DNA of 64,000 nucleotides from Variovorax sp. Root411. GTDB taxonomy: Bacteria > Pseudomonadota > Gammaproteobacteria > Burkholderiales > Burkholderiaceae_C. The notes under the pieces are model-generated. The model was given only the letters and a program-made list of their open reading frames with translations. It was not told where the DNA came from and did no database searches. This document shows positions 1-64,000 of this stretch, piece after piece; positions within the stretch are counted from its first letter, which is position 1; the number at the start of each line of letters is the position of its first letter. Position numbers and translations under genes: made by a program. The stretch spans positions 559,928 through 623,927 of the forward strand of contig NZ_LMDW01000001.1 in NCBI RefSeq assembly GCF_001425205.1. Direction: 5' to 3'.

Positions 1-3000
1 CGTGTCGTTGCGCGGAAAGCTGTTCTGCGTCTGCTGCTGCACACGCGTGCGCAGCATCTCGATCTCGCGCTGCAGCGGCATCAGGTAGGAGTTGGGCTCG
101 CTGTTGAGCACCACCAGGTCGCAGGCCACGCCGCCGAAGCCCCACCACGGCTGCGCGCGCAGCAAAGTGTTGATCAGCCCCATGCCGTTCATCGAATGGA
201 TGTAGACCAGCACGATGGGCTTGTCGCCCGAGATGCCGAAGCGCCAGATCTGCCGCAGGTCGATGAGCCCGCGGTCCTTCATCACGCGGGGCGTGGTGTA
301 GGTGAGGATGGTCGTCAGGTCCTGCAGCGCGAGGTTCTGCGCGGGCGCGATGCTCAGGTCGCGCAGCCGCACCTGCGCCAGCGTGGCGGCCATGCGCGTG
401 GCGCGCTCGACGTGCATCGGCTGCATATAGCGGTCGATGCTGGGCATCAGCGCCTCGATGCTTTCGTCGGCGGCGGTCGCGAAGCTCAGGCGCGCGGTGG
501 TGCCCGGCGCGATCGACAGGCGCACGCGCAGGCAGGCGATGGGGTCGAGGCCGTTCACCGGCGTGCCGTTGACGTTCAGCGGCTGCGCATCGAGCGCGGG
601 GCTCGCCAGCGAGCGATTGCGGCCGATGAAGGCGCGGCGGTCGGTCATGCAGTCGATCGAGAGCACGTGCGCATCGACCGAGGCGACGAAGTGCGCGGCG
701 GCCACCACCGGGTCGCCGTGCAGGCGGGGCGTGCGCGACAGCAGCAGCGCGCGCCACGCGGGCTCCCAGCGCGATTCGACGAACAGGTTGGCGAAGGCCG
801 GATGCGCCTCGTCGGCCTTGGGGTTCGACAGCACCGGCTCGAAGTAGGAAATGAGTTCGAGCGTGCGCGTCTCGTCGCCGGAGTTGTGCAGAGCGATGTT
901 GCGCAGCTCGGTGTCGTCCTCGGGGCTGATGAGCACCGTGGTGCGCACCTGCAGGCCGGGGCCGGCCGCGTCGAACTGCACCTGGTCCGCGAGGAAGCGG
1001 GTGCGGTAGGTCCAGTCGGCGCCGGGCGCGGGCAGGGCGGTGAGCGAGGTGAGCTCGCGCTGCCCGCCTTCATCTTCATCGCGCAGGTAGAAGAAGGTGC
1101 CGTGGTCGTCGCGCAGCGGGTCGTCGCGCCAGCGGGTCACGTTGAACGAATGCCAGCGGCTCACGCCCGCGCCGTTGGCGCGCAGCGCCACCGTGTAGCG
1201 CCCGTTCGAGAGCAGGTGCGTGGGCTGGAAGCCGGCCGCCATCGGATCGACCACGCGCGGCTGGAACAGCGGCGCCAGTTCGGTCTGGCTGGGTTCGGGT
1301 GGCGTGCGCGGGTCGGCGCTGCCGATGATCTGCCGCGGCGTGCGCTCGTGCAGCAGCGACTCGTGGGCCTGCACCAGCGCCGCACTGCCGAACCAGCGGC
1401 GCGGTGCTTCGGCGCACAGCACGTGGCACAGCGCGACCAGCGACATGCCCTGGTGATGCGCCATGAAGTTGCGCACCACGGTGAAGTCCTGGCCTTCGGC
1501 CTGGCGCGAGGCGGTGAAGTCCAGCGCGTCGTGAAAGCCGAACTCGCCGCGGGCACCGAGCGATTCGAGCAGTTCGAGATTGACCACCGCCGCGGCCGGC
1601 GCGAGCACCGCGGCCATTGCGCTCGCATAGGGCGCGACCACGCGGTCGGCGGGCGGCGTGCGGCGCAGCGCGAGGCGCGGCACGCCGAAGGGCGAGTACT
1701 GGTAGGCCAGCGAGTGGTCCTGCGCGAAGTAGGCCGACTCCGAGACGCCCCACGGCAGGTCCTGCGCGCGGCCGAAGGCCTGCTGCTCGGCGATGGCGGC
1801 GGTGTTGGCCACCTGCAGCAGGCCGTCCTCGGGCTCCGGCATCACGAGCGCCGGCATCAGGTACTCGAACATCGAGCCCGACCACGACTTGAGGCTCGTC
1901 TGGCGACCCACCAGCAGGAACGGCCGGCCCAGGGCCATCCAGTGGCGCCGCGGCACGTCGCCCTTGGCGATGGCAAGAAAGCTCAGCAGGCGCGCCTCGG
2001 AGGCCAGCAGGTCGTAGTAGCTCGCGTCGAGCACGTTCTCCTCGACGCGCAGGCCGATATGGAACAGGTGGCGCTTCGGGTCGTAGAGGCCGCTGAAATC
2101 CATTCCGGCGTGCAGCGCGTCGCAGCGTTGCGCGAGAGCTTCCAGCGCTGGCGCCTCGTGGCCCTGGCAGCCTTCCGCGATGAAAGCGCGGCAGGCCTGC
2201 GCCACGGCCACGAGGTGGCCCGCGAAGTTGCCGCTGTCCACGCTGGACACGTAGTCAGGCGGCAGCGGCCTCAGCGTCTGCGTGTCGTACCAATTGAACA
2301 GGTGGCCCTGGTGCTTCTGCATGCGGTCGACGGTGTCGAGCGTGGCGCCGAGGCGTGCGAGCAATGCGGCGGTGTCGATCCAGCGGAATTCGCGCGCGCA
2401 GCAGGCCGCGAGCAGGTAGATGCCGATGTTGGTCGGCGAGGTGCGGTGGGCGATGGTCGGCTGCGGCTCGAGCTGCAGGTTGTCGGGCGGCAGGTGGTTG
2501 TCGTCGGGGCCGACCACGTGCTCGAAGAAGCGCCAGGTGTCGAGCGCGAGTTTCTCGAGGTAGGCGCGTTGCGCCGGTTGCAGCGGGTCCGGCACCTCGG
2601 CATCGACGCGGCTGCTCCACCACGCCGCGACAGGCGCCAGCGCCCAGACGGCGAACAGCAGCGGGCCGATGACCGGGTACGCGCTCCAGTGCGCCGCCAC
2701 CGCGAGCGCCAGGCAGAGCAGGCTGCTGACGGCCGCGCCGCGCAGGAAGGGCTGCAGCTGCTGGCTCGACTGGGCCTGCGCCTGCGCGGCGGTGGTCCAC
2801 TGCAGCAGATGCTTGCGGCTCACGAGCAGCCGCCACGTCGCAAGAAACGCCGCATCGAGCAGCAGGCGCGTTTGTGCCGCGAGCTGCACGAATTGCCAGG
2901 CCGCGCCCGCCAACGCCCGCAGCAGTTCGACCGCGCCCACATCGAAGAAGTGGCGCAGCTCGATGGCACGCCGTGTCGGCACCAGCCCCGCCAGCGCGCC

Positions 3001-5598
3001 AAGCAAGGGCCCGAGCACGAGCGCCGAGGCGACCGCCGCCAGCGCCCACTCGAGCGGCATGGCCTGCGTGAAGATCACGAGCACCAGCAGCGCGAAAGAC
3101 GCGGGCACCACCAGCGAGCGGCGCAAGTTATCGCTCATCTTCCAGAGGCCCAGCGCGTCGATGCCGAAGCGCCTGGCGCGCCACATCAGCGGCAGCAGCT
3201 GCCAGTCGCCGCGCACCCAGCGGTGCACGCGCGAGGCGGCCACGCCGGCGTGATGCGGGTGGTCTTCGATCAGCACCACGTCGCTCACCACGGCGCAGCG
3301 CGCGACCGTGCCTTCGAGCAGGTCGTGGCTCAGCACCGCGCCGCAGGGAAGGCGGTCGTTCAGCGTGGCGTGCACCGCGCGCACGTTCAGCAGGCCCTTG
3401 CCGGTGAAGGAGCCGCTGCCGAACACATCCTGGTAGATGTCGGACGCGCCGCTGCCGTACGGGTCGAGCCCGCACTGGCCGGCGAACATCCAGTGGAAAA
3501 ACGAACGCTCGTCGCGCATCGGGAACGGCGTCACGATGCGCGGCTGAAGGATGCCGAAGCCCGCAATCACGCGCCGGCCCTGCGCATCGACCTCGGGCGC
3601 GTTGAGCGGGTGCGCGGCAATCGACACCAGGTCGCGCAATGCGCCCGGCGGCAGGCCGGTGTCGCTGTCGAGGGTCAGCACGTAGGGCGTGCGGCCCGCG
3701 GCCAGCCGCTGGCCCGGCGCGAGCGGCAGGAACCCGCTGCCGTCGCCGGTCGCCAGCAGGCGCATCAGCATTTCGAGCTTGCCGCGCTTGCGCTCCCAGC
3801 CCATCCAGCGTTCCTCGGTGTCGCTCCAGCTGCGCGGGCGGTGCAGCAGCAGGAAGCGCGGCGCCGCACCGTCGGGCGCGGGGTATTTTGCATTGAGCGC
3901 GGCAAGGCGCTGCACGGCGTCGTCCAGCAGCGGTGCGTCTTCGGGCAGCGAGGCCTGCCGGGCATCGGCCCAGTCGGTCAGCAGCGCGAACTGTGCATGC
4001 GCTTCGCGGTTGGCGAGCCAGTGCAGTTCGAGCTGGTGGGCGAGCTGCGCATTGCTTGCGGCCGAGGTCAGCAGGGACGGAATGACGACGAGCGCGCGAT
4101 GCCGCTCGGGAATGCCGTTGGCGAAATCGAGGCGCGGCAGCGCCTGCACGCGTACCGACTCCGCCATGATCCGCTGCGCCAGCGCGACCAGCGCTTCGGA
4201 GAGCGGCCACGCCAGCAGCGCCAGCGCGACCGCGCTGGTCCAGTCGCCGCCGTGCGGCAGGCCGCGCGCCACGGCCGCCAGCAGCAAGGCGGTGCCCACG
4301 GCGCCGGACAGCAGGTACGCAGGCAGGCGCCAACTGCGTTGGCTGCGCGCGGGCCGAATCGGCGCGGCGCGGCCATTGCGGTCCGCGGGTCCGCCGGATT
4401 GCAGCGCGGCGATCAGCGCCGGGCGGCCCTGCCCGAAAAGGTAATAGCCGGCGGTGCCGTCGGCGCGGTCGGTCTCCGCACCGGCGTCGTCGGCCGGTGC
4501 GCCCGCGGCCAGGCGCACGACGGCCTGCGCCACTTCGCGCTCGGGCTGTTCGGTGTCGCGCGCCACCCGCTCCATCGCGTGCGTGATCTGCTGGCGCGTG
4601 AGTTCGCTCTCGCTCGCGAAGCTCGGCAGCTCGCGCAGCACGCGCAGCGAACGGCTCACGGGCTCGATCAGGTCGCTCCATTCGACCTGGCCGATCATGC
4701 GCAGCGTGGTGATGATGTTGCCCACCGTGAGGTTGGCCGCCGCCTGCGCGTTTTGCGCGTCGTTGATCAGCACCGGGCCGTTGGGGCAGTGCTGCTCGGT
4801 CCACTGCACCAGCGCGGGCATGCTCTCGCCGTGCTCGACCGGCAGGCGCTGCCAGAGTTGCGTGAGGTAGTTGTCCTGCAGGCCGTGGCTTTGCAGCGCG
4901 CGGTACAGCACGTCGAGGTCTTGCGCCGAGAGATGCCGCGCCGCGTCCCAGGCCGCGTGTGCGATCTCTCGCGCGACCTTGTTCTCGGCGATGCTCTCCG
5001 CCACGCGGCGCAGGTTCTCGAGCAGCACCACGCGCAGGGTGGTGGGCAGCGCCCAGAGCTCGCCGAGCGTGAGTTCGTCGATGTCCTGGTAAGCGTTGAG
5101 GAATGCGGTGAACAGCGTCTTGTTGAGCACGCTGTCGGTGTGGGCCACGTAGGCCCATGCAATGCCGTAGACGCGCGGCAGTCCCGCGAGTGGCGGCGTG
5201 GCGAGCTTGGGCAGGCGCGCGTAGTAGCTGCGCGGCACGCCGTCGTGGATCTGCTGCAGCTGCGCCTCGACCAGGTGGAAGTTGTCGAGCAGCCATTCGG
5301 CCGCCGGAGACACATAGCGCCCGCTCTGCGAGATCAGCGCGATGTAGTCGAAGGCATTGCGCAGCGACTCGAGGTTCTCGTCCACGCGCGGAAAGAAGGG
5401 CGCACCTTCGCGCGCGCGGCGCCGATCGTCTTCCACCACCTGCGCGCGGGCGAGGCTGTGGCCGTGCTGCTCGAAGCGCTGGGCGCCGAAGAGTTCGGCG
5501 CGGATCGGAGGTGGTACAGGGTCATGCGGACCCAGCAGAAGGGTCCGGGCGTAATCGCTGAGCCCTTCGAGGCGGTCGACGACGGCTGCGGCGCTCAA
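1..5598 (-). CDS. ndvB: Cyclic beta-glucan synthase, NdvB/ChvB type (C-terminus beyond the left edge)
   Basis: Inner-membrane enzyme expected to polymerise glucose from UDP-glucose into cyclic periplasmic beta-glucan. About 1866 residues are visible with no stop before the window edge; family members run to roughly 2800. Order seen: an N-terminal region; membrane segments near residues 425-475; a processive glycosyltransferase (GT84) domain with a DSD metal site near 642 (LTLDSDTGLPPG) and an RVHRW motif of the QxxRW type near 790; more membrane segments near 830-880 and 950-985; a glucoamylase-like domain near 1055-1390 (for example TSPTNIGIYLL and FMAHHQGMS); then the start of a GH94 phosphorylase-like module. 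No ATG or GTG lies near the N-terminus. The best start is a TTG at 5598, sharing 4 nt (TTGA) with the stop of the small upstream ORF, so translation is probably coupled. The linkage of the product cannot be read from sequence. Confidence 0.85.
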   Translation of the reverse strand, partial: MSAAAVVDRLEGLSDYARTLLLGPHDPVPPPIRAELFGAQRFEQHGHSLARAQVVEDDRRRAREGAPFFPRVDENLESLRNAFDYIALISQSGRYVSPAAEWLLDNFHLVEAQLQQIHDGVPRSYYARLPKLATPPLAGLPRVYGIAWAYVAHTDSVLNKTLFTAFLNAYQDIDELTLGELWALPTTLRVVLLENLRRVAESIAENKVAREIAHAAWDAARHLSAQDLDVLYRALQSHGLQDNYLTQLWQRLPVEHGESMPALVQWTEQHCPNGPVLINDAQNAQAAANLTVGNIITTLRMIGQVEWSDLIEPVSRSLRVLRELPSFASESELTRQQITHAMERVARDTEQPEREVAQAVVRLAAGAPADDAGAETDRADGTAGYYLFGQGRPALIAALQSGGPADRNGRAAPIRPARSQRSWRLPAYLLSGAVGTALLLAAVARGLPHGGDWTSAVALALLAWPLSEALVALAQRIMAESVRVQALPRLDFANGIPERHRALVVIPSLLTSAASNAQLAHQLELHWLANREAHAQFALLTDWADARQASLPEDAPLLDDAVQRLAALNAKYPAPDGAAPRFLLLHRPRSWSDTEERWMGWERKRGKLEMLMRLLATGDGSGFLPLAPGQRLAAGRTPYVLTLDSDTGLPPGALRDLVSIAAHPLNAPEVDAQGRRVIAGFGILQPRIVTPFPMRDERSFFHWMFAGQCGLDPYGSGASDIYQDVFGSGSFTGKGLLNVRAVHATLNDRLPCGAVLSHDLLEGTVARCAVVSDVVLIEDHPHHAGVAASRVHRWVRGDWQLLPLMWRARRFGIDALGLWKMSDNLRRSLVVPASFALLVLVIFTQAMPLEWALAAVASALVLGPLLGALAGLVPTRRAIELRHFFDVGAVELLRALAGAAWQFVQLAAQTRLLLDAAFLATWRLLVSRKHLLQWTTAAQAQAQSSQQLQPFLRGAAVSSLLCLALAVAAHWSAYPVIGPLLFAVWALAPVAAWWSSRVDAEVPDPLQPAQRAYLEKLALDTWRFFEHVVGPDDNHLPPDNLQLEPQPTIAHRTSPTNIGIYLLAACCAREFRWIDTAALLARLGATLDTVDRMQKHQGHLFNWYDTQTLRPLPPDYVSSVDSGNFAGHLVAVAQACRAFIAEGCQGHEAPALEALAQRCDALHAGMDFSGLYDPKRHLFHIGLRVEENVLDASYYDLLASEARLLSFLAIAKGDVPRRHWMALGRPFLLVGRQTSLKSWSGSMFEYLMPALVMPEPEDGLLQVANTAAIAEQQAFGRAQDLPWGVSESAYFAQDHSLAYQYSPFGVPRLALRRTPPADRVVAPYASAMAAVLAPAAAVVNLELLESLGARGEFGFHDALDFTASRQAEGQDFTVVRNFMAHHQGMSLVALCHVLCAEAPRRWFGSAALVQAHESLLHERTPRQIIGSADPRTPPEPSQTELAPLFQPRVVDPMAAGFQPTHLLSNGRYTVALRANGAGVSRWHSFNVTRWRDDPLRDDHGTFFYLRDEDEGGQRELTSLTALPAPGADWTYRTRFLADQVQFDAAGPGLQVRTTVLISPEDDTELRNIALHNSGDETRTLELISYFEPVLSNPKADEAHPAFANLFVESRWEPAWRALLLSRTPRLHGDPVVAAAHFVASVDAHVLSIDCMTDRRAFIGRNRSLASPALDAQPLNVNGTPVNGLDPIACLRVRLSIAPGTTARLSFATAADESIEALMPSIDRYMQPMHVERATRMAATLAQVRLRDLSIAPAQNLALQDLTTILTYTTPRVMKDRGLIDLRQIWRFGISGDKPIVLVYIHSMNGMGLINTLLRAQPWWGFGGVACDLVVLNSEPNSYLMPLQREIEMLRTRVQQQTQNSFPRNDT

Positions 5599-5813
5599 GC
5601 GATCGCGAAGACGCCGACGCCGAAGACCACGGCCATGCAGGCCATCGTGACGATGCGGCCAGCAGCGAGTGCGCGCACCCGTTCCATGTGGCTTCGCACC
5701 GAGAACCATCGCCCATGTGCGCGCGCGCAATGGCGCATGTGGGAAGCCAGGGCTTCGAAATCATCGCCGACGAAATCGACTTGCGAATGGGTAAGAGTCT
5801 GCGGGACGGACAT
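5595..5813 (-). CDS. Small membrane protein ORF (72 aa) overlapping the glucan synthase start
   Basis: I do not recognise a family. The ORF opens with ATG at 5813 behind a good ribosome site (AGGAG, 9 nt before the ATG). It encodes a basic, His-rich, soluble N-terminal part (about residues 1-50) and one C-terminal hydrophobic segment (about 51-71, ending VFGVGVFAIA) that could cross the inner membrane. Its TGA overlaps the presumed TTG start of the glucan synthase by 4 nt, so it may drive that gene's translation, partner the enzyme, or be a mis-split N-terminal part of it. The synthase frame stays open through this region without an ATG, so a longer synthase start cannot be fully excluded. 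Confidence 0.55.
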   Translation of the reverse strand: MSVPQTLTHSQVDFVGDDFEALASHMRHCARAHGRWFSVRSHMERVRALAAGRIVTMACMAVVFGVGVFAIA

Positions 5814-5932
5814 TGCAACGAGCTCCTGTAACGACTTCGAGCTGCCGCGCGATTGCGAGAACTGTGACGTACCCGACCGTACTCCTTTAAATGACCTTAC
5901 TGGGGGCTGATTGGCGATTGCGGATGTAGGAA

Positions 5933-5951
5933 AGGGCGCACAAGGCGCCCT
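5933..5951 (-). terminator. Hairpin downstream of ppc
   Basis: AGGGCGC and GCGCCCT (7 bp) pair around a 5-nt loop, 25 nt past the ppc stop. On the minus strand the stem is followed by TTTCC, a weak U-tract. It probably ends ppc transcription before the glucan synthase unit, though incomplete termination is possible. Confidence 0.5.
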
Positions 5952-5976
5952 CCGTCCCAGGTGGCCCAAGCCTGGA

Positions 5977-8820
5977 TCAACCGGTGTTGCGCAGCCCCGC
6001 CGCCACCCCGTTGATCGAGATGTGAATGCCGCGCTGCAGCCGCTCGCCGCCGTCGCCCGCGCGGTAGCGCCGCATCAGCTCGACCTGCAGGTGGTGCAGC
6101 GGGTCGATGTAGGGGAAACGGTGGCGCACCGAGCGCTGCATCTCGGCGTTGCCTTCGAGCCGCTGCTTCGCGCCGGTGATGAGCGTGAGCGCATCCGAGG
6201 TGCGGTGCCATTCGGCGTCGATCATCGAGAACACTTTCTGGCGCAGCTTGCGGTCTGTCACCAGTTCGGCGTAGCGCGAGGCCAGTGCGAGGTCGCTCTT
6301 GGCCAGCACCATGTCCATGTTCGACAGCAGCGTGCGGAAGAACGGCCACTGCGCGTACATCCGCTGCAGCAGGGCCACGCGTTCCTTCTTGCCCGCGGCG
6401 GTGCCGGCGGCGGCCAGGAACTGCTCCACGCCCGAACCGAAACCGAACCAGCCTGGAATGGTCAGGCGGCACTGGCCCCAGCTGAAGCTCCACGGCACTG
6501 CGCGCAGGTCGTCGATCTTGTGGCTTGGGTTGCGCGACGCGGGGCGCGAGCCGATGTTGAGTTCGGCGATCTCGCGGATCGGCGTGGAGTCGAAGAAGTA
6601 GTCGCCGAAGCCCGGGGTCTCGTACACCAGCTTGCGGTACGCCGCCATGCTCGCGGTCGAGAGTTCACCGGCCGTCGAGAGGAAGGTGGCGGGCGCCAGC
6701 TTGCCCTGCGGCAGCAGCGTGGCTTCGAGCGTGGCGGCCACCAGCGTCTCGAGGTTGCGCCGGCCGATCTCGCGGTTGGCGTACTTCGAACCGATGACTT
6801 CGCCCTGCTCGGTCAGGCGGATCTGGCCGCGCACCGTGCCGGGCGGCTGCGCGAGGATGGCTTGGTAGCTCGGGCCGCCGCCGCGTCCCACTGTGCCGCC
6901 GCGGCCGTGGAACATGCGCAGACGGATGGGGTTGGCTTTTTTCTTGTTCAGCTCGTCGAACAGCGACACCAGCGCGATGCCCGCGCGGTACAGCTCCCAG
7001 TTGCTGGTGAAGATGCCGCCGTCCTTGTTGCTGTCGCTGTAGCCGAGCATCACGTCCTGCTCGGCGCCCGAGCGCTCGATGAGCGCCTGGATGTTCGGCA
7101 GCGCGTAGAAGGCGCGCACGATGGGTGCGGCGTTGCGCAGGTCTTCGATGGTCTCGAACAGCGGCACGACGATCAGGTCGCACACCGCATTGGTGGCCAT
7201 CGCGCCGCGCAGCAGGCCCACTTCCTTCTGCAGCAGCAGCGCCTCGAGCAGGTCGCTCACGGTTTCGGTGTGGCTGATGATGTAGTGGCGGATGGCCGCT
7301 GCGCCATAGCGCGCACGCGCGGTGCGGGCGGCGGCGAAGATGGCCAGCTCGCTCTTCGCCAGCGGCGAGTAGTCGGCGTCGGGCACGCGCAGCGGACGCG
7401 CGTCGTCGAGCAGCTTGAGCAGCAGCGTCTGCTTGGCCTCTTCGGCGAGCGACGCATACGAAGGCTCGATGCGCGCGGTGGCCAGCAGTTCGGCGATCAC
7501 GGCCTCGTGCTTGTCAGAGCTCTGGCGCAGGTCGACCGTGGCGAGGTGGAAACCGAATACTTCGACCGCGCGGATCAGTGGCAGCAGGCGCGGCGCGGCG
7601 AGCACATTGCCGTGCTTTTCCTCGAGCGACTCGGCCACGGTGCGCAGGTCGGCCAGGAACTCTTCGGCCGTGGCGTACGGGTTCTGCGGCAAGACGGCAT
7701 GGCGCGCGGCCTCGCCGCCGGTGAGCTCGCGCAGCGTGGCCGCAAGGCGCGCATACACGCCGGTGAGTGCGCGGCGGTAGGGCTCGTCCTTGCGATGCTC
7801 GCTGGTGTCGGGCGAGCTCTCGGCCAGCGCCTGCATCTCGACCGACACGTCGACCAGCGTGGCCGACAGCGACAGCTCGCCGCCGAGATAGTGCACTTCG
7901 GTGAGGTAGTAGCGCAGCGCCAGTTCGCACTGGCGGCGCAGCGCGTAGTCGAGCGTTTCGGCGGTGACATTGGGGTTGCCGTCGCGGTCGCCGCCGATCC
8001 ACTGGCCCATGCGCAGGAAGGGCGCGACCGAGGGCGTGTGGCCGCCCTGGGCCAGTGCCTTTTCGAGGTCGGCGTACACGCGCGGGATCTCGCGCAGGAA
8101 GGTGGCTTCGTAGTAGCTCAGCGCGTTCTCGATCTCGTCGGCCACGGTGAGCTTGGAGAAGCGCAGCAGGCGCGTCTGCCAGATCTGCGTGACGCGGATG
8201 CGCATCTGCGTTTCGTTCTCGGCGAACTCGAGCGGCGTGAGCGCGTCCTTTCCCCCGGCGTAGGCGCTCTGGCGCAGCTTGATCTCGTCGCGCGTGGTGA
8301 GCAGCAGGGCGATGGCGCGCTCGGCGTCGAGGATGCTCTTGCGCTGCACTTCGGTCGGGTGTGCGGTGAGCACCGGCGAGACGTAGCTGTGGGCCAGCGA
8401 GGCAACGATTTCGTCGGGCTTCACGCCGGCCTTGCGGATGCGGGCGAGTGCGGTCTGCAGGTCGCCATCGACGCTTTCGCCGGCGCGCTCGGTTTCGGTG
8501 CGGCGGCGGATCTGGTGGCGGTCCTCAGCGAGGTTGGCCAGGTGGCTGAAGTAGGTGAAGGCGCGGATCACGCGCACCGTCTCGGCCGCGCTCAGGCCCT
8601 TTAGCAGGTTCTTCAGCGCGCGGTCGGCAGCGTGATCGGCATCGCGGCGAAAAGCCACGGACAAGGTGCGGATCTTCTCGACCAGCGCGTAGGTCTCGTC
8701 GCCCTCCTGCTCCCGGATCACGTCGCCGAGGATGCGGCCCAGAAGCCGGATGTCGTCGATCAACGGCTGGTCTTCGGCCTGTCGGCGCTTGGGGGGAGCA
8801 GGGGTCTTGCTGGCTTTCAT
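5977..8820 (-). CDS. ppc: Phosphoenolpyruvate carboxylase
   Basis: Cytoplasmic enzyme that carboxylates phosphoenolpyruvate to oxaloacetate and refills the TCA cycle. The 947-residue protein has the family's full length and landmarks: the catalytic-histidine motif [13 protein letters not shown] near residue 170, [21 protein letters not shown], the glycine loop [23 protein letters not shown], and the conserved C-terminal GLRNTG. The frame stays open upstream to 8967, but the ATG at 8820 ([10 protein letters not shown]) gives the normal N-terminus. It is transcribed divergently from hemC across about 100 bp and is followed by a hairpin before the glucan synthase unit. Confidence 0.97.
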
Positions 8821-8924
8821 TCGATGTGGGTCCTGGACTGCTTGAATGGATGCGCCGTCTGCGTTGCTGCGGCGCAACATGCTAGCATTCCAAGGGTTTG
8901 AAACACGTACTTTTGGAACAGGTC

Positions 8925-9830
8925 TTGAGCAATATCGTGATCGCCACGCGCGAAAGCCGCCTGGCACTCTGGCAAGCCGAACACGTGCAGGCGCTTTTGC
9001 AAGAAAAGGGCCACACGGTCAGCCTGCTCGGCCTGACCACCACCGGCGACCAGATCCTCGATCGCTCGCTCAGCAAGGTGGGCGGCAAGGGGCTCTTCGT
9101 GAAAGAGCTCGAACTCGCGCTCGAAGAAGGGCGCGCCGACATCGCGGTCCATTCGCTGAAAGACGTGCCGATGGACCTGCCCGAAGGCTTCGCGCTCGCC
9201 TGCGTGCTGGAGCGCGAAGACCCGCGCGATGCACTCGTTTCCCCCCGCTACGACTCGCTCGACGCACTGCCACAGGGCGCGGTGGTCGGCACCTCGAGCC
9301 TGCGCCGCGTGGTACTGCTGCGTGCACTGCGGCCCGACCTGCGCATCGAACCGCTGCGCGGCAACCTCGACACCCGCCTGCGCAAGCTCGACGAAGGACA
9401 GTACGACGCCATCGTGCTGGCTGCAGCCGGGCTCAAGCGGCTGGGGCTCGAGAGCCGCATCCGCGTGGCCTTCGATCCCGACACCATGCTGCCGGCCGCG
9501 GGGCAGGGTGCATTGGGCATCGAGGTGCGCGCAGACCGCAGCGACCTCGTCGAACTGCTGGGCTCGCTGGCCTGCCAGGGCGACTGGCTGTCCACCACCG
9601 CCGAGCGCGCGGTGAGCCGCGCGATGGGCGGCAGCTGCTCGATGCCGCTCGCGGCCTACGCGCGATGGCAGGCCGACGGCGCGCTGCGCATCGATGCCGC
9701 GTGGGGCGACCCGGAAGGCAACGCGCCGCTGGTGAAGGTGCATGCGCTGGCGCCCGCCGCCGGCTTCGCCGAGGCCGACGCGCTCGGCCAGCGCGCCGCG
9801 GCGCTGCTGCGCGACGCCGGGGCCCACTGA
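8925..9830 (+). CDS. hemC: Hydroxymethylbilane synthase (porphobilinogen deaminase)
   Basis: Joins four porphobilinogen units into hydroxymethylbilane for haem and sirohaem synthesis. The core begins [18 protein letters not shown], the usual N-terminus of the family. It contains the [12 protein letters not shown] loop and [10 protein letters not shown], whose cysteine carries the dipyrromethane cofactor. No ATG is available. TTG at 8925 gives a 301-residue protein beginning [11 protein letters not shown], with GGA 7 nt upstream; TTG at 8898 would add 9 residues but has its purine run only 1 nt away. hemD follows 16 nt after the stop. Confidence 0.95.
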
Positions 9831-9846
9831 CATCCGTGGTCATCGC

Positions 9847-10620
9847 ATGACCGCTCGTCCCGTCATCGTCACGCGGCCGGCGCGCGAAGCAGCGCAATGG
9901 GTGAGCGACCTGCGCGCAGCGGGGCTGGACGCAGTTGCGCTGCCGCTGATAGTGATCGAGCCCGCGGTCGATGCCGAGCCCTTGCGCACGGCGTGGCGGC
10001 AACTCGCGGACTACTCGGCGCTGATGTTCGTGAGCGCCACGGCCGTCGAGCATTTCTTCCAGCACAGGGATGCTGCCCACGCATTGGCAGGGTGCCGCTT
10101 CTGGGCCACGGGGCCGGGCACCACGCGCGCCCTGCTGCGCGCCGGCGTGCCGCCCGGGTCCATCGACGCACCGCTGCCCGAAGTCACGCGCTTCGACTCC
10201 GAAGCGCTGTGGGAGCGCGTGCAGGCTCAGGTATCGGCCGGCGTGCGCGTGCTGATCGTGCGTGGCGGCGATGAGGCCGGACAACCGGCGGGGCGCGACT
10301 GGCTCGCCAACGAGATCGATGCCGCGGGCGGCCATCGCGACACCGTGGTGGCATACCGCCGGCTGTCGCCATCGCTGGACGTCGTACAACGCCAGTTGGC
10401 CATCGATGGTGCCGAGGGCCGCGCGATCTGGCTTTTCAGCAGTTCCGAGGCCATCGGCAATCTCCAGCGGGCGATGCCTGGCGTCGACTGGCATGCGGCG
10501 AGCGCGGTCGCCACGCATGCACGCATCGGCGAAGCCGCGCGGGCCGCGGGTTTCGGGGCGTTGCGTGTATGCACGCCGCTGCTGGATGCGCTGATCGCGT
10601 CTATAGAATCCCTGGCATGA
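9847..10620 (+). CDS. hemD: Uroporphyrinogen-III synthase
   Basis: Cyclises hydroxymethylbilane with inversion of ring D to give uroporphyrinogen III. The 257-residue protein starts MTARPVIVTRPAREA and has the usual two-lobed HemD pattern, including ALMFVSATAVEHFF in the first lobe and AIWLFSSSEAIGNL in the second. The family is poorly conserved in sequence, so position directly after hemC and before hemX is strong support. The frame is open further upstream, inside hemC, but ATG 9847 gives the normal length. Its TGA overlaps the hemX ATG (ATGA). Confidence 0.93.
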   Translation: MTARPVIVTRPAREAAQWVSDLRAAGLDAVALPLIVIEPAVDAEPLRTAWRQLADYSALMFVSATAVEHFFQHRDAAHALAGCRFWATGPGTTRALLRAGVPPGSIDAPLPEVTRFDSEALWERVQAQVSAGVRVLIVRGGDEAGQPAGRDWLANEIDAAGGHRDTVVAYRRLSPSLDVVQRQLAIDGAEGRAIWLFSSSEAIGNLQRAMPGVDWHAASAVATHARIGEAARAAGFGALRVCTPLLDALIASIESLA

Positions 10621-11717
10621 GTGCCGCGTCCCCGTCAGACGATCTTTCCTCTCCTTCCCCAACCGCTGCCACCGCGCCGGTGCCTGCCACGCTGGCACCA
10701 CACCAGACGCCGGCCGCGCAGGCCGCGGGCGCGCTGCTCCTCTCCCGCATGGCATTCGGCCTGGTGGCCCTCGTTGCGCTGGCCGCATTGCTGATGGCGA
10801 TCGCGCTGTGGCAAAAGGTCAGCGGCATGAAGGAGCAACTGGCGCGCCAGAGCGCCGACGCCATCGCGCAATCGATGGAGGCGCGCACGCTGGCGCGTCA
10901 GGCGAGCGATACCGTGCGTGACGCTTCGGCCCGTGTAGCCCTGATCGAAACCCGCGTGGCCGAAGTCGCGCTGCAGCGCTCGCAGCTCGAAGAACTGATT
11001 CAAAGCCTCTCGCGTTCGCGCGACGAGAACCTCGTGGTCGACATCGACTCGGCCGTGCGCCTTGCCCTGCAGCAGGCACAGGTCACCGGCAGCGTCGAGC
11101 CGCTGCTGGCCGCGCTCAAGGCCGGCGACGTGCGCATCGCGCGCGCAGCGCAGCCGCGGCTGACCCCGCTGCAGCGGGCGATGCAGCGCGATGCCGACCG
11201 CCTGCGCAGCAGCGCCAGCACCGACAGCGCCGAAGCGCTGCAGAAGCTCGACGAACTGATGCGCGGCGTGGACGACCTGCCCACGCTCAACGCAGTTGCC
11301 GTGCGCGGCACCGGCACCAATGCCTGGCAGGCCGAACCGATTCCCGCCGATGCACCGTGGTGGCAGCGCGCGCTGCTCACGGTGCGCGGCGAAGCCCGCT
11401 CGCTGGTGCGCGTCGGCCGCATCCAGAGCCCGGAGGCGATCCTGCTGGCGCCCGAGCAGTCCTATTTCCTGCGCGAGAACCTCAAGCTCAAGCTGCTCAA
11501 CGCGCGCCTGTCGCTGCTGTCGCGGCAGATGGAAGCCACCCGCAGCGAGCTGTCGCAGGTGACGGCGTCGCTCAACCGCTATTTCGATCCCGCATCGCGC
11601 CGCACCCAGGCTGCCGCCACGCTGCTGCAGCAGTTGCAGGCCCAGATGAAGACGACCGAGCCGGTCCGCATCGACGACACGCTGGCGGCACTCGCCACCG
11701 CGGCCGCAGGACGCTGA
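10617..11717 (+). CDS. hemX: HemX family membrane protein
   Basis: 366 residues. A Ser/Pro/Ala-rich cytoplasmic N-terminus is followed by one membrane segment at about residues 42-62 (LVALVALAALLMAIALW), a predicted coiled coil at about 65-130, and a mostly helical soluble domain. This is the HemX architecture. Databases often call these proteins uroporphyrinogen-III C-methyltransferase, but no SAM-binding methylase domain is visible here, so enzymatic activity is doubtful. The start overlaps the hemD stop by 4 nt and hemY follows after 6 nt. A scaffolding or regulatory role in haem synthesis is inference. Confidence 0.9.
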   Translation: MSAASPSDDLSSPSPTAATAPVPATLAPHQTPAAQAAGALLLSRMAFGLVALVALAALLMAIALWQKVSGMKEQLARQSADAIAQSMEARTLARQASDTVRDASARVALIETRVAEVALQRSQLEELIQSLSRSRDENLVVDIDSAVRLALQQAQVTGSVEPLLAALKAGDVRIARAAQPRLTPLQRAMQRDADRLRSSASTDSAEALQKLDELMRGVDDLPTLNAVAVRGTGTNAWQAEPIPADAPWWQRALLTVRGEARSLVRVGRIQSPEAILLAPEQSYFLRENLKLKLLNARLSLLSRQMEATRSELSQVTASLNRYFDPASRRTQAAATLLQQLQAQMKTTEPVRIDDTLAALATAAAGR

Positions 11718-11723
11718 CCGGGA

Positions 11724-13007
11724 ATGCGCGCTGCAATCTGGCTCCTCGCCCTGTTCGCCGTCGCCGCGGCGGTCGCCCTGTTCGCGGGCAACAACCAGGG
11801 CACGATCACCGTGTTCTGGCCGCCCTGGCGCGTCGACCTGTCGCTGAACCTCGTGCTCGCGATCCTGCTGGTTGCCTTCGTGCTGCTGCATGCCGCGCTG
11901 CGCGCGCTGGCCGCGTTGTTCTCGCTGCCGACGCAGGCGCGCCAATGGCGGCTGCAGCAGAAGGAGCGCACGCTGCATGCGGCGCTGCTCGATGCGATGG
12001 TGCAATTGATCGCAGGCCGTTTCTCGCGCGCACGCAAGGCCGCGCAGGCTGCGCTCACGCAGGAGAAGACGCTGGCGGCACTCGGGGCCAGCCTGCCGCA
12101 GGCGCAGCAGGTGCGCGTGCTGTCGCACCTGCTGGCCGCCGAGAGCGCGCAGGCCCTGCAGGACAAGCCGGCGCGCGACGCGCATCTGCAGCAGGCCCTC
12201 AACGAAAGCGCGGACCGTGCCGTGCTCGCCAGCCCGGAGACGCGCGAAGGCGTGCAGCTGCGCGCGGCGCGCTGGGCGCTCGAAGACCGCGATGCAGCGG
12301 CGGCGCTCGCCCGGCTCGAAGAGCTGCCGCAAGGCGCGCAGCGCCGTACGCTGGCCCTGCGGCTGCGGCTCAAGGCGGCGCGGCAGGATCGCCGCACGCT
12401 CGAGGCGCTCGAAACCGCGCGCCTGCTGGCCAAGCATCGGGCGTTCTCGGAAGCCGCGGCGCAGAGCATCGTGCGCGGCCTCGCGACCGAACTGCTGTCG
12501 GGCGCGCACGATCCGGCGCAGTTGCTTCGCGCCTGGACCGAACTCGATGCCAACGAACGCGGAATGCCCGAGGTGGCAATCCATGCCGCGCAACGCATGG
12601 TTGCGTTGCGCGGCGACCTTGCACTGGCGCGTGGCTGGCTGCTGCCCGCCTGGGAGCGCATGGTGGCCAATCCGCGCGGGTTGGGCGACGCGTTGCGCGT
12701 CAAGCTCGCGCGCGCGCTCGAAGCCGGGCTCGATTCGGTGGACGCCGACTGGCTGGCGCGCATCGAAAGTGCACAGCGCAACAACCCGCGCGACCCGAAC
12801 CTGCAATACCTCGCGGGCATGGCCTGCATGAAGCGCCAGCTGTGGGGCAAGGCCCAGCAGTTGCTGATGCAGGCCGGCCTGGGACTGCAGGACACCGAGC
12901 TGTACCGCCGCGCCTGGCTCGCACTGGCCAGGCTGGCCGAAGACCGCAACGACACCGAGCAGGCCGCCGAGGCGTGGAAGCGCGCGGCGCAGGTCGAGAA
13001 CAGCTGA
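11724..13007 (+). CDS. hemY: HemY family TPR membrane protein
   Basis: 427 residues with two N-terminal membrane segments (about 3-22 and 38-62) and a long alanine-rich helical domain of TPR type, including DPNLQYLAGMACMKRQLWG near residue 355. It matches the proteobacterial HemY of the hemCDXY operon, which is distinct from the protoporphyrinogen oxidase also called HemY in Gram-positive bacteria. It is last in the operon and is followed by a bidirectional terminator. Its molecular role in haem metabolism is not established. Confidence 0.9.
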   Translation: MRAAIWLLALFAVAAAVALFAGNNQGTITVFWPPWRVDLSLNLVLAILLVAFVLLHAALRALAALFSLPTQARQWRLQQKERTLHAALLDAMVQLIAGRFSRARKAAQAALTQEKTLAALGASLPQAQQVRVLSHLLAAESAQALQDKPARDAHLQQALNESADRAVLASPETREGVQLRAARWALEDRDAAAALARLEELPQGAQRRTLALRLRLKAARQDRRTLEALETARLLAKHRAFSEAAAQSIVRGLATELLSGAHDPAQLLRAWTELDANERGMPEVAIHAAQRMVALRGDLALARGWLLPAWERMVANPRGLGDALRVKLARALEAGLDSVDADWLARIESAQRNNPRDPNLQYLAGMACMKRQLWGKAQQLLMQAGLGLQDTELYRRAWLALARLAEDRNDTEQAAEAWKRAAQVENS

Positions 13008-13169
13008 GCGTCTGCAGCGGCAGGCGGAATGAGCGCGGGTGGGGCGCACACCCGGAGTCCCGAGTGGGCCATGACCGCCTCGTAGCCCCAAGCGCTCTGA
13101 AGATATCCCGGCGAGCCAGCGTGGCATTCGCGCGGCGATTCGAGCTACCGGCTCAATACAAGGCATAAA

Positions 13170-13195
13170 AAAACGGCGCCAATTGGCGCCGTTTT
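13170..13195. terminator. Bidirectional terminator between hemY and rne
   Basis: A perfect 11-bp inverted repeat, AAAACGGCGCC and GGCGCCGTTTT, with a 4-nt AATT loop. The A and T runs flanking the GC core give a U-tract on both strands, which suits the convergent hemY (plus) and rne (minus) genes. The gap between hemY and the stem (13008-13169) shows no other gene. Confidence 0.85.
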
Positions 13196-13215
13196 GGGTT
13201 GTGGGCGTGTGTCGC

Positions 13216-16200
13216 TCAGAGCGTGCGTTGCTGCTGCTCGAACGGCAGCGACATCGAACCGAGGTCGCGGCGGGTTTCGACCAGCACCAGCGGACCTTCG
13301 TCGAGCACGACCACCGGCGGGCGTTCGCGCGGCACATGCACCGGCTTCGGCTCGGCCTCGATGGCGGCGCGGGCCTGGGCGATGCGCTCGGCATCCGAGT
13401 TGACCCACTGCAGGCCCGAGCTCTCGGCGATCTGCGCGAGTTCGCTCAGCGGCAGCTCGAAGGACTGGACCTTAGGCAGTGCGCGGCCGTTGGCGGCTGC
13501 GGGCGCCTTGGCGCTTTCGACCACGATCGGTGCGGACACCGGTGCCGGGCGCTCGGTACGGACCTGCTGCGGTGCGGCGGGTTGGCGCGCTTCCGGTGCG
13601 GCAGCTTCTTGAGCTGCTTCGGCACGTTCCGACACCAGCGGAAGTTGCTGCTGCGGACGGGACTCCGGGGCTTCCGCCGCGGCGCCTTCGGCGACCGGGG
13701 CGCCGGCCGTGCTGCCGGCTTCGGCTTCATCGCGCGGGCCGCGTTCGCGGCGGTCACGGCCGTAGCGGTCGCGCGAACGGCCGCGACGCTCGTCGCCTTC
13801 GCGGCGAGGCATCTGCTCGTTGTTGCCGTTGATGGCTTCATTGCCTTGCGCTGCATCGGAAGCCGCGGCTTCGGCGCCGCGTGCATCCGCTTCGGCTTGC
13901 GGCGCATCGTTGCGGCGTTCGCGGCGGCCGTCGTTGCGGTCGCCACCACGGTCACCACGCGGAGCGCGCTGTTCGTCGCGGCCGCTGCGGGGCTGGCGCT
14001 CGCCTTGGGCGGCTTCGTCGCCAGCGGGTGCTGCGTCGCCGCGCGGCTGGCCGTTGTCGCCGTTGCGCTCGGCGCGTTCGCCGCCACGGTCGTTGCCGCG
14101 TTCAGCACGTTCGCCACGCTCATTGCGCTCGCCACGTTCACGGCGTTCGCCGCGGGCGCGGGGTGCGCGTTCAGCTGCGTTGCCTTCGTCGCCTGCGACA
14201 GCGCCGGATGCCAGTTGCTGGGCTTCCAGGCTGATGTTGCCGTCGAGAGCCTCAGCCGGCGCGTTGTTGCGGCCTTCACGGCCTTCGCCTTCGCGGCGTT
14301 CGCCACGGCCGCTGCGGCGTTGTTCGCCGTCGCGCGGTGCGCGCGCTTCACGCGGCTCGCGGGGCTCGCGGGGCTCACGCTGCTCGCGTTGCTCACGCGG
14401 CACGTTGATGCCGTCGTTGCGCTGTTCGCTGCTGCGGCCTTCACGGCCTTCGCGGCGCTCGCCGCCACGGCCACCACGACGTTCACCGTCGCGGCCACCG
14501 GAGCGTCCGCCGCTCTCGCCACGGCCTTCACCGCGACCTTCGCCACCACGGCCGCCGCGGCGCTGTTCGCCGTCGCGTGCGCCGCCACGTTGTTCGCCAT
14601 CGCGGCCCGAACGGCCGTCGCGACGGGGCTTCGGCGCCTCGACCGGAATCGCAGCCGGCGCAGGTGCCGCGGCGGGTGCCGGCGTGCCTCCGAACAGGTT
14701 CTTGATCCAGCCGAAGAAGCCGGTCTGTGCCGGGACTGGCGCGCTCACCACGGGCGGAGCGACCGGCGCGGATGCGGCGACAGGCGCGCGCACCGCTTCG
14801 GGCTTGGGTGGCACCACCGGCGCAGGCGCGTCGGGCAGCACGCCCTTGATGACGGGCGTCTGCTTGTTGGTGGGCTCCTGCGAACGGCGCGTGACCGAGG
14901 TCGGGTCTTCGATCTCGTCGGCCATCTTGTAGCTGGCTTCGATGTGGTCGAGACGCGGATCGTCGTGCTTCAGGCGCTCGAGCTTGTAGTTCGGCGTTTC
15001 GAGCGTCTTGTTGGGCACCATCAGCACGGTGACGCGCTGCTTGAGTTCGATCTTGGCGATTTCGGGGCGCTTTTCGTTCAGCAGGAACGAGGCGACTTCC
15101 ACGGGCACCTGCACGTGCACGGCGGCCGTGTTGTCCTTCAGGCACTCTTCCTGAATGATGCGCAGGATCTGCAGCGCGCTCGACTCGGTGTCGCGGATGT
15201 GGCCCGAGCCGCCGCAGCGGGGGCAGGGGATCGACGAGCCTTCGGAGAGCGCGGGCTTCAGGCGCTGGCGGCTCATTTCCATCAGGCCGAACTTGCTGAT
15301 CGAGCCGAACTGCACGCGGGCGCGGTCCTGGCGCAGCGCGTCGCGCAGGCGGCTTTCGACTTCGCGGCGGTTCTTTGACTCGTCCATGTCGATGAAGTCG
15401 ATGACGATCAGGCCGCCCAGGTCGCGCAGGCGCATCTGGCGGGCCACTTCGTCTGCGGCTTCGAGGTTGGTGCGGGTGGCGGTTTCTTCGATGTCGCCGC
15501 CCTTGATGGCGCGGGCCGAGTTCACGTCGACGGACACCAGTGCTTCGGTGTGGTCGATCACGATGGCGCCGCCCGAGGGCAGCTGCACGGTGCGTGCGTA
15601 GGCCGATTCGATCTGGTGCTCGATCTGGAAGCGGCTGAACAGTGCCGCGTCGTCGCGGTAGCGCTTCACGCGGGCGGCATGCTCGGGCATGACGTGCGCC
15701 ATGAACTGCTGCGCCTGGTCGTAGATGTCGTCGGTGTCGATCAGGATGTCGCCGATGTCGTGATTGAAGTAGTCACGGATGGCGCGGATGACGAGCGACG
15801 ATTCCTGATAGATCAGGAAGGCGCCCTTGCCGCCCTTGGCCGCGCCGTCGATGGCGCTCCAGAGCTTGAGCAGGTAGTTCAGGTCCCATTGGAGTTCGGA
15901 CGCGATGCGGCCGATGCCAGCGGTGCGCGCGATGATGCTCATGCCCTTCGGGTACTCGAGCTGGTCCATCGCCTCCTTGAGCTCGGCGCGGTCGTCACCC
16001 TCGATGCGGCGCGAAACGCCACCGCCACGCGGGTTGTTGGGCATCAGCACGACGTAGCGGCCGGCCAGCGAGATGAAGGTGGTGAGGGCCGCGCCCTTGT
16101 TGCCGCGTTCTTCCTTCTCGACCTGGACGGTGAGTTCCTGGCCTTCGCGGATCGCGTCCTGGATGCGGGCCTGGCTGGCCGACACGCCTTCGGCGAAGTA

Positions 16201-16428
16201 CTGCTTGGAGATTTCCTTGAACGGCAGGAAGCCGTGGCGGTCTTCGCCGTAGTCGACGAAACAGGCTTCGAGCGAGGGCTCGACGCGGGTCACGACCGCC
16301 TTGTAGATGTTGCCCTTGCGCTGTTCGCGCCCTTCGATTTCGATTTCGTAGTCGAGCAGTTTCTGCCCGTCGACGATGGCCAGGCGGCGTTCTTCGGCCT
16401 GCGTGGCATTGATCAGCATCCGCTTCAT
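13216..16428 (-). CDS. rne: Ribonuclease E
   Basis: Endoribonuclease of mRNA decay and rRNA/tRNA processing, organiser of the degradosome, usually membrane-associated. 1070 residues. The N-terminal catalytic half begins [19 protein letters not shown] and has the S1 domain (about 35-120), the catalytic aspartates in VSVDVNSAR and [12 protein letters not shown] (near 300 and 345), and the zinc-link motif [10 protein letters not shown] near 400. The C-terminal half (about 590-1070) is of low complexity and very rich in Arg, Glu and Gly. It is the expected disordered RNA- and protein-binding scaffold. RNase G is excluded by the length. The C-terminal scaffold varies so fast between species that its partners cannot be predicted. 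Confidence 0.96.
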
Positions 16429-16978
16429 GATGCGTTGTCCTTATATGTATCGTTCTACCGGCTCTTGACGAGCCAACGATGCACGGACGACGCCCGCGAA
16501 ACCAGGGGAATTGCCGCTTGGGCCCCGGATGCTGTAACTGCCGCGCCAGGCGCGAGCAGGCCTCTCGAGCTTTAGCTCAAGAAGACAGCCGGGGTGGGGG
16601 CGCGTGGATGGGCGCGAGCCAGATTCGGTGTTGAGTGGCTATCTTTTTGACAGCCGGGTGCGCAAGGATGGCGCGCGCCGCGGACGATTCAATGCCTGAG
16701 GCCGCTGGTCGAAACCAGGTCGGCCAGCGCAGGCACATTTGAATCAGCAGCATCAACACAACAAGGGACTCGCTTCGATCCGCCGGCAGCTTGGAAGCTG
16801 CAGGCTGGGTATTCCGTATCGGTGTTTCGTGGGTGTCGGCTTGACTTGGGTGCCTGGTCTGCCACTTTGCGCCATTGCGCGGGGTTTGCAGCTCGGCGCC
16901 AAAGCGGCATCGACCTCGCAGCGCTGTCCTGGGTATTTGATGGCAGTGGACTAAACTTCTGTCTAATCAAGCACTTAC
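16429..16978. promoter_or_regulatory. 550-bp divergent intergenic region, long rne 5' leader candidate
   Basis: No credible gene is visible between rne (minus) and rluC (plus). The region has several short inverted repeats: GGCTC and GAGCC at 16460-16474, with flanking CGTT and AACG arms, and GAGC-TTTA-GCTC near 16567-16578. It is long enough for an rne leader of the kind through which RNase E controls its own mRNA in E. coli (known there, inferred here). I found no convincing -35/-10 pair for either gene. A TTGACA near 16655 has no matching -10. Confidence 0.4.
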
Positions 16979-18091
16979 ATGACCGCGCTGGTGAAAAACA
17001 TTATAGGTGCGAAGCAGGGCCCGGCGGCTGCTCCAAATCCCGCAGACCCAAAAGCCCCAACCGAAACCGGGGCGCCGCATTCGGCCATCAAATTCCTCAC
17101 GGTCGACGCCGAATCTGCCGGGCAGCGGCTCGACAACTTCCTGTTCCGCCACCTGAAAGGCGTCCCGAAGACGCACGTCTACCGGATCATCCGGTCCGGC
17201 GAGGTGCGCATCAACAAAGGCCGGGCGCAGGCGGAAACCCGCATCGAGGCGGGCGACGTGCTGCGGCTGCCGCCGATCCGCATCTCGCCCCGCGCGGAAG
17301 AGGGTGCGGCCCCGCCTGCGCCCGCGCGCGAGTTCCCGGTGCTGCTGGAAGACGATGCCGTGCTGGCCATCGACAAGCCGGCCGGCGTGGCCGTCCATGG
17401 CGGCAGCGGCGTGAGCTTTGGCGTGATCGAGCAATTGCGCACGGCGCGGCCCGCCGCCAAATTCCTGGAACTGGTGCATCGGCTGGACCGCGAAACCTCC
17501 GGCATCCTGCTGGTCGCCAAGAAGCGCAGCGCGCTGGTCGCGCTGCAGGACCAGTTCCGCGAACGCGAAACCGGCAAGACCTACCTGGCGCTGGTCGAGG
17601 GGGCCTGGCCCGCCAACAAGAAGGTGCTCGATGCGCCGCTCGCCAAATATCTGCTGCCCGACGGCTCCGGTGCGGGCGCGGGCGAGCGCCGTGTGCGCGT
17701 GGTCGCCAAGGACCATCCGGACGCCATGCGCGCCGTCACGCTGGTGCGGGTACTGGCACGGTTGTCGCTGCCGGGGGATGCCACGCCGCTGTCACTCCTG
17801 GCAGTGACGATCAAGACCGGCCGCACGCACCAGATCCGCGTCCACCTCGCGTCGGCCGGGCATCCGATTGCCGGCGACGACAAGTACGGCGAGTCCGAAC
17901 GCCAGCGTGCGCTGCAGAAACTCGGCCTCAAGCGCATGTTCCTGCATGCCTGGCGGCTGCAATTCAACCACCCCGCCAGCGGCGACCGCGTGGCGCTGCA
18001 GGCCGATCTGCCGCCCGAGCTGCACGTGCTCATGCCGCCCGCCGCCCTCGAGGCGCTGGCCCAACACCCCGTTCCCACGACCCATGACTGA
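16979..18091 (+). CDS. rluC: 23S rRNA pseudouridine synthase, RluC type
   Basis: Converts specific uridines of 23S rRNA to pseudouridine. 370 residues. A short Pro/Ala-rich N-terminus is followed by an S4 RNA-binding domain (about 45-105, QRLDNFLFRHLKGVPKTHVY) and the catalytic domain with HRLDRETSGILLVAKK, whose Asp is the catalytic nucleophile. TGRTHQIRVHLASAGHPI is also present. Starting at ATG 16979 there is no clear Shine-Dalgarno sequence. The gene overlaps gph by 8 nt. RluC rather than RluD is inferred from the S4 domain and the rne/rluC neighbourhood. Confidence 0.92.
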   Translation: MTALVKNIIGAKQGPAAAPNPADPKAPTETGAPHSAIKFLTVDAESAGQRLDNFLFRHLKGVPKTHVYRIIRSGEVRINKGRAQAETRIEAGDVLRLPPIRISPRAEEGAAPPAPAREFPVLLEDDAVLAIDKPAGVAVHGGSGVSFGVIEQLRTARPAAKFLELVHRLDRETSGILLVAKKRSALVALQDQFRERETGKTYLALVEGAWPANKKVLDAPLAKYLLPDGSGAGAGERRVRVVAKDHPDAMRAVTLVRVLARLSLPGDATPLSLLAVTIKTGRTHQIRVHLASAGHPIAGDDKYGESERQRALQKLGLKRMFLHAWRLQFNHPASGDRVALQADLPPELHVLMPPAALEALAQHPVPTTHD

Positions 18092-18755
18092 TTTCCCCCG
18101 CCCCCTTCGCTTCGACTTGATCGCCTTCGACTGGGACGGCACGCTCTACGACTCCACGCGCCTGATCGTGCGCTGCATCCAGGCGGCGGTGATCGACGTC
18201 GGTGGTGCCAAGCCGAGCGAGAACGACGCCGCCTGGGTGATCGGCCTGGGCCTGGCCGAGGCGCTCGCCCGCGCGGCGCCCGACGTGCCAAAGGAAAAAT
18301 ACCCCGAGCTCGGCGCGCGCTATCGCTATCACTACCTCCAGCACCAGGACGACCTCGTGCTGTTCGACGGCGTGCTGCAGATGCTCGATGCGCTGCGCGC
18401 GCGCGGCCACAAGCTGGCCGTGGCCACGGGCAAGTCGCGCCGCGGCCTCAACGAGGCGCTCAAGTCGGTGGCGCTGCGTGAACGCTTCGATGCCTCGCGC
18501 ACCGCCGACGAAACCTTCGGCAAGCCGCATCCGCGCATGCTGCTGGAGCTGATGGAAGAACTCGACGTGCCGGCGGAACGCACGCTGATGATCGGCGATA
18601 CCACGCACGACCTGCAGCTCGCGCAGAACGCGGGCGCCGCCAGCGTGGGCGTGAGCTACGGTGCGCACGAATCCGCCAGCTTCGACGAATTCAAGCCGCT
18701 GCACGTCGCGCACTCGGTGGCCGACCTCGAGGCGTGGCTTCTCGGCAACGCCTGA
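18084..18755 (+). CDS. HAD-family hydrolase, phosphoglycolate phosphatase-like
   Basis: 223-residue haloacid-dehalogenase hydrolase. Motif I is FDWDGTLYDST near residue 12, with the Asp nucleophile. A helical cap domain follows, then VATGKSRRG as motif II, a motif III lysine around GKPHP, and MIGDTTHDLQLAQNAG as motif IV. The fold fits the Gph group that dephosphorylates small phosphoesters. The exact substrate is not readable from sequence. It begins inside the end of rluC (8-nt overlap) and is followed 10 nt later by a Rieske gene, so these genes are probably co-transcribed. Confidence 0.88.
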   Translation: MTDFPRPLRFDLIAFDWDGTLYDSTRLIVRCIQAAVIDVGGAKPSENDAAWVIGLGLAEALARAAPDVPKEKYPELGARYRYHYLQHQDDLVLFDGVLQMLDALRARGHKLAVATGKSRRGLNEALKSVALRERFDASRTADETFGKPHPRMLLELMEELDVPAERTLMIGDTTHDLQLAQNAGAASVGVSYGAHESASFDEFKPLHVAHSVADLEAWLLGNA

Positions 18756-18765
18756 AAATCCCGCC

Positions 18766-19137
18766 ATGAGTGACGAAGAACGCATCCCGCTGTGCAATGC
18801 CTCGGAGCTGGTCGAAGGCGGCCTGGCCGTGCCCTTCGACGTGATTCATGGCGGGCAGACCTGCCGCGCCTTCGCGGTGCGTTTCGAGGGGCAGCCGCAT
18901 GCGTTTCTCAACCGCTGCAGCCATGTCGCGATGGAGATGGACTTCCAGCCCGACCGCTTCTTCGACGACTCCGGCCAATGGCTGCTGTGCGCGACACACG
19001 GCGCGGTCTACAAGCCCGACACCGGTGAATGCATGGGCGGTCCGTGCCGCGGCGGCCTCGTGAAGATCGCCCTGAGCGAGCATGACGGCGTGGTGCACTG
19101 GCATACTGACTGGAACCTTCACCCCCTGACCTTCTGA
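18766..19137 (+). CDS. Rieske [2Fe-2S] domain protein
   Basis: A single-domain, soluble 123-residue Rieske protein. The two cluster-binding pairs are visible as CSH in NRCSHVAMEM (near residue 47) and CATH in LLCATHGAVYKP (near 72), giving two Cys and two His ligands. No membrane anchor or oxygenase catalytic domain is present, so it is an electron carrier or accessory protein, not a complete oxygenase. It lies 1 nt before sppA and 10 nt after the HAD hydrolase, a typical Burkholderiales arrangement. The redox partner is unknown. Confidence 0.9.
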   Translation: MSDEERIPLCNASELVEGGLAVPFDVIHGGQTCRAFAVRFEGQPHAFLNRCSHVAMEMDFQPDRFFDDSGQWLLCATHGAVYKPDTGECMGGPCRGGLVKIALSEHDGVVHWHTDWNLHPLTF

Positions 19138-19138
19138 C

Positions 19139-20155
19139 ATGACCGACCCGAACCGAACGGAACCCGAGGGGTTCGAACCATTTGAGCCGGCACCCTCCAA
19201 GAACATGGCCAAAGATCCCACGCAGCGCCCCGGATGGGAGCGCAGCACGCTCGAAAAGCTCGCCTTCGCTTCGCTGAACGAACAGAAGGCCACGCGCCGC
19301 TGGAAGACCTTCGTGCGCCTGTCGTGGCTTGCGTTCTTCGTCTTCCTGGCCTGGTTCGCGCTCTCGCGCGGTGCTCCGAGCACGGCCAAGACCACGGCCC
19401 ACACGGCGGTGGTCGAGATCAAGGGCGAAATCGCCAATGGCGGGGACGCGAGCGCGGAGTTCGTGGTCGCCGCGATGAAGACGGCCTTCGAGGACGAGGG
19501 CGCCAAGGGCGTGGTCTTGCTGATCAACTCACCCGGCGGCAGTCCGGTGCAGGCCGGCATCATCAACGACGAGATCAAGCGCCTGAAGGCCAAGTACAAG
19601 AAGCCGGTCTATGCCGTGGTCGAGGAAACCTGCGCTTCGGCTGCCTATTACATCGCAGCAGCCACCGACAAGATCTTCGTCGACAAGGCCAGCATCGTCG
19701 GCAGCATCGGCGTGCTGATGGACGGCTTCGGCTTCACGGGCGTGATGGAGAAGGTTGGCGTCGAGCGCCGCTTGCTGACCGCCGGCGAGAACAAGGGCTT
19801 CCTCGATCCCTTCAGCCCGATGACCGATGCGCAGCGCGCCCATGCACAGACCATGCTGAACCAGATCCACACGCAGTTCATCAACGTGGTCAAGGCTGGC
19901 CGCGGCGACCGCCTGAAGCTCGACACCCCGGGCCTGTTCAGCGGCCTGTTCTGGAGCGGCGAGCAGGCGGTCGAATTCGGCCTTGCCGACCAGCTGGGCA
20001 ACGTCGACTTCGTGGCGCGCGAAGTCATCAAGGCCGAAGAGGTGATCGACTACACGCGGCGCGACAACGTGGCCGAGAAGCTGGCCAAGAAATTCGGCGC
20101 CGCGATGGCCGAAACCACGGTGCGCCTGATGCACACCGCTCCGGCCCTGCGCTGA
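19139..20155 (+). CDS. sppA: Signal peptide peptidase, S49 family (SppA)
   Basis: Membrane serine protease that cleaves leftover signal peptides. 338 residues: a cytoplasmic N-terminus of about 60 residues, one membrane segment near 61-79 (LSWLAFFVFLAWFAL), then a single S49 domain. VVLLINSPGGSP is the conserved clamp, and EETCASAAYYIAAATDKI carries the probable catalytic serine. KASIVGSIGVLMDG follows. One S49 domain rather than two makes it the short SppA form. ATG 19139 starts one base after the Rieske stop. The convergent MFS gene ends only 4 bp away, with no room for a terminator. Confidence 0.93.
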   Translation: MTDPNRTEPEGFEPFEPAPSKNMAKDPTQRPGWERSTLEKLAFASLNEQKATRRWKTFVRLSWLAFFVFLAWFALSRGAPSTAKTTAHTAVVEIKGEIANGGDASAEFVVAAMKTAFEDEGAKGVVLLINSPGGSPVQAGIINDEIKRLKAKYKKPVYAVVEETCASAAYYIAAATDKIFVDKASIVGSIGVLMDGFGFTGVMEKVGVERRLLTAGENKGFLDPFSPMTDAQRAHAQTMLNQIHTQFINVVKAGRGDRLKLDTPGLFSGLFWSGEQAVEFGLADQLGNVDFVAREVIKAEEVIDYTRRDNVAEKLAKKFGAAMAETTVRLMHTAPALR

Positions 20156-20159
20156 TCTC

Positions 20160-21314
20160 TTATTTGTTGTTCGCGCCGCCGGCGGTGTAGCGCGCCGACG
20201 CCGCCAGCGCCGCGGCGAAGGCCACGACCACATAGAGCGCGGCGGTCAGCGAGGTCGCCCGCGCCAGCAGCCCGATCACCGCCGGGCCTGCCATGAATCC
20301 CAGGTACGCCAGGGCCGAGACCGATGCAATGCCACGCGCGGGCTCGATGCCCGGCACCTTCGCCGAGGCCGAGAACAGGATCGGCACCACGTTCGCAAAG
20401 CCGACGCCCACGCCCGCGAAGCCGATCAGCGCCAGCCACGGCAGGTCGGTGACCAGCACCAGCGTCATCGCTAGCGCTGCCAGGAGGCCGCTGCCGAGCA
20501 GCAGCGTGGTCGGGGCGAAGCGGGCGCGCATCGCGTCGCCGCCGAAACGCGCCGCCGCCATTGCGGCCGAGAAGCTCGCATAGGCGAGCGCGGCCTGTTG
20601 CTGCGGGCTGCCGATTTCCTGCTGCATGTAGAGCACGCTCCAGTCGTAGATGGCGCCCTCGGCGATCAGTCCCAGCGCGGCCAGCACGCCCAGTACCGCG
20701 AGCGCGCCACGGGGCAGCAGGAAACCATGGTCAGCCTCGGTGGCGCCGCTGGTGGCGGCTCTGGGCAGCATGCGCGTCGAGGCCGCCGCGACGAGCAGCG
20801 CCATTGCTGCGGCGACCAGCAGCAGGTGCGCCTGCGCGCCGAGTCCGGCTGCCAGCGCGGCGCTGCCGCTCGCGGCGCCGGCCATGCCGCCCAGGCTGAA
20901 CATGCCATGCATGCCGCTCATCAAGGGCGTGTCGCCATGCAGTTCGAGCTGCGCCGCCTCGGTGTTGATCGACACGTCGAACACGCTGGTCACGAGGCCG
21001 AAGGCGGCCAGCAGGCCCAGCAGGGCAGCATAGCCAGGCATTGCGATCAGGCCGGCCAGCAGCAGCGCGTAGATACAGCCGCAGATGCCGGCCACGCGGC
21101 GCGGGCCGTGGCGTCCGATCCAGCGGCCCGCGCTGGTCAGGCCGAACATCGCGCCGGCACCGGCCGCGAGCATCGCCAGGCCGAGCTGCGCTTCGTCGAT
21201 GCCGTAGTGCGCCTTCACCGTCGGCACGTGCACGCCCCAGGTCGCGAAGATGAAGCCGGCGCAAAAGAACTGCGCGCGCGATGCCCAGCGCGTGGCTGCG
21301 GTAACGCCGCCCAT
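20160..21314 (-). CDS. MFS transporter
   Basis: 384 residues with about 12 hydrophobic segments and almost no extramembrane domain. It has MFS features such as GRWIGRHGPRRVAGI between helices 2 and 3, a basic loop of the motif-A type. It resembles the putative sugar or drug transporters related to FucP/YbjJ, but the substrate cannot be told. Its start lies 2 nt after the stop of the upstream methyltransferase gene on the same strand, so it is probably co-transcribed with maf and that gene. It converges on sppA. Confidence 0.88.
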   Translation of the reverse strand: MGGVTAATRWASRAQFFCAGFIFATWGVHVPTVKAHYGIDEAQLGLAMLAAGAGAMFGLTSAGRWIGRHGPRRVAGICGCIYALLLAGLIAMPGYAALLGLLAAFGLVTSVFDVSINTEAAQLELHGDTPLMSGMHGMFSLGGMAGAASGSAALAAGLGAQAHLLLVAAAMALLVAAASTRMLPRAATSGATEADHGFLLPRGALAVLGVLAALGLIAEGAIYDWSVLYMQQEIGSPQQQAALAYASFSAAMAAARFGGDAMRARFAPTTLLLGSGLLAALAMTLVLVTDLPWLALIGFAGVGVGFANVVPILFSASAKVPGIEPARGIASVSALAYLGFMAGPAVIGLLARATSLTAALYVVVAFAAALAASARYTAGGANNK

Positions 21315-21316
21315 CG

Positions 21317-22087
21317 TCAGCGGCCGATGGCGAACACGGCGGGCAGGCGTTCGTCTGTCGTGGCTTGCGGCTTGGCGGCGCGCCAGGACTTGATCGTTTC
21401 GCTGCGCACATGGGCCGTGGCGAGCGTCAGGCCGCGCGCCACGGCGAGCCGGGTGTTGTGCTGCAGGGTCTGCACGAGCGCCTGCAACAGCGCGGCGTTG
21501 CGGTAGGGCGTTTCGATGAACAGCTGCGTCTGGCCGGACTTGAGCGCGAGCGCTTCGAGCTCGCGGATGCGGGTCTGGCGTTCAACGGCGTCCTGCGGCA
21601 GGTAGCCGACGAAGGCGAAGTTCTGGCCATTGAGCCCGCTTGCTGCAAGCGCCAGCAGCAGTGAAACGGGGCCGGTCAGCGGCACCACCGTGATGCCCAG
21701 GTCGTGCGCGGCGCGCGCCACCGAGGAGCCCGGATCGGCCACCGCCGGCATGCCGGCTTCGCTTAGCAGGCCGATGTCGTGGCCTTCGAGCGCGGCGGCC
21801 AGCAGGGGGCGAGCATCGAACTGGCCGGCATGATCGCCTTTCTTGTGCACTTCGCGCGGCAGTTCCTGGATGGCCTGAGCCTGCAGTGGTGCAGCCAGCG
21901 GCGCGACCGCGTCGATGCGCTTGAGATAGGCGCGGGCGGATTTCGCGTTCTCGCAGATCCAGTGGGTGATGCCGGCGGCCGTTTGCAGCGTGCCCAGCGG
22001 CAAGGCGTCCTGCAGCGGGGCTTGCACGTCGCAGCCGAAGTCGAGCGGCGCGGGCACGAGGTAGAGCTTGCCTTTTTGTTGTGTCAC
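21317..22087 (-). CDS. SAM-dependent methyltransferase, tetrapyrrole methylase (RsmI-like) family
   Basis: 256 residues of the fold shared by RsmI and the corrin/porphyrin methylases: KLYLVPAPLDFG at the N-terminus, GLLSEAGMPAVADPGS near residue 105, VVPLTGPVSLLLALAASG, and LFIETPYRN. RsmI itself is usually longer and starts LYIVATPIGN. This is the shorter beta-proteobacterial paralogue found beside maf, so the target could be rRNA or something else. The start is GTG at 22087, overlapping the maf stop by 4 nt (GTGA), and MFS follows after 2 nt. Confidence 0.87.
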   Translation of the reverse strand: MTQQKGKLYLVPAPLDFGCDVQAPLQDALPLGTLQTAAGITHWICENAKSARAYLKRIDAVAPLAAPLQAQAIQELPREVHKKGDHAGQFDARPLLAAALEGHDIGLLSEAGMPAVADPGSSVARAAHDLGITVVPLTGPVSLLLALAASGLNGQNFAFVGYLPQDAVERQTRIRELEALALKSGQTQLFIETPYRNAALLQALVQTLQHNTRLAVARGLTLATAHVRSETIKSWRAAKPQATTDERLPAVFAIGR

Positions 22088-22665
22088 AGCAGATCGACCC
22101 CCGCGGCGCGCAGCATCTGGCAGGTGCGGATCAGCGGCAGGCCGACCAGTGCGGTCGGGTCGTCGCTGTCGATGGCGCTCAGCAATGCGATGCCCAGGCC
22201 TTCGCTCTTGGCACTGCCGGCGCAGTCATAGGGCTGCTCGGCTTGCAGATAGTGTTCGATGGCGGTGTCGGTGAGGTTGCGAAACACCACGCGCACGGGC
22301 GCGATGTCGCGCTGGGCGAAGCCGGTGGCGTGACAGACGACGGCCACGGCTGTCTGAAAGATCAGCGTCTGGCCGCGCATGCGGCGCAGCTGGGCGGTGG
22401 CGCGGGCATGGTCGCCGGGCTTGCCGAGCGCTTCGCCCGCCAGGTCGGCCACCTGGTCGGAACCGATCACCACGGCGTCGGGAAAGCGGGCGGCCACTGC
22501 GTTGGCCTTTTCCAGCGCGAGGCGAACGGCGAGGTCATGTGGTGTTTCGCCGGCAAGAGGTGTTTCATCGACTTCCGGTGAGTGCACATCGAAGGGCAGG
22601 CGCAGTCGGGTGAGCAATTCGCGGCGGTAGCGCGAGGTCGAGGCGAGGATCACGGTGCGTTGCAT
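22084..22665 (-). CDS. maf: Maf family nucleotide pyrophosphatase
   Basis: 193-residue house-cleaning pyrophosphatase that hydrolyses non-canonical or methylated nucleoside triphosphates. It begins MQRTVILASTSRYRRELL, has SPEVDETP near residue 30, VIGSDQVADLAGEALGKPG near 67-85 (the catalytic-acid region), and YDCAGSAKSEGLGIAL near 140. The YDCAGSAKSEG pattern fits the YceF branch (7-methyl-GTP) better than the YhdE branch; this is family-based inference. ATG 22665 is chosen because the longer open frame has no homology upstream. It is divergent from yceD across 81 bp. Confidence 0.93.
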   Translation of the reverse strand: MQRTVILASTSRYRRELLTRLRLPFDVHSPEVDETPLAGETPHDLAVRLALEKANAVAARFPDAVVIGSDQVADLAGEALGKPGDHARATAQLRRMRGQTLIFQTAVAVVCHATGFAQRDIAPVRVVFRNLTDTAIEHYLQAEQPYDCAGSAKSEGLGIALLSAIDSDDPTALVGLPLIRTCQMLRAAGVDLL

Positions 22666-22746
22666 GGGACGATTGTGCGTGAGCCGCTCAAGACCCTGCG
22701 CTACGTCCCGCGCCGGGGGAACGTCCGGCGCGCTAGACTGCCGCGG

Positions 22747-23304
22747 ATGAAGAGAGAATTTGCCCCCGAACGGCTCAATGTGCCGGGCTTCACCGCCGCT
22801 GCCGCCACCCTGGAAGCCGCCGACCCGGTTCCTGACTATGAGCGCCTGGTCGCCGAACTGGCCATTCCGGCCCCCGATGCGTTGGTCCGGTGGACGGCCC
22901 ATGGGGAAGAACGCCCCGGCGCGGACGGCAAGGCAACGCCCTGGCTCCATTTGGAGGCCGAAGCGGTCGTCCCGCTGGTTTGCCAGCGCTGCCTCTCGCC
23001 CGTCGATTCCCTGCTGTCGGTGGATCGCTGGTTCCGCTTCGTGGCCGATGAGGCCACGGCCGAGGCGCAAGACGAAGAATCCGAGGAAGACCTGCTCGTC
23101 GTGAGCCGGGATTTCGACCTGCACGCCCTGATTGAGGACGAACTGCTGATGGAAATCCCCGTCATGCCCGCCCACGATGTCTGCCCGACGCCGGTGCAGC
23201 TTTCGTCCAGCGACGAAGACTTCAAGGCAGCCGAAGAAGCCAAGCCGAACCCTTTTGCGGTGCTGGGTGCGTTGCGTTCGCGCAAGCCGGAAGAGGGGGA
23301 GTAG
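22747..23304 (+). CDS. yceD: YceD family protein (DUF177), upstream of rpmF
   Basis: 185 residues with the DUF177 signature: VPLVCQRCLSPVD, with the two-Cys CxxC motif near residue 80, an acidic central stretch, a second Cys in PAHDVCPTP near 141, and the C-terminal NPFAVLGALR. Position immediately upstream of rpmF and the fatty-acid genes is typical. In plants and bacteria this family has been linked to 23S rRNA or large-subunit assembly. That role here is by homology only. Confidence 0.92.
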   Translation: MKREFAPERLNVPGFTAAAATLEAADPVPDYERLVAELAIPAPDALVRWTAHGEERPGADGKATPWLHLEAEAVVPLVCQRCLSPVDSLLSVDRWFRFVADEATAEAQDEESEEDLLVVSRDFDLHALIEDELLMEIPVMPAHDVCPTPVQLSSSDEDFKAAEEAKPNPFAVLGALRSRKPEEGE

Positions 23305-23324
23305 CCCTTTTCCGCCGTCTGGGC

Positions 23325-23330
23325 TATAAT
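23325..23330 (+). promoter_or_regulatory. Perfect -10 hexamer upstream of rpmF
   Basis: TATAAT stands 139 nt before the rpmF start, just after yceD. No good -35 hexamer lies at the usual 16-18 nt spacing, so this is a candidate only. If active, it would give rpmF a leader of about 130 nt and let rpmF-plsX-fab be transcribed apart from yceD. Confidence 0.35.
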
Positions 23331-23468
23331 CATGGGCTTCGCGCGCGCCGCCGTGAGCAGCGATACAGTTAGCAACGAGAGGGGCATTCCATACATGCCG
23401 CTGAAGTTTCTGTATTGCCACCGCAAGAGAGCGCATCCAATCACTCACCTAACAGTCCAGGAGCCATC

Positions 23469-23651
23469 ATGGCCGTCCAGCAAAACAAGAAGTCGCCTTC
23501 CAAGCGCGGCATGCACCGTTCCCACAATGCGCTGGTCGTGCCCGGCATCGCCGTGGAGCCGACCACCGGCGAAACGCACCTGCGCCACCACATCAGCCCC
23601 AACGGTTTCTACCGTGGCCGCCAGGTGCTCAAGAACAAGTCTGAAGCCTGA
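23469..23651 (+). CDS. rpmF: 50S ribosomal protein L32
   Basis: 60-residue ribosomal protein of the large subunit: [20 protein letters not shown] at the start, then a [17 protein letters not shown] core and a KNKSEA tail. It is the non-zinc-binding type; no CxxC pair is present. ATG 23469 follows CAGGAG with a 5-nt spacer, which fixes the start. yceD-rpmF-plsX-fabH is the standard proteobacterial order, linking ribosome and lipid synthesis. Confidence 0.97.
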
Positions 23652-23669
23652 TCTCGCACCCCAAGGCCA

Positions 23670-23710
23670 AGGCCCGAAGCTACTTCTGTCGTAGCGTCGG
23701 GCCTTTGTTT
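23670..23710 (+). terminator. Terminator-like hairpin just before plsX
   Basis: AAGGCC pairs with GGCCTT, and an inner stem (GA.GCTAC with GTAGC.TC, one mismatch and one bulged C) closes a 7-nt loop. TTTGTTTT follows directly and runs into the plsX start. It looks like an intrinsic terminator or attenuator between rpmF and plsX, which would lower expression of the fatty-acid genes relative to the ribosomal gene. An mRNA-processing or stabilising role is also possible. Confidence 0.55.
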
Positions 23711-23712
23711 TG

Positions 23713-24810
23713 ATGGCTACGCCTTTTTCTCCCGAAATCACTGCTGCGCCTTCCGCAATCACGCTCGCCGTGGATTGCATGGGGGGCGACCATGGGCCGC
23801 GCGTCACGCTCGCGGCCTGCCGCGCGTTTCTCGAGCGGCACAGCGAAGCCTCGTTGTTGTTGGTCGGCGCGCCGGCTGCACTGGCGGGGTTTGCCGCGCA
23901 TCCGCGGGCCCGCATCGTCGCTGCCAGCGAAGTTGTGGGCATGGACGATCCGATTGAAATAGCCCTGCGCAAGAAGAAAGACTCTTCAATGCGCGTGGCG
24001 ATCCAGCAGGTCAAGGACGGCGCTGCCCAAGCAGCCGTCTCAGCTGGCAACACGGGTGCCCTGATGGCAATTGCGCGCTACCTGCTCAAGACGCTGGAGG
24101 GCATCGATCGCCCGGCCATCGCCCCGCAGTTGCCGAACGCGAAGGGCGGGGCGACGACGGTGCTCGACCTGGGCGCAAACGTCGACTGCGATGCCGAAGA
24201 CCTGCTTCAGTTCGCGGTGCTCGGCTCGGCCCTGGTTTCGGCATTGACCGGCAACGAGGCACCTTCGGTCGGCTTGCTCAATATTGGCGAAGAAGCCATC
24301 AAAGGCAGTGAAACGATTAAAAAAGCAAGCCAACTGCTACGTACGGCCGCCAATTCCAAAGATCTGAATTTCTACGGCAACGTGGAAGGCAACGATATCT
24401 TCAAGGGCACCACCGACATCGTCGTCTGTGACGGGTTTGTCGGAAACGTCGCTTTGAAAGCCAGCGAAGGCGTGGCTTCGATGATCGGCGAGTTCATTCG
24501 AGTCGAGTTCTCGCGAAGCGTTTTCACGAAACTCGCCGCTATTGTTGCTTACCCGGTTCTAAAAGCATTTAAAACTCGCCTGGATCACCGGCGGTACAAC
24601 GGTGCGGCGCTCCTGGGCCTGCGTGGCCTGGTTTTCAAGAGCCATGGCTCGGCTGACGAAGTGGCTTTCGGCCATGCGCTGGATCGCGCTTATGATGCCG
24701 CTCGCAACAACCTGCTCGATCGCGTGCGGGCCCGCATCGCCCACGCCGCGCCTTTGCTCGCACGGCAGGATCCGGCGGCGCCGGTCGACGCGACGGCCCT
24801 TCACGTTTGA
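23713..24810 (+). CDS. plsX: Phosphate acyltransferase PlsX
   Basis: Makes acyl-phosphate from acyl-ACP, the donor for glycerol-3-phosphate acylation in phospholipid synthesis; peripheral to the membrane. 365 residues with the family pattern: [14 protein letters not shown] near residue 17, [13 protein letters not shown] near 110, [21 protein letters not shown] and [16 protein letters not shown] lies just before the ATG (TTGATG); ATG 23713 is preferred. Its TGA overlaps the fabH ATG (TGATG). Parts of the C-terminal half, around 24300-24580, use noticeably more A/T-ending codons than the neighbours. Confidence 0.96.
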
Positions 24811-25790
24811 TGACCCCTCCTTACTCACGCATTACCGGCACCGGCAGCTACCTGCCTCCACGCCGCGTGACCAATGACGATCTCGCCAAGGATCTGGCGA
24901 CGCGCGGCATCGAAACTTCCGACCAGTGGATCGTCGAACGCACCGGCATCCATGCGCGGCACTTCGCCGCGCCGGACGTCACGAGCAGTGACCTTGGTTT
25001 CGAAGCAGCCCGGCACGCTCTGGAAGCCGCCGGCCGCAAGGCCAGCGACGTCGACCTGATCATCGTCGCGACCTCGACGCCCGACATGGTGTTCCCGTCG
25101 TCGGCCGCCATCCTGCAGAACAAGCTCGGCATCGCCGGCTGCCCGGCATTCGACGTCCAGGCGGTCTGCAGCGGCTTCGTCTATGCGCTCACCGTCGCCG
25201 ACGCGATGATCCGCACCGGCTCCGCGCGCTGCGCACTGGTGGTGGGCGCCGAAGTGTTCTCCCGCATCCTCGACTTCAACGACCGCACCACCTGCGTGCT
25301 GTTCGGCGATGGCGCGGGCGCGGTGGTGCTCGAGGCCAGTGAAGCGCCCGGCATCCTGGCCAGCGATCTGCATGCGGACGGAAAGCACGTCGGCATTCTT
25401 TGCGTGCCGGGCCATGTATCCGGCGGCAACGTGCTGGGCACGCCGCTGCTGCACATGGATGGCCAGGCCGTCTTCAAGCTCGCAGTGCGCGTGCTCGAGG
25501 AAGCGGCGCGCACCACGCTGGCCAAGGCCGGCAAGACTGAAGCCGATATCGACTGGCTCATTCCGCACCAGGCCAACATCCGCATCATGGAAGGCACGGC
25601 GAAGAAGCTGAGGCTGCCGCGCGATAGATTGATCGTCACGGTGAACGAGCACGGCAACACCTCCGCTGCATCGATTCCGCTGGCGCTCGATGAGGGCGTG
25701 CGCTCCGGCAAGGTGAAGAAGGGTCAGACACTCATGCTCGAAGGCGTGGGCGGCGGCTTCACCTGGGGTGCGGTGCTATTGAACCTGTAG
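24810..25790 (+). CDS. fabH: 3-oxoacyl-ACP synthase III
   Basis: Starts fatty-acid chains by condensing acetyl-CoA with malonyl-ACP. 326 residues with the complete catalytic triad: Cys in [13 protein letters not shown] (near 113), His in [11 protein letters not shown] (near 253) and Asn in [14 protein letters not shown] (near 283). [14 protein letters not shown] is the usual N-terminus. The start overlaps the plsX stop by one base. fabD follows with a 53-nt gap. Confidence 0.97.
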
Positions 25791-25843
25791 TGCATTGCAG
25801 CGCCCGGAAGAGGGTGGCTGCGTGCGAGATGGCGCATGAAACA

Positions 25844-26797
25844 ATGAAATCCTTTGCTTTTGTCTTTCCGGGTCAGGGCTCGCAGGCGGTCGGCATGCTC
25901 GATGCCTGGGGCGATCATCCGGCCGTGGCCGAAACGCTTCGCGAAGCTTCCGAAGCGCTCGGCGAAGACATCGGTGCGCTCATCAAGAATGGTCCCAAGG
26001 AAGAGTTGGCGCTCACCACCAACACCCAGCCCGTGATGCTGGTTGCCGGCGTGGCCGCGTGGCGTGCCTGGCTGGCAGAGGGAGGCGCGGCGCCTTCCGT
26101 CGTGGCCGGCCATTCGCTTGGCGAGTATTCCGCGCTGGTGGCTTCGGGCGTGCTCACGCTCGCGCAGGCCGCGCCGCTGGTGCGCTTCCGTGCGCAGGCG
26201 ATGCAGCAGGCGGTGCCTGTCGGCGTTGGCGCAATGGCTGCGGTGCTTGGCATGGAGTCGGGCAAGGTGGTGGCAGGGTGTGCGGAAGCCACGGCGAGCT
26301 TTGGCGCCGGCAGTGCGGAAATCGTCGAGGCGGTGAATTTCAACGACCCGATGCAGACCGTGATCGCCGGTAGCAAGGCCGCGGTCGACAAGGCCTGCGA
26401 ACTGCTCAAGGCCAACGGCGCCAAGCGCGCGCTGTTGCTGCCGGTTTCGGCTCCGTTCCATTCGAGCCTCATGAAGCCCGCGGCCGAAGCATTGCGCGAG
26501 AAGCTGGCTTCCATCGAACTGGCCGCGCCACAGATTCCCGTGCTGAACAACGTCGACGTTGCCGTTGAAACCGATGCCAACCGCATTCGCGACGCCCTGG
26601 TGCGGCAGGCTGCCGGCCCGGTGCGCTGGGTCGAGAGCGTGCAGGCCTTGAAACTGCGCGGTGTAGCCGCCATCATCGAATGCGGGCCCGGCAAGGTGCT
26701 GGCCGGCATGGTGAAGCGCATCGCCCCCGATCTGGAAGCCGCGTCGGTGTACGACCCGGCCACGCTCGCGGACACCCGACAATCGCTCGCCGGCTGA
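25844..26797 (+). CDS. fabD: Malonyl-CoA:ACP transacylase
   Basis: Transfers malonyl groups from CoA to ACP. 317 residues starting MKSFAFVFPGQGSQ, the family N-terminus, which is why ATG 25844 is chosen over the in-frame ATG at 25829. The nucleophilic serine is in VAGHSLGEYSALV (near residue 92) and the catalytic histidine is in SAPFHSSLMKPA (near 205). The order fabH-fabD-fabG-acpP-fabF is intact. Confidence 0.96.
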   Translation: MKSFAFVFPGQGSQAVGMLDAWGDHPAVAETLREASEALGEDIGALIKNGPKEELALTTNTQPVMLVAGVAAWRAWLAEGGAAPSVVAGHSLGEYSALVASGVLTLAQAAPLVRFRAQAMQQAVPVGVGAMAAVLGMESGKVVAGCAEATASFGAGSAEIVEAVNFNDPMQTVIAGSKAAVDKACELLKANGAKRALLLPVSAPFHSSLMKPAAEALREKLASIELAAPQIPVLNNVDVAVETDANRIRDALVRQAAGPVRWVESVQALKLRGVAAIIECGPGKVLAGMVKRIAPDLEAASVYDPATLADTRQSLAG

Positions 26798-26826
26798 GCC
26801 GGCGCAAGGCCCCGACACTTTTTCTT

Positions 26827-27570
26827 ATGAGCATTCCCAAATTCGAAGGGCAAGTCGCCCTCGTCACCGGCGCAACGCGCGGCATCGGCGCGGCGATCGC
26901 GCTGGAACTGGCGCAGCGCGGCCTCAAGGTCGTGGGCACCGGCACCACCGACGACGGCGCGGCCAAGATCACCTCGGCACTCAGCGCCTTCGACGGCCGC
27001 GGCCGTGCACTCGACGTGAATGACGGCGCCGCCGTCGAGGCCCTGATCGATGAGATCGTGCAGGCCTACGGCGCGATCCACGTGCTGGTGAACAACGCTG
27101 GCATCACGCGCGACACGCTCGCCATGCGCATGAAGGACAGCGACTGGGATGCGGTACTCGACACCAACCTCAAGGCCGTCTTCTCGCTTTCGCGCGCAGT
27201 GATCCGCCCGATGATGAAACAGCGCTATGGCCGCATCATCAGCATCACCAGCGTGGTCGGCGCTTCCGGCAACGCTGGCCAGGCCAATTACGCGGCAGCC
27301 AAGGCCGGCGTTGCGGGCATGACCCGCGCGCTGGCCCGCGAACTCGGCAGCCGCAACATCACCGTCAACTGCGTCGCACCCGGTTTCATCGAAACCGACA
27401 TGACGGCCAGTCTTCCCGAGGCCCAGCAGCAGGCGCTGCTCCAGCAGATCCCGCTGGGCCACCTGGGCAAACCGGCCGACATCGCGCACGCGGTGGCTTA
27501 CCTCGCATCCCCCCAGGCGTCCTACGTCACGGGGCAGGAGCTGCACGTCAACGGCGGCATGCACATGTAG
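26827..27570 (+). CDS. fabG: 3-oxoacyl-ACP reductase
   Basis: NADPH-dependent short-chain dehydrogenase that reduces beta-ketoacyl-ACP. 247 residues with the nucleotide-binding TGATRGIGAAIA near residue 14, NNAGITRD, the active-site Ser in SVVGASGN, and NYAAAKAGVAGMTRAL with the YxxxK pair near 153-157. The C-terminus (SYVTGQELHVNGGMHM) is typical. ATG 26827 follows fabD by 29 nt. Confidence 0.97.
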   Translation: MSIPKFEGQVALVTGATRGIGAAIALELAQRGLKVVGTGTTDDGAAKITSALSAFDGRGRALDVNDGAAVEALIDEIVQAYGAIHVLVNNAGITRDTLAMRMKDSDWDAVLDTNLKAVFSLSRAVIRPMMKQRYGRIISITSVVGASGNAGQANYAAAKAGVAGMTRALARELGSRNITVNCVAPGFIETDMTASLPEAQQQALLQQIPLGHLGKPADIAHAVAYLASPQASYVTGQELHVNGGMHM

Positions 27571-27909
<339 letters not shown>

Positions 27910-28008
27910 TAGGCCAGCTGACAAGATTGCAACTGCGGCCGGCGGCTTTCACTTGAACCGCTCGCGCCGACAGGCAACTGTTCAGCGCTTCCAGAAAGGT
28001 TTGCCGGC

Positions 28009-29253
28009 ATGACCAAACGCCGCGTCGTCGTGACCGGACTCGGTTGCATCGCTCCTGTCGGAAACACCGCAACCGAATCCTGGGCCAACCTGTTGGCCGG
28101 GAAGTCGGGTATTGCGAACATCACCGCGTTCGATGCAAGCGCCTTTGCCTGCAAGTTCGCCGGTGAGGTCAAAGGTTTCGACATCACCCAATACATCTCG
28201 GAGAAAGAAGCGCGCCACATGGACCGCTTCATTCATCTGGGACTCGCCGCCGCCATCCAGGCGGTGCAGGACAGCGGACTGCCGACCGGCGAAGCGCTGC
28301 CCTATGAAAAAGCCGTGCGCATCGGCTGCAACATCGGCTCGGGCATTGGCGGACTGCCGATGATCGAACAGACGCACGGCGAATACGCGAGTCGCGGCCC
28401 GCGCCGCATTTCGCCGTTCTTCGTGCCGGCGTCGATCATCAACATGATCTCGGGCCATGTGTCGATCAAGTACGGCTTCAAGGGCCCGAACATCGCCGTC
28501 GTGACCGCTTGCACCACCGGCCTGCATGCCATCGGCACGTCGGCACGCATGATCGAATACGGCGACGCCGACGTGATGATCGCAGGCGGTGCGGAATCGA
28601 CCATTTCCCCGCTCGGCATCGGCGGCTTCACCGCGCCTCGCGCGTTGAGCACGCGCAACGACGATCCCGCCACGGCCTCGCGCCCGTGGGACAAGGACCG
28701 CGACGGTTTCGTGCTGGGCGAGGGCGCCGGCGTGCTGGTGCTCGAGGAGTACGAACACGCCAAGGCGCGCGGCGCCAAGATCTACGCCGAGGTCGCGGGC
28801 TTCGGCCTGACGGGCGACGCGTACCACATGACCGCGCCCGACGTCGACGGCCCCCGCCGTTCGATGGCCATGGCACTGGCCAACGCCGGGGTCAATGCCG
28901 ACCAGGTGCAGTACCTCAACGCGCACGGCACCTCGACGCAGATCGGCGACCTCAACGAGACCAATGCGGTCAAGCTGGCGTTCGGCGATCACGCGAAGAA
29001 GCTCGTCGTGAATTCGACCAAGTCCATGACCGGCCACTTGCTGGGCGGTGCGGGTGGCATCGAATCGGTGTTCACGGTGATGGCGCTGCACGAGCAGAAG
29101 AGCCCGCCGACCATCAACATCTTCAACCAGGATCCGGAGTGCGATCTCGACTACTGCGCCAACGAGGCGCGCGATCTGAAGATCGATGTCGCGGTCAAGA
29201 ACAACTTCGGATTCGGCGGCACCAACGGCACGCTGGTGTTCAAGCGCGCTTGA
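28009..29253 (+). CDS. fabF: 3-oxoacyl-ACP synthase II
   Basis: Condensing enzyme that elongates acyl-ACP and is needed for cis-vaccenate synthesis. 414 residues beginning TKRRVVVTGLGCIAPVGN. It has the catalytic Cys in VTACTTGLHAIG (near 167) and the two histidines in YLNAHGTSTQIGD (near 307) and TKSMTGHLLGGAGG (near 344), plus NNFGFGGTNGTLVF at the end. It lies 99 nt after acpP and is the last fatty-acid gene before the envelope-stress cluster. Confidence 0.97.
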   Translation: MTKRRVVVTGLGCIAPVGNTATESWANLLAGKSGIANITAFDASAFACKFAGEVKGFDITQYISEKEARHMDRFIHLGLAAAIQAVQDSGLPTGEALPYEKAVRIGCNIGSGIGGLPMIEQTHGEYASRGPRRISPFFVPASIINMISGHVSIKYGFKGPNIAVVTACTTGLHAIGTSARMIEYGDADVMIAGGAESTISPLGIGGFTAPRALSTRNDDPATASRPWDKDRDGFVLGEGAGVLVLEEYEHAKARGAKIYAEVAGFGLTGDAYHMTAPDVDGPRRSMAMALANAGVNADQVQYLNAHGTSTQIGDLNETNAVKLAFGDHAKKLVVNSTKSMTGHLLGGAGGIESVFTVMALHEQKSPPTINIFNQDPECDLDYCANEARDLKIDVAVKNNFGFGGTNGTLVFKRA

Positions 29254-29269
29254 GCAGCATTGCTCTTTC

Positions 29270-29752
29270 ATGCACAGCGCGCCGTCGGTGACCTATCCGG
29301 TGGGGCGCTCGCGTGGCGCAACCCGGATTCTCGTTGTTCTCTGGGCCCTGGGCGCTTGCTGTGCGGGCGCGTCCTGCTATCTCTTCGATAGCGCCGGATG
29401 GCGCCAGCTGCTGCTGGTTTTCAGTGTCGTGTTTGCGGGCGTCGCCGCAGGCTTCGGTTTGCGGCGCGATGGCGCGGGCGTGCTGCATTTCGACGGCCAC
29501 CAGTGGTCGCTGACGCAAGCGCATGCCTCCCACGCCGTGCATGTCGCCCGGGCGTTTGTGGCGCTCGACTTCCAGTCGCTGATGCTGGTGCGGCTCAGCG
29601 AGCCGGGCCGCGCCCGGCGCTGGATATGGATCGAGCAACGGGCCATGCCGGAGCGCTGGCGCGACGTGCGCCGCGCCCTATATTCGCGCGCCCCGTCCGC
29701 GGAACCTGCTGGCGATCCCTGGCGCGCGACGGCGGCGGCCGACGCGCCCTGA
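29270..29752 (+). CDS. Hypothetical membrane protein between fabF and rpoE
   Basis: I cannot name this protein. From ATG 29270 it is 160 residues with two hydrophobic segments near 22-40 and 46-62, a short polar turn between them, then a soluble domain with several Trp and the stretch ALDFQSLMLVRL. The layout of two N-terminal membrane helices plus a small beta-rich tail resembles the YgfX/CptA group, but I see no decisive motif. It begins 16 nt after fabF and ends 10 nt before rpoE, so it is probably carried on the same transcript. Confidence 0.75.
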   Translation: MHSAPSVTYPVGRSRGATRILVVLWALGACCAGASCYLFDSAGWRQLLLVFSVVFAGVAAGFGLRRDGAGVLHFDGHQWSLTQAHASHAVHVARAFVALDFQSLMLVRLSEPGRARRWIWIEQRAMPERWRDVRRALYSRAPSAEPAGDPWRATAAADAP

Positions 29753-29762
29753 ACCCCCGTCG

Positions 29763-30437
29763 ATGACCACTTCCGTGCCTCCCGTGCCGCCGGAATCCGG
29801 CCTGACCGATGTGCCCGCCGCGGCGCCGCGTCCGGGCGAGGTCGATTTCCAGCTGGTCCAGCGTACCGTCGCGGGCGACCAGAAGGCGTTCGAACTGCTG
29901 GTCATCAAGTACCAGCGCCGCATCGAGCGGCTGATCGGGCGGATGGTGCGCGACGTCGACCTGGTCGAGGACATCGCGCAGGAAACCTTCATTCGCGCCT
30001 ACCGCGCGTTGCACCAGTTCCGCGGCGAAGCGCAGTTCTACACCTGGCTCTACCGGATCGCCGTCAACACCGCCAAAAAGGCGCTGGTGGACATGAAGCG
30101 CGATCCAACCATTTCCGAGGCCGCCCTGAGGCCTTCTTCTGAGGACGACGATGAAACTTACCGTCCCGGAAACGAACCAACCACCGACGAAACCCCCGAA
30201 TCGGTCATGGCGGCGAACGAAATCGCCAGTGCCGTCGAGGCAGCCATGGAGGCGCTCCCTGCCGAGCTGCGCCAGGCGGTCACGCTGCGTGAGATCGAGG
30301 GCATGAGTTACGAAGAGATTGCCGAGGTCATGGATTGCCCCATCGGTACGGTGCGTTCGCGTATTTTCCGGGCGCGCGAGGCCATTTCGGCCAGGGTCAA
30401 GCCACTGCTGGACAACCAGTCCGGCAAGCGTTGGTAA
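29763..30437 (+). CDS. rpoE: RNA polymerase sigma factor RpoE (AlgU)
   Basis: ECF sigma factor directing the envelope-stress response. 224 residues. Region 2 is at about 35-105 (ELLVIKYQRRIERLIGRMV and ETFIRAYRALHQFRGEAQ, with YTWLYRIAVNTAKKAL), and region 4 is at about 160-215 (LREIEGMSYEEIAEVM, then PIGTVRSRIFRAREAIS). The N-terminus is extended by about 25 residues compared with E. coli RpoE. The next gene is its anti-sigma factor. No clear GGAACTT-type autoregulatory promoter is visible just upstream. Confidence 0.96.
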   Translation: MTTSVPPVPPESGLTDVPAAAPRPGEVDFQLVQRTVAGDQKAFELLVIKYQRRIERLIGRMVRDVDLVEDIAQETFIRAYRALHQFRGEAQFYTWLYRIAVNTAKKALVDMKRDPTISEAALRPSSEDDDETYRPGNEPTTDETPESVMAANEIASAVEAAMEALPAELRQAVTLREIEGMSYEEIAEVMDCPIGTVRSRIFRAREAISARVKPLLDNQSGKRW

Positions 30438-30454
30438 GTAAGCAGGTGAATGAA

Positions 30455-31129
30455 ATGAATCAGACGATGACGGTTCGGGAACAGGTGTCCGCACTTGCGG
30501 ATGGTCATTTGCAGGGCGAGGCGTTCGCGCAGGCGATCGAAGCAATCTGCGCCGATGGCGAGGCGCGGGCGGCATGGCAGGCCTTCCACGTCACAGGCGA
30601 CGTGCTGCGTTCGGGTTCGCATTCGCCGTGCAGCGACACCTCCGCATTTCTGGCGCGCTTCCAGCAGCGGTTGGCGGCGGAGCCCGTGATGGTCGCCCCT
30701 GCGTCGACGCCGGTCGCCGCATCGGTGGCGCAGCCTGTGCAGCGCAGGGCGGAAGCGGCCAACGAGCCGGTGTTCCGCTGGAAGCTGGTGGCCGGCGCCG
30801 CGTCGCTGATGGCCGTGGCCGCCATCAGTTGGACCCTGGTCGGCAACGGCACTGCGGTTCCGCAGGGAGGCGCGCAGCTGGCGTCGGTCCCGCAGCAACA
30901 GCAGCCGGCGGTGAATTCGGTGCTGGCGGCAGCAGCGGTCAACAGCCCGCAGCCCGCCGGCAGCGTGCTGACCCCGACCCGCGTGCTCGTGGGCAATGGC
31001 AATCCTCAAGTCATGTTGCGCGATCCGCGGCTCGACCAACTGCTCGAGGCGCACCAGCAGGCCGGTGGCGCATCGCAAATGCCTTCGGGTTTCCTGCGCA
31101 ATGCCACTTTCGAGGGACCGACGCGCTGA
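30455..31129 (+). CDS. rseA: Anti-sigma-E factor RseA/MucA
   Basis: Inner-membrane protein that holds RpoE inactive until proteolysed under envelope stress. 224 residues. The N-terminal cytoplasmic anti-sigma domain is at about 1-75 (REQVSALADGHLQGEAF, then WQAFHVTGDVLRSG). One membrane segment lies near 111-128 (LVAGAASLMAVAAISW). A Gln/Ala/Pro-rich periplasmic tail ends the protein. GTG 30446 in the same frame is an alternative start. It lies 17 nt after rpoE. Identity rests on architecture and position, as this family is weakly conserved. Confidence 0.92.
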   Translation: MNQTMTVREQVSALADGHLQGEAFAQAIEAICADGEARAAWQAFHVTGDVLRSGSHSPCSDTSAFLARFQQRLAAEPVMVAPASTPVAASVAQPVQRRAEAANEPVFRWKLVAGAASLMAVAAISWTLVGNGTAVPQGGAQLASVPQQQQPAVNSVLAAAAVNSPQPAGSVLTPTRVLVGNGNPQVMLRDPRLDQLLEAHQQAGGASQMPSGFLRNATFEGPTR

Positions 31130-31158
31130 GCGCGCGCAACTCCTACCCGCCGCCCGCA

Positions 31159-32241
31159 ATGACCGTTCAGATGCCGATCTCCGCACGCGCCTGCGTGCTT
31201 GTGTTTGCCGCTTTCTGCCTTGCGCAGGCTGCCACCGCGCAGACCCGCTCGGGCGCTGCAAATGCGAAGAGTGCGGCCACCGCACAGACGGACGAGCCGC
31301 CGGCCATGGGCGTGACCGAGTGGCTGCAGCGCATGCACGCGGGCGCCCGGCAGCGCAACTATGTGGGCACCTTCGTGGTGTCAGCGCCGGGCGGCGATCT
31401 GTCGAGCGCACGCATCTGGCATGTGCGCGACGGCGAGCACCAGATCGAACGCATCGAAGCCCTGTCGGGGCCGCCGCGCTCGACCTTCCGGCGCAACCGC
31501 AATGTCATGACCTTCCTGCCGGAGGCAAAGGTAGTGAAGGTCGAGAAGCGCGAGAACCTCGATCTCTTCCCGAACCTGCCGGACCAGCCCGATTCGTCGA
31601 TCGGCGATTTCTACGACGTGCGCGCGATCGGCAAGGACCGCGTGGCCGGTTTCGACGCCGACGTGGTGCAGTTGGTGCCGCACGATGGACTGCGCTTCGG
31701 CTACCGCATCTGGAGCGAGCGCCGCTCGGGCCTGGTGGTGAAGCTGCAGACCGTCGACAGCGAGTCCCGCGTGGTGGAGCAATCGGCCTTCTCCGAACTG
31801 CAGCTCGATGCCCCGGTGAAGGCGCAGGCGCTCTCGCAGATGATGTCCAACACCTCGGGCTACCGCGTCGAGAAGCTGGAGCTCGAGCGCAGCAACGCGC
31901 AGGACGAAGGCTGGATGCTGCGAACACCTGTGGCCGGATTCAAGCCCCGAAGCTTCTTCCGCCGTCCGACAGCAGGCAGCGAAGGCAGCGGCGGCAAGCC
32001 GAAGCAGGACGCGGCCACGGTCCAGTGGACCTTCTCCGATGGCCTGGCCTCGGTGTCGCTCTTCATCGAGCGCTACGACGCGGCGCGCGCGCCGCGCGAC
32101 GGCGTGCTGACCATCGGCGCGACCAATGCCATCCGCCGGCGTCTGCCCGAACCGGCCGGCGACTGGTGGCTGACCGCGGTCGGCGAGGTGCCGCAGCAGA
32201 CGCTCAATGCATTCGCCCAAAGTCTCGCGCGTACGCGCTGA
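31159..32241 (+). CDS. rseB: Sigma-E regulatory protein RseB/MucB
   Basis: Periplasmic protein that binds RseA and senses mislocalised lipoproteins or LPS. 360 residues with a signal peptide (cut likely after ATAQ, near residue 28). The N-terminal MucB/RseB domain contains VTEWLQRMHAGARQRNYVGT and RIWHVRDGEHQIERIEAL. The smaller C-terminal domain is at about 265-355. It lies 29 nt after rseA in the rpoE-rseA-rseB-mucD order. Confidence 0.94.
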   Translation: MTVQMPISARACVLVFAAFCLAQAATAQTRSGAANAKSAATAQTDEPPAMGVTEWLQRMHAGARQRNYVGTFVVSAPGGDLSSARIWHVRDGEHQIERIEALSGPPRSTFRRNRNVMTFLPEAKVVKVEKRENLDLFPNLPDQPDSSIGDFYDVRAIGKDRVAGFDADVVQLVPHDGLRFGYRIWSERRSGLVVKLQTVDSESRVVEQSAFSELQLDAPVKAQALSQMMSNTSGYRVEKLELERSNAQDEGWMLRTPVAGFKPRSFFRRPTAGSEGSGGKPKQDAATVQWTFSDGLASVSLFIERYDAARAPRDGVLTIGATNAIRRRLPEPAGDWWLTAVGEVPQQTLNAFAQSLARTR

Positions 32242-32338
32242 CGGGCCGCACAACCGCCGATTGCGCTGAACCAAGCGCGCGGTGCAGACTCACAGCACTT
32301 GTTTGATTCAGCCGCTCTGTTCTTTTGAAAGAAAACCG

Positions 32339-33820
32339 ATGATCTTCAAAGTCGAGGGACACAAGTTTCGTTCCGGCCTGCTGGCTCTAATGCTCGCACT
32401 GACAGCTGGCGCCACATTCCTGCCGGTCGAGCCGGCCCATGCGCAGACGCGCACACTGCCCGATTTCACCGACCTGGTCGACCAGGTCGGCCCCTCCGTG
32501 GTCAACATCCGCACTGTCGAAAAGGTCGCGCAGCGCGGCGGCAACGGCGAGATGGACGAGGAAATGCAGGAGTTCTTTCGCCGCTTCTTCGGCCAGCCGC
32601 TGCCCGGTACGCCGCGCTCGACCCCGCGGCCGAACCGGCCGCAGCAGCCGCAGGAAGAGGAGCGTCCGCGCGGCGTGGGCTCCGGTTTCATCCTCACGGC
32701 CGACGGCTACGTGATGACCAACGCGCACGTGGTCGAGGACGCCTCCGAAGTGCTGGTCACGCTGACCGACAAGCGCGAGTTCAAGGCCAAGATCATCGGC
32801 GCCGACAAGCGCACCGACGTCGCGGTCGTCAAGATCGAGGCCACGGGCCTGCCCGCGGTGAAGGTCGGCGACATCTCCAAGCTGCGCGTCGGCGAATGGG
32901 TGATGGCCATCGGCTCGCCCTTCGGCCTCGAGAACACCGTCACCGCCGGCATCGTGAGCGCAAAGCAGCGCGACACCGGCGAATACCTGCCGTTCATCCA
33001 GACCGACGTGGCCATCAACCCCGGCAACTCGGGCGGCCCGCTGATCAACATGCGCGGCGAAGTGGTCGGCATCAACAGCCAGATCTACTCGCGCTCGGGC
33101 GGTTTCATGGGCATCTCGTTCTCGATCCCGATCGATGAGGCGATCCGCGTGAGCGAGCAACTGCGCACCTCGGGGCGCGTTTCGCGCGGCCGCATCGGCG
33201 TGCAGATCGACCAGGTGACCAAGGACGTGGCCGAAGCCATCGGCCTCAGCAAGGCGCAGGGCGCGCTGGTGCGCGGCGTCGAAGCCGGCTCGCCGGGCGA
33301 GAAGGCCGGCGTGGAGCCGGGCGACGTCATCACAAAGTTCGACGGCAAGGCCATCGACAAGCCAAGCGACCTGCCGCGCCTGGTGGGCAACACCAAGCCG
33401 GGCACCAAGAGCACGCTCACGGTGTTTCGCCGCGGTGCTTCGCGCGACCTCAGCGTGACCATTGCCGAGATCGAGCCCGACAAGCCTGGCAAACGCGCGA
33501 GCGACCGCGACGAGCCGGCGCCGAAGCCGCCGGCATCCGCTGCCCTCAAGTCGCTTGGCCTGGCCGTGAGCGATCTCACCGACGCGCAGAAGAAAGAGCT
33601 CAAGCTGAAGGGCGGCGTGAAGGTCGATGCGGCCAGTGACGCCGCGGCCCGTGCGGGCCTGCGCGAGGGCGACATCATCCTGGCGGTGGCGAATGTCGAG
33701 GTCTCGAACGCCCGCGAATTCGAGTCGGCCGTCGGCAAAGCCGACAAGAGCAAGGCGCTCAGCGTGCTGTTCCGGCGTGGCGATTGGGCGCAGTACGCGC
33801 TGATTCGTCCTGCACGCTGA
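32339..33820 (+). CDS. degP: Periplasmic serine protease DegP/MucD (HtrA family)
   Basis: Degrades or refolds damaged envelope proteins. From ATG 32339 the protein has 493 residues: a signal peptide cut after AHAQ (near 38), then a trypsin-like domain with the His in TNAHVVED, the Asp in DKRTDVAVVK and the Ser in INPGNSGGPLIN, giving an intact triad. Two PDZ domains follow (about 280-370 and 400-490). A GTG at 32282 would add an unlikely N-terminus ahead of the signal peptide. It ends the sigma-E cluster, with a strong terminator behind it. It is called mucD in several relatives. Confidence 0.95.
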   Translation: MIFKVEGHKFRSGLLALMLALTAGATFLPVEPAHAQTRTLPDFTDLVDQVGPSVVNIRTVEKVAQRGGNGEMDEEMQEFFRRFFGQPLPGTPRSTPRPNRPQQPQEEERPRGVGSGFILTADGYVMTNAHVVEDASEVLVTLTDKREFKAKIIGADKRTDVAVVKIEATGLPAVKVGDISKLRVGEWVMAIGSPFGLENTVTAGIVSAKQRDTGEYLPFIQTDVAINPGNSGGPLINMRGEVVGINSQIYSRSGGFMGISFSIPIDEAIRVSEQLRTSGRVSRGRIGVQIDQVTKDVAEAIGLSKAQGALVRGVEAGSPGEKAGVEPGDVITKFDGKAIDKPSDLPRLVGNTKPGTKSTLTVFRRGASRDLSVTIAEIEPDKPGKRASDRDEPAPKPPASAALKSLGLAVSDLTDAQKKELKLKGGVKVDAASDAAARAGLREGDIILAVANVEVSNAREFESAVGKADKSKALSVLFRRGDWAQYALIRPAR

Positions 33821-33839
33821 TCCGGCGTTGGCGTCAAGT

Positions 33840-33876
33840 GGCCCCACCCGGCAGTCGGGTTTGGGGCCGTTTTTTT
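33840..33876 (+). terminator. Terminator after degP/mucD
   Basis: GGCCCC pairs with GGGGCC, enclosing an inner CCCG-GCAGT-CGGG hairpin, followed by G and seven T. It is a textbook intrinsic terminator 20 nt after the degP stop. Confidence 0.9.
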
Positions 33877-34342
33877 GAGGGGTTTGCGACGTTCTGGCGC
33901 CAGCCTGGAAAAAAATCTGACGGTCTGAAAATGCCAATTTTTGTTTGCGACCACTAACTTATCAGAAGGCTTAGGACGGATTTCGGTAGAATAGGGCATC
34001 CGCGGCGGGCGGTCAGTGCATAAGGAGTGTCCTGACCTTCACGATGCGAGATGTCAGACAGCAGTCCACCGGTGCTCCACAGATCGCCCACAAGTTGTTC
34101 AGCAAGTGCTCCACCGATTCTGTTGATAACCTGTTCATATCTTTGATGTTGTGGACCTGCAACGACCCCTTTGGACCCTGTTCCCGGATGTACGTGCTTC
34201 CCTTTTTGCCTACAATGAAGTTCCAACTACTGCAGTTGCCATTGCTTGTTGGTTCAGGGCGCGTCTCCAGAAGACGCGCCCTTTTTTCTTGCCTGTCGCA
34301 CTCTGCGCACGAGCCAATTCAAGTACTTAAGCGTTCCCGTTG
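33877..34342 (+). other. 466-bp gene-free stretch before lepA, ncRNA or leader candidate
   Basis: No convincing protein gene. TAGAAT at 33987-33992 and TACAAT at 34211-34216 are possible -10 boxes, both with poor -35 matches. Small inverted repeats occur: CTGAC and GTCAG at 34032-34057, and CCAAC and GTTGG at 34222-34252. A second strong terminator ends at 34287, 55 nt before lepA. Because degP is terminated at 33876, anything stopped at 34287 must start in between, which suggests an independent short RNA or an attenuated lepA leader. Confidence 0.45.
34257..34287 (+). terminator. Strong intrinsic terminator upstream of lepA
   Basis: A perfect 10-bp stem, GGGCGCGTCT and AGACGCGCCC, with a 5-nt loop and six T directly after it. 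It stands between an unexplained intergenic region and lepA, so it ends either a small RNA or a premature lepA transcript. Confidence 0.85.
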
Positions 34343-36154
<1,812 letters not shown>

Positions 36155-36163
36155 TCAAAAAAA

Positions 36164-37129
36164 ATGGCATTCCTCACCTCCCTGGTCCTCGCGGCATTTG
36201 CCGCCTATGTCGGCGCCTGGTATTTCAACGCGATCGAAGGCAACTTCGCCTTGCTGCTGTTCCTGGCCACGGTGGTCACCGGCCTCTACTGGCTGGCCGA
36301 GCGCTTCTATTTCCTGCCCCGGCGCGAACGGGCCGCCGCAAGGCTCGAAGAGTCGCTGACCGAGCGCAATGCGCGCCTGGCCGGGCAGGGCATCAGGCAG
36401 GTCGACACGGCCGACGCGAAGGCGAGCGAGCGGCTGCTGATGCAGCCCTGGTGGCTCGACTGGACCGCGGGCCTGTTCCCCGTGATCCTGGTGGTGTTCC
36501 TGCTGCGCTCGTTTCTCTACGAGCCCTTCAAGATTCCCTCGGGCTCGATGATGCCCACGCTGCTGACCGGCGACCTGATCCTGGTCAACAAGTTCACCTA
36601 CGGCTTGCGCCTGCCGGTGATCAACACCAAGATCACCGACGGCACGCCGCTGGCGCGCGGCGACGTGGTGGTGTTCCGCTACCCGCCCAAGCCGAGCATG
36701 GACTACATCAAGCGCGTGGTCGGCATTCCCGGCGACGAAGTGGCCTACCTGAACAAGAAGCTCACGATCAACGGCCAGCCGGTGTCCAAGGTGGCGGAAG
36801 CCGACTACCTCGACAACGAATCGATGCGCCTGCTCAAGCAATACGGGGAGGATCTGGGTGGCAAGCAGCACAAGCTGCTCAACGACGAAGCCGCGCCGTC
36901 CTTCGTTCCGGGCGCCAGCGACTTTCCGTTTCGCGAAAACTGCCGCTACTCGGTCGAAGGCGTGGTCTGCAAGGTGCCGGCCGGCAACTATTTCATGATG
37001 GGCGACAACCGCGATAATTCGGCGGACTCGCGTTTCTGGGGCTTCGTGCCGGACAAGAACATCGTGGGCAGGGCGTTCTTCGTCTGGATGAACTTCGGCG
37101 ATCTGGGTCGCATCGGTCCGTTTCAATAA
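36164..37129 (+). CDS. lepB: Signal peptidase I
   Basis: Inner-membrane enzyme that removes signal peptides from exported proteins. 321 residues. Two membrane segments come first (about 3-22 and 25-45), a basic cytoplasmic loop follows, and a third segment lies near 105-120. The catalytic Ser is in FKIPSGSMMPTLLTGD and the catalytic Lys in DYIKRVVGIPGDEV. MGDNRDNSADSRFWGFV is box E. It is closely linked to lepA and followed by a DUF4845 gene and rnc. Confidence 0.97.
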   Translation: MAFLTSLVLAAFAAYVGAWYFNAIEGNFALLLFLATVVTGLYWLAERFYFLPRRERAAARLEESLTERNARLAGQGIRQVDTADAKASERLLMQPWWLDWTAGLFPVILVVFLLRSFLYEPFKIPSGSMMPTLLTGDLILVNKFTYGLRLPVINTKITDGTPLARGDVVVFRYPPKPSMDYIKRVVGIPGDEVAYLNKKLTINGQPVSKVAEADYLDNESMRLLKQYGEDLGGKQHKLLNDEAAPSFVPGASDFPFRENCRYSVEGVVCKVPAGNYFMMGDNRDNSADSRFWGFVPDKNIVGRAFFVWMNFGDLGRIGPFQ

Positions 37130-37163
37130 GCATTCATCAGCATAGTTCGAGGGGTATGAGGGC

Positions 37164-37532
37164 ATGAGAACACATCGGTTCGTTCGCAGCAGGGCTGCGC
37201 AGCAACGCGGCATTTCGTTCATCGGCTTGGTGTTCGTCGCGGTGGTGCTCGGGTGCCTTGGCGTGGTTGTCGCGCAGGTCATTCCGACGCTGATCGAATG
37301 GCAGGCTATCGACAAGGCCGCCAACAAGGCCAAGGAAGGGGCGACCGTGCCCGAAGTGCGTGCGATCTTCGATCGCGCCCAGGCCATCGACGACTTCAAG
37401 TCGGTCAGCGGCAGGGACCTCGAGATCAAGAAGGTCGGCGACAAGGTGGTCGTGTCGTACTCGTACGAACGCGAGATCCCCCTGTTCGGCCCCGCCTTCC
37501 TGACGCTCAAGTACAAGGGCGAAACCCACTGA
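37164..37532 (+). CDS. DUF4845 domain protein
   Basis: 122 residues with a basic N-terminus, [18 protein letters not shown], and one membrane segment near 18-38, reminiscent of a type IV pilin-like N-terminus. A small soluble domain follows, with [20 protein letters not shown]. It is the conserved DUF4845 protein found between lepB and rnc in beta- and gammaproteobacteria. Its function is unknown. Confidence 0.88.
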
Positions 37533-37549
37533 ACACGGCGCCAAAAAAG

Positions 37550-38236
37550 GTGGACGGCAGCCTCGCCGCGCTGCAGGCGCGCCTCCAGCACACCTTCTCC
37601 GATCCGCGGCTGCTCCAGCTCGCGCTCACGCACCGCAGCTTTTCGGCCGACCACAACGAGCGCCTCGAGTTTCTCGGCGACTCGGTGCTGAACCTGGCGG
37701 TCTCGCACCTGCTCTATATGCGCCTGTCGGCTTTGCCCGAAGGCGACCTGTCACGTGTGCGTGCCAACCTCGTCAAGCAGGACACGCTGCATCGCCTGGC
37801 GCTAGGGCTGGCGTTGTCGCCGCTGCTGCGGCTCGGCGAGGGCGAGGCGCGCTCGGGCGGGCCCAACCGGCCGTCGATCCTGGCCGATGCGCTCGAGGCG
37901 CTGATCGGCGCGGTCTATCTGGACGCCGGCTTTGCCGCCGCCGAGGCGCTGGTGCACCGGCTCTACGAGGCGGTCGAGATCAACCCGCGCATGGAAGCCG
38001 CGGCCAAGGACCCGAAGACCGAATTGCAGGAATGGCTGCAGGGTCACAAAATGAAGCTGCCGGTGTATCGCGTGGCTGCCACACTGGGTGCGGCGCACAA
38101 GCAGACTTTCGATGTCGAGTGCGAGGTGCCCGAGTTGGGGCTTCGCGAACGCGGCATCGGCGGCTCGCGCCGCGCAGGCGAGCAGGCGGCCGCGGCTGCC
38201 ATGTTGATCCGGCTCAAGGCACGCGGTGTCGCGTGA
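37550..38236 (+). CDS. rnc: Ribonuclease III
   Basis: Double-strand-specific endoribonuclease for rRNA and mRNA processing. 228 residues from GTG 37550. The catalytic motif [19 protein letters not shown] lies near residue 41 and [17 protein letters not shown] near 108, and a dsRNA-binding domain at about 150-225 contains [12 protein letters not shown]. No ATG is available. A CTG at 37529, overlapping the DUF4845 stop and 9 nt after AAGGG, would add seven residues and has the better ribosome site, so the start is unsettled. rnc is followed by era. Confidence 0.95.
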
Positions 38237-38243
38237 AATCACT

Positions 38244-39209
38244 ATGAACGATGCTATCAATCCCGTAGCCGGACCCGAAGACGCAGAAGGCGACGCGGGT
38301 GCCGGCGGTCCCCAGCACTGCGGACTCATCGCCATCGTCGGCAAGCCCAACGTGGGCAAGTCGACGCTGCTCAATGCGCTGGTCGGCCAGAAGATCAGCA
38401 TCACCTCGCGCAAAGCGCAGACCACGCGCCACCGCATCACGGGCATGCGCACGCTGGGCGCGACGCAGTTCGTGTTCGTCGACACGCCGGGCTTCCAGAC
38501 CCTGCACGCCAATGCGCTGAACAAGTCGCTCAACAAGACCGTGCAGGGCGCGGTCGGCGACGTGGACCTGATCCTGTTCGTGGTCGAGGCCGGCAGCTTC
38601 ACGCCGGCCGACGAGCGCGTGCTCAAGCTGCTCGGCAAGGGCATCCCGACGGTGCTGCTGGCCAACAAGCTCGACAACGTGCACCGCCGCGGCGACATCG
38701 CGCCCTGGCTGCAGACTATGCAGGCCAAGCACAGCTTCGCCGAGTTCGTGCCGATGTCGGCGAAGAACGCCAAGGATGTCGAGCGCCTGTTCGGCATCTG
38801 CGAGAAATACCTGCCCGAACAGCCCTGGTTCTACGACGAAGACGAGCTGACCGACCGCAGCGAGAAATTCCTCGCCGGCGAGCTGGTGCGCGAGAAGCTG
38901 TTCCGCCTGACCGGCGACGAGCTGCCCTACACCTCGACCGTCATCATCGACAAGTTCGAAGAAGAGCCGCCCCAGAAAAAAGGCCAGAAGCGCCTGCTTC
39001 GCATCGCGGCCACCATCGTGGTCGAGCGCGATGGCCACAAGGCCATGGTGATTGGCGACAAGGGCGAGCGCATCAAGCGCATCGGCATGGAAACGCGCGT
39101 CGAGCTCGAGAAGCTGGCGGACGCCAAGGTGTTCCTCGAACTGTGGGTGAAGGTGCGCTCGGGTTGGGCCGACGACGAAGCCCGCGTGCGCTCGTTCGGC
39201 TACGAATGA
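38244..39209 (+). CDS. era: GTPase Era
   Basis: GTPase of 16S rRNA maturation and 30S assembly. 321 residues. G1 is [18 protein letters not shown] (near 35), G3 is [12 protein letters not shown] and G4 is LANKLDNVH. The C-terminal KH RNA-binding domain contains [17 protein letters not shown]. An N-terminal extension of about 28 residues precedes the G domain. ATG 38244 is 7 nt after rnc; a GTG at 38226 overlapping rnc is possible but less likely. Confidence 0.96.
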
Positions 39210-39210
39210 A

Positions 39211-39984
39211 GTGGCCGCTGCCCACCGCGTTTCGCATGAGCCGGCTTACGTCCTCCATCGCTACGATTGGAGCGAGTCGAGCCTGATCCTCGAGGTCTTC
39301 ACCCGCCACCACGGGCGCATCGCGCTCGTGGCCAAGGGGGCGAAGCGGCCGAGTTCCAACTTCCGTCCCGTGCTGCTGCCGCTGCAGCCGCTGCAGCTCA
39401 ACTATGGTGGCGACGCCGAGATCCGCACGCTGAAGGGTGCCGAGTGGATGGGCGGCCACGTCATGCCGACCGGCGAGGCGCTGCTGTCGGGCTACTACGT
39501 CAACGAACTGCTGCTGCGCCTGCTGGCGCGCGACGACGCCCACGAAGCGCTGTTCGACGCCTACGCCGGGGTCGTGCAGGTGCTGGCGGGCGACCATGCC
39601 GGTGCCCAGGCGGCCACCCAGGCCGCGGCGCTGCGCGCTTTCGAACTGCTGCTGCTGCGCGGGGTCGGCCTGCTGCCATCGCTCGACACGCAGACCCTCA
39701 CGCTCGAACCGCTCGCCGCCCGCGAGCGCTACAGCCTCGTGCCCGAAGCCGGATTGCGCCAGGCCGCCGCCGACGAGGCCGCGCTGACCGGTGCCGAATG
39801 GCAGGCCCTGCAGGCCGTTCTCGACGACCGGGCTCCTTTTACCGCCACGTTGCGTGAAATTGCCACCATGAACGCCGGTAGCAACAGTGCCCTGCGCAAC
39901 CAGTTGCGCGCCTTGCTCAACTACCATTGCGGCGTGTCCACGCTGCGCACGCGGCAAATGATGAGAGATCTGCAAGCACTATGA
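39211..39984 (+). CDS. recO: DNA repair protein RecO
   Basis: Loads RecA on gapped DNA together with RecR. 257 residues, starting at GTG 39211 one base after era. The N-terminal OB fold has [20 protein letters not shown], then [25 protein letters not shown] and a helical C-terminal domain. The CxxC zinc site of some RecO proteins is not visible, as in many proteobacteria. Its end overlaps pdxJ by 4 nt (ATGA). Confidence 0.93.
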
Positions 39985-40733
39985 GCACTGTCACCTCGCT
40001 GTCCGTCAACCTCAACAAGGTCGCCCTGGTCCGCAACACGCGCCACCTGGGCATCCCGAGCGTGGTGAAGGCCGCCGAGGCCTGCCTGGCCGCCGGTGCG
40101 CATGGCATCACCGTGCACCCGCGGCCCGATGCCCGCCACATCCGCGCGCACGACGTCAGTGACCTGTCGGCGCTGCTCGCCAAAGAGTGGCCGGCCGTCG
40201 AGTTCAACGTCGAAGGCAACCCGTTCCAGAATCTCATGGATTTCGTGCGCGCGCTGAAGCCGCACCAGGCCACCTTCGTGCCCGACAGCGAAACCCAGTC
40301 GACCAGCGACCACGGCTGGACCTTCCCCGACGACGCCGAGCGCCTGCGCCCGCTGATCGCCGAAGCCAAGGCGCTGGGCGTGCGCGTCAGCCTGTTCATG
40401 GACCCGATTCCCGAGATGATGGCTGCGGTCAAGGCCGTGGGCGCCGACCGCGTCGAGCTCTACACCGAAGGCTACGCGGCCTCACGCGGCACGCCCGACG
40501 AGCAGGCCGTGCTGGCGCGCTATGCCGATTCGGCGCGCGCGGCGCTGGCCGCGGGCTTGGGCGTCAACGCCGGGCACGACCTGAGCCGCGACAACCTCAC
40601 CACCTTCCTGCGTGCGGTGCCCGGCGTGCAGGAGGTCTCGATCGGCCATGCCTTCGTGGCGGACGCCCTCGAACTCGGCTATGCGGCCGCCACGCGCGAC
40701 TACCTGCGCTGCATCAGCGAGGCGCAGCAATGA
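39981..40733 (+). CDS. pdxJ: Pyridoxine 5'-phosphate synthase
   Basis: Last step of de novo vitamin B6 synthesis: condenses 1-deoxyxylulose 5-phosphate with aminoacetone phosphate. 250 residues in a TIM barrel: [30 protein letters not shown] near residue 40, VEFNVEGNP with the catalytic Glu, YTEGYA, and [14 protein letters not shown]. It overlaps recO by 4 nt and precedes acpS by 13 nt, the conserved recO-pdxJ-acpS order. Confidence 0.96.
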
Positions 40734-40746
40734 ACGCTAGCGCCGC

Positions 40747-41139
40747 ATGATCTACGGCATTGGCACCGACATTTGCGACCTGCGTCGCATCGCCGCGACC
40801 TTCGAGCGCCAGGGCGAACGCTTTGCGCGCAAAGTGCTGAGCGATGCCGAATTCAAGGTCTGGCAGGCCCGCAGCGCGCGTTGGCCCAAGCGCGGCCTGA
40901 GCTACCTCGCGACCCGCTTCTCCGCCAAGGAGGCCTTCAGCAAGGCCATCGGCCTGGGCATGCGCACGCCCATGAGCTGGCGGCTGTGCGAGATTGCGAA
41001 CCTGCGCAGCGGCAAGCCCGTCATCGTGCTGCATGGCGGCCTGAAAGACTGGTTCGAGGCGCAGGGCCTGACGGCCCACGTGACCGTGACCGACGAAACC
41101 GAATACGCCGCGAGCTTCGTGGTGGTGGAGAAAACATGA
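40747..41139 (+). CDS. acpS: Holo-ACP synthase
   Basis: Moves the phosphopantetheine arm from CoA to the acyl carrier protein encoded at 27670. 130 residues with [14 protein letters not shown] (metal-binding Asp near residue 8) and [15 protein letters not shown] (Glu near 60), both diagnostic. The C-terminal [10 protein letters not shown] is usual. nagZ overlaps its stop by 4 nt. Confidence 0.96.
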
Positions 41140-42215
41140 CCGCCGGGCTTGCCGACCGCCCCCACGCGCCGCTGATCATCGATGTGGCGGCCACCGAACT
41201 CAACGACGCCGACCGCCGGCGCCTGGCCAATCCGCTGGTCGGCGGCGTGATCCATTTCGCCCGCAACTGGCGGGATCGCGCGCAGATGACCGCGCTCAAT
41301 GCCGAGATCAAGGCGATCCGTCCCGACCTGCTGATCTGCGTCGACCACGAGGGCGGCCGCGTGCAGCGCTTTCGCACCGACGGCTTCACGCGACTGCCGT
41401 CGATGCGCGCACTGGGCGAGCTGTGGATGCGCGACGCCATGCGCGCCACCCAGGCCGCGACCGCCGCCGGACAGGTGCTGGCGGGCGAACTGCGCGCCTG
41501 CGGCGTCGACTTCAGCTTCGCACCGGTGCTCGACCTGGACTACGGCGGCAGCAGCGTCATCGGCGACCGCAGCTTTCATCGCGACCCGCGCGTGGTCGCG
41601 CTGCTGGCCAAGAGCGTGATGCACGGCATGCTGCAGATGGGCATGCGCAACTGCGGCAAGCACTTCCCGGGGCACGGGTTCGTCAAGGCCGACTCGCATG
41701 TGGAGATTCCGGTCGACAAACGCGGCCTGAAGGCCATTCTTGAAGACGACGCGCGGCCTTACGAGTGGTTGTCGAGCACGCTCGGCGCGGTGATGCCGGC
41801 GCACGTGATCTACCCGAAGGTCGACAAGCGGCCGGCGGGGTTCTCGTCGAAGTGGCTCAAGGCGATCCTGCGGCAGCGCTTTGCGTTCGACGGGGCGGTG
41901 TTCAGCGACGACCTGAGCATGGAGGCGGGGCGCTACATCGACGGCCGGTTGCTCAGCTATGCCGATGCGGCGCTGGCTGCGCTCGAAGCGGGGTGCGATC
42001 TGGCGATGCTGTGCAACCAGAGCGTGGGCGAGGGGCGGTTGCTCGACGACTTCCTCGAAGGCTTCGAGGAAGTCGCGCGCGCGGGCCGATGGCAGCCGGA
42101 TGCGCACAGCGAAGCGCGTCGCCATGCGCTGCTGCCGCAGGGCGCCGCACCCGATTGGCCGACGCTCGTCGCTTCGCGCGGGTACCGCGATGCAAGACGA
42201 ATGACGGACATCTGA
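41136..42215 (+). CDS. nagZ: Beta-N-acetylhexosaminidase NagZ
   Basis: Cytoplasmic glycosidase of peptidoglycan recycling. It releases N-acetylglucosamine from anhydro-muropeptides and so can influence AmpC-type beta-lactamase induction. 359 residues of GH3 type: [13 protein letters not shown] near residue 68, [19 protein letters not shown] near 172 with the Asp-His dyad, and [15 protein letters not shown] near 250 with the nucleophilic Asp. It overlaps acpS by 4 nt and ends the housekeeping run; a different kind of region follows. Confidence 0.95.
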
Positions 42216-42246
42216 AAGCCGCCGTTCAGCCGATCCGGAGCCAGCA

Positions 42247-43596
42247 ATGCCCCTGTGCCTCAGTCTTTTTCAGCGCATGGATGAGGCCGTGCTGCGCAAC
42301 CACGCGCACTACTGCCGCCTGTTTGGCTACGCCCACCAATGGATGGAGAGCGACAGGCTGATTCATCCGGCGCTGCGCGCCAGCGCCAAGTACAGCCAGA
42401 TCCTTCGCCACTTGCGCATGCTGGCCGAGGGTGACTGGTTGCTCTTTCTCGATGGCGACTCCGTGGTTTTTCATCCCGTGGCCGTCGAAACGCTGATACA
42501 GGGCCGCGACCTGCTCGCGGCGGAAGGACCGCCGACCGATGGCCAGCCGGGCCCGGCGATGACCAACACCCTGGTGGTGCGCAACGTGGCGGCCAATCGC
42601 GCGTTGCTGCACCAGCTGATCGTGGATTCGGGCCATGTCGTCGCACTGGAATCCGACCGGCTCGACGAGGCCGTGCGGCTTCGTCCGGCAGGCCTGCTGG
42701 CGTGCAATGGCGTGCTGGCCGATGTCTACTTCAACGTGTCGTGGCGCATTGCGCAGTGGCATGACGCGCGGGTCTTCGTGGTCAATCTGGCGTCATTGCC
42801 TGTTCCGTTGCCAGGCGGTGGATGGCGCGACGAGATCCTGCACGATGTGAACCTGCAAGCCTTGCTGGTGCGGGAAGTCAACGGCGCCTTGATGCATGGG
42901 CGGCCCGCGTTGCAGCCACCCCGGTACCCAGCACTGGGTGATGAGTCGGTGAGCAGCCTCAACCCCAGCGCGCGCATCGCATTCCTGACGCTCTACACCC
43001 ACCACGTGCAGACCTATGCCAGGGTGTCGGAGCACAACGTGCGCCGCTATTGCGAAAGGCATGGCTATGCGTACCACGTGTACCGGGCGATTCCCGCGGA
43101 GATCGGGCCGGGAATCAACGGCTCCTGGGTTCGGAGCTGGTTGCTGCAACAGCATCTGGCGAACCACGACTGGGTGATCTGGGTCGATGCCGACGTCCTC
43201 TTCTTCAACCAGACTCGCCCAATCGATCCCTTGCTGCAGGGGCGCGATCTGCTGCTGGCCAAGGACGTCGGCGCGTGGCTGTTCAATTCCGGCGTGATGG
43301 GGTTCCGCAACACGCCGCGCAACCTCGAATTGCTGGCGCAGATCTGGTCGCGGATCGGCGAGGTGGCCGACAAGTCGGGCGTCTACACCAGCATGGGCGA
43401 CCAGTACTACACCAACGAGGTGCTGAACCAGGAAAGGCTGCTGGACGAACGCAGCGTACTCGACAACCTGACCATCAACACGCCGCCCCTGCTCGCAAGC
43501 GAGGACACGCTGCTCGTGCATTTCGTGAGCCTCGTCGAGCCCTATCGCTCCGTGTACATGGCAGCGATGGATACCCGCTCACAACGGATCCGATAG
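42247..43596 (+). CDS. Glycosyltransferase with two tandem GT34-like halves
   Basis: 449 residues, cytoplasmic, no signal peptide. Two homologous-looking halves are visible. The first (about 1-235) has HAHYCRLFGYAHQWM, then WLLFLDGDSVVF (DGD) and LIQGRDLLAAEG. The second (about 240-449) has HNVRRYCERHGYAYHVY, WVIWVDADVLFF (DAD) and LLQGRDLLLAKD. This is the pattern of nucleotide-sugar transferases of the galactosyl/mannosyl GT34 (GMA12/MNN10) type, with one DxD metal site per half. The second half is the closer match: YCxxHGYxY, VDADV and NSGVMGFRNT. The first half may be degenerate or use a different donor. ATG 42247 has a GGAG ribosome site. The acceptor is unknown; surface-glycan synthesis is inference. 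Confidence 0.75.
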   Translation: MPLCLSLFQRMDEAVLRNHAHYCRLFGYAHQWMESDRLIHPALRASAKYSQILRHLRMLAEGDWLLFLDGDSVVFHPVAVETLIQGRDLLAAEGPPTDGQPGPAMTNTLVVRNVAANRALLHQLIVDSGHVVALESDRLDEAVRLRPAGLLACNGVLADVYFNVSWRIAQWHDARVFVVNLASLPVPLPGGGWRDEILHDVNLQALLVREVNGALMHGRPALQPPRYPALGDESVSSLNPSARIAFLTLYTHHVQTYARVSEHNVRRYCERHGYAYHVYRAIPAEIGPGINGSWVRSWLLQQHLANHDWVIWVDADVLFFNQTRPIDPLLQGRDLLLAKDVGAWLFNSGVMGFRNTPRNLELLAQIWSRIGEVADKSGVYTSMGDQYYTNEVLNQERLLDERSVLDNLTINTPPLLASEDTLLVHFVSLVEPYRSVYMAAMDTRSQRIR

Positions 43597-43617
43597 CAGC
43601 TAACGAAAGGAAACGAC

Positions 43618-44484
43618 ATGACGATGGGAGTGCTGGTCTACATCGACAACAAGCAGGAAATCATCGACGAGTTTTCATGGCTCTACAAAAGCATGATCTT
43701 CTCGAACCTCTTCTCGCGCGCAAAGATCATTGCAGTCTGCCATCCGGACGTCATCGGCGCGCTGCCGCAGGACGAAAGGATTGTCGTGATTCCGAGCGAG
43801 CCCTACGCGCAACGCAATGCCGATTGGAACGGCTACGGCTACATCAATTCGGTCGCCAACCTCTGCGAGCCGGCCGTGATCGAGGAGTGCAGGAAGTACG
43901 ACACCCTGCTGAAGACCGATTGCGACACCTTCGTCACGCCGGCGCTCACGAACTTCACGCCGACTGGCCTGTGCTTCGGCTTCGGCGCATACGCCTATGA
44001 AGAAGAGGTGCGCCGCAAGCTGTCCGAGTGCAGCCGGCGCTGGGGCTTTCCGCATTCCGGCCTGCACAACGTCGGCGCTTCGGTGCTCGGACCGTCCGAG
44101 TTCGTCTGCAATTTCGTGGAGTCCCAGCTCGACTACTGCAACAAGCTGCTCGACGAAGAGTTTCGCCACTTCCAGGGTACGTGGCCGGGGTGGTGCAAGA
44201 ACGTCGTCACGATGTATGCGGGCGAACTGGCCTTGCGTCGTACCTACCCTCAGCAGTGTTCGCTGGGGCTGCTTGACCATCTACCCTATGCGAGCCGCTC
44301 GTTGGGCAGCGACGTGCTGCACATCCACGCGTGGCACACCGATCAGTATTGGTCGAAGCACCAGTACCGCGCCGGCAAGTACGCCGGCATGGCACTCGAC
44401 GAGATCGACCGGCGCACCTTGGGCGGCTACTGCCACTGGCTGGCAGTCGCCAATATCGAGCAGGTCAGGGCCGCGGTGGCCTGA
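43618..44484 (+). CDS. Putative glycosyltransferase-like protein
   Basis: 288 residues, not confidently assigned. It has an alternating beta/alpha N-terminal half with KYDTLLKTDCDTFVTPAL near residue 95, where DCD could be the DxD metal site of a GT-A glycosyltransferase. GLHNVGASVLGP and VLHIHAWHTDQYWSKHQY follow; the latter is His/Trp-rich like the end of hexosyltransferases. No signal peptide or membrane segment is seen. A good ribosome site (GAAAGGAAACGAC) precedes ATG 43618. It follows the tandem glycosyltransferase by 21 nt, so the two probably act in one pathway. Best guess is a hexosyltransferase of a small, poorly described family. Confidence 0.6.
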   Translation: MTMGVLVYIDNKQEIIDEFSWLYKSMIFSNLFSRAKIIAVCHPDVIGALPQDERIVVIPSEPYAQRNADWNGYGYINSVANLCEPAVIEECRKYDTLLKTDCDTFVTPALTNFTPTGLCFGFGAYAYEEEVRRKLSECSRRWGFPHSGLHNVGASVLGPSEFVCNFVESQLDYCNKLLDEEFRHFQGTWPGWCKNVVTMYAGELALRRTYPQQCSLGLLDHLPYASRSLGSDVLHIHAWHTDQYWSKHQYRAGKYAGMALDEIDRRTLGGYCHWLAVANIEQVRAAVA

Positions 44485-44499
44485 GGAAGACGCGGGACG

Positions 44500-44863
44500 T
44501 CACCAGCGCCCGATGCGCGCCAGCGTCTCGCGCACGTCGTCCAGCAGCCACAGGCCCAGACTGCGGTCGGTCTGCGGAAACCGCGGAGAGCCTTCCAGCG
44601 AGGGATAGATGATCGCCTCGGTCACGTTGCTTCGACGATCAGTCTGCGCGGCGGCGGCAAGTGATAGGCACCATCTCTAGGTTGGCTGGCAGCTCGCGGA
44701 AGATCTGCGCAGTGTTGCTGAGTTCGGAGCCCGCGCCCGACACGCTTTCCATCGAACCCCACGTGTTGGTGTTGAAGATGTTCGAGAAAATGGCCTCGGT
44801 CGGCGGGGTGGACATGGGCGCGGTCGATCCTTGGAAAAGGGAATATGAAAGACGGGTGGTCAA
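44500..44863 (-). pseudogene. Remnant of a SAM-dependent methyltransferase
   Basis: On the minus strand, a frame opening at TTG 44863 or ATG 44815 encodes IFNTNTWGSMESVSGAGSE and then ELPANLEMVPI. That is the N-terminal signature of a class I methyltransferase group in which a DAPCGD motif should follow. Instead the frame stops at 44639. In a neighbouring frame a C-terminus-like piece continues (TEAIIYPSLEGSPRFPQTD, then LGLWLLDDVRETLARIG), stopping at 44500. The SAM-binding core is missing and the frames differ, so this is a deleted and frameshifted gene. Whether both pieces come from one gene is uncertain. Its TTG overlaps the ygjP stop by 4 nt. Confidence 0.55.
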
Positions 44864-45381
44864 GGCGCCTTCGAGGCCATCGTCCAGAGCGATTCACCTC
44901 CGGCGTCCATGTGGGTCAGGTAGAGCCGCAGGTCGAATTCGAGCTGGTGGTAGTCGGGCTCCATGTGCGCGCATAGCGCGTAGAAGGCCTTGTCGTGACT
45001 CTTTTCCTTGGTATGTGCGAGTTCGTGCACAACGATCATCCGCAACCACGCCAATGGCACGCCCTTGAACAAGCTCGCCACCCGGATTTCACGCTTTGCC
45101 TTGAGCTTTCCGCCTTGCACGCGCGAAACCGTGGTGTGCGTCCCCAGCGCGTTGCGGATCACGTGCAGCTTGTTGTCGAACATCACCTTCGACAGCGGCT
45201 CGGCCTTGCGCATGAACTCGCTCTTGAGTTCGTTCACATAGTCATAGAGCGCGCGGTCGGTCTGTACGCTGTGCACTCCGTCGGGATAGCGCTTGCCGAG
45301 CATCGTGCCCAGCTTGTCCTCGGCCATCAACTGGCGGACCTGGTCCAGCAAGGGCGCCGGATAGCCCGCCAGGTATTTCAT
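44860..45381 (-). CDS. ygjP: YgjP-type (DUF45) metallopeptidase domain protein
   Basis: 173 residues. MIVVHELAHTKEKSHDKAFY near residue 120 contains the HExxH zinc site and a further His, matching the YgjP-like metallopeptidase domain. HELAH is followed by a late His as in WLM/SprT-related zinc proteases. The N-terminal 60 residues are a helical extension. No signal peptide is present, so it is cytoplasmic. ATG 45381 overlaps the hsp70 stop by 4 nt, so it is co-translated with an Hsp70-like ATPase; the pairing suggests protein quality control, which is inference. The substrate is unknown. Confidence 0.85.
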   Translation of the reverse strand: MKYLAGYPAPLLDQVRQLMAEDKLGTMLGKRYPDGVHSVQTDRALYDYVNELKSEFMRKAEPLSKVMFDNKLHVIRNALGTHTTVSRVQGGKLKAKREIRVASLFKGVPLAWLRMIVVHELAHTKEKSHDKAFYALCAHMEPDYHQLEFDLRLYLTHMDAGGESLWTMASKAP

Positions 45382-46655
45382 GGCCGGCGCTCCGTGCGCG
45401 CTGCGCAGGCCAGTCCCGTAGCCACGCCGCCGAACAGGTCGCCCTCGACCAGGTTCACGCCCGCGAAGCTCCTGCGCAGGGCGTGCTGGAACGGCCGAAG
45501 CGCGGAAGATCCGCCGGTGAGGTAGATCGCGTCGAGGTCGCCGCTGCGCAGGCCCGCGCGCTTGACACAAGCGTGCGCGCAGGCGATCACGTTCTCGAGT
45601 GAACCGGCCAATTGTTGAGCCATGTCGGCTGGCGTGAGCGAGGCCACCAGCCCGCGCTCGGCACAACCGAGGTCGATGGCGGTTTCGGCGTCGGTGATCG
45701 AAGCATCGATCTTGGCCGCTTCCACTGCACTCGCGATGCGATGCCCGTGCCGTTCCTCGAGCACGGTCATCAGCCGGTCGTGCAGCCGCGTGTCGCTGTA
45801 GCTCGTGCGCAGGTCTTTCGCCTGGCGCACCGCCTTGGCGGCGTAGAGCCAGTTGATCAGGTGCCAGGACGAGAGTTCGAAGAACACCTTGCTCGGCACT
45901 TCGCGCCCCTGCGGGCCGTGGTGCCGGAAGCCGAACTGCGGCATCACCCGCTCCAGGTTCAGGCGCTGGTCGAAATCGGTGCCGCCGATGTGCACGCCGC
46001 TGGTGGCCAGCACGTCGTCGCTGCGGTCCTCGCGCGTCGCGCGCTCGGGTCCGACGCGTACCACGGTGAAGTCGGATGTGCCTCCGCCGATGTCGACGAT
46101 GAGCACGATCGACTCCCTGGCGATGCGCTGCTCGTAGTCGAACGCGGCTGCGATCGGCTCGAGCTGGAAGGCGATCTCGCGGAACCCCGCTGCGCGTGCC
46201 GCGTGGCGCAGGCTCTCTTCGGCGCGTTCGTCGCGCTTCGGATCATCGTCCACGAAGTGCACGGGCCGCCCGATCACCACGCGCTCGGGCATCTGGCCGA
46301 GTTCACGGCTGGCGCGCACGGCCAGTTCGCGCAGGAAGCGCGCAATGATGTCCTCGAAGCTCACGAGGCCGTCGTAGATGGCGGTCTTCTCCTGCATCAG
46401 CGCGCTGCCGAGCAGGCTCTTCAGCGAGCGCATCAGCCGGCCTTCGGTGCCCGAGAGGTACTGGCCGATGGCGTCGCGGCCGAAATGCGTGGTGCGGTCT
46501 TCGGCGTTGAAGAAGATGGCGGTGGGCAGGGTGGTGGCCGCACCTTCGATGGGCAGCAAGCGGGCCTCGCCGTCGACCCGGCAGGCCACGGCGGAGTTGG
46601 AGGTGCCGAAGTCGATGCCGATCGTCGGCAGCGACGACGGTAACTGCACGCTCAA
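45378..46655 (-). CDS. Hsp70 family protein, YegD-like (ATPase domain only)
   Basis: 425 residues covering only the actin-like ATPase domain. It has [14 protein letters not shown] (phosphate 1, near 11), [16 protein letters not shown] (phosphate 2, near 190), and [15 protein letters not shown] (adenosine motif, near 385). A DnaK substrate-binding domain is absent, as in E. coli YegD. Start candidates are TTG 46655, overlapping the lysS stop by 4 nt, or a GTG two codons later. It overlaps ygjP by 4 nt at its other end. A chaperone-like or regulatory ATPase role with YgjP is inferred, not shown. Confidence 0.88.
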
Positions 46656-48214
46656 GATTCCCTGCGCAGCGCCGGGAACAGGATCACGTCGCGAATGCTC
46701 GGCGAATCCGTCAGCAGCATCATCAGCCGGTCGATGCCGATGCCGCAGCCGCCGGTGGGCGGCATGCCGTATTCGAGCGCACGCACGAAGTCGTGGTCGT
46801 AGTACATGGCTTCGTCGTCACCGCTGTCCTTGGCGGCCACCTGTGCGTTGAAGCGCGCGGCCTGGTCTTCCGCATCGTTCAACTCGCTGAAGCCATTGCC
46901 GAACTCGCGGCCCGTGATGTAGAGCTCGAAGCGCTCGGTGACCTCGGGGCGCTCGTCGTTGGCGCGCGCCAGCGGCGAGATCTCGGTCGGGTGCTCCATG
47001 ATGAAGGTCGGCTGCCAGAGCTTCTCTTCGACGGTTTCCTCGAAGTACATCACCTGCAGGCTCGCGAGGCTGCGCTGCGAGAGCTTGTCCTTCTCTTCGC
47101 TGAGGCCGATCTTGCGCAATGCATTGATCAGCCACGCGCTGTCGTCCACGCCGTCCCCGGCTTCGGTGTGCTTGAGGATCGCTTCGCGGATCGTCAGGCG
47201 CTCGAAGGGCTCGGTCAGGTCGACGGGCTTGCCCTGGTAGGTGAGCCGCTGCGCGCCCACGGCCTTGTCGGCGATGGTGCGGATCAGCGTCTCGGTGAAG
47301 TCCATCAGGTCGCGGTAGTTCCAGTAGGCCGCGTAGAACTCCATCATCGTGAACTCGGGGTTGTGCCGCACCGAGATGCCCTCGTTGCGGTAGCTCCGGT
47401 TGATTTCGAACACGCGCTCGAAGCCGCCGACGATCAGGCGCTTCAGGTAGAGCTCGGGCGCGATGCGCAGGAACATCTCCTGGTCAAGCGCGTTGTGGTG
47501 CGTCTTGAAGGGCTTGGCGTTGGCGCCGCCCGGAATCGGGTGGAGCATGGGCGTCTCGACTTCGAGGAAGTCGTTGGCCACCATGAATTCGCGCAACGCG
47601 CTCACTGCCTTGCTGCGCGCGGTGAAGCGCACGCGTGCGGCTTCGTCGGTGATCAGGTCGACATAACGCTGGCGGTACTTCTGCTCCTGGTCGGCCATGC
47701 CATGGAACTTGTCGGGCAGCGGGCGCAGGCTCTTCGTGAGTAGGCGCAGCTTCGTGACCTTGACCGACAGCTCGCCGGTCTTGGTCTTCATCAGCGTGCC
47801 TTCGGCGCCCACGATGTCGCCGAGGTCCCAGCGCTTGAAATCGGCGTAGACCTCTTCGCCGACCGCGTCGCGCGTCACATAGAGCTGGATGCGGCTCGTG
47901 GCATCCTGCAGCGTCGCGAAGCTGGCCTTGCCCATCACGCGCTTGAGCATCATGCGGCCGGCCACGCTCACGGAAACGGCTTGCGCTTCGAGGGCTTCGG
48001 CCTCGGTGGCGCCATGTGCCTCGACGAGCGCCGCGGCGCGATGGCCCGGCTTGAAGTCATTCGGGAATGCAACACCCTTGCCCTCGGTCTGCGCTGTGCG
48101 CAGCAGCTTGAGCTTCTCGCGGCGTTCGGCGATGAGCTGGTTGTCGTCGACGGCTGGCGCGGAGGCGGGCGCTGCAGCGGGCGTGGGAATGGGAGGGGTC
48201 AGGTGATCGGACAT
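46652..48214 (-). CDS. lysS: Lysyl-tRNA synthetase, class II
   Basis: Charges tRNA-Lys. 520 residues. A Pro/Ala-rich N-terminal extension comes first, then the OB-fold anticodon-binding domain (about 60-175) and the class II core. Motif 2 is [20 protein letters not shown] near 270, and motif 3 is [15 protein letters not shown] near 490. ATG 48214 is followed by the extension [14 protein letters not shown], which carries no known motif. TAAAAT on the minus strand at 48262-48257 is a possible -10 without a good -35. The stop overlaps the next gene by 4 nt. Confidence 0.97.
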
Positions 48215-48337
48215 GGGGAGCGGGTGAGGCGCAACGGGAGCGTGCGCGAGCCCGGCATTTTAGCCGATCGGATTCAGGCGAAGCCGCTGTCCAATGCCCG
48301 TCGATCCTGTGCAATGCGCTACGAAAAATATAGCAAT

Positions 48338-48982
48338 CTATTGAGCAATGCCCGTACGCGCGAGCAGATCGCTGACCAGTTCGAGGCGCATCAGCGGGCT
48401 GTCGAGCTCCATCAGGCGCTGCTTCAGTTCGAGCTGCATCGGCACCAGTTCGCACCAGCGGTTGGCCACCCAGCCGCAATCATCGAGCAGGTAGGGCATG
48501 TCGATGGGCAAGCGTACAGATTCGCCCTGTGCGCGGCGCCGCTCCTCGAGCGTGTCGATCAGGCGTTGCAGCGCCGTGGCGGTGTGCTTCAGGTCGTCGG
48601 GAATTTCGAGCGCGACGTCGTCGGCCACGGCCTCGACTTCGGCCACCCACAGGCCGTGCTTCTGCAACTCGGTGCCGCGCACCCGGAAGCGCTGGGTGCC
48701 CACGCATTCGATCTGCAACAGCCCGCTTTGCGGCGATTCGAACTCGCGGATCATGGCCAGCGTGCCGATGGCGGCGAAGCTCTCTGCATCGGCGCCGGCC
48801 TTGCGCACTTCGCTGCCGCTGGTGAGGCTCACCACGCCGAAGGGCGCGTCGGCCTTTCGGCATTTACCGATCATGTCGAGATAGCGGACCTCGAAGATGC
48901 GCAGCGGAAGAAGGCCGCCCGGAAACAGGACCGTACCGAGCGGGAACAATGGCAGTGAATGCAAAAGGGGTAGTGTCGTCAT
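48338..48982 (-). CDS. LON substrate-binding domain protein
   Basis: 214 residues consisting of the Lon N-terminal (PUA-like) domain: PLFPLGTVLFPGGLLPLRIF near residue 10, then FGVVSLTSGSE and a helical C-terminal half. The AAA+ and protease domains of Lon are absent, so it cannot act as a protease alone. Such stand-alone LON proteins are common in proteobacteria and their function is uncertain; substrate recruitment is one idea. It is divergent from yggT across 51 bp. lysS lies 123 nt downstream on the same strand. Confidence 0.9.
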   Translation of the reverse strand: MTTLPLLHSLPLFPLGTVLFPGGLLPLRIFEVRYLDMIGKCRKADAPFGVVSLTSGSEVRKAGADAESFAAIGTLAMIREFESPQSGLLQIECVGTQRFRVRGTELQKHGLWVAEVEAVADDVALEIPDDLKHTATALQRLIDTLEERRRAQGESVRLPIDMPYLLDDCGWVANRWCELVPMQLELKQRLMELDSPLMRLELVSDLLARTGIAQ

Positions 48983-49033
48983 CGAAGAGAGCCTTGCGTG
49001 GCTATCATCGCATTCCGCTCACGGCTGCGCCCC

Positions 49034-49594
49034 ATGCTCTATCAGATTCCCTCATTCCTCCTCGACGTGATCGTCGGCCTGCTCGGCGGCGCCTGCCTGC
49101 TGCGCCTCTACATGCAGTACCACCGGGTGCCGTTCGGCAACCCGCTCGGGCGCTTCGTGTTTGCCATCACCGATTGGATCGTGCTGCCGCTGCGGCGCAT
49201 TGTGCCGTCGGTGAAGCGTTGGGATCTTGCCAGCCTGATCGCGGCCTGGCTGCTGGTGTTGCTGAAGTTCCTGCTGCTGTGGCTGCTTGCAGGCAACCTC
49301 GGACGGATCGCAACCTTGCCGTTGGTGTCGCTGGTGGGGCTGATGCAGCTGGCGGTCTCGGGCCTGACGGCGCTGCTGGTGGTCTATGCGGTGCTGTCGT
49401 GGATCCCGGGCGCATCGCCGATGTTGCTCGACCTGATCTCGCGTCTGGCCGAGCCAATGGTTCGGCCCTTCAGGCGCTTCATTCCGCTGATCGGCGGCAT
49501 CGACCTGTCGCCGCTGGCGGCCATCGTGGTGCTACAGGTGGTCGCGATCGTGTTGAGCAACCTGCTGGTGTTCGCCTATCAACTGACGTTCTGA
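49034..49594 (+). CDS. yggT: YggT family membrane protein
   Basis: 186 residues in two YggT repeats. Each has hydrophobic helices followed by a conserved amphipathic stretch: FAITDWIVLPLRRIVPS near 40 and SRLAEPMVRPFRRFIPLIGG near 138. About four to six membrane segments are expected. ATG 49034 is chosen, since the open frame upstream (from 48998) shows no homology. YggT proteins have been tied to osmotic tolerance and to K+ or turgor functions, but the mechanism is unclear. It converges on accD across a strong inverted repeat. Confidence 0.92.
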   Translation: MLYQIPSFLLDVIVGLLGGACLLRLYMQYHRVPFGNPLGRFVFAITDWIVLPLRRIVPSVKRWDLASLIAAWLLVLLKFLLLWLLAGNLGRIATLPLVSLVGLMQLAVSGLTALLVVYAVLSWIPGASPMLLDLISRLAEPMVRPFRRFIPLIGGIDLSPLAAIVVLQVVAIVLSNLLVFAYQLTF

Positions 49595-49614
49595 ACCTCA
49601 CAAGCAAAAGAAAA

Positions 49615-49643
49615 AGAGCCCGGGTGCATCGCACCCGGGCTCT
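49615..49643. terminator. Inverted-repeat terminator between yggT and accD
   Basis: A perfect 13-bp stem (AGAGCCCGGGTGC and its complement) with a 3-nt loop. The A-rich flank at 49606-49615 becomes a U-tract on the minus strand, so it is a good terminator for accD. The plus-strand tail is weaker, but the stem probably also stops yggT. Confidence 0.85.
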
Positions 49644-49667
49644 CTTGCATTGGCTTGCTGTGATCGT

Positions 49668-50540
49668 TCAGCTGACCGCGTCGGCCGGCTGGCGCAGCAG
49701 CATGGCCAGCGAGCTGGCGATCGTCTTGCGCAACTCGCGCCGGTCGCTGATGAAGTCGATGGCGCCCTTGGTCTGCAGGAACTCGGCACGCTGGAAGCCT
49801 TCGGGCAGCGTCACGCGCACGGTCGATTCGATCACGCGCGGGCCGGCAAAGCCGATCAGCGCCTTGGGCTCCGCAATGACCACGTCGCCCACGAAGGCGA
49901 AGCCGGCTGACACGCCGCCCATGGTGGGGTCGGTCAGCACGCTGATATAGGGCAGGCCCTTCTTCGCGAGGCGCGTGAGCGCGGCGTTGGTCTTGGCCAT
50001 CTGCATCAGCGAGAGCAGGCCTTCCTGCATGCGTGCGCCGCCGGTGGCGGTGAAGCAGATGAAGGGCACCTTCTGCTCGATGGCGGTTTCGACGCCGCGC
50101 ACGAAGCGTTCGCCGACCACGCTGCCCATGGAGCCGCCCATGAACTCGAACTCGAAGCAGGCGACGACCACGCTGATGCTGTGCACCGAGCCGCCCATGA
50201 CGACCAGCGCGTCGGTCTCGCCGGTGTTCTCCAGCGCCTCCTTGAGCCGCTCGGGGTATTTGCGGCTGTCCTTGAACTTGAGCGCGTCGACAGGCAGCAC
50301 TTCCTGTCCCACCTCGTAGCGGCCTTCGGCATCGAGGAAGGCGTCGAGTCGCGCACGGGCGCCGATGCGGTGGTGATGGCTGCAGCTCGGGCAGACGTTC
50401 TGGTTGTGCTCGAGGTCGGTCTTGTAGAGAACGGTCTCGCAGGCGGGGCACTTGATCCACAGGCCCTCGGGCACCTGGCGGCGCTCCGATGGGTCGGTTT
50501 GTGCGATCTTGGCGGGTAGCAGTTTTTCAAGCCAGCTCAT
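49668..50540 (-). CDS. accD: Acetyl-CoA carboxylase carboxyltransferase subunit beta
   Basis: Beta part of the carboxyltransferase that makes malonyl-CoA for fatty-acid synthesis. 290 residues. The N-terminal zinc ribbon [20 protein letters not shown] has four Cys, near residues 35-57. The crotonase-like core includes [19 protein letters not shown] and [16 protein letters not shown]. It is the last gene of the leu-asd-fimV-truA-trp run. Unlike in E. coli, folC does not follow; a terminator and the convergent yggT do. Confidence 0.96.
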
Positions 50541-50557
50541 AGGACTCCGAATTAGCT

Positions 50558-50597
50558 CCCCTCTCCCGCATGCGGAAGAGGGGCTGGGGGTGAGGGG
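50558..50597. repeat. REP-like palindrome between trpA and accD
   Basis: CCCCTCT and AGAGGGG pair around an inner CCGC-AT-GCGG stem, followed by CTGGGGGTGAGGGG. This sequence type (CCCTCTCCC...GGGAGAGGG, then GGTGAGGG) is a widespread extragenic palindrome in high-GC proteobacteria. It lies in the 66-bp gap between trpA and accD and could stabilise the upstream mRNA or damp expression of accD. Only one copy is in the window. Confidence 0.6.
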
Positions 50598-50606
50598 CAG
50601 CAGTGA

Positions 50607-51452
50607 TTATCGGCCAGCCGCATTCTTCGGGATAGCCGCCGGCAGCGCGTCGAGCGCCTCGCGGATGCCGGCCAGGAATTCGCGCACCGCCGGCACGACC
50701 TTCTCGCGCGGCTGGTCTTCGATCAACTGGATGATCTTCGTACCGATCACGACCGCATCGGCGGCCGAGCCGACCGCCTGCGCGGTGCGCGCATCGCGAA
50801 TGCCGAAGCCCACGCCGACCGGGATGCTCACGTGCTGGCGGATGCGCGGAATCATCTGCCCGACCGCCTCGGTGTCGAGGTGGCCCGCGCCGGTCACGCC
50901 CTTGAGCGACACGTAGTAGACGTAGCCGCTGGCGATGCGCGCGACCTGCGCCATGCGCTCGTCGGTGCTTGTAGGCGCGAGCAGGAAGATCAGGTCGATG
51001 CCGGCTGCCTTCAGGTCCGCAGCGAAGGCTTCGCATTCCTCGGGCGGGTAGTCGACCACCAGCAGGCCATCGACGCCGGCCGCGGCCGCATCGTGGATGA
51101 AGGCCTTCTTGCCGTGTACGAGGTCGTAGCGCTCGACGGGGTTGGCATAGCCCATCAGCACCACGGGCGTGGTCGCGTCCTTCTGGCGGAAGGCGGCGAC
51201 GATGGCCAGCACCTGCTTCATGCCGATGCCCAATGCCAGCGCGGCCTCGCCGGCCTTCTGGATCACGGGGCCATCGGCCATGGGGTCGGAGAAAGGCACG
51301 CCCAGCTCGATCACGTCGGCGCCGGCCTCGACCATGCCGTGCATCAGCTCGGGCGTGATGTCCGCGAACGGGAAACCGGCGGTGACGTAGGGAATGAGGG
51401 CGCGGCGGCCGTCTTTTTTCAGCGCATCGAAGGTGGTTGCAATGCGGCTCAT
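50607..51452 (-). CDS. trpA: Tryptophan synthase alpha chain
   Basis: Cleaves indole-3-glycerol phosphate to indole, which is channelled to TrpB. 281 residues. [10 protein letters not shown] lies near residue 20, [19 protein letters not shown] near 50 carries the catalytic Glu, [13 protein letters not shown] near 105 carries the catalytic Asp, and [10 protein letters not shown] near 210 binds phosphate. The start is ATG 51452 (TGATG overlap with trpB) or the GTG just before it at 51455. Confidence 0.96.
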
Positions 51453-52729
51453 CACTTGCCTCCCTTCACGCTCAGACCGCGCATCGAGGGGCGGTCATAG
51501 AAGTCGACGCCCGACAGGTCGGCCACGGTGCCGATGTCCTTGTCGCCGCGGCCCGAGAGGTTCACCAGGATCGACTGGTCGGGGCGCATGGTCTTCGCGA
51601 GCTTCATCGCGTGGGCCACGGCATGGCTGGATTCGAGCGCTGGAATGATGCCCTCCGTTCGGCACAAATAATGGAAGGCTTCGAGCGCCTCGGTGTCGGT
51701 GATGCCGACGTATTCGGCCCGGCCGATGTCGGCCAGGTACGCGTGCTCGGGGCCCACGCCCGGGTAGTCGAGGCCCGCACTGATGCTGTGGGTCTCGGTG
51801 ATCTGACCGTCCTCGTTCTGCAGCAGGTAGGTGCGGTTGCCGTGCAGCACGCCCGGGCTGCCGCGCAGGATCGAGGCCGAGTGCTTGCCGCTGTCCAGCC
51901 CTTCGCCCGCGGCTTCGACGCCGATCAGGCGCGTGCTGGCGAACGGAATGTACGGATGGAAGATGCCCATCGCATTGCTGCCGCCGCCCACGCAGGCGAC
52001 CACCACGTCGGGCTGCCTACCCTCGGCCTCGCCGGTGATGCCGTCGGCCGCGAGCATGGCCGGCATCTGCGCGATGCACTCGGTGCCGATCACGCTTTGG
52101 AAGTCGCGCACCATGGTCGGGTAGGGGTGCGGGCCGGCCACGGTGCCGATGATGTAGAAGGTGTTTTCGACGTTCGTGACCCAGTCGCGCATCGCCTCGT
52201 TGAGCGCGTCCTTCAGCGTCTTGCTGCCCGACTCGACGGGCACGACGGTCGCGCCGAGCAGGTTCATGCGGTAGACGTTCGGGCTCTGGCGCTTCACGTC
52301 CTGGCTGCCCATGTAGACCACGCATTCGAGGCCGTAGCGCGCGCAGATGGTGGCGGTGGCCACGCCGTGCTGGCCGGCGCCGGTTTCGGCGATCACGCGG
52401 GGCTTGCCCATGCGGCGCGCGAGCATCGCCTGCCCGATCACGTTGTTGATCTTGTGCGCGCCGGTGTGATTCAGGTCTTCGCGCTTCAGGTAGATCTGCG
52501 CGCCGCCCATCTCGCGGCTGGTGCGCGCGGCGTGGTAGATCGGCGAGGGACGGCCGACGAAGTGCTTCAGCTCGTAGTGGAATTCGGCAAGGAACGCCGG
52601 ATCGTCCTTGAACCTGGCGTACGCGTCGCGCAGTTCGTTGATTGCGTGCGTGAGCGTTTCGCTCGCGAAAGTGCCGCCGTAGTTGCCGAAATGGCCGGTG
52701 GCATCGGGTTGCTGGTAGTTGCTTTGCAT
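51452..52729 (-). CDS. trpB: Tryptophan synthase beta chain
   Basis: PLP enzyme joining indole and serine into tryptophan. 425 residues, slightly longer than the E. coli protein. [17 protein letters not shown] near residue 85 has the PLP-binding Lys. Also present are [14 protein letters not shown] near 116 with the catalytic Glu, [16 protein letters not shown] for phosphate binding, and GRGDKDI at the end. It follows trpF after a 48-nt gap and overlaps trpA. Confidence 0.97.
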
Positions 52730-52777
52730 GATTTCCGATCGGTGGGCCGCAGCCCGACAAACGATCGGCTGCGGCGG

Positions 52778-53473
52778 CTAACTGGAGAAGGATGCGTCGG
52801 CCGCCCTGACGGCTGCGACGAATTGCCGGATCTTTCCGGCGTCCTTGAGGCCCTTGTTCCCGGGACCGTCGATTTCGACGCCCGAGCTCACATCAACGGA
52901 CAGCGTCTTGCAGCGCGTCCGCAGGATGCGAATGCCATCGCTCACGTTTGCAGGTGTGAGCCCACCACTCAAGACGAGGTGAGCGTCGACGGCGGGTGGA
53001 AGAAGTGACCAATCGAATGCCTTGCCGCCACCGCCATAACCTTCGACATGGGCGTCGAGCAGGATGGCCTGGGCGTGGGAGTAATCGGACGCGTATTTTA
53101 CGAGGTCGAAGGCCGCGCCGGCAGCCCCCATCGGAATGCGGGCGGCGCGCATGTAGCGGAAGCGGCCGGGGCCGCTGGCTTCTTCGCACTGCCCGGGCGT
53201 CTCTTCGCCATGGAATTGCGCGATAGCGCCCTTCACATGGGCGAGTGATGCTATGACTTTGGGAGCATCCTCATTCACGAACAACAGCACGGGCGTGATG
53301 AAGGGCGGCAGGCGCGAAGCCAGTTCGGCGGCGCGATCGAGCGTGACGGCGCGAGGGCTTTTCGCGTAGAGCACGAAGCCGATGGCATCGGCGCCCGCTT
53401 CGACCGCGGCAACCACGTCGGCCTCACGCGTGAGGCCGCAGATCTTGATGCGGGTGCGGGAAAGAGCGGTCAT
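52778..53473 (-). CDS. trpF: Phosphoribosylanthranilate isomerase
   Basis: Isomerises phosphoribosylanthranilate in tryptophan synthesis. 231 residues in a small TIM barrel: RIKICGLTREADVVAAVEAG with the catalytic Cys near residue 12, GFVLYAKSPRAVT, AIAQFHGEETP, LDAHVEGYGGGGKAFDW, and LSGGLTPANV with SVDVSSGVE at the phosphate site. It overlaps truA by 4 nt. trpF-trpB-trpA without trpC/D/E nearby is the usual Burkholderiales split of the trp genes. Confidence 0.96.
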   Translation of the reverse strand: MTALSRTRIKICGLTREADVVAAVEAGADAIGFVLYAKSPRAVTLDRAAELASRLPPFITPVLLFVNEDAPKVIASLAHVKGAIAQFHGEETPGQCEEASGPGRFRYMRAARIPMGAAGAAFDLVKYASDYSHAQAILLDAHVEGYGGGGKAFDWSLLPPAVDAHLVLSGGLTPANVSDGIRILRTRCKTLSVDVSSGVEIDGPGNKGLKDAGKIRQFVAAVRAADASFSS

Positions 53474-54291
53474 GGCGGGCCATCATACGGAGCCCCGCCG
53501 GCCTGCAGCGTCGCTTCGGCCGGCAGACCCCACTTGGCGTCGTACAACGGGCCCAGGAAGTACAGGCCGTCCGCGGAGAAGGTGGGCGCCGCCACCTTGC
53601 GGCTGCGCGCCTCGAGCACCTCGGCGATCCATTCGGGCCGTTCGTCGCCGCGGCCGATGCGCACGAGGCAGCCCATCAGGTTGCGGATCATGTGGTGCAG
53701 GAACGCGTCGGCCTCGAACTCGAAATGCCAGCGGCAGCGTTCGCCTTCGCCGACCCGCGTGATTCGGATGCGGCGCAGGTTCTTCACGGGCGACCTGGCC
53801 TGGCAGGCCGAGGCGCGGAACGAACTGAAGTCATGCGTGCCGATGAGCACGGCGGCGGCTTTGCGCATCGCATCGCCGTCGAGCGCATGCATCGACCAGC
53901 CGACCCGGCCTGAATCCAGGCTGGGCCGCACCGGCGACTGCGAGAGCACGTAGAGGTAGCGGCGTGCCAGCGCGCTCGCGCGGCAATGGAATTCGTCGGG
54001 CACAGGGTGCGCCCATTGCACCGCGATGTCGTCAGGCAGGAAGCGGTTGGTGCCGCGCATCCAGGAGAAGGGTTCGCGCTCGACATCGGTGTCGAAGTGC
54101 ACCACCTGCATCAGCGCGTGTACGCCGGCATCGGTGCGGCCGGCGCACAGCGTGCCGATCTTGCCGGATGGCTGCGCGGCGAACTTCGCGAGGGCCGCTT
54201 CGAGCTTGTCCTGCACCGTGCGGCCCGAGCGCTGGCTTTGCCAGCCCTCGTACGCCTGGCCGTTGTACCGGATGCCGAGCGCCAGCCTCAC
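53470..54291 (-). CDS. truA: tRNA pseudouridine synthase A
   Basis: Makes pseudouridine at positions 38-40 of the tRNA anticodon arm. 273 residues starting at GTG 54291: MRLALGIRYNGQAYEGWQ, with the catalytic Asp in CAGRTDAGVHALMQV near residue 51 and FEFEADAFLHHMIRNLMG near 182. It lies 30 nt after fimV and overlaps trpF by 4 nt. truA between fimV and trpF is a conserved arrangement. Confidence 0.96.
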   Translation of the reverse strand: MRLALGIRYNGQAYEGWQSQRSGRTVQDKLEAALAKFAAQPSGKIGTLCAGRTDAGVHALMQVVHFDTDVEREPFSWMRGTNRFLPDDIAVQWAHPVPDEFHCRASALARRYLYVLSQSPVRPSLDSGRVGWSMHALDGDAMRKAAAVLIGTHDFSSFRASACQARSPVKNLRRIRITRVGEGERCRWHFEFEADAFLHHMIRNLMGCLVRIGRGDERPEWIAEVLEARSRKVAAPTFSADGLYFLGPLYDAKWGLPAEATLQAGGAPYDGPP

Positions 54292-54321
54292 GAATTCAGG
54301 GGACGGAACAACAACAACCGC

Positions 54322-57120
54322 TCAGCGCAGTTCCGCGAGCAGCTGACGGGCTTGCGACTTGAGATCGCCAGCGCTTTCGGCTTCGACTTCCTCGACCAGC
54401 GAACGGGCGCCTTCGACGTCGCCGATCGCTTGCAGTTCGCGAGCCAACGACAGTTTGACGGCGTGCGGGCTGTCGTCGCCTTCATCGTCATCGTGCGTGG
54501 CGGCTGCGGGCTTGGCGGTTTCGACCGGTCGGGCGGCCGGCAGGCCCGCCAGCGCGCTCATGTCGAACTCGATGAAGCCCGAGTCGGCCGGCAGCGCATT
54601 GCGCAGCATGGCGGGGCGGGTGTTGTCTGCATCGCTCAGCGAACCCGGGAGCGTGTCGGCCGTCAGCGCGCCGGGGGCGGTGTCGAAATCGTTTTCGAGA
54701 TCGACAGGCGTTGCAGCGTGGCCGTTCGACAGGGGTGCTGGGGGGCGCGCGGTCGTCGGGGCGGACGCGTAGATCGACTTCGGCAGGCTGGCGCTGACCG
54801 GTGCATGTTGCTGGGCCGGTGCGGGGGCGGGGGCCGGCGGCGTGGTCAGGTCGAGGTCGAAGTCCAGCGGTGCCACAGAAGGCACGAAGGCGGGCGGTGC
54901 AACGGCAACCGGCGGCGCAACGGGAGCGGGTGCTGCCGGCTTGGCGGCCGCGGCGAGAGCGCCCGCGAAGGCGGCCGTCTCGGCCGCGCTGGCGCCGCCG
55001 CTGCGGGGAGCGCCCGATTCGTACAGCGGGTTGCCCGGATCGAGATCCTTGCCCATGTCGACCACACGGTTCCAGTCGGAGCCGAGGCCGCCCGTCAGCT
55101 TGTGCACTTCGGTGGCGAGGCCTTCGTAGGCACGCACGTCGCGGCGCTTGGCGTGGATTTCGAGCAGCTTGAGGTGGATGGCGGTGCGGTCCGGATTCAG
55201 GCGCAGCGCTTCGCGCAGGATTTCCTCGGCCTGCAGGTCGCGGCCATAGGCCAGGTAGACGTCGGCTTCGGCCACGGGATCGACATCGCCCGCGTCGAGC
55301 TGGCTCGGCGAGTACGACAGCGACGAGACGGTGGAGTCGCCGCGATGCTTCGTGTCGACCGACTCGCCGCCGCTGGCGCCGAAGAACGAGTCCTTCGGGA
55401 TGCGGCTTTCGAGGAACACGCTCTCGCTCATTTCCTCGCGCCGGCGGCCCAGCACGCGGTACAGCAGGAAGCCGATCAGCAGCGCGATCAGCGCCGCGCC
55501 GGCCAGCATCAGCGGGTTGTCCAGCAGCTCTTCGAGGAAGGTGGGCTCCGGCGGGGGAGGCGGTGCCGACTTCTTCACGGCCGGCTTGGGCGCCGTGGCA
55601 GCCACGGCGGCGCTCGCAGCCGGGGTTGCGGGGGCAGCGGCTGCATCGGTTGCGGCTGCTGCCGGTGCGGCAGTGGCCGCCTCTGCCGCCGGGGCAGGAG
55701 CGGGGGCGGCAGCCGTCGCCTCGGGCGTGGGTGCGGCAGGGCTTGGTGCGGCTGTTGCTGCTGCGGGAGCTGCAGGTGCGGCCGCGGCGACAGGAGCGGG
55801 GACTGGCGCCGGCGCGGCAACAGGGGTCGGGCTTGCTGCGACCGGAGGCGCGATCGTCGCACTGGTGGCCGGTGTCGGAACCGGGATGCCCGGCTTCGCC
55901 GGTGCCGGTGCGGCGGCAGCAGGTGCCGACGAACCGGTGCCCGTTGCGGCCTTGAGCTTGTTCAGCTCGCTGATGTTCTTCGACAGTTCAGCGACGCGGT
56001 TGCTGCTGTCCTGCGCCTGGCGGCTCTGGGCGACCTTTTCGTCGGCGGCGCGGGTGGCCGCATTGCCTTGCGAGATCGTGAGCTTGTCGGGCGTGCTGGC
56101 CGCGGCATTGCGGTCTTCGACGTTGGCCTGCAGCTTGCCCGAGGCCTTGCGGCTCGCGGCGGCCACATTCGAGGTCGGCGCGTTGTCGGCCAGTCGCTGG
56201 CGATAGGCGCCGAAGTCGCGGCTCTGTGCCGTGACTGTGCGGCGAGCCTCGTCCGGCAGGATGGCGGCCGCCTCGGCGCCGCTCGGCAGATCGAGCACGG
56301 CGCCGGCGCGCATGCGGTTGATGTTGCCGCCCGAGAACGCATCCGGATTGGCGAGCAGCAGCGCCACCAGCATCTGGTCCAGGGACACGTCGGCGGGCTT
56401 GTGCGCGGCCGCGATCTTGCTGGCGGTGTCGCCGCGCTGCACCGTGACCTGTTCGCCGCCACTGCTGCGAGCAGGGGCGGCTGCAGTGACGGGCGCGGGC
56501 GCTGCGGCGGCCGGTGCCGGCGCCGCGGGTGCTGCCGATGGCGCCGCCACAGGGGCGCGTTCGCGGCGCGCACGGGCTGCCGGGGCAGCGCGTTCCGTCG
56601 GCGTGGCGATCTGGGGTGCGATGGACGTGGCCGGCGCGCTGGTCGCTGGCTGGCGCGTGGCCGGCGGATCGAGCAGCACGGTGTAGTCCCGCACGATCCG
56701 GCCCGAGGCACCGTTGGCTTCGAGCAGCAGGTCGATGAACGGATCGTTCAACGGGCGGTTGCCGCTCAGGCGCACCACGTACTGGCCGCCGGCGCGCCGC
56801 TGCAGCGTCGCCTTGACGTCGCTCAGTGCCGCGTTGTACGGAACGCCCGCGTTCTTGAAGGCTTCGGCCGTGGCGATGTTGATTTTCAGACCGTCCGCCT
56901 CGTTGGCGGCGATTTCGGTCACGTCGATCTCGGCGCGCAACGGTTCGCCCAGGGCCGATTGCACCTTCAGCTGACCCAGCGCGAAGGCGCTGGCATCGGG
57001 GCTGGCGATGCCCAGGGCCACGGCTGCCGCCGCACCAAGGATGGAAAGGCGCCAGCCATTCGATGGCAGAAGCGGGCGAGCGGCCGATGGGCTGGCCGCA
57101 GGCAACAGATGTCTTGTCAT
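54322..57120 (-). CDS. fimV: FimV/HubP-like polar LysM protein
   Basis: Inner-membrane polar organiser that promotes type IV pilus assembly and twitching in Pseudomonas. 932 residues. A signal-like hydrophobic N-terminus (about 24-42) is followed by the FimV N-terminal domain (FALGQLKVQSALGEPLRAEI). A LysM peptidoglycan-binding module lies at about 222-285 (VTVQRGDTASKIAAAHKPAD). A very Ala/Pro-rich linker precedes one membrane segment near 543-565. The cytoplasmic TPR region is at about 615-690 (AEEILREALRLNPDRT), and the FimV C-terminal motif is near 890-930 (VKLSLARELQAIGDVEGARS). No pilus genes are in this window. Confidence 0.92.
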   Translation of the reverse strand: MTRHLLPAASPSAARPLLPSNGWRLSILGAAAAVALGIASPDASAFALGQLKVQSALGEPLRAEIDVTEIAANEADGLKINIATAEAFKNAGVPYNAALSDVKATLQRRAGGQYVVRLSGNRPLNDPFIDLLLEANGASGRIVRDYTVLLDPPATRQPATSAPATSIAPQIATPTERAAPAARARRERAPVAAPSAAPAAPAPAAAAPAPVTAAAPARSSGGEQVTVQRGDTASKIAAAHKPADVSLDQMLVALLLANPDAFSGGNINRMRAGAVLDLPSGAEAAAILPDEARRTVTAQSRDFGAYRQRLADNAPTSNVAAASRKASGKLQANVEDRNAAASTPDKLTISQGNAATRAADEKVAQSRQAQDSSNRVAELSKNISELNKLKAATGTGSSAPAAAAPAPAKPGIPVPTPATSATIAPPVAASPTPVAAPAPVPAPVAAAAPAAPAAATAAPSPAAPTPEATAAAPAPAPAAEAATAAPAAAATDAAAAPATPAASAAVAATAPKPAVKKSAPPPPPEPTFLEELLDNPLMLAGAALIALLIGFLLYRVLGRRREEMSESVFLESRIPKDSFFGASGGESVDTKHRGDSTVSSLSYSPSQLDAGDVDPVAEADVYLAYGRDLQAEEILREALRLNPDRTAIHLKLLEIHAKRRDVRAYEGLATEVHKLTGGLGSDWNRVVDMGKDLDPGNPLYESGAPRSGGASAAETAAFAGALAAAAKPAAPAPVAPPVAVAPPAFVPSVAPLDFDLDLTTPPAPAPAPAQQHAPVSASLPKSIYASAPTTARPPAPLSNGHAATPVDLENDFDTAPGALTADTLPGSLSDADNTRPAMLRNALPADSGFIEFDMSALAGLPAARPVETAKPAAATHDDDEGDDSPHAVKLSLARELQAIGDVEGARSLVEEVEAESAGDLKSQARQLLAELR

Positions 57121-57289
57121 GCTGATAGGGGGCGGCTCAGGCCCAGAATTTGTAAGAGGACGTTAGCATCATCACCGGGTACTGACAAGGCAGTGCGCGT
57201 GTTCTACCCAGTGCGCGCATACTTACGATCACATCTTCCGTTGCCATAAGGCAACAGTTTGTGTTTCAAAAGGCCCTGAGCTGCCCGCA
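57121..57289. other. Intergenic region asd-fimV
   Basis: 169 bp without a gene. It holds a GTTGCC-ATAA-GGCAAC hairpin near 57241-57256 that has no T-run on the minus strand, so it is not a convincing terminator for asd. It probably contains the fimV promoter, but no clear -35/-10 pair is visible. Confidence 0.35.
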
Positions 57290-58435
57290 TCAGGTTTCGA
57301 GCAGGATGCGCAGCATGCGGCGCAGCGGTTCCGCGGCACCCCACAGCAGCTGGTCGCCGATGGTGAAGGCGCCGACGTACTCTGGGCCCATCGCCAGCTT
57401 GCGGATGCGGCCGACCGGGATGTTCATGGTGCCCGTCACGGCCACCGGAGTGAGGTCCTTCACGGTGGCTTCACGCGTGTTCGGCACGACCTTCGCCCAG
57501 GGGTTGTCGGCGGCGATCATCGCTTCGATGTCGGCCAGGGGCACGTCCTTCTTGAGCTTGAAGGTCAGCGCCTGGCTGTGGCAGCGCATCGCGCCGACGC
57601 GCACGCAGAAGCCATCGACCGGCACGGCGGCGGTGCCGAAGCCCGCGCCCTGGCCCAGGATCTTGTTGGTTTCAGCGCCGGCCTTCCACTCCTCCTTGGA
57701 CATGCCGTCGCCCAGGTCCTTGTCGATCCAGGGGATCAGCGAGCCGCCCAGCGGCGCGCCGAAATTGGCCGTCTCAGCGGCGCTCAGGTTCTGCTGCTTG
57801 TGCAGCACCTTGCGGTCGATTTCGAGGATGGCCGACTTCGGATCGTCCAGCAGCGCGCGCACTTCGGCGTTCAGGGTGCCGAACTGGGTCAGCAGCTCGC
57901 GCATGTGCTGCGCGCCGCCGCCAGAGGCTGCCTGGTAGGTCATGCTGGTCATCCACTCGACCAGGCCGGCCTTGTAGAGGGCGCCCACGCCCATGAGCAT
58001 GCAGCTCACGGTGCAGTTGCCGCCAATCCAGTTCTTGCCGCCGTTGGCGAGCGCGTTCTGGATCACCGGCAGGTTGACGGGGTCGAGCACGATGATCGCG
58101 TCGTCCTGCATGCGCAGGGTGGAGGCGGCGTCGATCCAGTGCCCCGCCCAGCCAGCGGCGCGCAGCTTGGGGAACACCTCGCTGGTGTAGTCGCCGCCCT
58201 GGCAGGTGATGACGATGTCGCACTTCTTCAGTGCCTCGATGTCGTTCGCATCCTTCAGCGCGGTTTCGTTCCTGGCCATGGCCGGAGCCTTGCCGCCAGC
58301 GTTGGAGGTCGAGAAGAAGACCGGCTCGATGAGGCCGAAGTCGCCTTCGGCCTGCATGCGGTCCATCAGGACCGAGCCGACCATGCCGCGCCAGCCAACG
58401 AGGCCGACCAGAGGTTGATTGGATGCGTTCGCCAT
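57290..58435 (-). CDS. asd: Aspartate-semialdehyde dehydrogenase
   Basis: Reduces aspartyl phosphate, the branch point to lysine/DAP, threonine and methionine. 381 residues. [18 protein letters not shown] is the NADP-binding start, and [18 protein letters not shown] near residue 133 holds the catalytic Cys. [19 protein letters not shown] and [16 protein letters not shown] lie near the active-site His. The protein is of the enterobacterial type. It follows leuB by 89 nt and precedes fimV. Confidence 0.96.
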
Positions 58436-58524
58436 TTCAGTTTGCCCTTGTGAAAAAGAAAGAAGTTGTCTTTTTTGCCCCCGACTCGTCGAGCCGGGGA
58501 GGGGCGTGACGAAGCGGGCTGCGG

Positions 58525-59613
58525 TTAGCCGGTAATCGTCTTTTTGGTGATTGCTGCAATGACCGCGTCGCCCATTTCGCGGGTGCCGACGCGCTTCGTA
58601 CCTTCTGACCAGATGTCGCCCGTGCGCAGCCCTGAAGCGAGCACGTCCTTGACCGCCGACTCGATACGGTCGGCAGCTTCGGGCTGGTTGAGTGAAAAGC
58701 GAAGCATCATGGCAGCAGACAGGATTGTAGCCAAAGGATTGGCAACCCCTTTGCCGGCAATGTCCGGCGCGCTGCCGTGGCTGGGCTCGTACAGGCCCTG
58801 GTTGCTCGAATTGAGCGATGCCGAGGGCAGCATGCCAATGGAGCCGGTGAGCATCGCGGCCTCGTCCGAGAGGATGTCGCCGAACATGTTGCCGGTGACG
58901 ACCACGTCGAATTTCTTGGGCGCCTTCACGAGCTGCATGGCCGCGTTGTCGACGTACATGTGGTCGAGCTCGACGTCCGGATAGTCCTTGTGCACCTCCG
59001 TGACGACGTCTTTCCAGAACTGGAAGGTCTCGAGCACATTGGCCTTGTCCACGCTGGTCACGCGCTTGCTGCGCTTGCGGGCGGCCTCGAAGGCGACGCG
59101 GGCGATCCGCTCGATCTCGGGGCGCGAGTAGCGCATCGTGTCGAAGGCCTCTTCGGCACCCGGGAAATGACCGTCAACGGCGGTGCGGCGGCCGCGCGGC
59201 TGGCCGAAGTAGATGTCGCCGGTCAGCTCGCGAATGATCAGGATGTCCAGGCCCGCGATCAGCTCGGGCTTCAGGCTCGAGGCGCCCACCAGCTGCTCGT
59301 AGCAGATGGCCGGGCGGAAGTTCGCGAACAGCCCCAGGTTCTTGCGCAGCCCCAGGATGGCCTGCTCGGGGCGCAGCGGGCGGTCGAGCTTGTCGTACTT
59401 CCAGTCGCCGACCGCGCCGAACAGCACCGCGTCGGATTCCTTCGCGAGCTTGAGCGTCGAATCGGGCAGCGGATGGCCGTGCGCCTCGTAGGCCGCGCCG
59501 CCGACCAGCGCCGGCTCCATCTCGAACTTCAGGTCGAGCACATTGAGCACCTTGACGGCTTCCGCCACGATTTCGGTGCCGATGCCGTCACCTGGGAGAA
59601 CTGCGATTTTCAT
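58525..59613 (-). CDS. leuB: 3-isopropylmalate dehydrogenase
   Basis: Oxidative decarboxylation in leucine synthesis, NAD and divalent-metal dependent. 362 residues. It begins [20 protein letters not shown], with [20 protein letters not shown] near residue 80, [15 protein letters not shown] near 130, the dehydrogenase signature around [16 protein letters not shown], and [18 protein letters not shown]. It follows leuD by 37 nt. ATG 59613 gives the normal N-terminus. Confidence 0.97.
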
Positions 59614-59650
59614 AAGTTGATCTGAGGTTTGAATACGGAAATGCGGACGT

Positions 59651-60301
59651 TCAGGAAATCATCGTATGCGCGAGCCAAGGCTTCTGCGCCAGGCGCTCGG
59701 CCTCGAAGGCCTTGATCTTGTCCTTGTGGCGCAGCGTCAGGCCGATGTCGTCCAGTCCGTTGATCAGGCAGTACTTGCGGAAGGCCTGCACGTCGAACGC
59801 GAACTCGCCGCCGTCCGGCTTCACGACCACCTGGCGCTCCAGGTCGATGGTCAGCGAATAACCCGGGAAGGCGAAGGCCTCGTCGAACAACTGCGAGACC
59901 TGCGCTTCGGGCAGCACGATCGGCAGCAGGCCGTTCTTGAAGCTGTTGTTGAAGAAGATGTCGGCGTAGCTCGGCGCGATGATCGCGCGGAAGCCGAACT
60001 GGTCGAGCGCCCAGGGTGCGTGCTCGCGCGACGAGCCGCAGCCGAAGTTCTTGCGCGCCAGCAGCACCGAAGCGCCCGCGTAGCGCGGCTGGTTCAGCAC
60101 GAAGTCGGGGTTCGGCTTGCGGCTGGCCGGGTCCTGGCCCGGAAAGCCGGCGTCGAGGTAGCGCCACTCATCGAACAGGTTCACGCCGAAACCGGTCTTC
60201 TTGATCGATTTGAGGAACTGCTTCGGAATGATCGCGTCGGTGTCGACGTTCTCGCGGTCCATGGGGGCCACGAGGCCCTTGTGCACGGTGAATTTCTGCA
60301 T
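59651..60301 (-). CDS. leuD: 3-isopropylmalate dehydratase small subunit
   Basis: Small subunit of the isopropylmalate isomerase; pairs with LeuC. 216 residues: [20 protein letters not shown] near residue 20 and [20 protein letters not shown] near 80, the swivelling domain signature. The open frame continues upstream through the leuC end, but ATG 60301 gives the family length. leuC stops 17 nt upstream. Confidence 0.97.
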
Positions 60302-60318
60302 GTGAATCTCTTGTGGGT

Positions 60319-61740
60319 TCAGGCGAACGTACGGACGTCGACGAAGTGGCCGTGCACCGCGGCGGCGGCGGCCATGGCGGGGCTCACGAGGTGGGTGCGA
60401 CCACCCGCGCCCTGGCGGCCTTCGAAGTTGCGGTTCGAGGTCGATGCGCAGCGCTCGCCGGGTTCCAGGCGGTCGGCGTTCATCGCCAGGCACATCGAGC
60501 AGCCGGGCTCGCGCCATTCGAAGCCCGCCGCCTTGAAGATCAGGTCGAGGCCTTCGCGCTCGGCTTGTTCCTTCACCACGCCCGAGCCGGGCACGACCAG
60601 CGCGAGCTTCACGTTCTTCGCGACCTTCTGGCCGAGCTTCTTCACCACGGCCGCGGCTTCGCGCATGTCCTCGATGCGGCTGTTGGTGCACGAGCCGATG
60701 AACACCTTGTCGATGAAGATGTCGTTCATCGCCTTGTTCGGCTCCAGACCCATGTAGACCAGCGCGCGCTCGATGGCGCCGCGCTTGCTGGCGTCTTTTT
60801 CCTTGTCGGGATCGGGCACGCGGCCGTTGATGTCGACCACCATTTCGGGCGAGGTGCCCCAGGTTACTTGGGGCGAAATTTGCGTGGCGTCGAGCTCGAC
60901 CACGGCATCGAACTTCGCGCCCGGGTCGGACTGCAGCGTGCGCCAGTAGGCCACGGCCTGGTCCCACTCCACGCCCGCGGGTGCGAGCGGGCGGCCCTTC
61001 ACGTAGGCGATGGTCTTCTCGTCGACCGCCACCAGCCCGGCGCGCGCGCCGGCCTCGATGGCCATGTTGCAGACAGTCATGCGGCCTTCCATGCTCAGGT
61101 CGCGAATGGCAGAGCCCGCGAATTCGATGGTGTAGCCCGTGCCGCCGGCAGTGCCGATCCTGCCGATGATGGCCAGCACGATGTCCTTGGCCGTGCAGCC
61201 CAAAGGCAGCTTGCCCTCGACCTTCACGAGCATGTTCTTCGCCTTCTTGCCGAGCAGCGTCTGCGTGGCCATCACGTGCTCGACCTCGCTGGTGCCGATG
61301 CCGTGTGCCAGCGCGCCGAACGCGCCGTGCGTGGAGGTGTGCGAGTCACCACAGACCACGGTCATGCCCGGCAGCGTCGCGCCCGACTCGGGGCCGATCA
61401 CGTGCACGATGCCCTGGCGCCTGCTCAGGAACGGAAAGAACGCGGCCGCGCCGAACTCGGCGATGTTGTGGTCCAGCGTCGTGACCTGTTCCTTGCTGGT
61501 CGGATCGGCAATGCCTTCGTAGCCGCGCTCCCAGCCGGTGGTCGGCGTGTTGTGGTCGGCCGTGGCCACGACCGAGCTGATGCGCCACAGCTTGCGGCCG
61601 GCTTCGCGCAGGCCTTCGAAGGCCTGCGGGCTGGTCACTTCATGCACCAGGTGGCGGTCGATGTAGAGGATCGCGGTGCCGTCTTCCTCGGTGTGGACGA
61701 CGTGTTCGTCCCAGATCTTGTCGTAGAGCGTGCGTGCCAT
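60319..61740 (-). CDS. leuC: 3-isopropylmalate dehydratase large subunit
   Basis: Aconitase-family enzyme with a [4Fe-4S] cluster, converting 2- to 3-isopropylmalate. 473 residues. It begins [20 protein letters not shown], with [20 protein letters not shown] near residue 130. Cluster ligands sit in [13 protein letters not shown] near 348 and GCSMCLAMN near 408-411. It lies 46 nt after the LysR gene and leads leuC-leuD-leuB. leuA is not in the window. Confidence 0.97.
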
Positions 61741-61785
61741 GTCGGTCTCTTCTGTCTTTCGTGGGGAGGTGAATTGTCTTGTGTT

Positions 61786-62739
61786 CTATGCGGCGAGCGG
61801 TTCGGCTGCATTGGGGGCGCCCGCCGACGTGCGCAGATGGTTGACCAATGTGCGCGCGGCCACCGGCAAGGTGGAGAAGTCGCGTGCCACCAGCCGGATC
61901 TCGCGCCTGGACCAGGCGTCGTTCAGCGCCACGCTGCGCAGGCGGCTGCCGATGCCAGCCTGCAGCAGTTCGAATGCGCGCTGCGGCATCACGCCGATGC
62001 CCAGCCCGTTGTCGATCATGCGGCACATGGCGTCGAGGCCGGTCACGTGGATGCGCAGCTTGACGCTGCGGCCCGCCTCGAGCGCGGCCTGGTGCATGGC
62101 CACGTAGATCGAGCTGTTCGTGTGCAGGCCGACATGGTCGAAGTCCAGCGAAGCGGAGAAGTCGATCGGCTCCTGCGTGGCCAGCGGGTGCCCGGCCGGC
62201 ACGATCAGCACGAGCCGGTCGTCGCGGTAGGGCAGCGTCTGCAGTTCGTGGGTGCCTTCGGGAATGTGGCAGATGCCGAGATCGGCCGCGCCTTCCTGGA
62301 CCGCGCGCACCACTTCGTTGCTCAGATGCTCTTCGAGGTCGATCTTGATCGCGTCGTGCTCGCGCGTGAAGGCGCCGAGATCCTCGGGCAGGAATTGCAC
62401 GATCGCCGAGATGTTGGCATGCACGCGCACATGGCCGCGCACGCCCTCGGCGTATTCGCTGAGTTCGCCCTGCATTTTCTCGAGGCTGTAGAGCACCGAG
62501 CGCGCATGGTGCAGCAGGCTCTCGCCCGCGGGGGAAAGATCGACACCGCGCGCGTGGCGGTAGAGCAGGGTGGTGCCGAGGGTGGCTTCCAGATCCGACA
62601 GCCGCTTGCTGATGGCCGAAGCGGCAATGAATTCGCGTTCCGCCGCCCGCCCGATGCTGCCGAGTTCGCAAACGGCCACGAAAAGCTGCAGCGACGTGAG
62701 GTCGATGCGCCGGGCGAAGTTGCGTTCGGAAGAGGTCAT
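61786..62739 (-). CDS. LysR family transcriptional regulator
   Basis: 317 residues with an N-terminal winged helix-turn-helix (LTSLQLFVAVCELGSIGRAA, then AISKRLSDLEATLGTTLL near 42-60) and a periplasmic-binding-protein-like effector domain (about 95-300) with LVLIVPAGHPLA and MCRMIDNGLGIGVMPQRAF. It is on the same strand and only 45 bp ahead of leuC, so it may be read through into the leu genes. Control of leucine synthesis is a reasonable guess by position, but many such regulators act elsewhere. Confidence 0.9.
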   Translation of the reverse strand: MTSSERNFARRIDLTSLQLFVAVCELGSIGRAAEREFIAASAISKRLSDLEATLGTTLLYRHARGVDLSPAGESLLHHARSVLYSLEKMQGELSEYAEGVRGHVRVHANISAIVQFLPEDLGAFTREHDAIKIDLEEHLSNEVVRAVQEGAADLGICHIPEGTHELQTLPYRDDRLVLIVPAGHPLATQEPIDFSASLDFDHVGLHTNSSIYVAMHQAALEAGRSVKLRIHVTGLDAMCRMIDNGLGIGVMPQRAFELLQAGIGSRLRSVALNDAWSRREIRLVARDFSTLPVAARTLVNHLRTSAGAPNAAEPLAA

Positions 62740-62855
62740 ACGGGTTCTGGCATCTCATATGGAGATGGAAGCCCGTATTTTCCCCTTGTTTTCAGGTCCT
62801 GGTCATCGCGATGCGCGATGACATCACTGTCGTCGCGCGATGAGCGAAGGAGGCC

Positions 62856-62996
62856 TCACTGGTTCTTCTTGGGCGTGTTCTCCATTTTTTCCCCTGCCTT
62901 CTGCACGTCCTGGCCGGCTCCTCTCCAAGTGTTGCAACCCGACAGTGGCACGGCAAGCGTAAATGCGACAGCGAACAATGCGACGAGCGACTTCAT
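62856..62996 (-). CDS. Entericidin-type small lipoprotein
   Basis: A 46-residue protein opening at ATG 62996 behind GGAG. The hydrophobic signal MKSLVALFAVAFTLAVPLSG leads directly to a lipobox Cys (LSGC, residue 21), then NTWRGAGQDVQKAGEKMEN. The GCNT-x-GAG-x-D pattern is that of the EcnA/EcnB entericidin family of outer-membrane-anchored lipoproteins. In E. coli the pair forms a stationary-phase toxin/antidote locus; only one member is seen here, and its role is unknown. It lies between gltA and the LysR gene. Confidence 0.8.
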   Translation of the reverse strand: MKSLVALFAVAFTLAVPLSGCNTWRGAGQDVQKAGEKMENTPKKNQ

Positions 62997-63068
62997 GATG
63001 AAACTCCTTCGACTAAGTGCGTTGCAGGCTATCGCCGACTTCCCGGTGCCGGATGTCAGCCAAGACGC

Positions 63069-63093
63069 AAAAAAGCTGCCCGAGGGCAGCTTT
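63069..63093 (-). terminator. Terminator after gltA
   Basis: AAAGCTGCCC pairs with GGGCAGCTTT, 24 nt past the gltA stop on the minus strand, followed by a T6 run (plus-strand A6 at 63069-63074 overlapping the stem base). It is a good intrinsic terminator separating gltA from the entericidin-like gene. Confidence 0.85.
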
Positions 63094-63117
63094 CTGTCTT
63101 GAGCGCAAGCAGCGCGA

Positions 63118-64000
63118 TCAGCGCTTGCCGATGGGCTGCACGTCGCGCTTGGGCGAGCCTTCGAACAGCTGGCGCGGGCGGCCGATCTTGTACTCGGGGT
63201 CGCCGATCATTTCGTTCAGCTGGGCGATCCAGCCGACCGTGCGGGCCAGTGCGAAGATCGCGGTGAACAGCGGCACCGGGATGCCGATGGCGCGCTGCAC
63301 GATGCCCGAATAGAAGTCGACGTTCGGGTAGAGCTTGCGCGACACGAAGTACTCGTCTTCCAGCGCAATCTTCTCGAGTTCCTTGGCGAGCTTGAACAGT
63401 GGGTCCTGTTCCAGGCCCAGCTCGGTCAGCACTTCGTTGCAGGTTTCCTGCATCAGCTTGGCGCGCGGGTCGTAGTTTTTGTACACGCGGTGGCCAAAGC
63501 CCATGAGCTTGACGTTCGAGTTCTTGTCCTTGACCTTCTTGATGAACTCGCCGATCTTCTCCACGCCACCTTCCTTCTGGATGTCGTAGAGCATGTTGAG
63601 CGCCGCTTCGTTGGCGCCGCCGTGGGCAGGGCCCCAGAGGCAGGCCACGCCGGCCGCAATGGCCGCGAAGGGGTTGGTGCCCGACGAGCCGCACAGGCGC
63701 ACGGTCGAGGTCGAGGCGTTCTGCTCGTGGTCTGCGTGCAGGATGAAGATGCGGTCGAGCGCGCGCTCGAGCACCGGGTTCACCTTGTACTCCTCGCACG
63801 GCGTGGCGAACATCATGTGCAGGAAGTTGCCCGCATAGCTCAGGTCGTTCTTCGGGTACATGTAGGGCTGGCCGACGGTGTACTTGTAGGCCATGGCCAC
63901 GAGCGTGGGCATCTTCGCGATCAGGCGGATCGCGGCGATCTCGCGGTGCTCGGGATTGTTGATGTCCGTGCTGTCGTGATAGAAGGCCGACAGCGCACCC
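63118..64000 (-). CDS. gltA: Citrate synthase, type II (N-terminus beyond the right edge)
   Basis: Condenses oxaloacetate and acetyl-CoA at the entry of the TCA cycle. The C-terminal 294 residues are visible and contain the catalytic residues: [14 protein letters not shown] (His), [12 protein letters not shown] (His) and NVDFYSGIV (Asp), plus [16 protein letters not shown]. The reading frame continues to the window edge, so roughly the first 140 residues of the usual 430 or so are missing. The protein is of the hexameric, NADH-sensitive proteobacterial type by similarity. Confidence 0.97.

Follow-up and report, generated by a model that had tools for sequence, protein, structure and literature searches.

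A conserved RNA gene upstream of lepA in Variovorax and its family, with predicted pairing to the starts of HC2-like and SWIB mRNAs

In 5′-leader transcription attenuators, a promoter is followed by a short leader RNA, an intrinsic terminator and then the gene. Other short RNAs repress mRNAs for DNA-binding proteins. The Chlamydia trachomatis small RNA IhtA is reported to base-pair through its loop 1 with a 7-nt stretch spanning the AUG of hctA, which encodes a histone H1-like protein, and to repress its translation (PMC4355289); the second target of IhtA is a small DNA-binding protein (PMC4355289, PMC8343073). Salmonella RaiZ represses hupA at the ribosome site (PMC5391140). In this study, we analysed a compact RNA unit lying before lepA in Variovorax. 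Comparison of its sequence with that of its relatives and candidate targets leads us to propose, with a probability of roughly 0.7, that the RNA of 34221–34287 acts in trans as a small RNA and prevents HC2-like and SWIB mRNAs from being translated.

The putative transcription unit between mucD and lepA

The window, a 64,000-nt stretch of Variovorax sp. Root411 DNA (contig NZ_LMDW01000001.1), contains an intergenic gap between the end of mucD/degP at 33820 and the start of lepA. A first-pass annotation had described this gap as enclosed by two strong terminators, free of protein genes and shifted towards A/T, and all of these points were borne out. The mucD terminator (Table 1) folds well and ends in a T run, and it was absent from the output of a mechanical terminator scan; the downstream terminator has a stem of 11 pairs (8 of them G–C) and a loop of 5. 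The G+C content is 50.8% at 33877–34256 compared with 66.5% in mucD and 62.7% in lepA, and the lower-G+C stretch between the mucD terminator and the compact RNA unit is about 330 nt long. Four small ORFs were followed through 34 gaps from Variovorax and near relatives, and none was convincing as a protein gene: two remain open in just 18 and 16 of the 34, a third is open in 30 with its start codon retained in 18, and an antisense ORF of 49 aa is open in 31 with its start retained. A plasmid DNA search with the mucD–lepA gap as query gave no match.

Two further claims of the annotation held in part. Of the pair of −10 candidates that it named, the one that fits the RNA is TACAAT at 34211, which hardly varies. 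TAGAAT at 33987 is well conserved in Variovorax, less strictly in other genera, and does not adjoin the RNA. No clear −35 was seen for either box, and a sigma-70 scan gave no full promoter. The block that contains TAGAAT has the motif CACTAACTT..TTTCGGTAGAATAG and is a possible second promoter. As to the several inverted repeats that had been pointed out, the two hairpins of the RNA are supported, but the fold of 33993–34130 is no better than shuffles (z −0.9). An interrupted inverted repeat, TGTTG..GCAACG, at 34148–34168 is conserved in many relatives and is a possible regulator site.

We infer the 5′ end of the RNA from the −10 box and its 3′ end from the T run. The resulting 67-nt RNA, present as a single copy in its own genome, folds at −30.8 kcal/mol compared with −15.6 (sd 3.0) for shuffles, and the fold z in three relatives ranges from −4.6 to −6.6. 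In stem-loop 1, CCAAC/GTTGG enclose the loop GCAGUUGCCA. A promoter of its own, an intrinsic terminator and no ORF, as expected of a trans-acting base-pairing small RNA, are thus found at the sequence level, with a clear −35 missing.

Table 1. Positions of features in the mucD–lepA region of the window
Feature	Position	Strand	Evidence
Intrinsic terminator of mucD/degP	33837..33877	+	Fold −21.8 kcal/mol, T7; stem retained in most Variovorax rows
Upstream conserved block with −10-like TAGAAT (33987–33992)	33954..33994	+	34-gap alignment; looser in other genera
Two DnaA-box-like nonamers, 11 bp apart: TGTTGATAA (34121–34129), TGTTCATAT (34132–34140)	34121..34140	.	Weak variants here; consensus in many relatives
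Promoter block TTTTTGCC-TACAAT-GAAG	34203..34220	+	−10 at 34211–34216; nearly invariant in 34 gaps, kept in most wider loci
Putative small RNA gene, about 67 nt	34221..34287	+	Covariance models R1, R2; fold z −5.1
Stem-loop 1, CCAAC (34223–34227)/GTTGG (34248–34252)	34223..34252	+	Two-sided changes: 1 outer-stem pair, 3 inner-stem pairs
Predicted seed TGCAGTTGCCAT, complementary to AUGGCAACUGCA	34231..34242	+	GCAGTTGCC in 72/79 LepA loci; 13- and 12-nt target matches
Intrinsic terminator	34256..34287	+	Stem 34256–34282, T run 34282–34287; two-sided changes at 3 pairs
lepA (EF4), possible cis-regulated gene	34343..36154	+	Pfam LepA_C 1.3e-49; starts 55 nt after T run

Conservation in the family and the order

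In an alignment of 34 gaps, the sequence from TTTTTGCC through the end of the terminator was almost unchanged and the flanks were variable. These rows comprised 29 loci of one set and five fetched by LepA, two of the five being duplicate records by content; L004 was dropped, as were six loci in which mucD was not matched (L041, L047, L052, L073, L075 and L091). Among 80 loci fetched by LepA similarity alone, 79 had enough upstream sequence, and the loop stood at the RNA's place before lepA in 72 of them; L107, the 73rd with the motif, was excluded, its copy lying 281 nt upstream, outside that place. In most of the seven loci without the loop there (L054, L056, L079, L086, L087, L092 and L107), lepA is still preceded by a −10-like sequence and by a hairpin plus T run. 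A separate set of 70 distinct RNA sequences was chosen by the presence of GCAGTTGCCA, so that loop invariance within it is by construction and the LepA-selected loci give the unselected figure.

Two covariance models were used, R1 built from 51 distinct sequences and R2 from 67 matches that included more distant relatives. In the R2 alignment 97.8% of cells pair and two-sided changes occur at 7 of 17 pairs, a number reached by none of 500 shuffles and compared with at most 3 in slid controls, these counts resting on an alignment fitted to the tested structure, which favours the structure. At E 0.001, R2 found a match in 348 of the 399 GTDB family genomes, in almost every case a single one; by our reading of the table about 320 matches had E below 1e-10 and 28 lay above, most of the weak ones being degenerate. 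The loop was checked in 27 of these 28 weak-match genomes and in 20 no-match genomes; a lepA start was obtained in 42 of the 47, among which the loop was intact in 4, altered in about 8 and lost in the rest. Of 300 genomes of the order, R1 matched 30 at E 0.01, and the genuine copies were those of only nine genomes of the own family, all before lepA. The other matches (fetched loci L120–L140) were rejected as terminator-like sequences without the combination of loop and lepA. In all 38 RNA loci checked (9/9 from R1, 29/29 from R2), lepA followed within 400 nt.

Searching Rfam with the whole window at gathering thresholds gave no match, and a permissive search of 33821–34345 gave five, all below threshold. 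The best of them, RF00519 suhB/mmgR, resembles the RNA in a UGC.GUUGCC-like start and a similar terminator, and its score of 20.2 bits against a gathering value of 41 (E 0.088) gives no membership. No description of the RNA was found in the literature searched, which is weak evidence of absence since subscription papers were mostly outside reach. Both the stem and the upstream sequence, the features whose conservation in relatives the first-pass annotation had stressed, proved to be conserved across the family, and for this reason we take the unit to be real. We infer that it is almost certainly a conserved, family-wide and previously unlisted RNA gene.

The RNA could be thought of as nothing more than a second terminator for the mucD operon, and in several short-gap genomes it does provide the sole visible terminator between mucD and lepA. 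This is scarcely credible for the present genome, in which mucD has a terminator of its own, and the conservation of stem-loop 1 and of the −10 box would be needless.

Two DnaA-box-like nonamers lie at −90 and −79 relative to the −10 of the RNA. Of 77 loci, 50 contain a strict TTATNCACA box (1% of shuffles) and 59 the 11-bp tandem (0.03% of shuffles). TCCACAG and CCCACAAGTTGT-like sequences, conserved across the family, are also present at about 34075–34100. The fixed spacing of the tandem would suit a gap that serves mainly as a DnaA-binding regulatory site and yields the RNA incidentally. We consider this very unlikely: the most conserved part of the gap is the RNA itself, L049 retains the RNA although its box region is gone and its mucD–lepA gap is just 147 nt, and eight more loci (L053, L067, L071, L072, L073, L075, L080 and L089) have the RNA but no box by our test. 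DnaA binding as the primary function was therefore rejected, and a link of the putative boxes to replication is a lead only.

The surroundings of lepA were also surveyed beyond the family, by reading 29 of the 39 other order-level genomes with LepA matches and likewise 29 in the class. Among the matches listed (L146–L174), from 29 other families of the order, a terminator precedes lepA in 20, and TANAAT lies 10–100 nt ahead of it in 16; the shuffle rates were 7.4% for a terminator and 0.2% for TANAAT plus terminator. In the class survey the corresponding numbers, again among the matches listed, were 7/29 and 3/29. The stem sequences AAGGGCAC..GTGCCCTT are alike in many families of the order. 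Taken at face value, a promoter-like sequence, a short leader and a terminator before lepA are a feature of the Burkholderiales, and the structured RNA of the family looks like an elaboration of this older unit.

These data bear on the other explanation offered by the first-pass annotation, a leader that attenuates lepA–lepB, which gained support from the order-wide pattern. Since promoter and terminator recur before lepA across the order, it is possible that the RNA doubles as an attenuated leader of lepA, and at the level of sequence both elements are indeed present in the leader of lepA itself. In 11 of the 16 order families with the complete unit (among the matches listed), the stem ends no more than 20 nt from the lepA ATG, which leaves little room for another promoter. 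The start codon directly follows the U run in L090, L096 and L104; barring misleading assemblies, transcription of lepA in these loci has to pass the hairpin. Moreover, the −10 and the terminator are retained in many genomes that lost the loop, and L073 and L075 retain the RNA and lepA with no mucD found upstream. It was also observed that 34315–34342 contains no Shine–Dalgarno-like sequence ahead of lepA (AAGCGTTCCCGTTG-ATG), many relatives being alike.

In its exclusive form, the leader reading holds that transcription starts at TACAAT and mostly stops at 34287, that read-through sets lepA–lepB expression, and that the loop senses a protein or an RNA. We judge this exclusive form unlikely, given that inspection by eye shows no alternative pairing that would free the terminator, and that the match of the loop to HC2-like and SWIB gene starts is left unexplained. 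The small-RNA and leader readings are compatible, however, and regulation of lepA in cis, whether as the sole role or as a further one, appears likely enough to test.

Predicted targets and the state of the loop

The undescribed small RNA that the first-pass annotation had offered as its other option is supported and gains a predicted target set, which that annotation had not foreseen. The loop sequence is complementary at every position to AUGGCAACUGC, which opens with a start codon. The genome has 11 ATGGCAACTGC sites including that of the RNA itself, and all 10 non-self sites were read. Two of them are gene starts with a Shine–Dalgarno-like purine run and a long open frame, and both genes encode proteins with K-rich tails. 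One product is a histone-like protein of HC2 type, 173 aa long (Pfam HC2, E 3.8e-19); the other is a SWIB protein of 147 aa whose tail is histone-like (Pfam SWIB, E 2.1e-27). The perfect loop–target runs are 13 and 12 nt for the two genes, compared with a longest run of 9 among 181 candidate window starts and of 10 among 20,000 fragments drawn at random from the window. Free duplex energy was rejected as a target test; the values of −24.7 and −24.5 do not discriminate against a median of −19.7 and a minimum of −29.8 over the 181 starts. Whole-genome enrichment of ATGGCAACTGC, compared by eye between family and order, showed no clear difference. The RNA thus carries a conserved seed, predicted to be single-stranded and complementary to the starts of distant mRNAs.

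The conservation of these starts was followed by listing MATAKK starts (ATGGCNACNGCNAARAAR) in 60 family genomes, 120 genomes of the order and 47 genomes in which the RNA match was weak or absent. In 51 loop-intact genomes, a state taken from the model score in 21 and confirmed in all 30 that were read, 97 of 104 starts were exact, compared with 23 of 41 in 24 loop-lost genomes; altered-loop genomes had 9 of 9. Eight altered-loop genomes and G423, G432, G434 and G617, in which the region upstream of lepA was unread or doubtful, were kept apart. In other families 11 of 27 were exact, which shows that some preference for these bases is independent of the RNA. Classification by motifs of our own rather than by Pfam placed 97 of the 104 loop-intact and 39 of the 41 loop-lost sites. 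In the loop-intact genomes, exact starts, unchanged at synonymous sites too, were found for HC2-like (43/43), SWIB (37/37), HU-like (7/8) and other K-rich proteins (1/1), and for 2/8 unrelated MATAKK proteins; in the loop-lost genomes the numbers were 8/14 for HC2-like, 12/21 for SWIB, 1/1 for K-rich and 0/3 for other proteins. The unrelated MATAKK genes are an internal control, with the same peptide in the same genomes and no conservation. For HC2 and SWIB together, the difference between loop-intact and loop-lost genomes gave a Fisher p of 1.4e-9 in a test that treats genomes as independent. Codon 2 is GCA in 99 of 104 starts, and codon 4, which also encodes Ala and has its wobble position outside the match, is GCA in 50 and GCG in 48. 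The MATAKK start also occurs in phasin-like (L412) and HU-like proteins (L293, L303, L313 and L414), and most HU-like genes begin with ATGGCAACTGC.

Four loop-intact genomes without a MATAKK match were searched with the SWIB protein. Three of them (G344, G347 and G366) have a short SWIB gene that begins exactly with ATGGCAACTGC, retained even though the protein differs after MATA; the start of a second SWIB copy in G366 deviates. Among the loop-lost genomes in this search, G449, G479 and G412 deviate and G446 and G465 are exact. A LepA tree of 67 rows, 57 of them with both traits, contains about six changes of loop state and three supported independent pairs, too few for a sign test. Where the loop was lost among intact rows, the target drifted in G412, G360 and G449 and was unchanged in G465, G551, G446, G454 and G641, and one large loop-lost clade holds many of the deviating target genes. 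In one genus with five changed-loop genomes (GCAGATGCC in four, loop lost in G523) the target is unchanged, and the GCAGATGCC lineage has no compensating target change.

Given these observations, the trans-acting small RNA that we favour would be transcribed from TACAAT and end at the T run, and its stem-loop 1 presents GCAGUUGCC(A). The loop is predicted to form a duplex of 12–13 nt with HC2-type and SWIB mRNAs, covering the start codon and the codons right after it, and so to block ribosome loading, the HU-like proteins of relatives being perhaps further targets. As the RNA seems to have arisen on the older promoter-plus-terminator unit ahead of lepA, early termination of transcription may provide a further, cis-acting adjustment of lepA. 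A short, loop-rich RNA with an invariant loop could instead titrate a protein or another RNA; this is most improbable, as the family-wide complementarity to the same two gene starts would then be a coincidence. More speculative, and in our view doubtful, is an extension of the trans-acting reading into a replication-linked chromatin switch, in which the DnaA boxes would couple the attenuated lepA-leader RNA to initiation and the released RNA would silence the HC2-type histone, SWIB and also HU-like proteins through their shared 11-nt start. If that were true, one 67-nt RNA would run the chromatin-protein regulon of a whole bacterial family.

Comparison with described systems

The lepA locus has the same order of promoter, leader, terminator and gene as 5′-leader attenuators, and an antiterminator or sensor is not apparent there. 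The order-wide promoter–terminator unit bears on the control of lepA, lepB and the genes that follow. On prediction, the Variovorax RNA would work like IhtA and RaiZ. RaiZ differs in being derived from a 3′ UTR and in requiring ProQ (PMC5391140), whereas the Variovorax RNA follows a promoter-like sequence of its own in front of lepA. The likeness to IhtA, one of working and not of membership, is that of a short stem-loop RNA with a loop complementary across the AUG of a histone-like mRNA. Chlamydia, however, belongs to another phylum, and the Variovorax match covers 12–13 nt inside the coding start, compared with the 7 nt around the AUG reported for IhtA.

The two named targets and the 12-nt duplex make the prediction directly testable. 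If it is true, an undescribed small RNA controls histone-like proteins throughout a family that includes Variovorax, Acidovorax, Comamonas, Polaromonas, relatives of Roseateles and others. The start-codon strategy would then be that known for Chlamydia HctA, and two distant lineages would have converged on the same control of bacterial chromatin.
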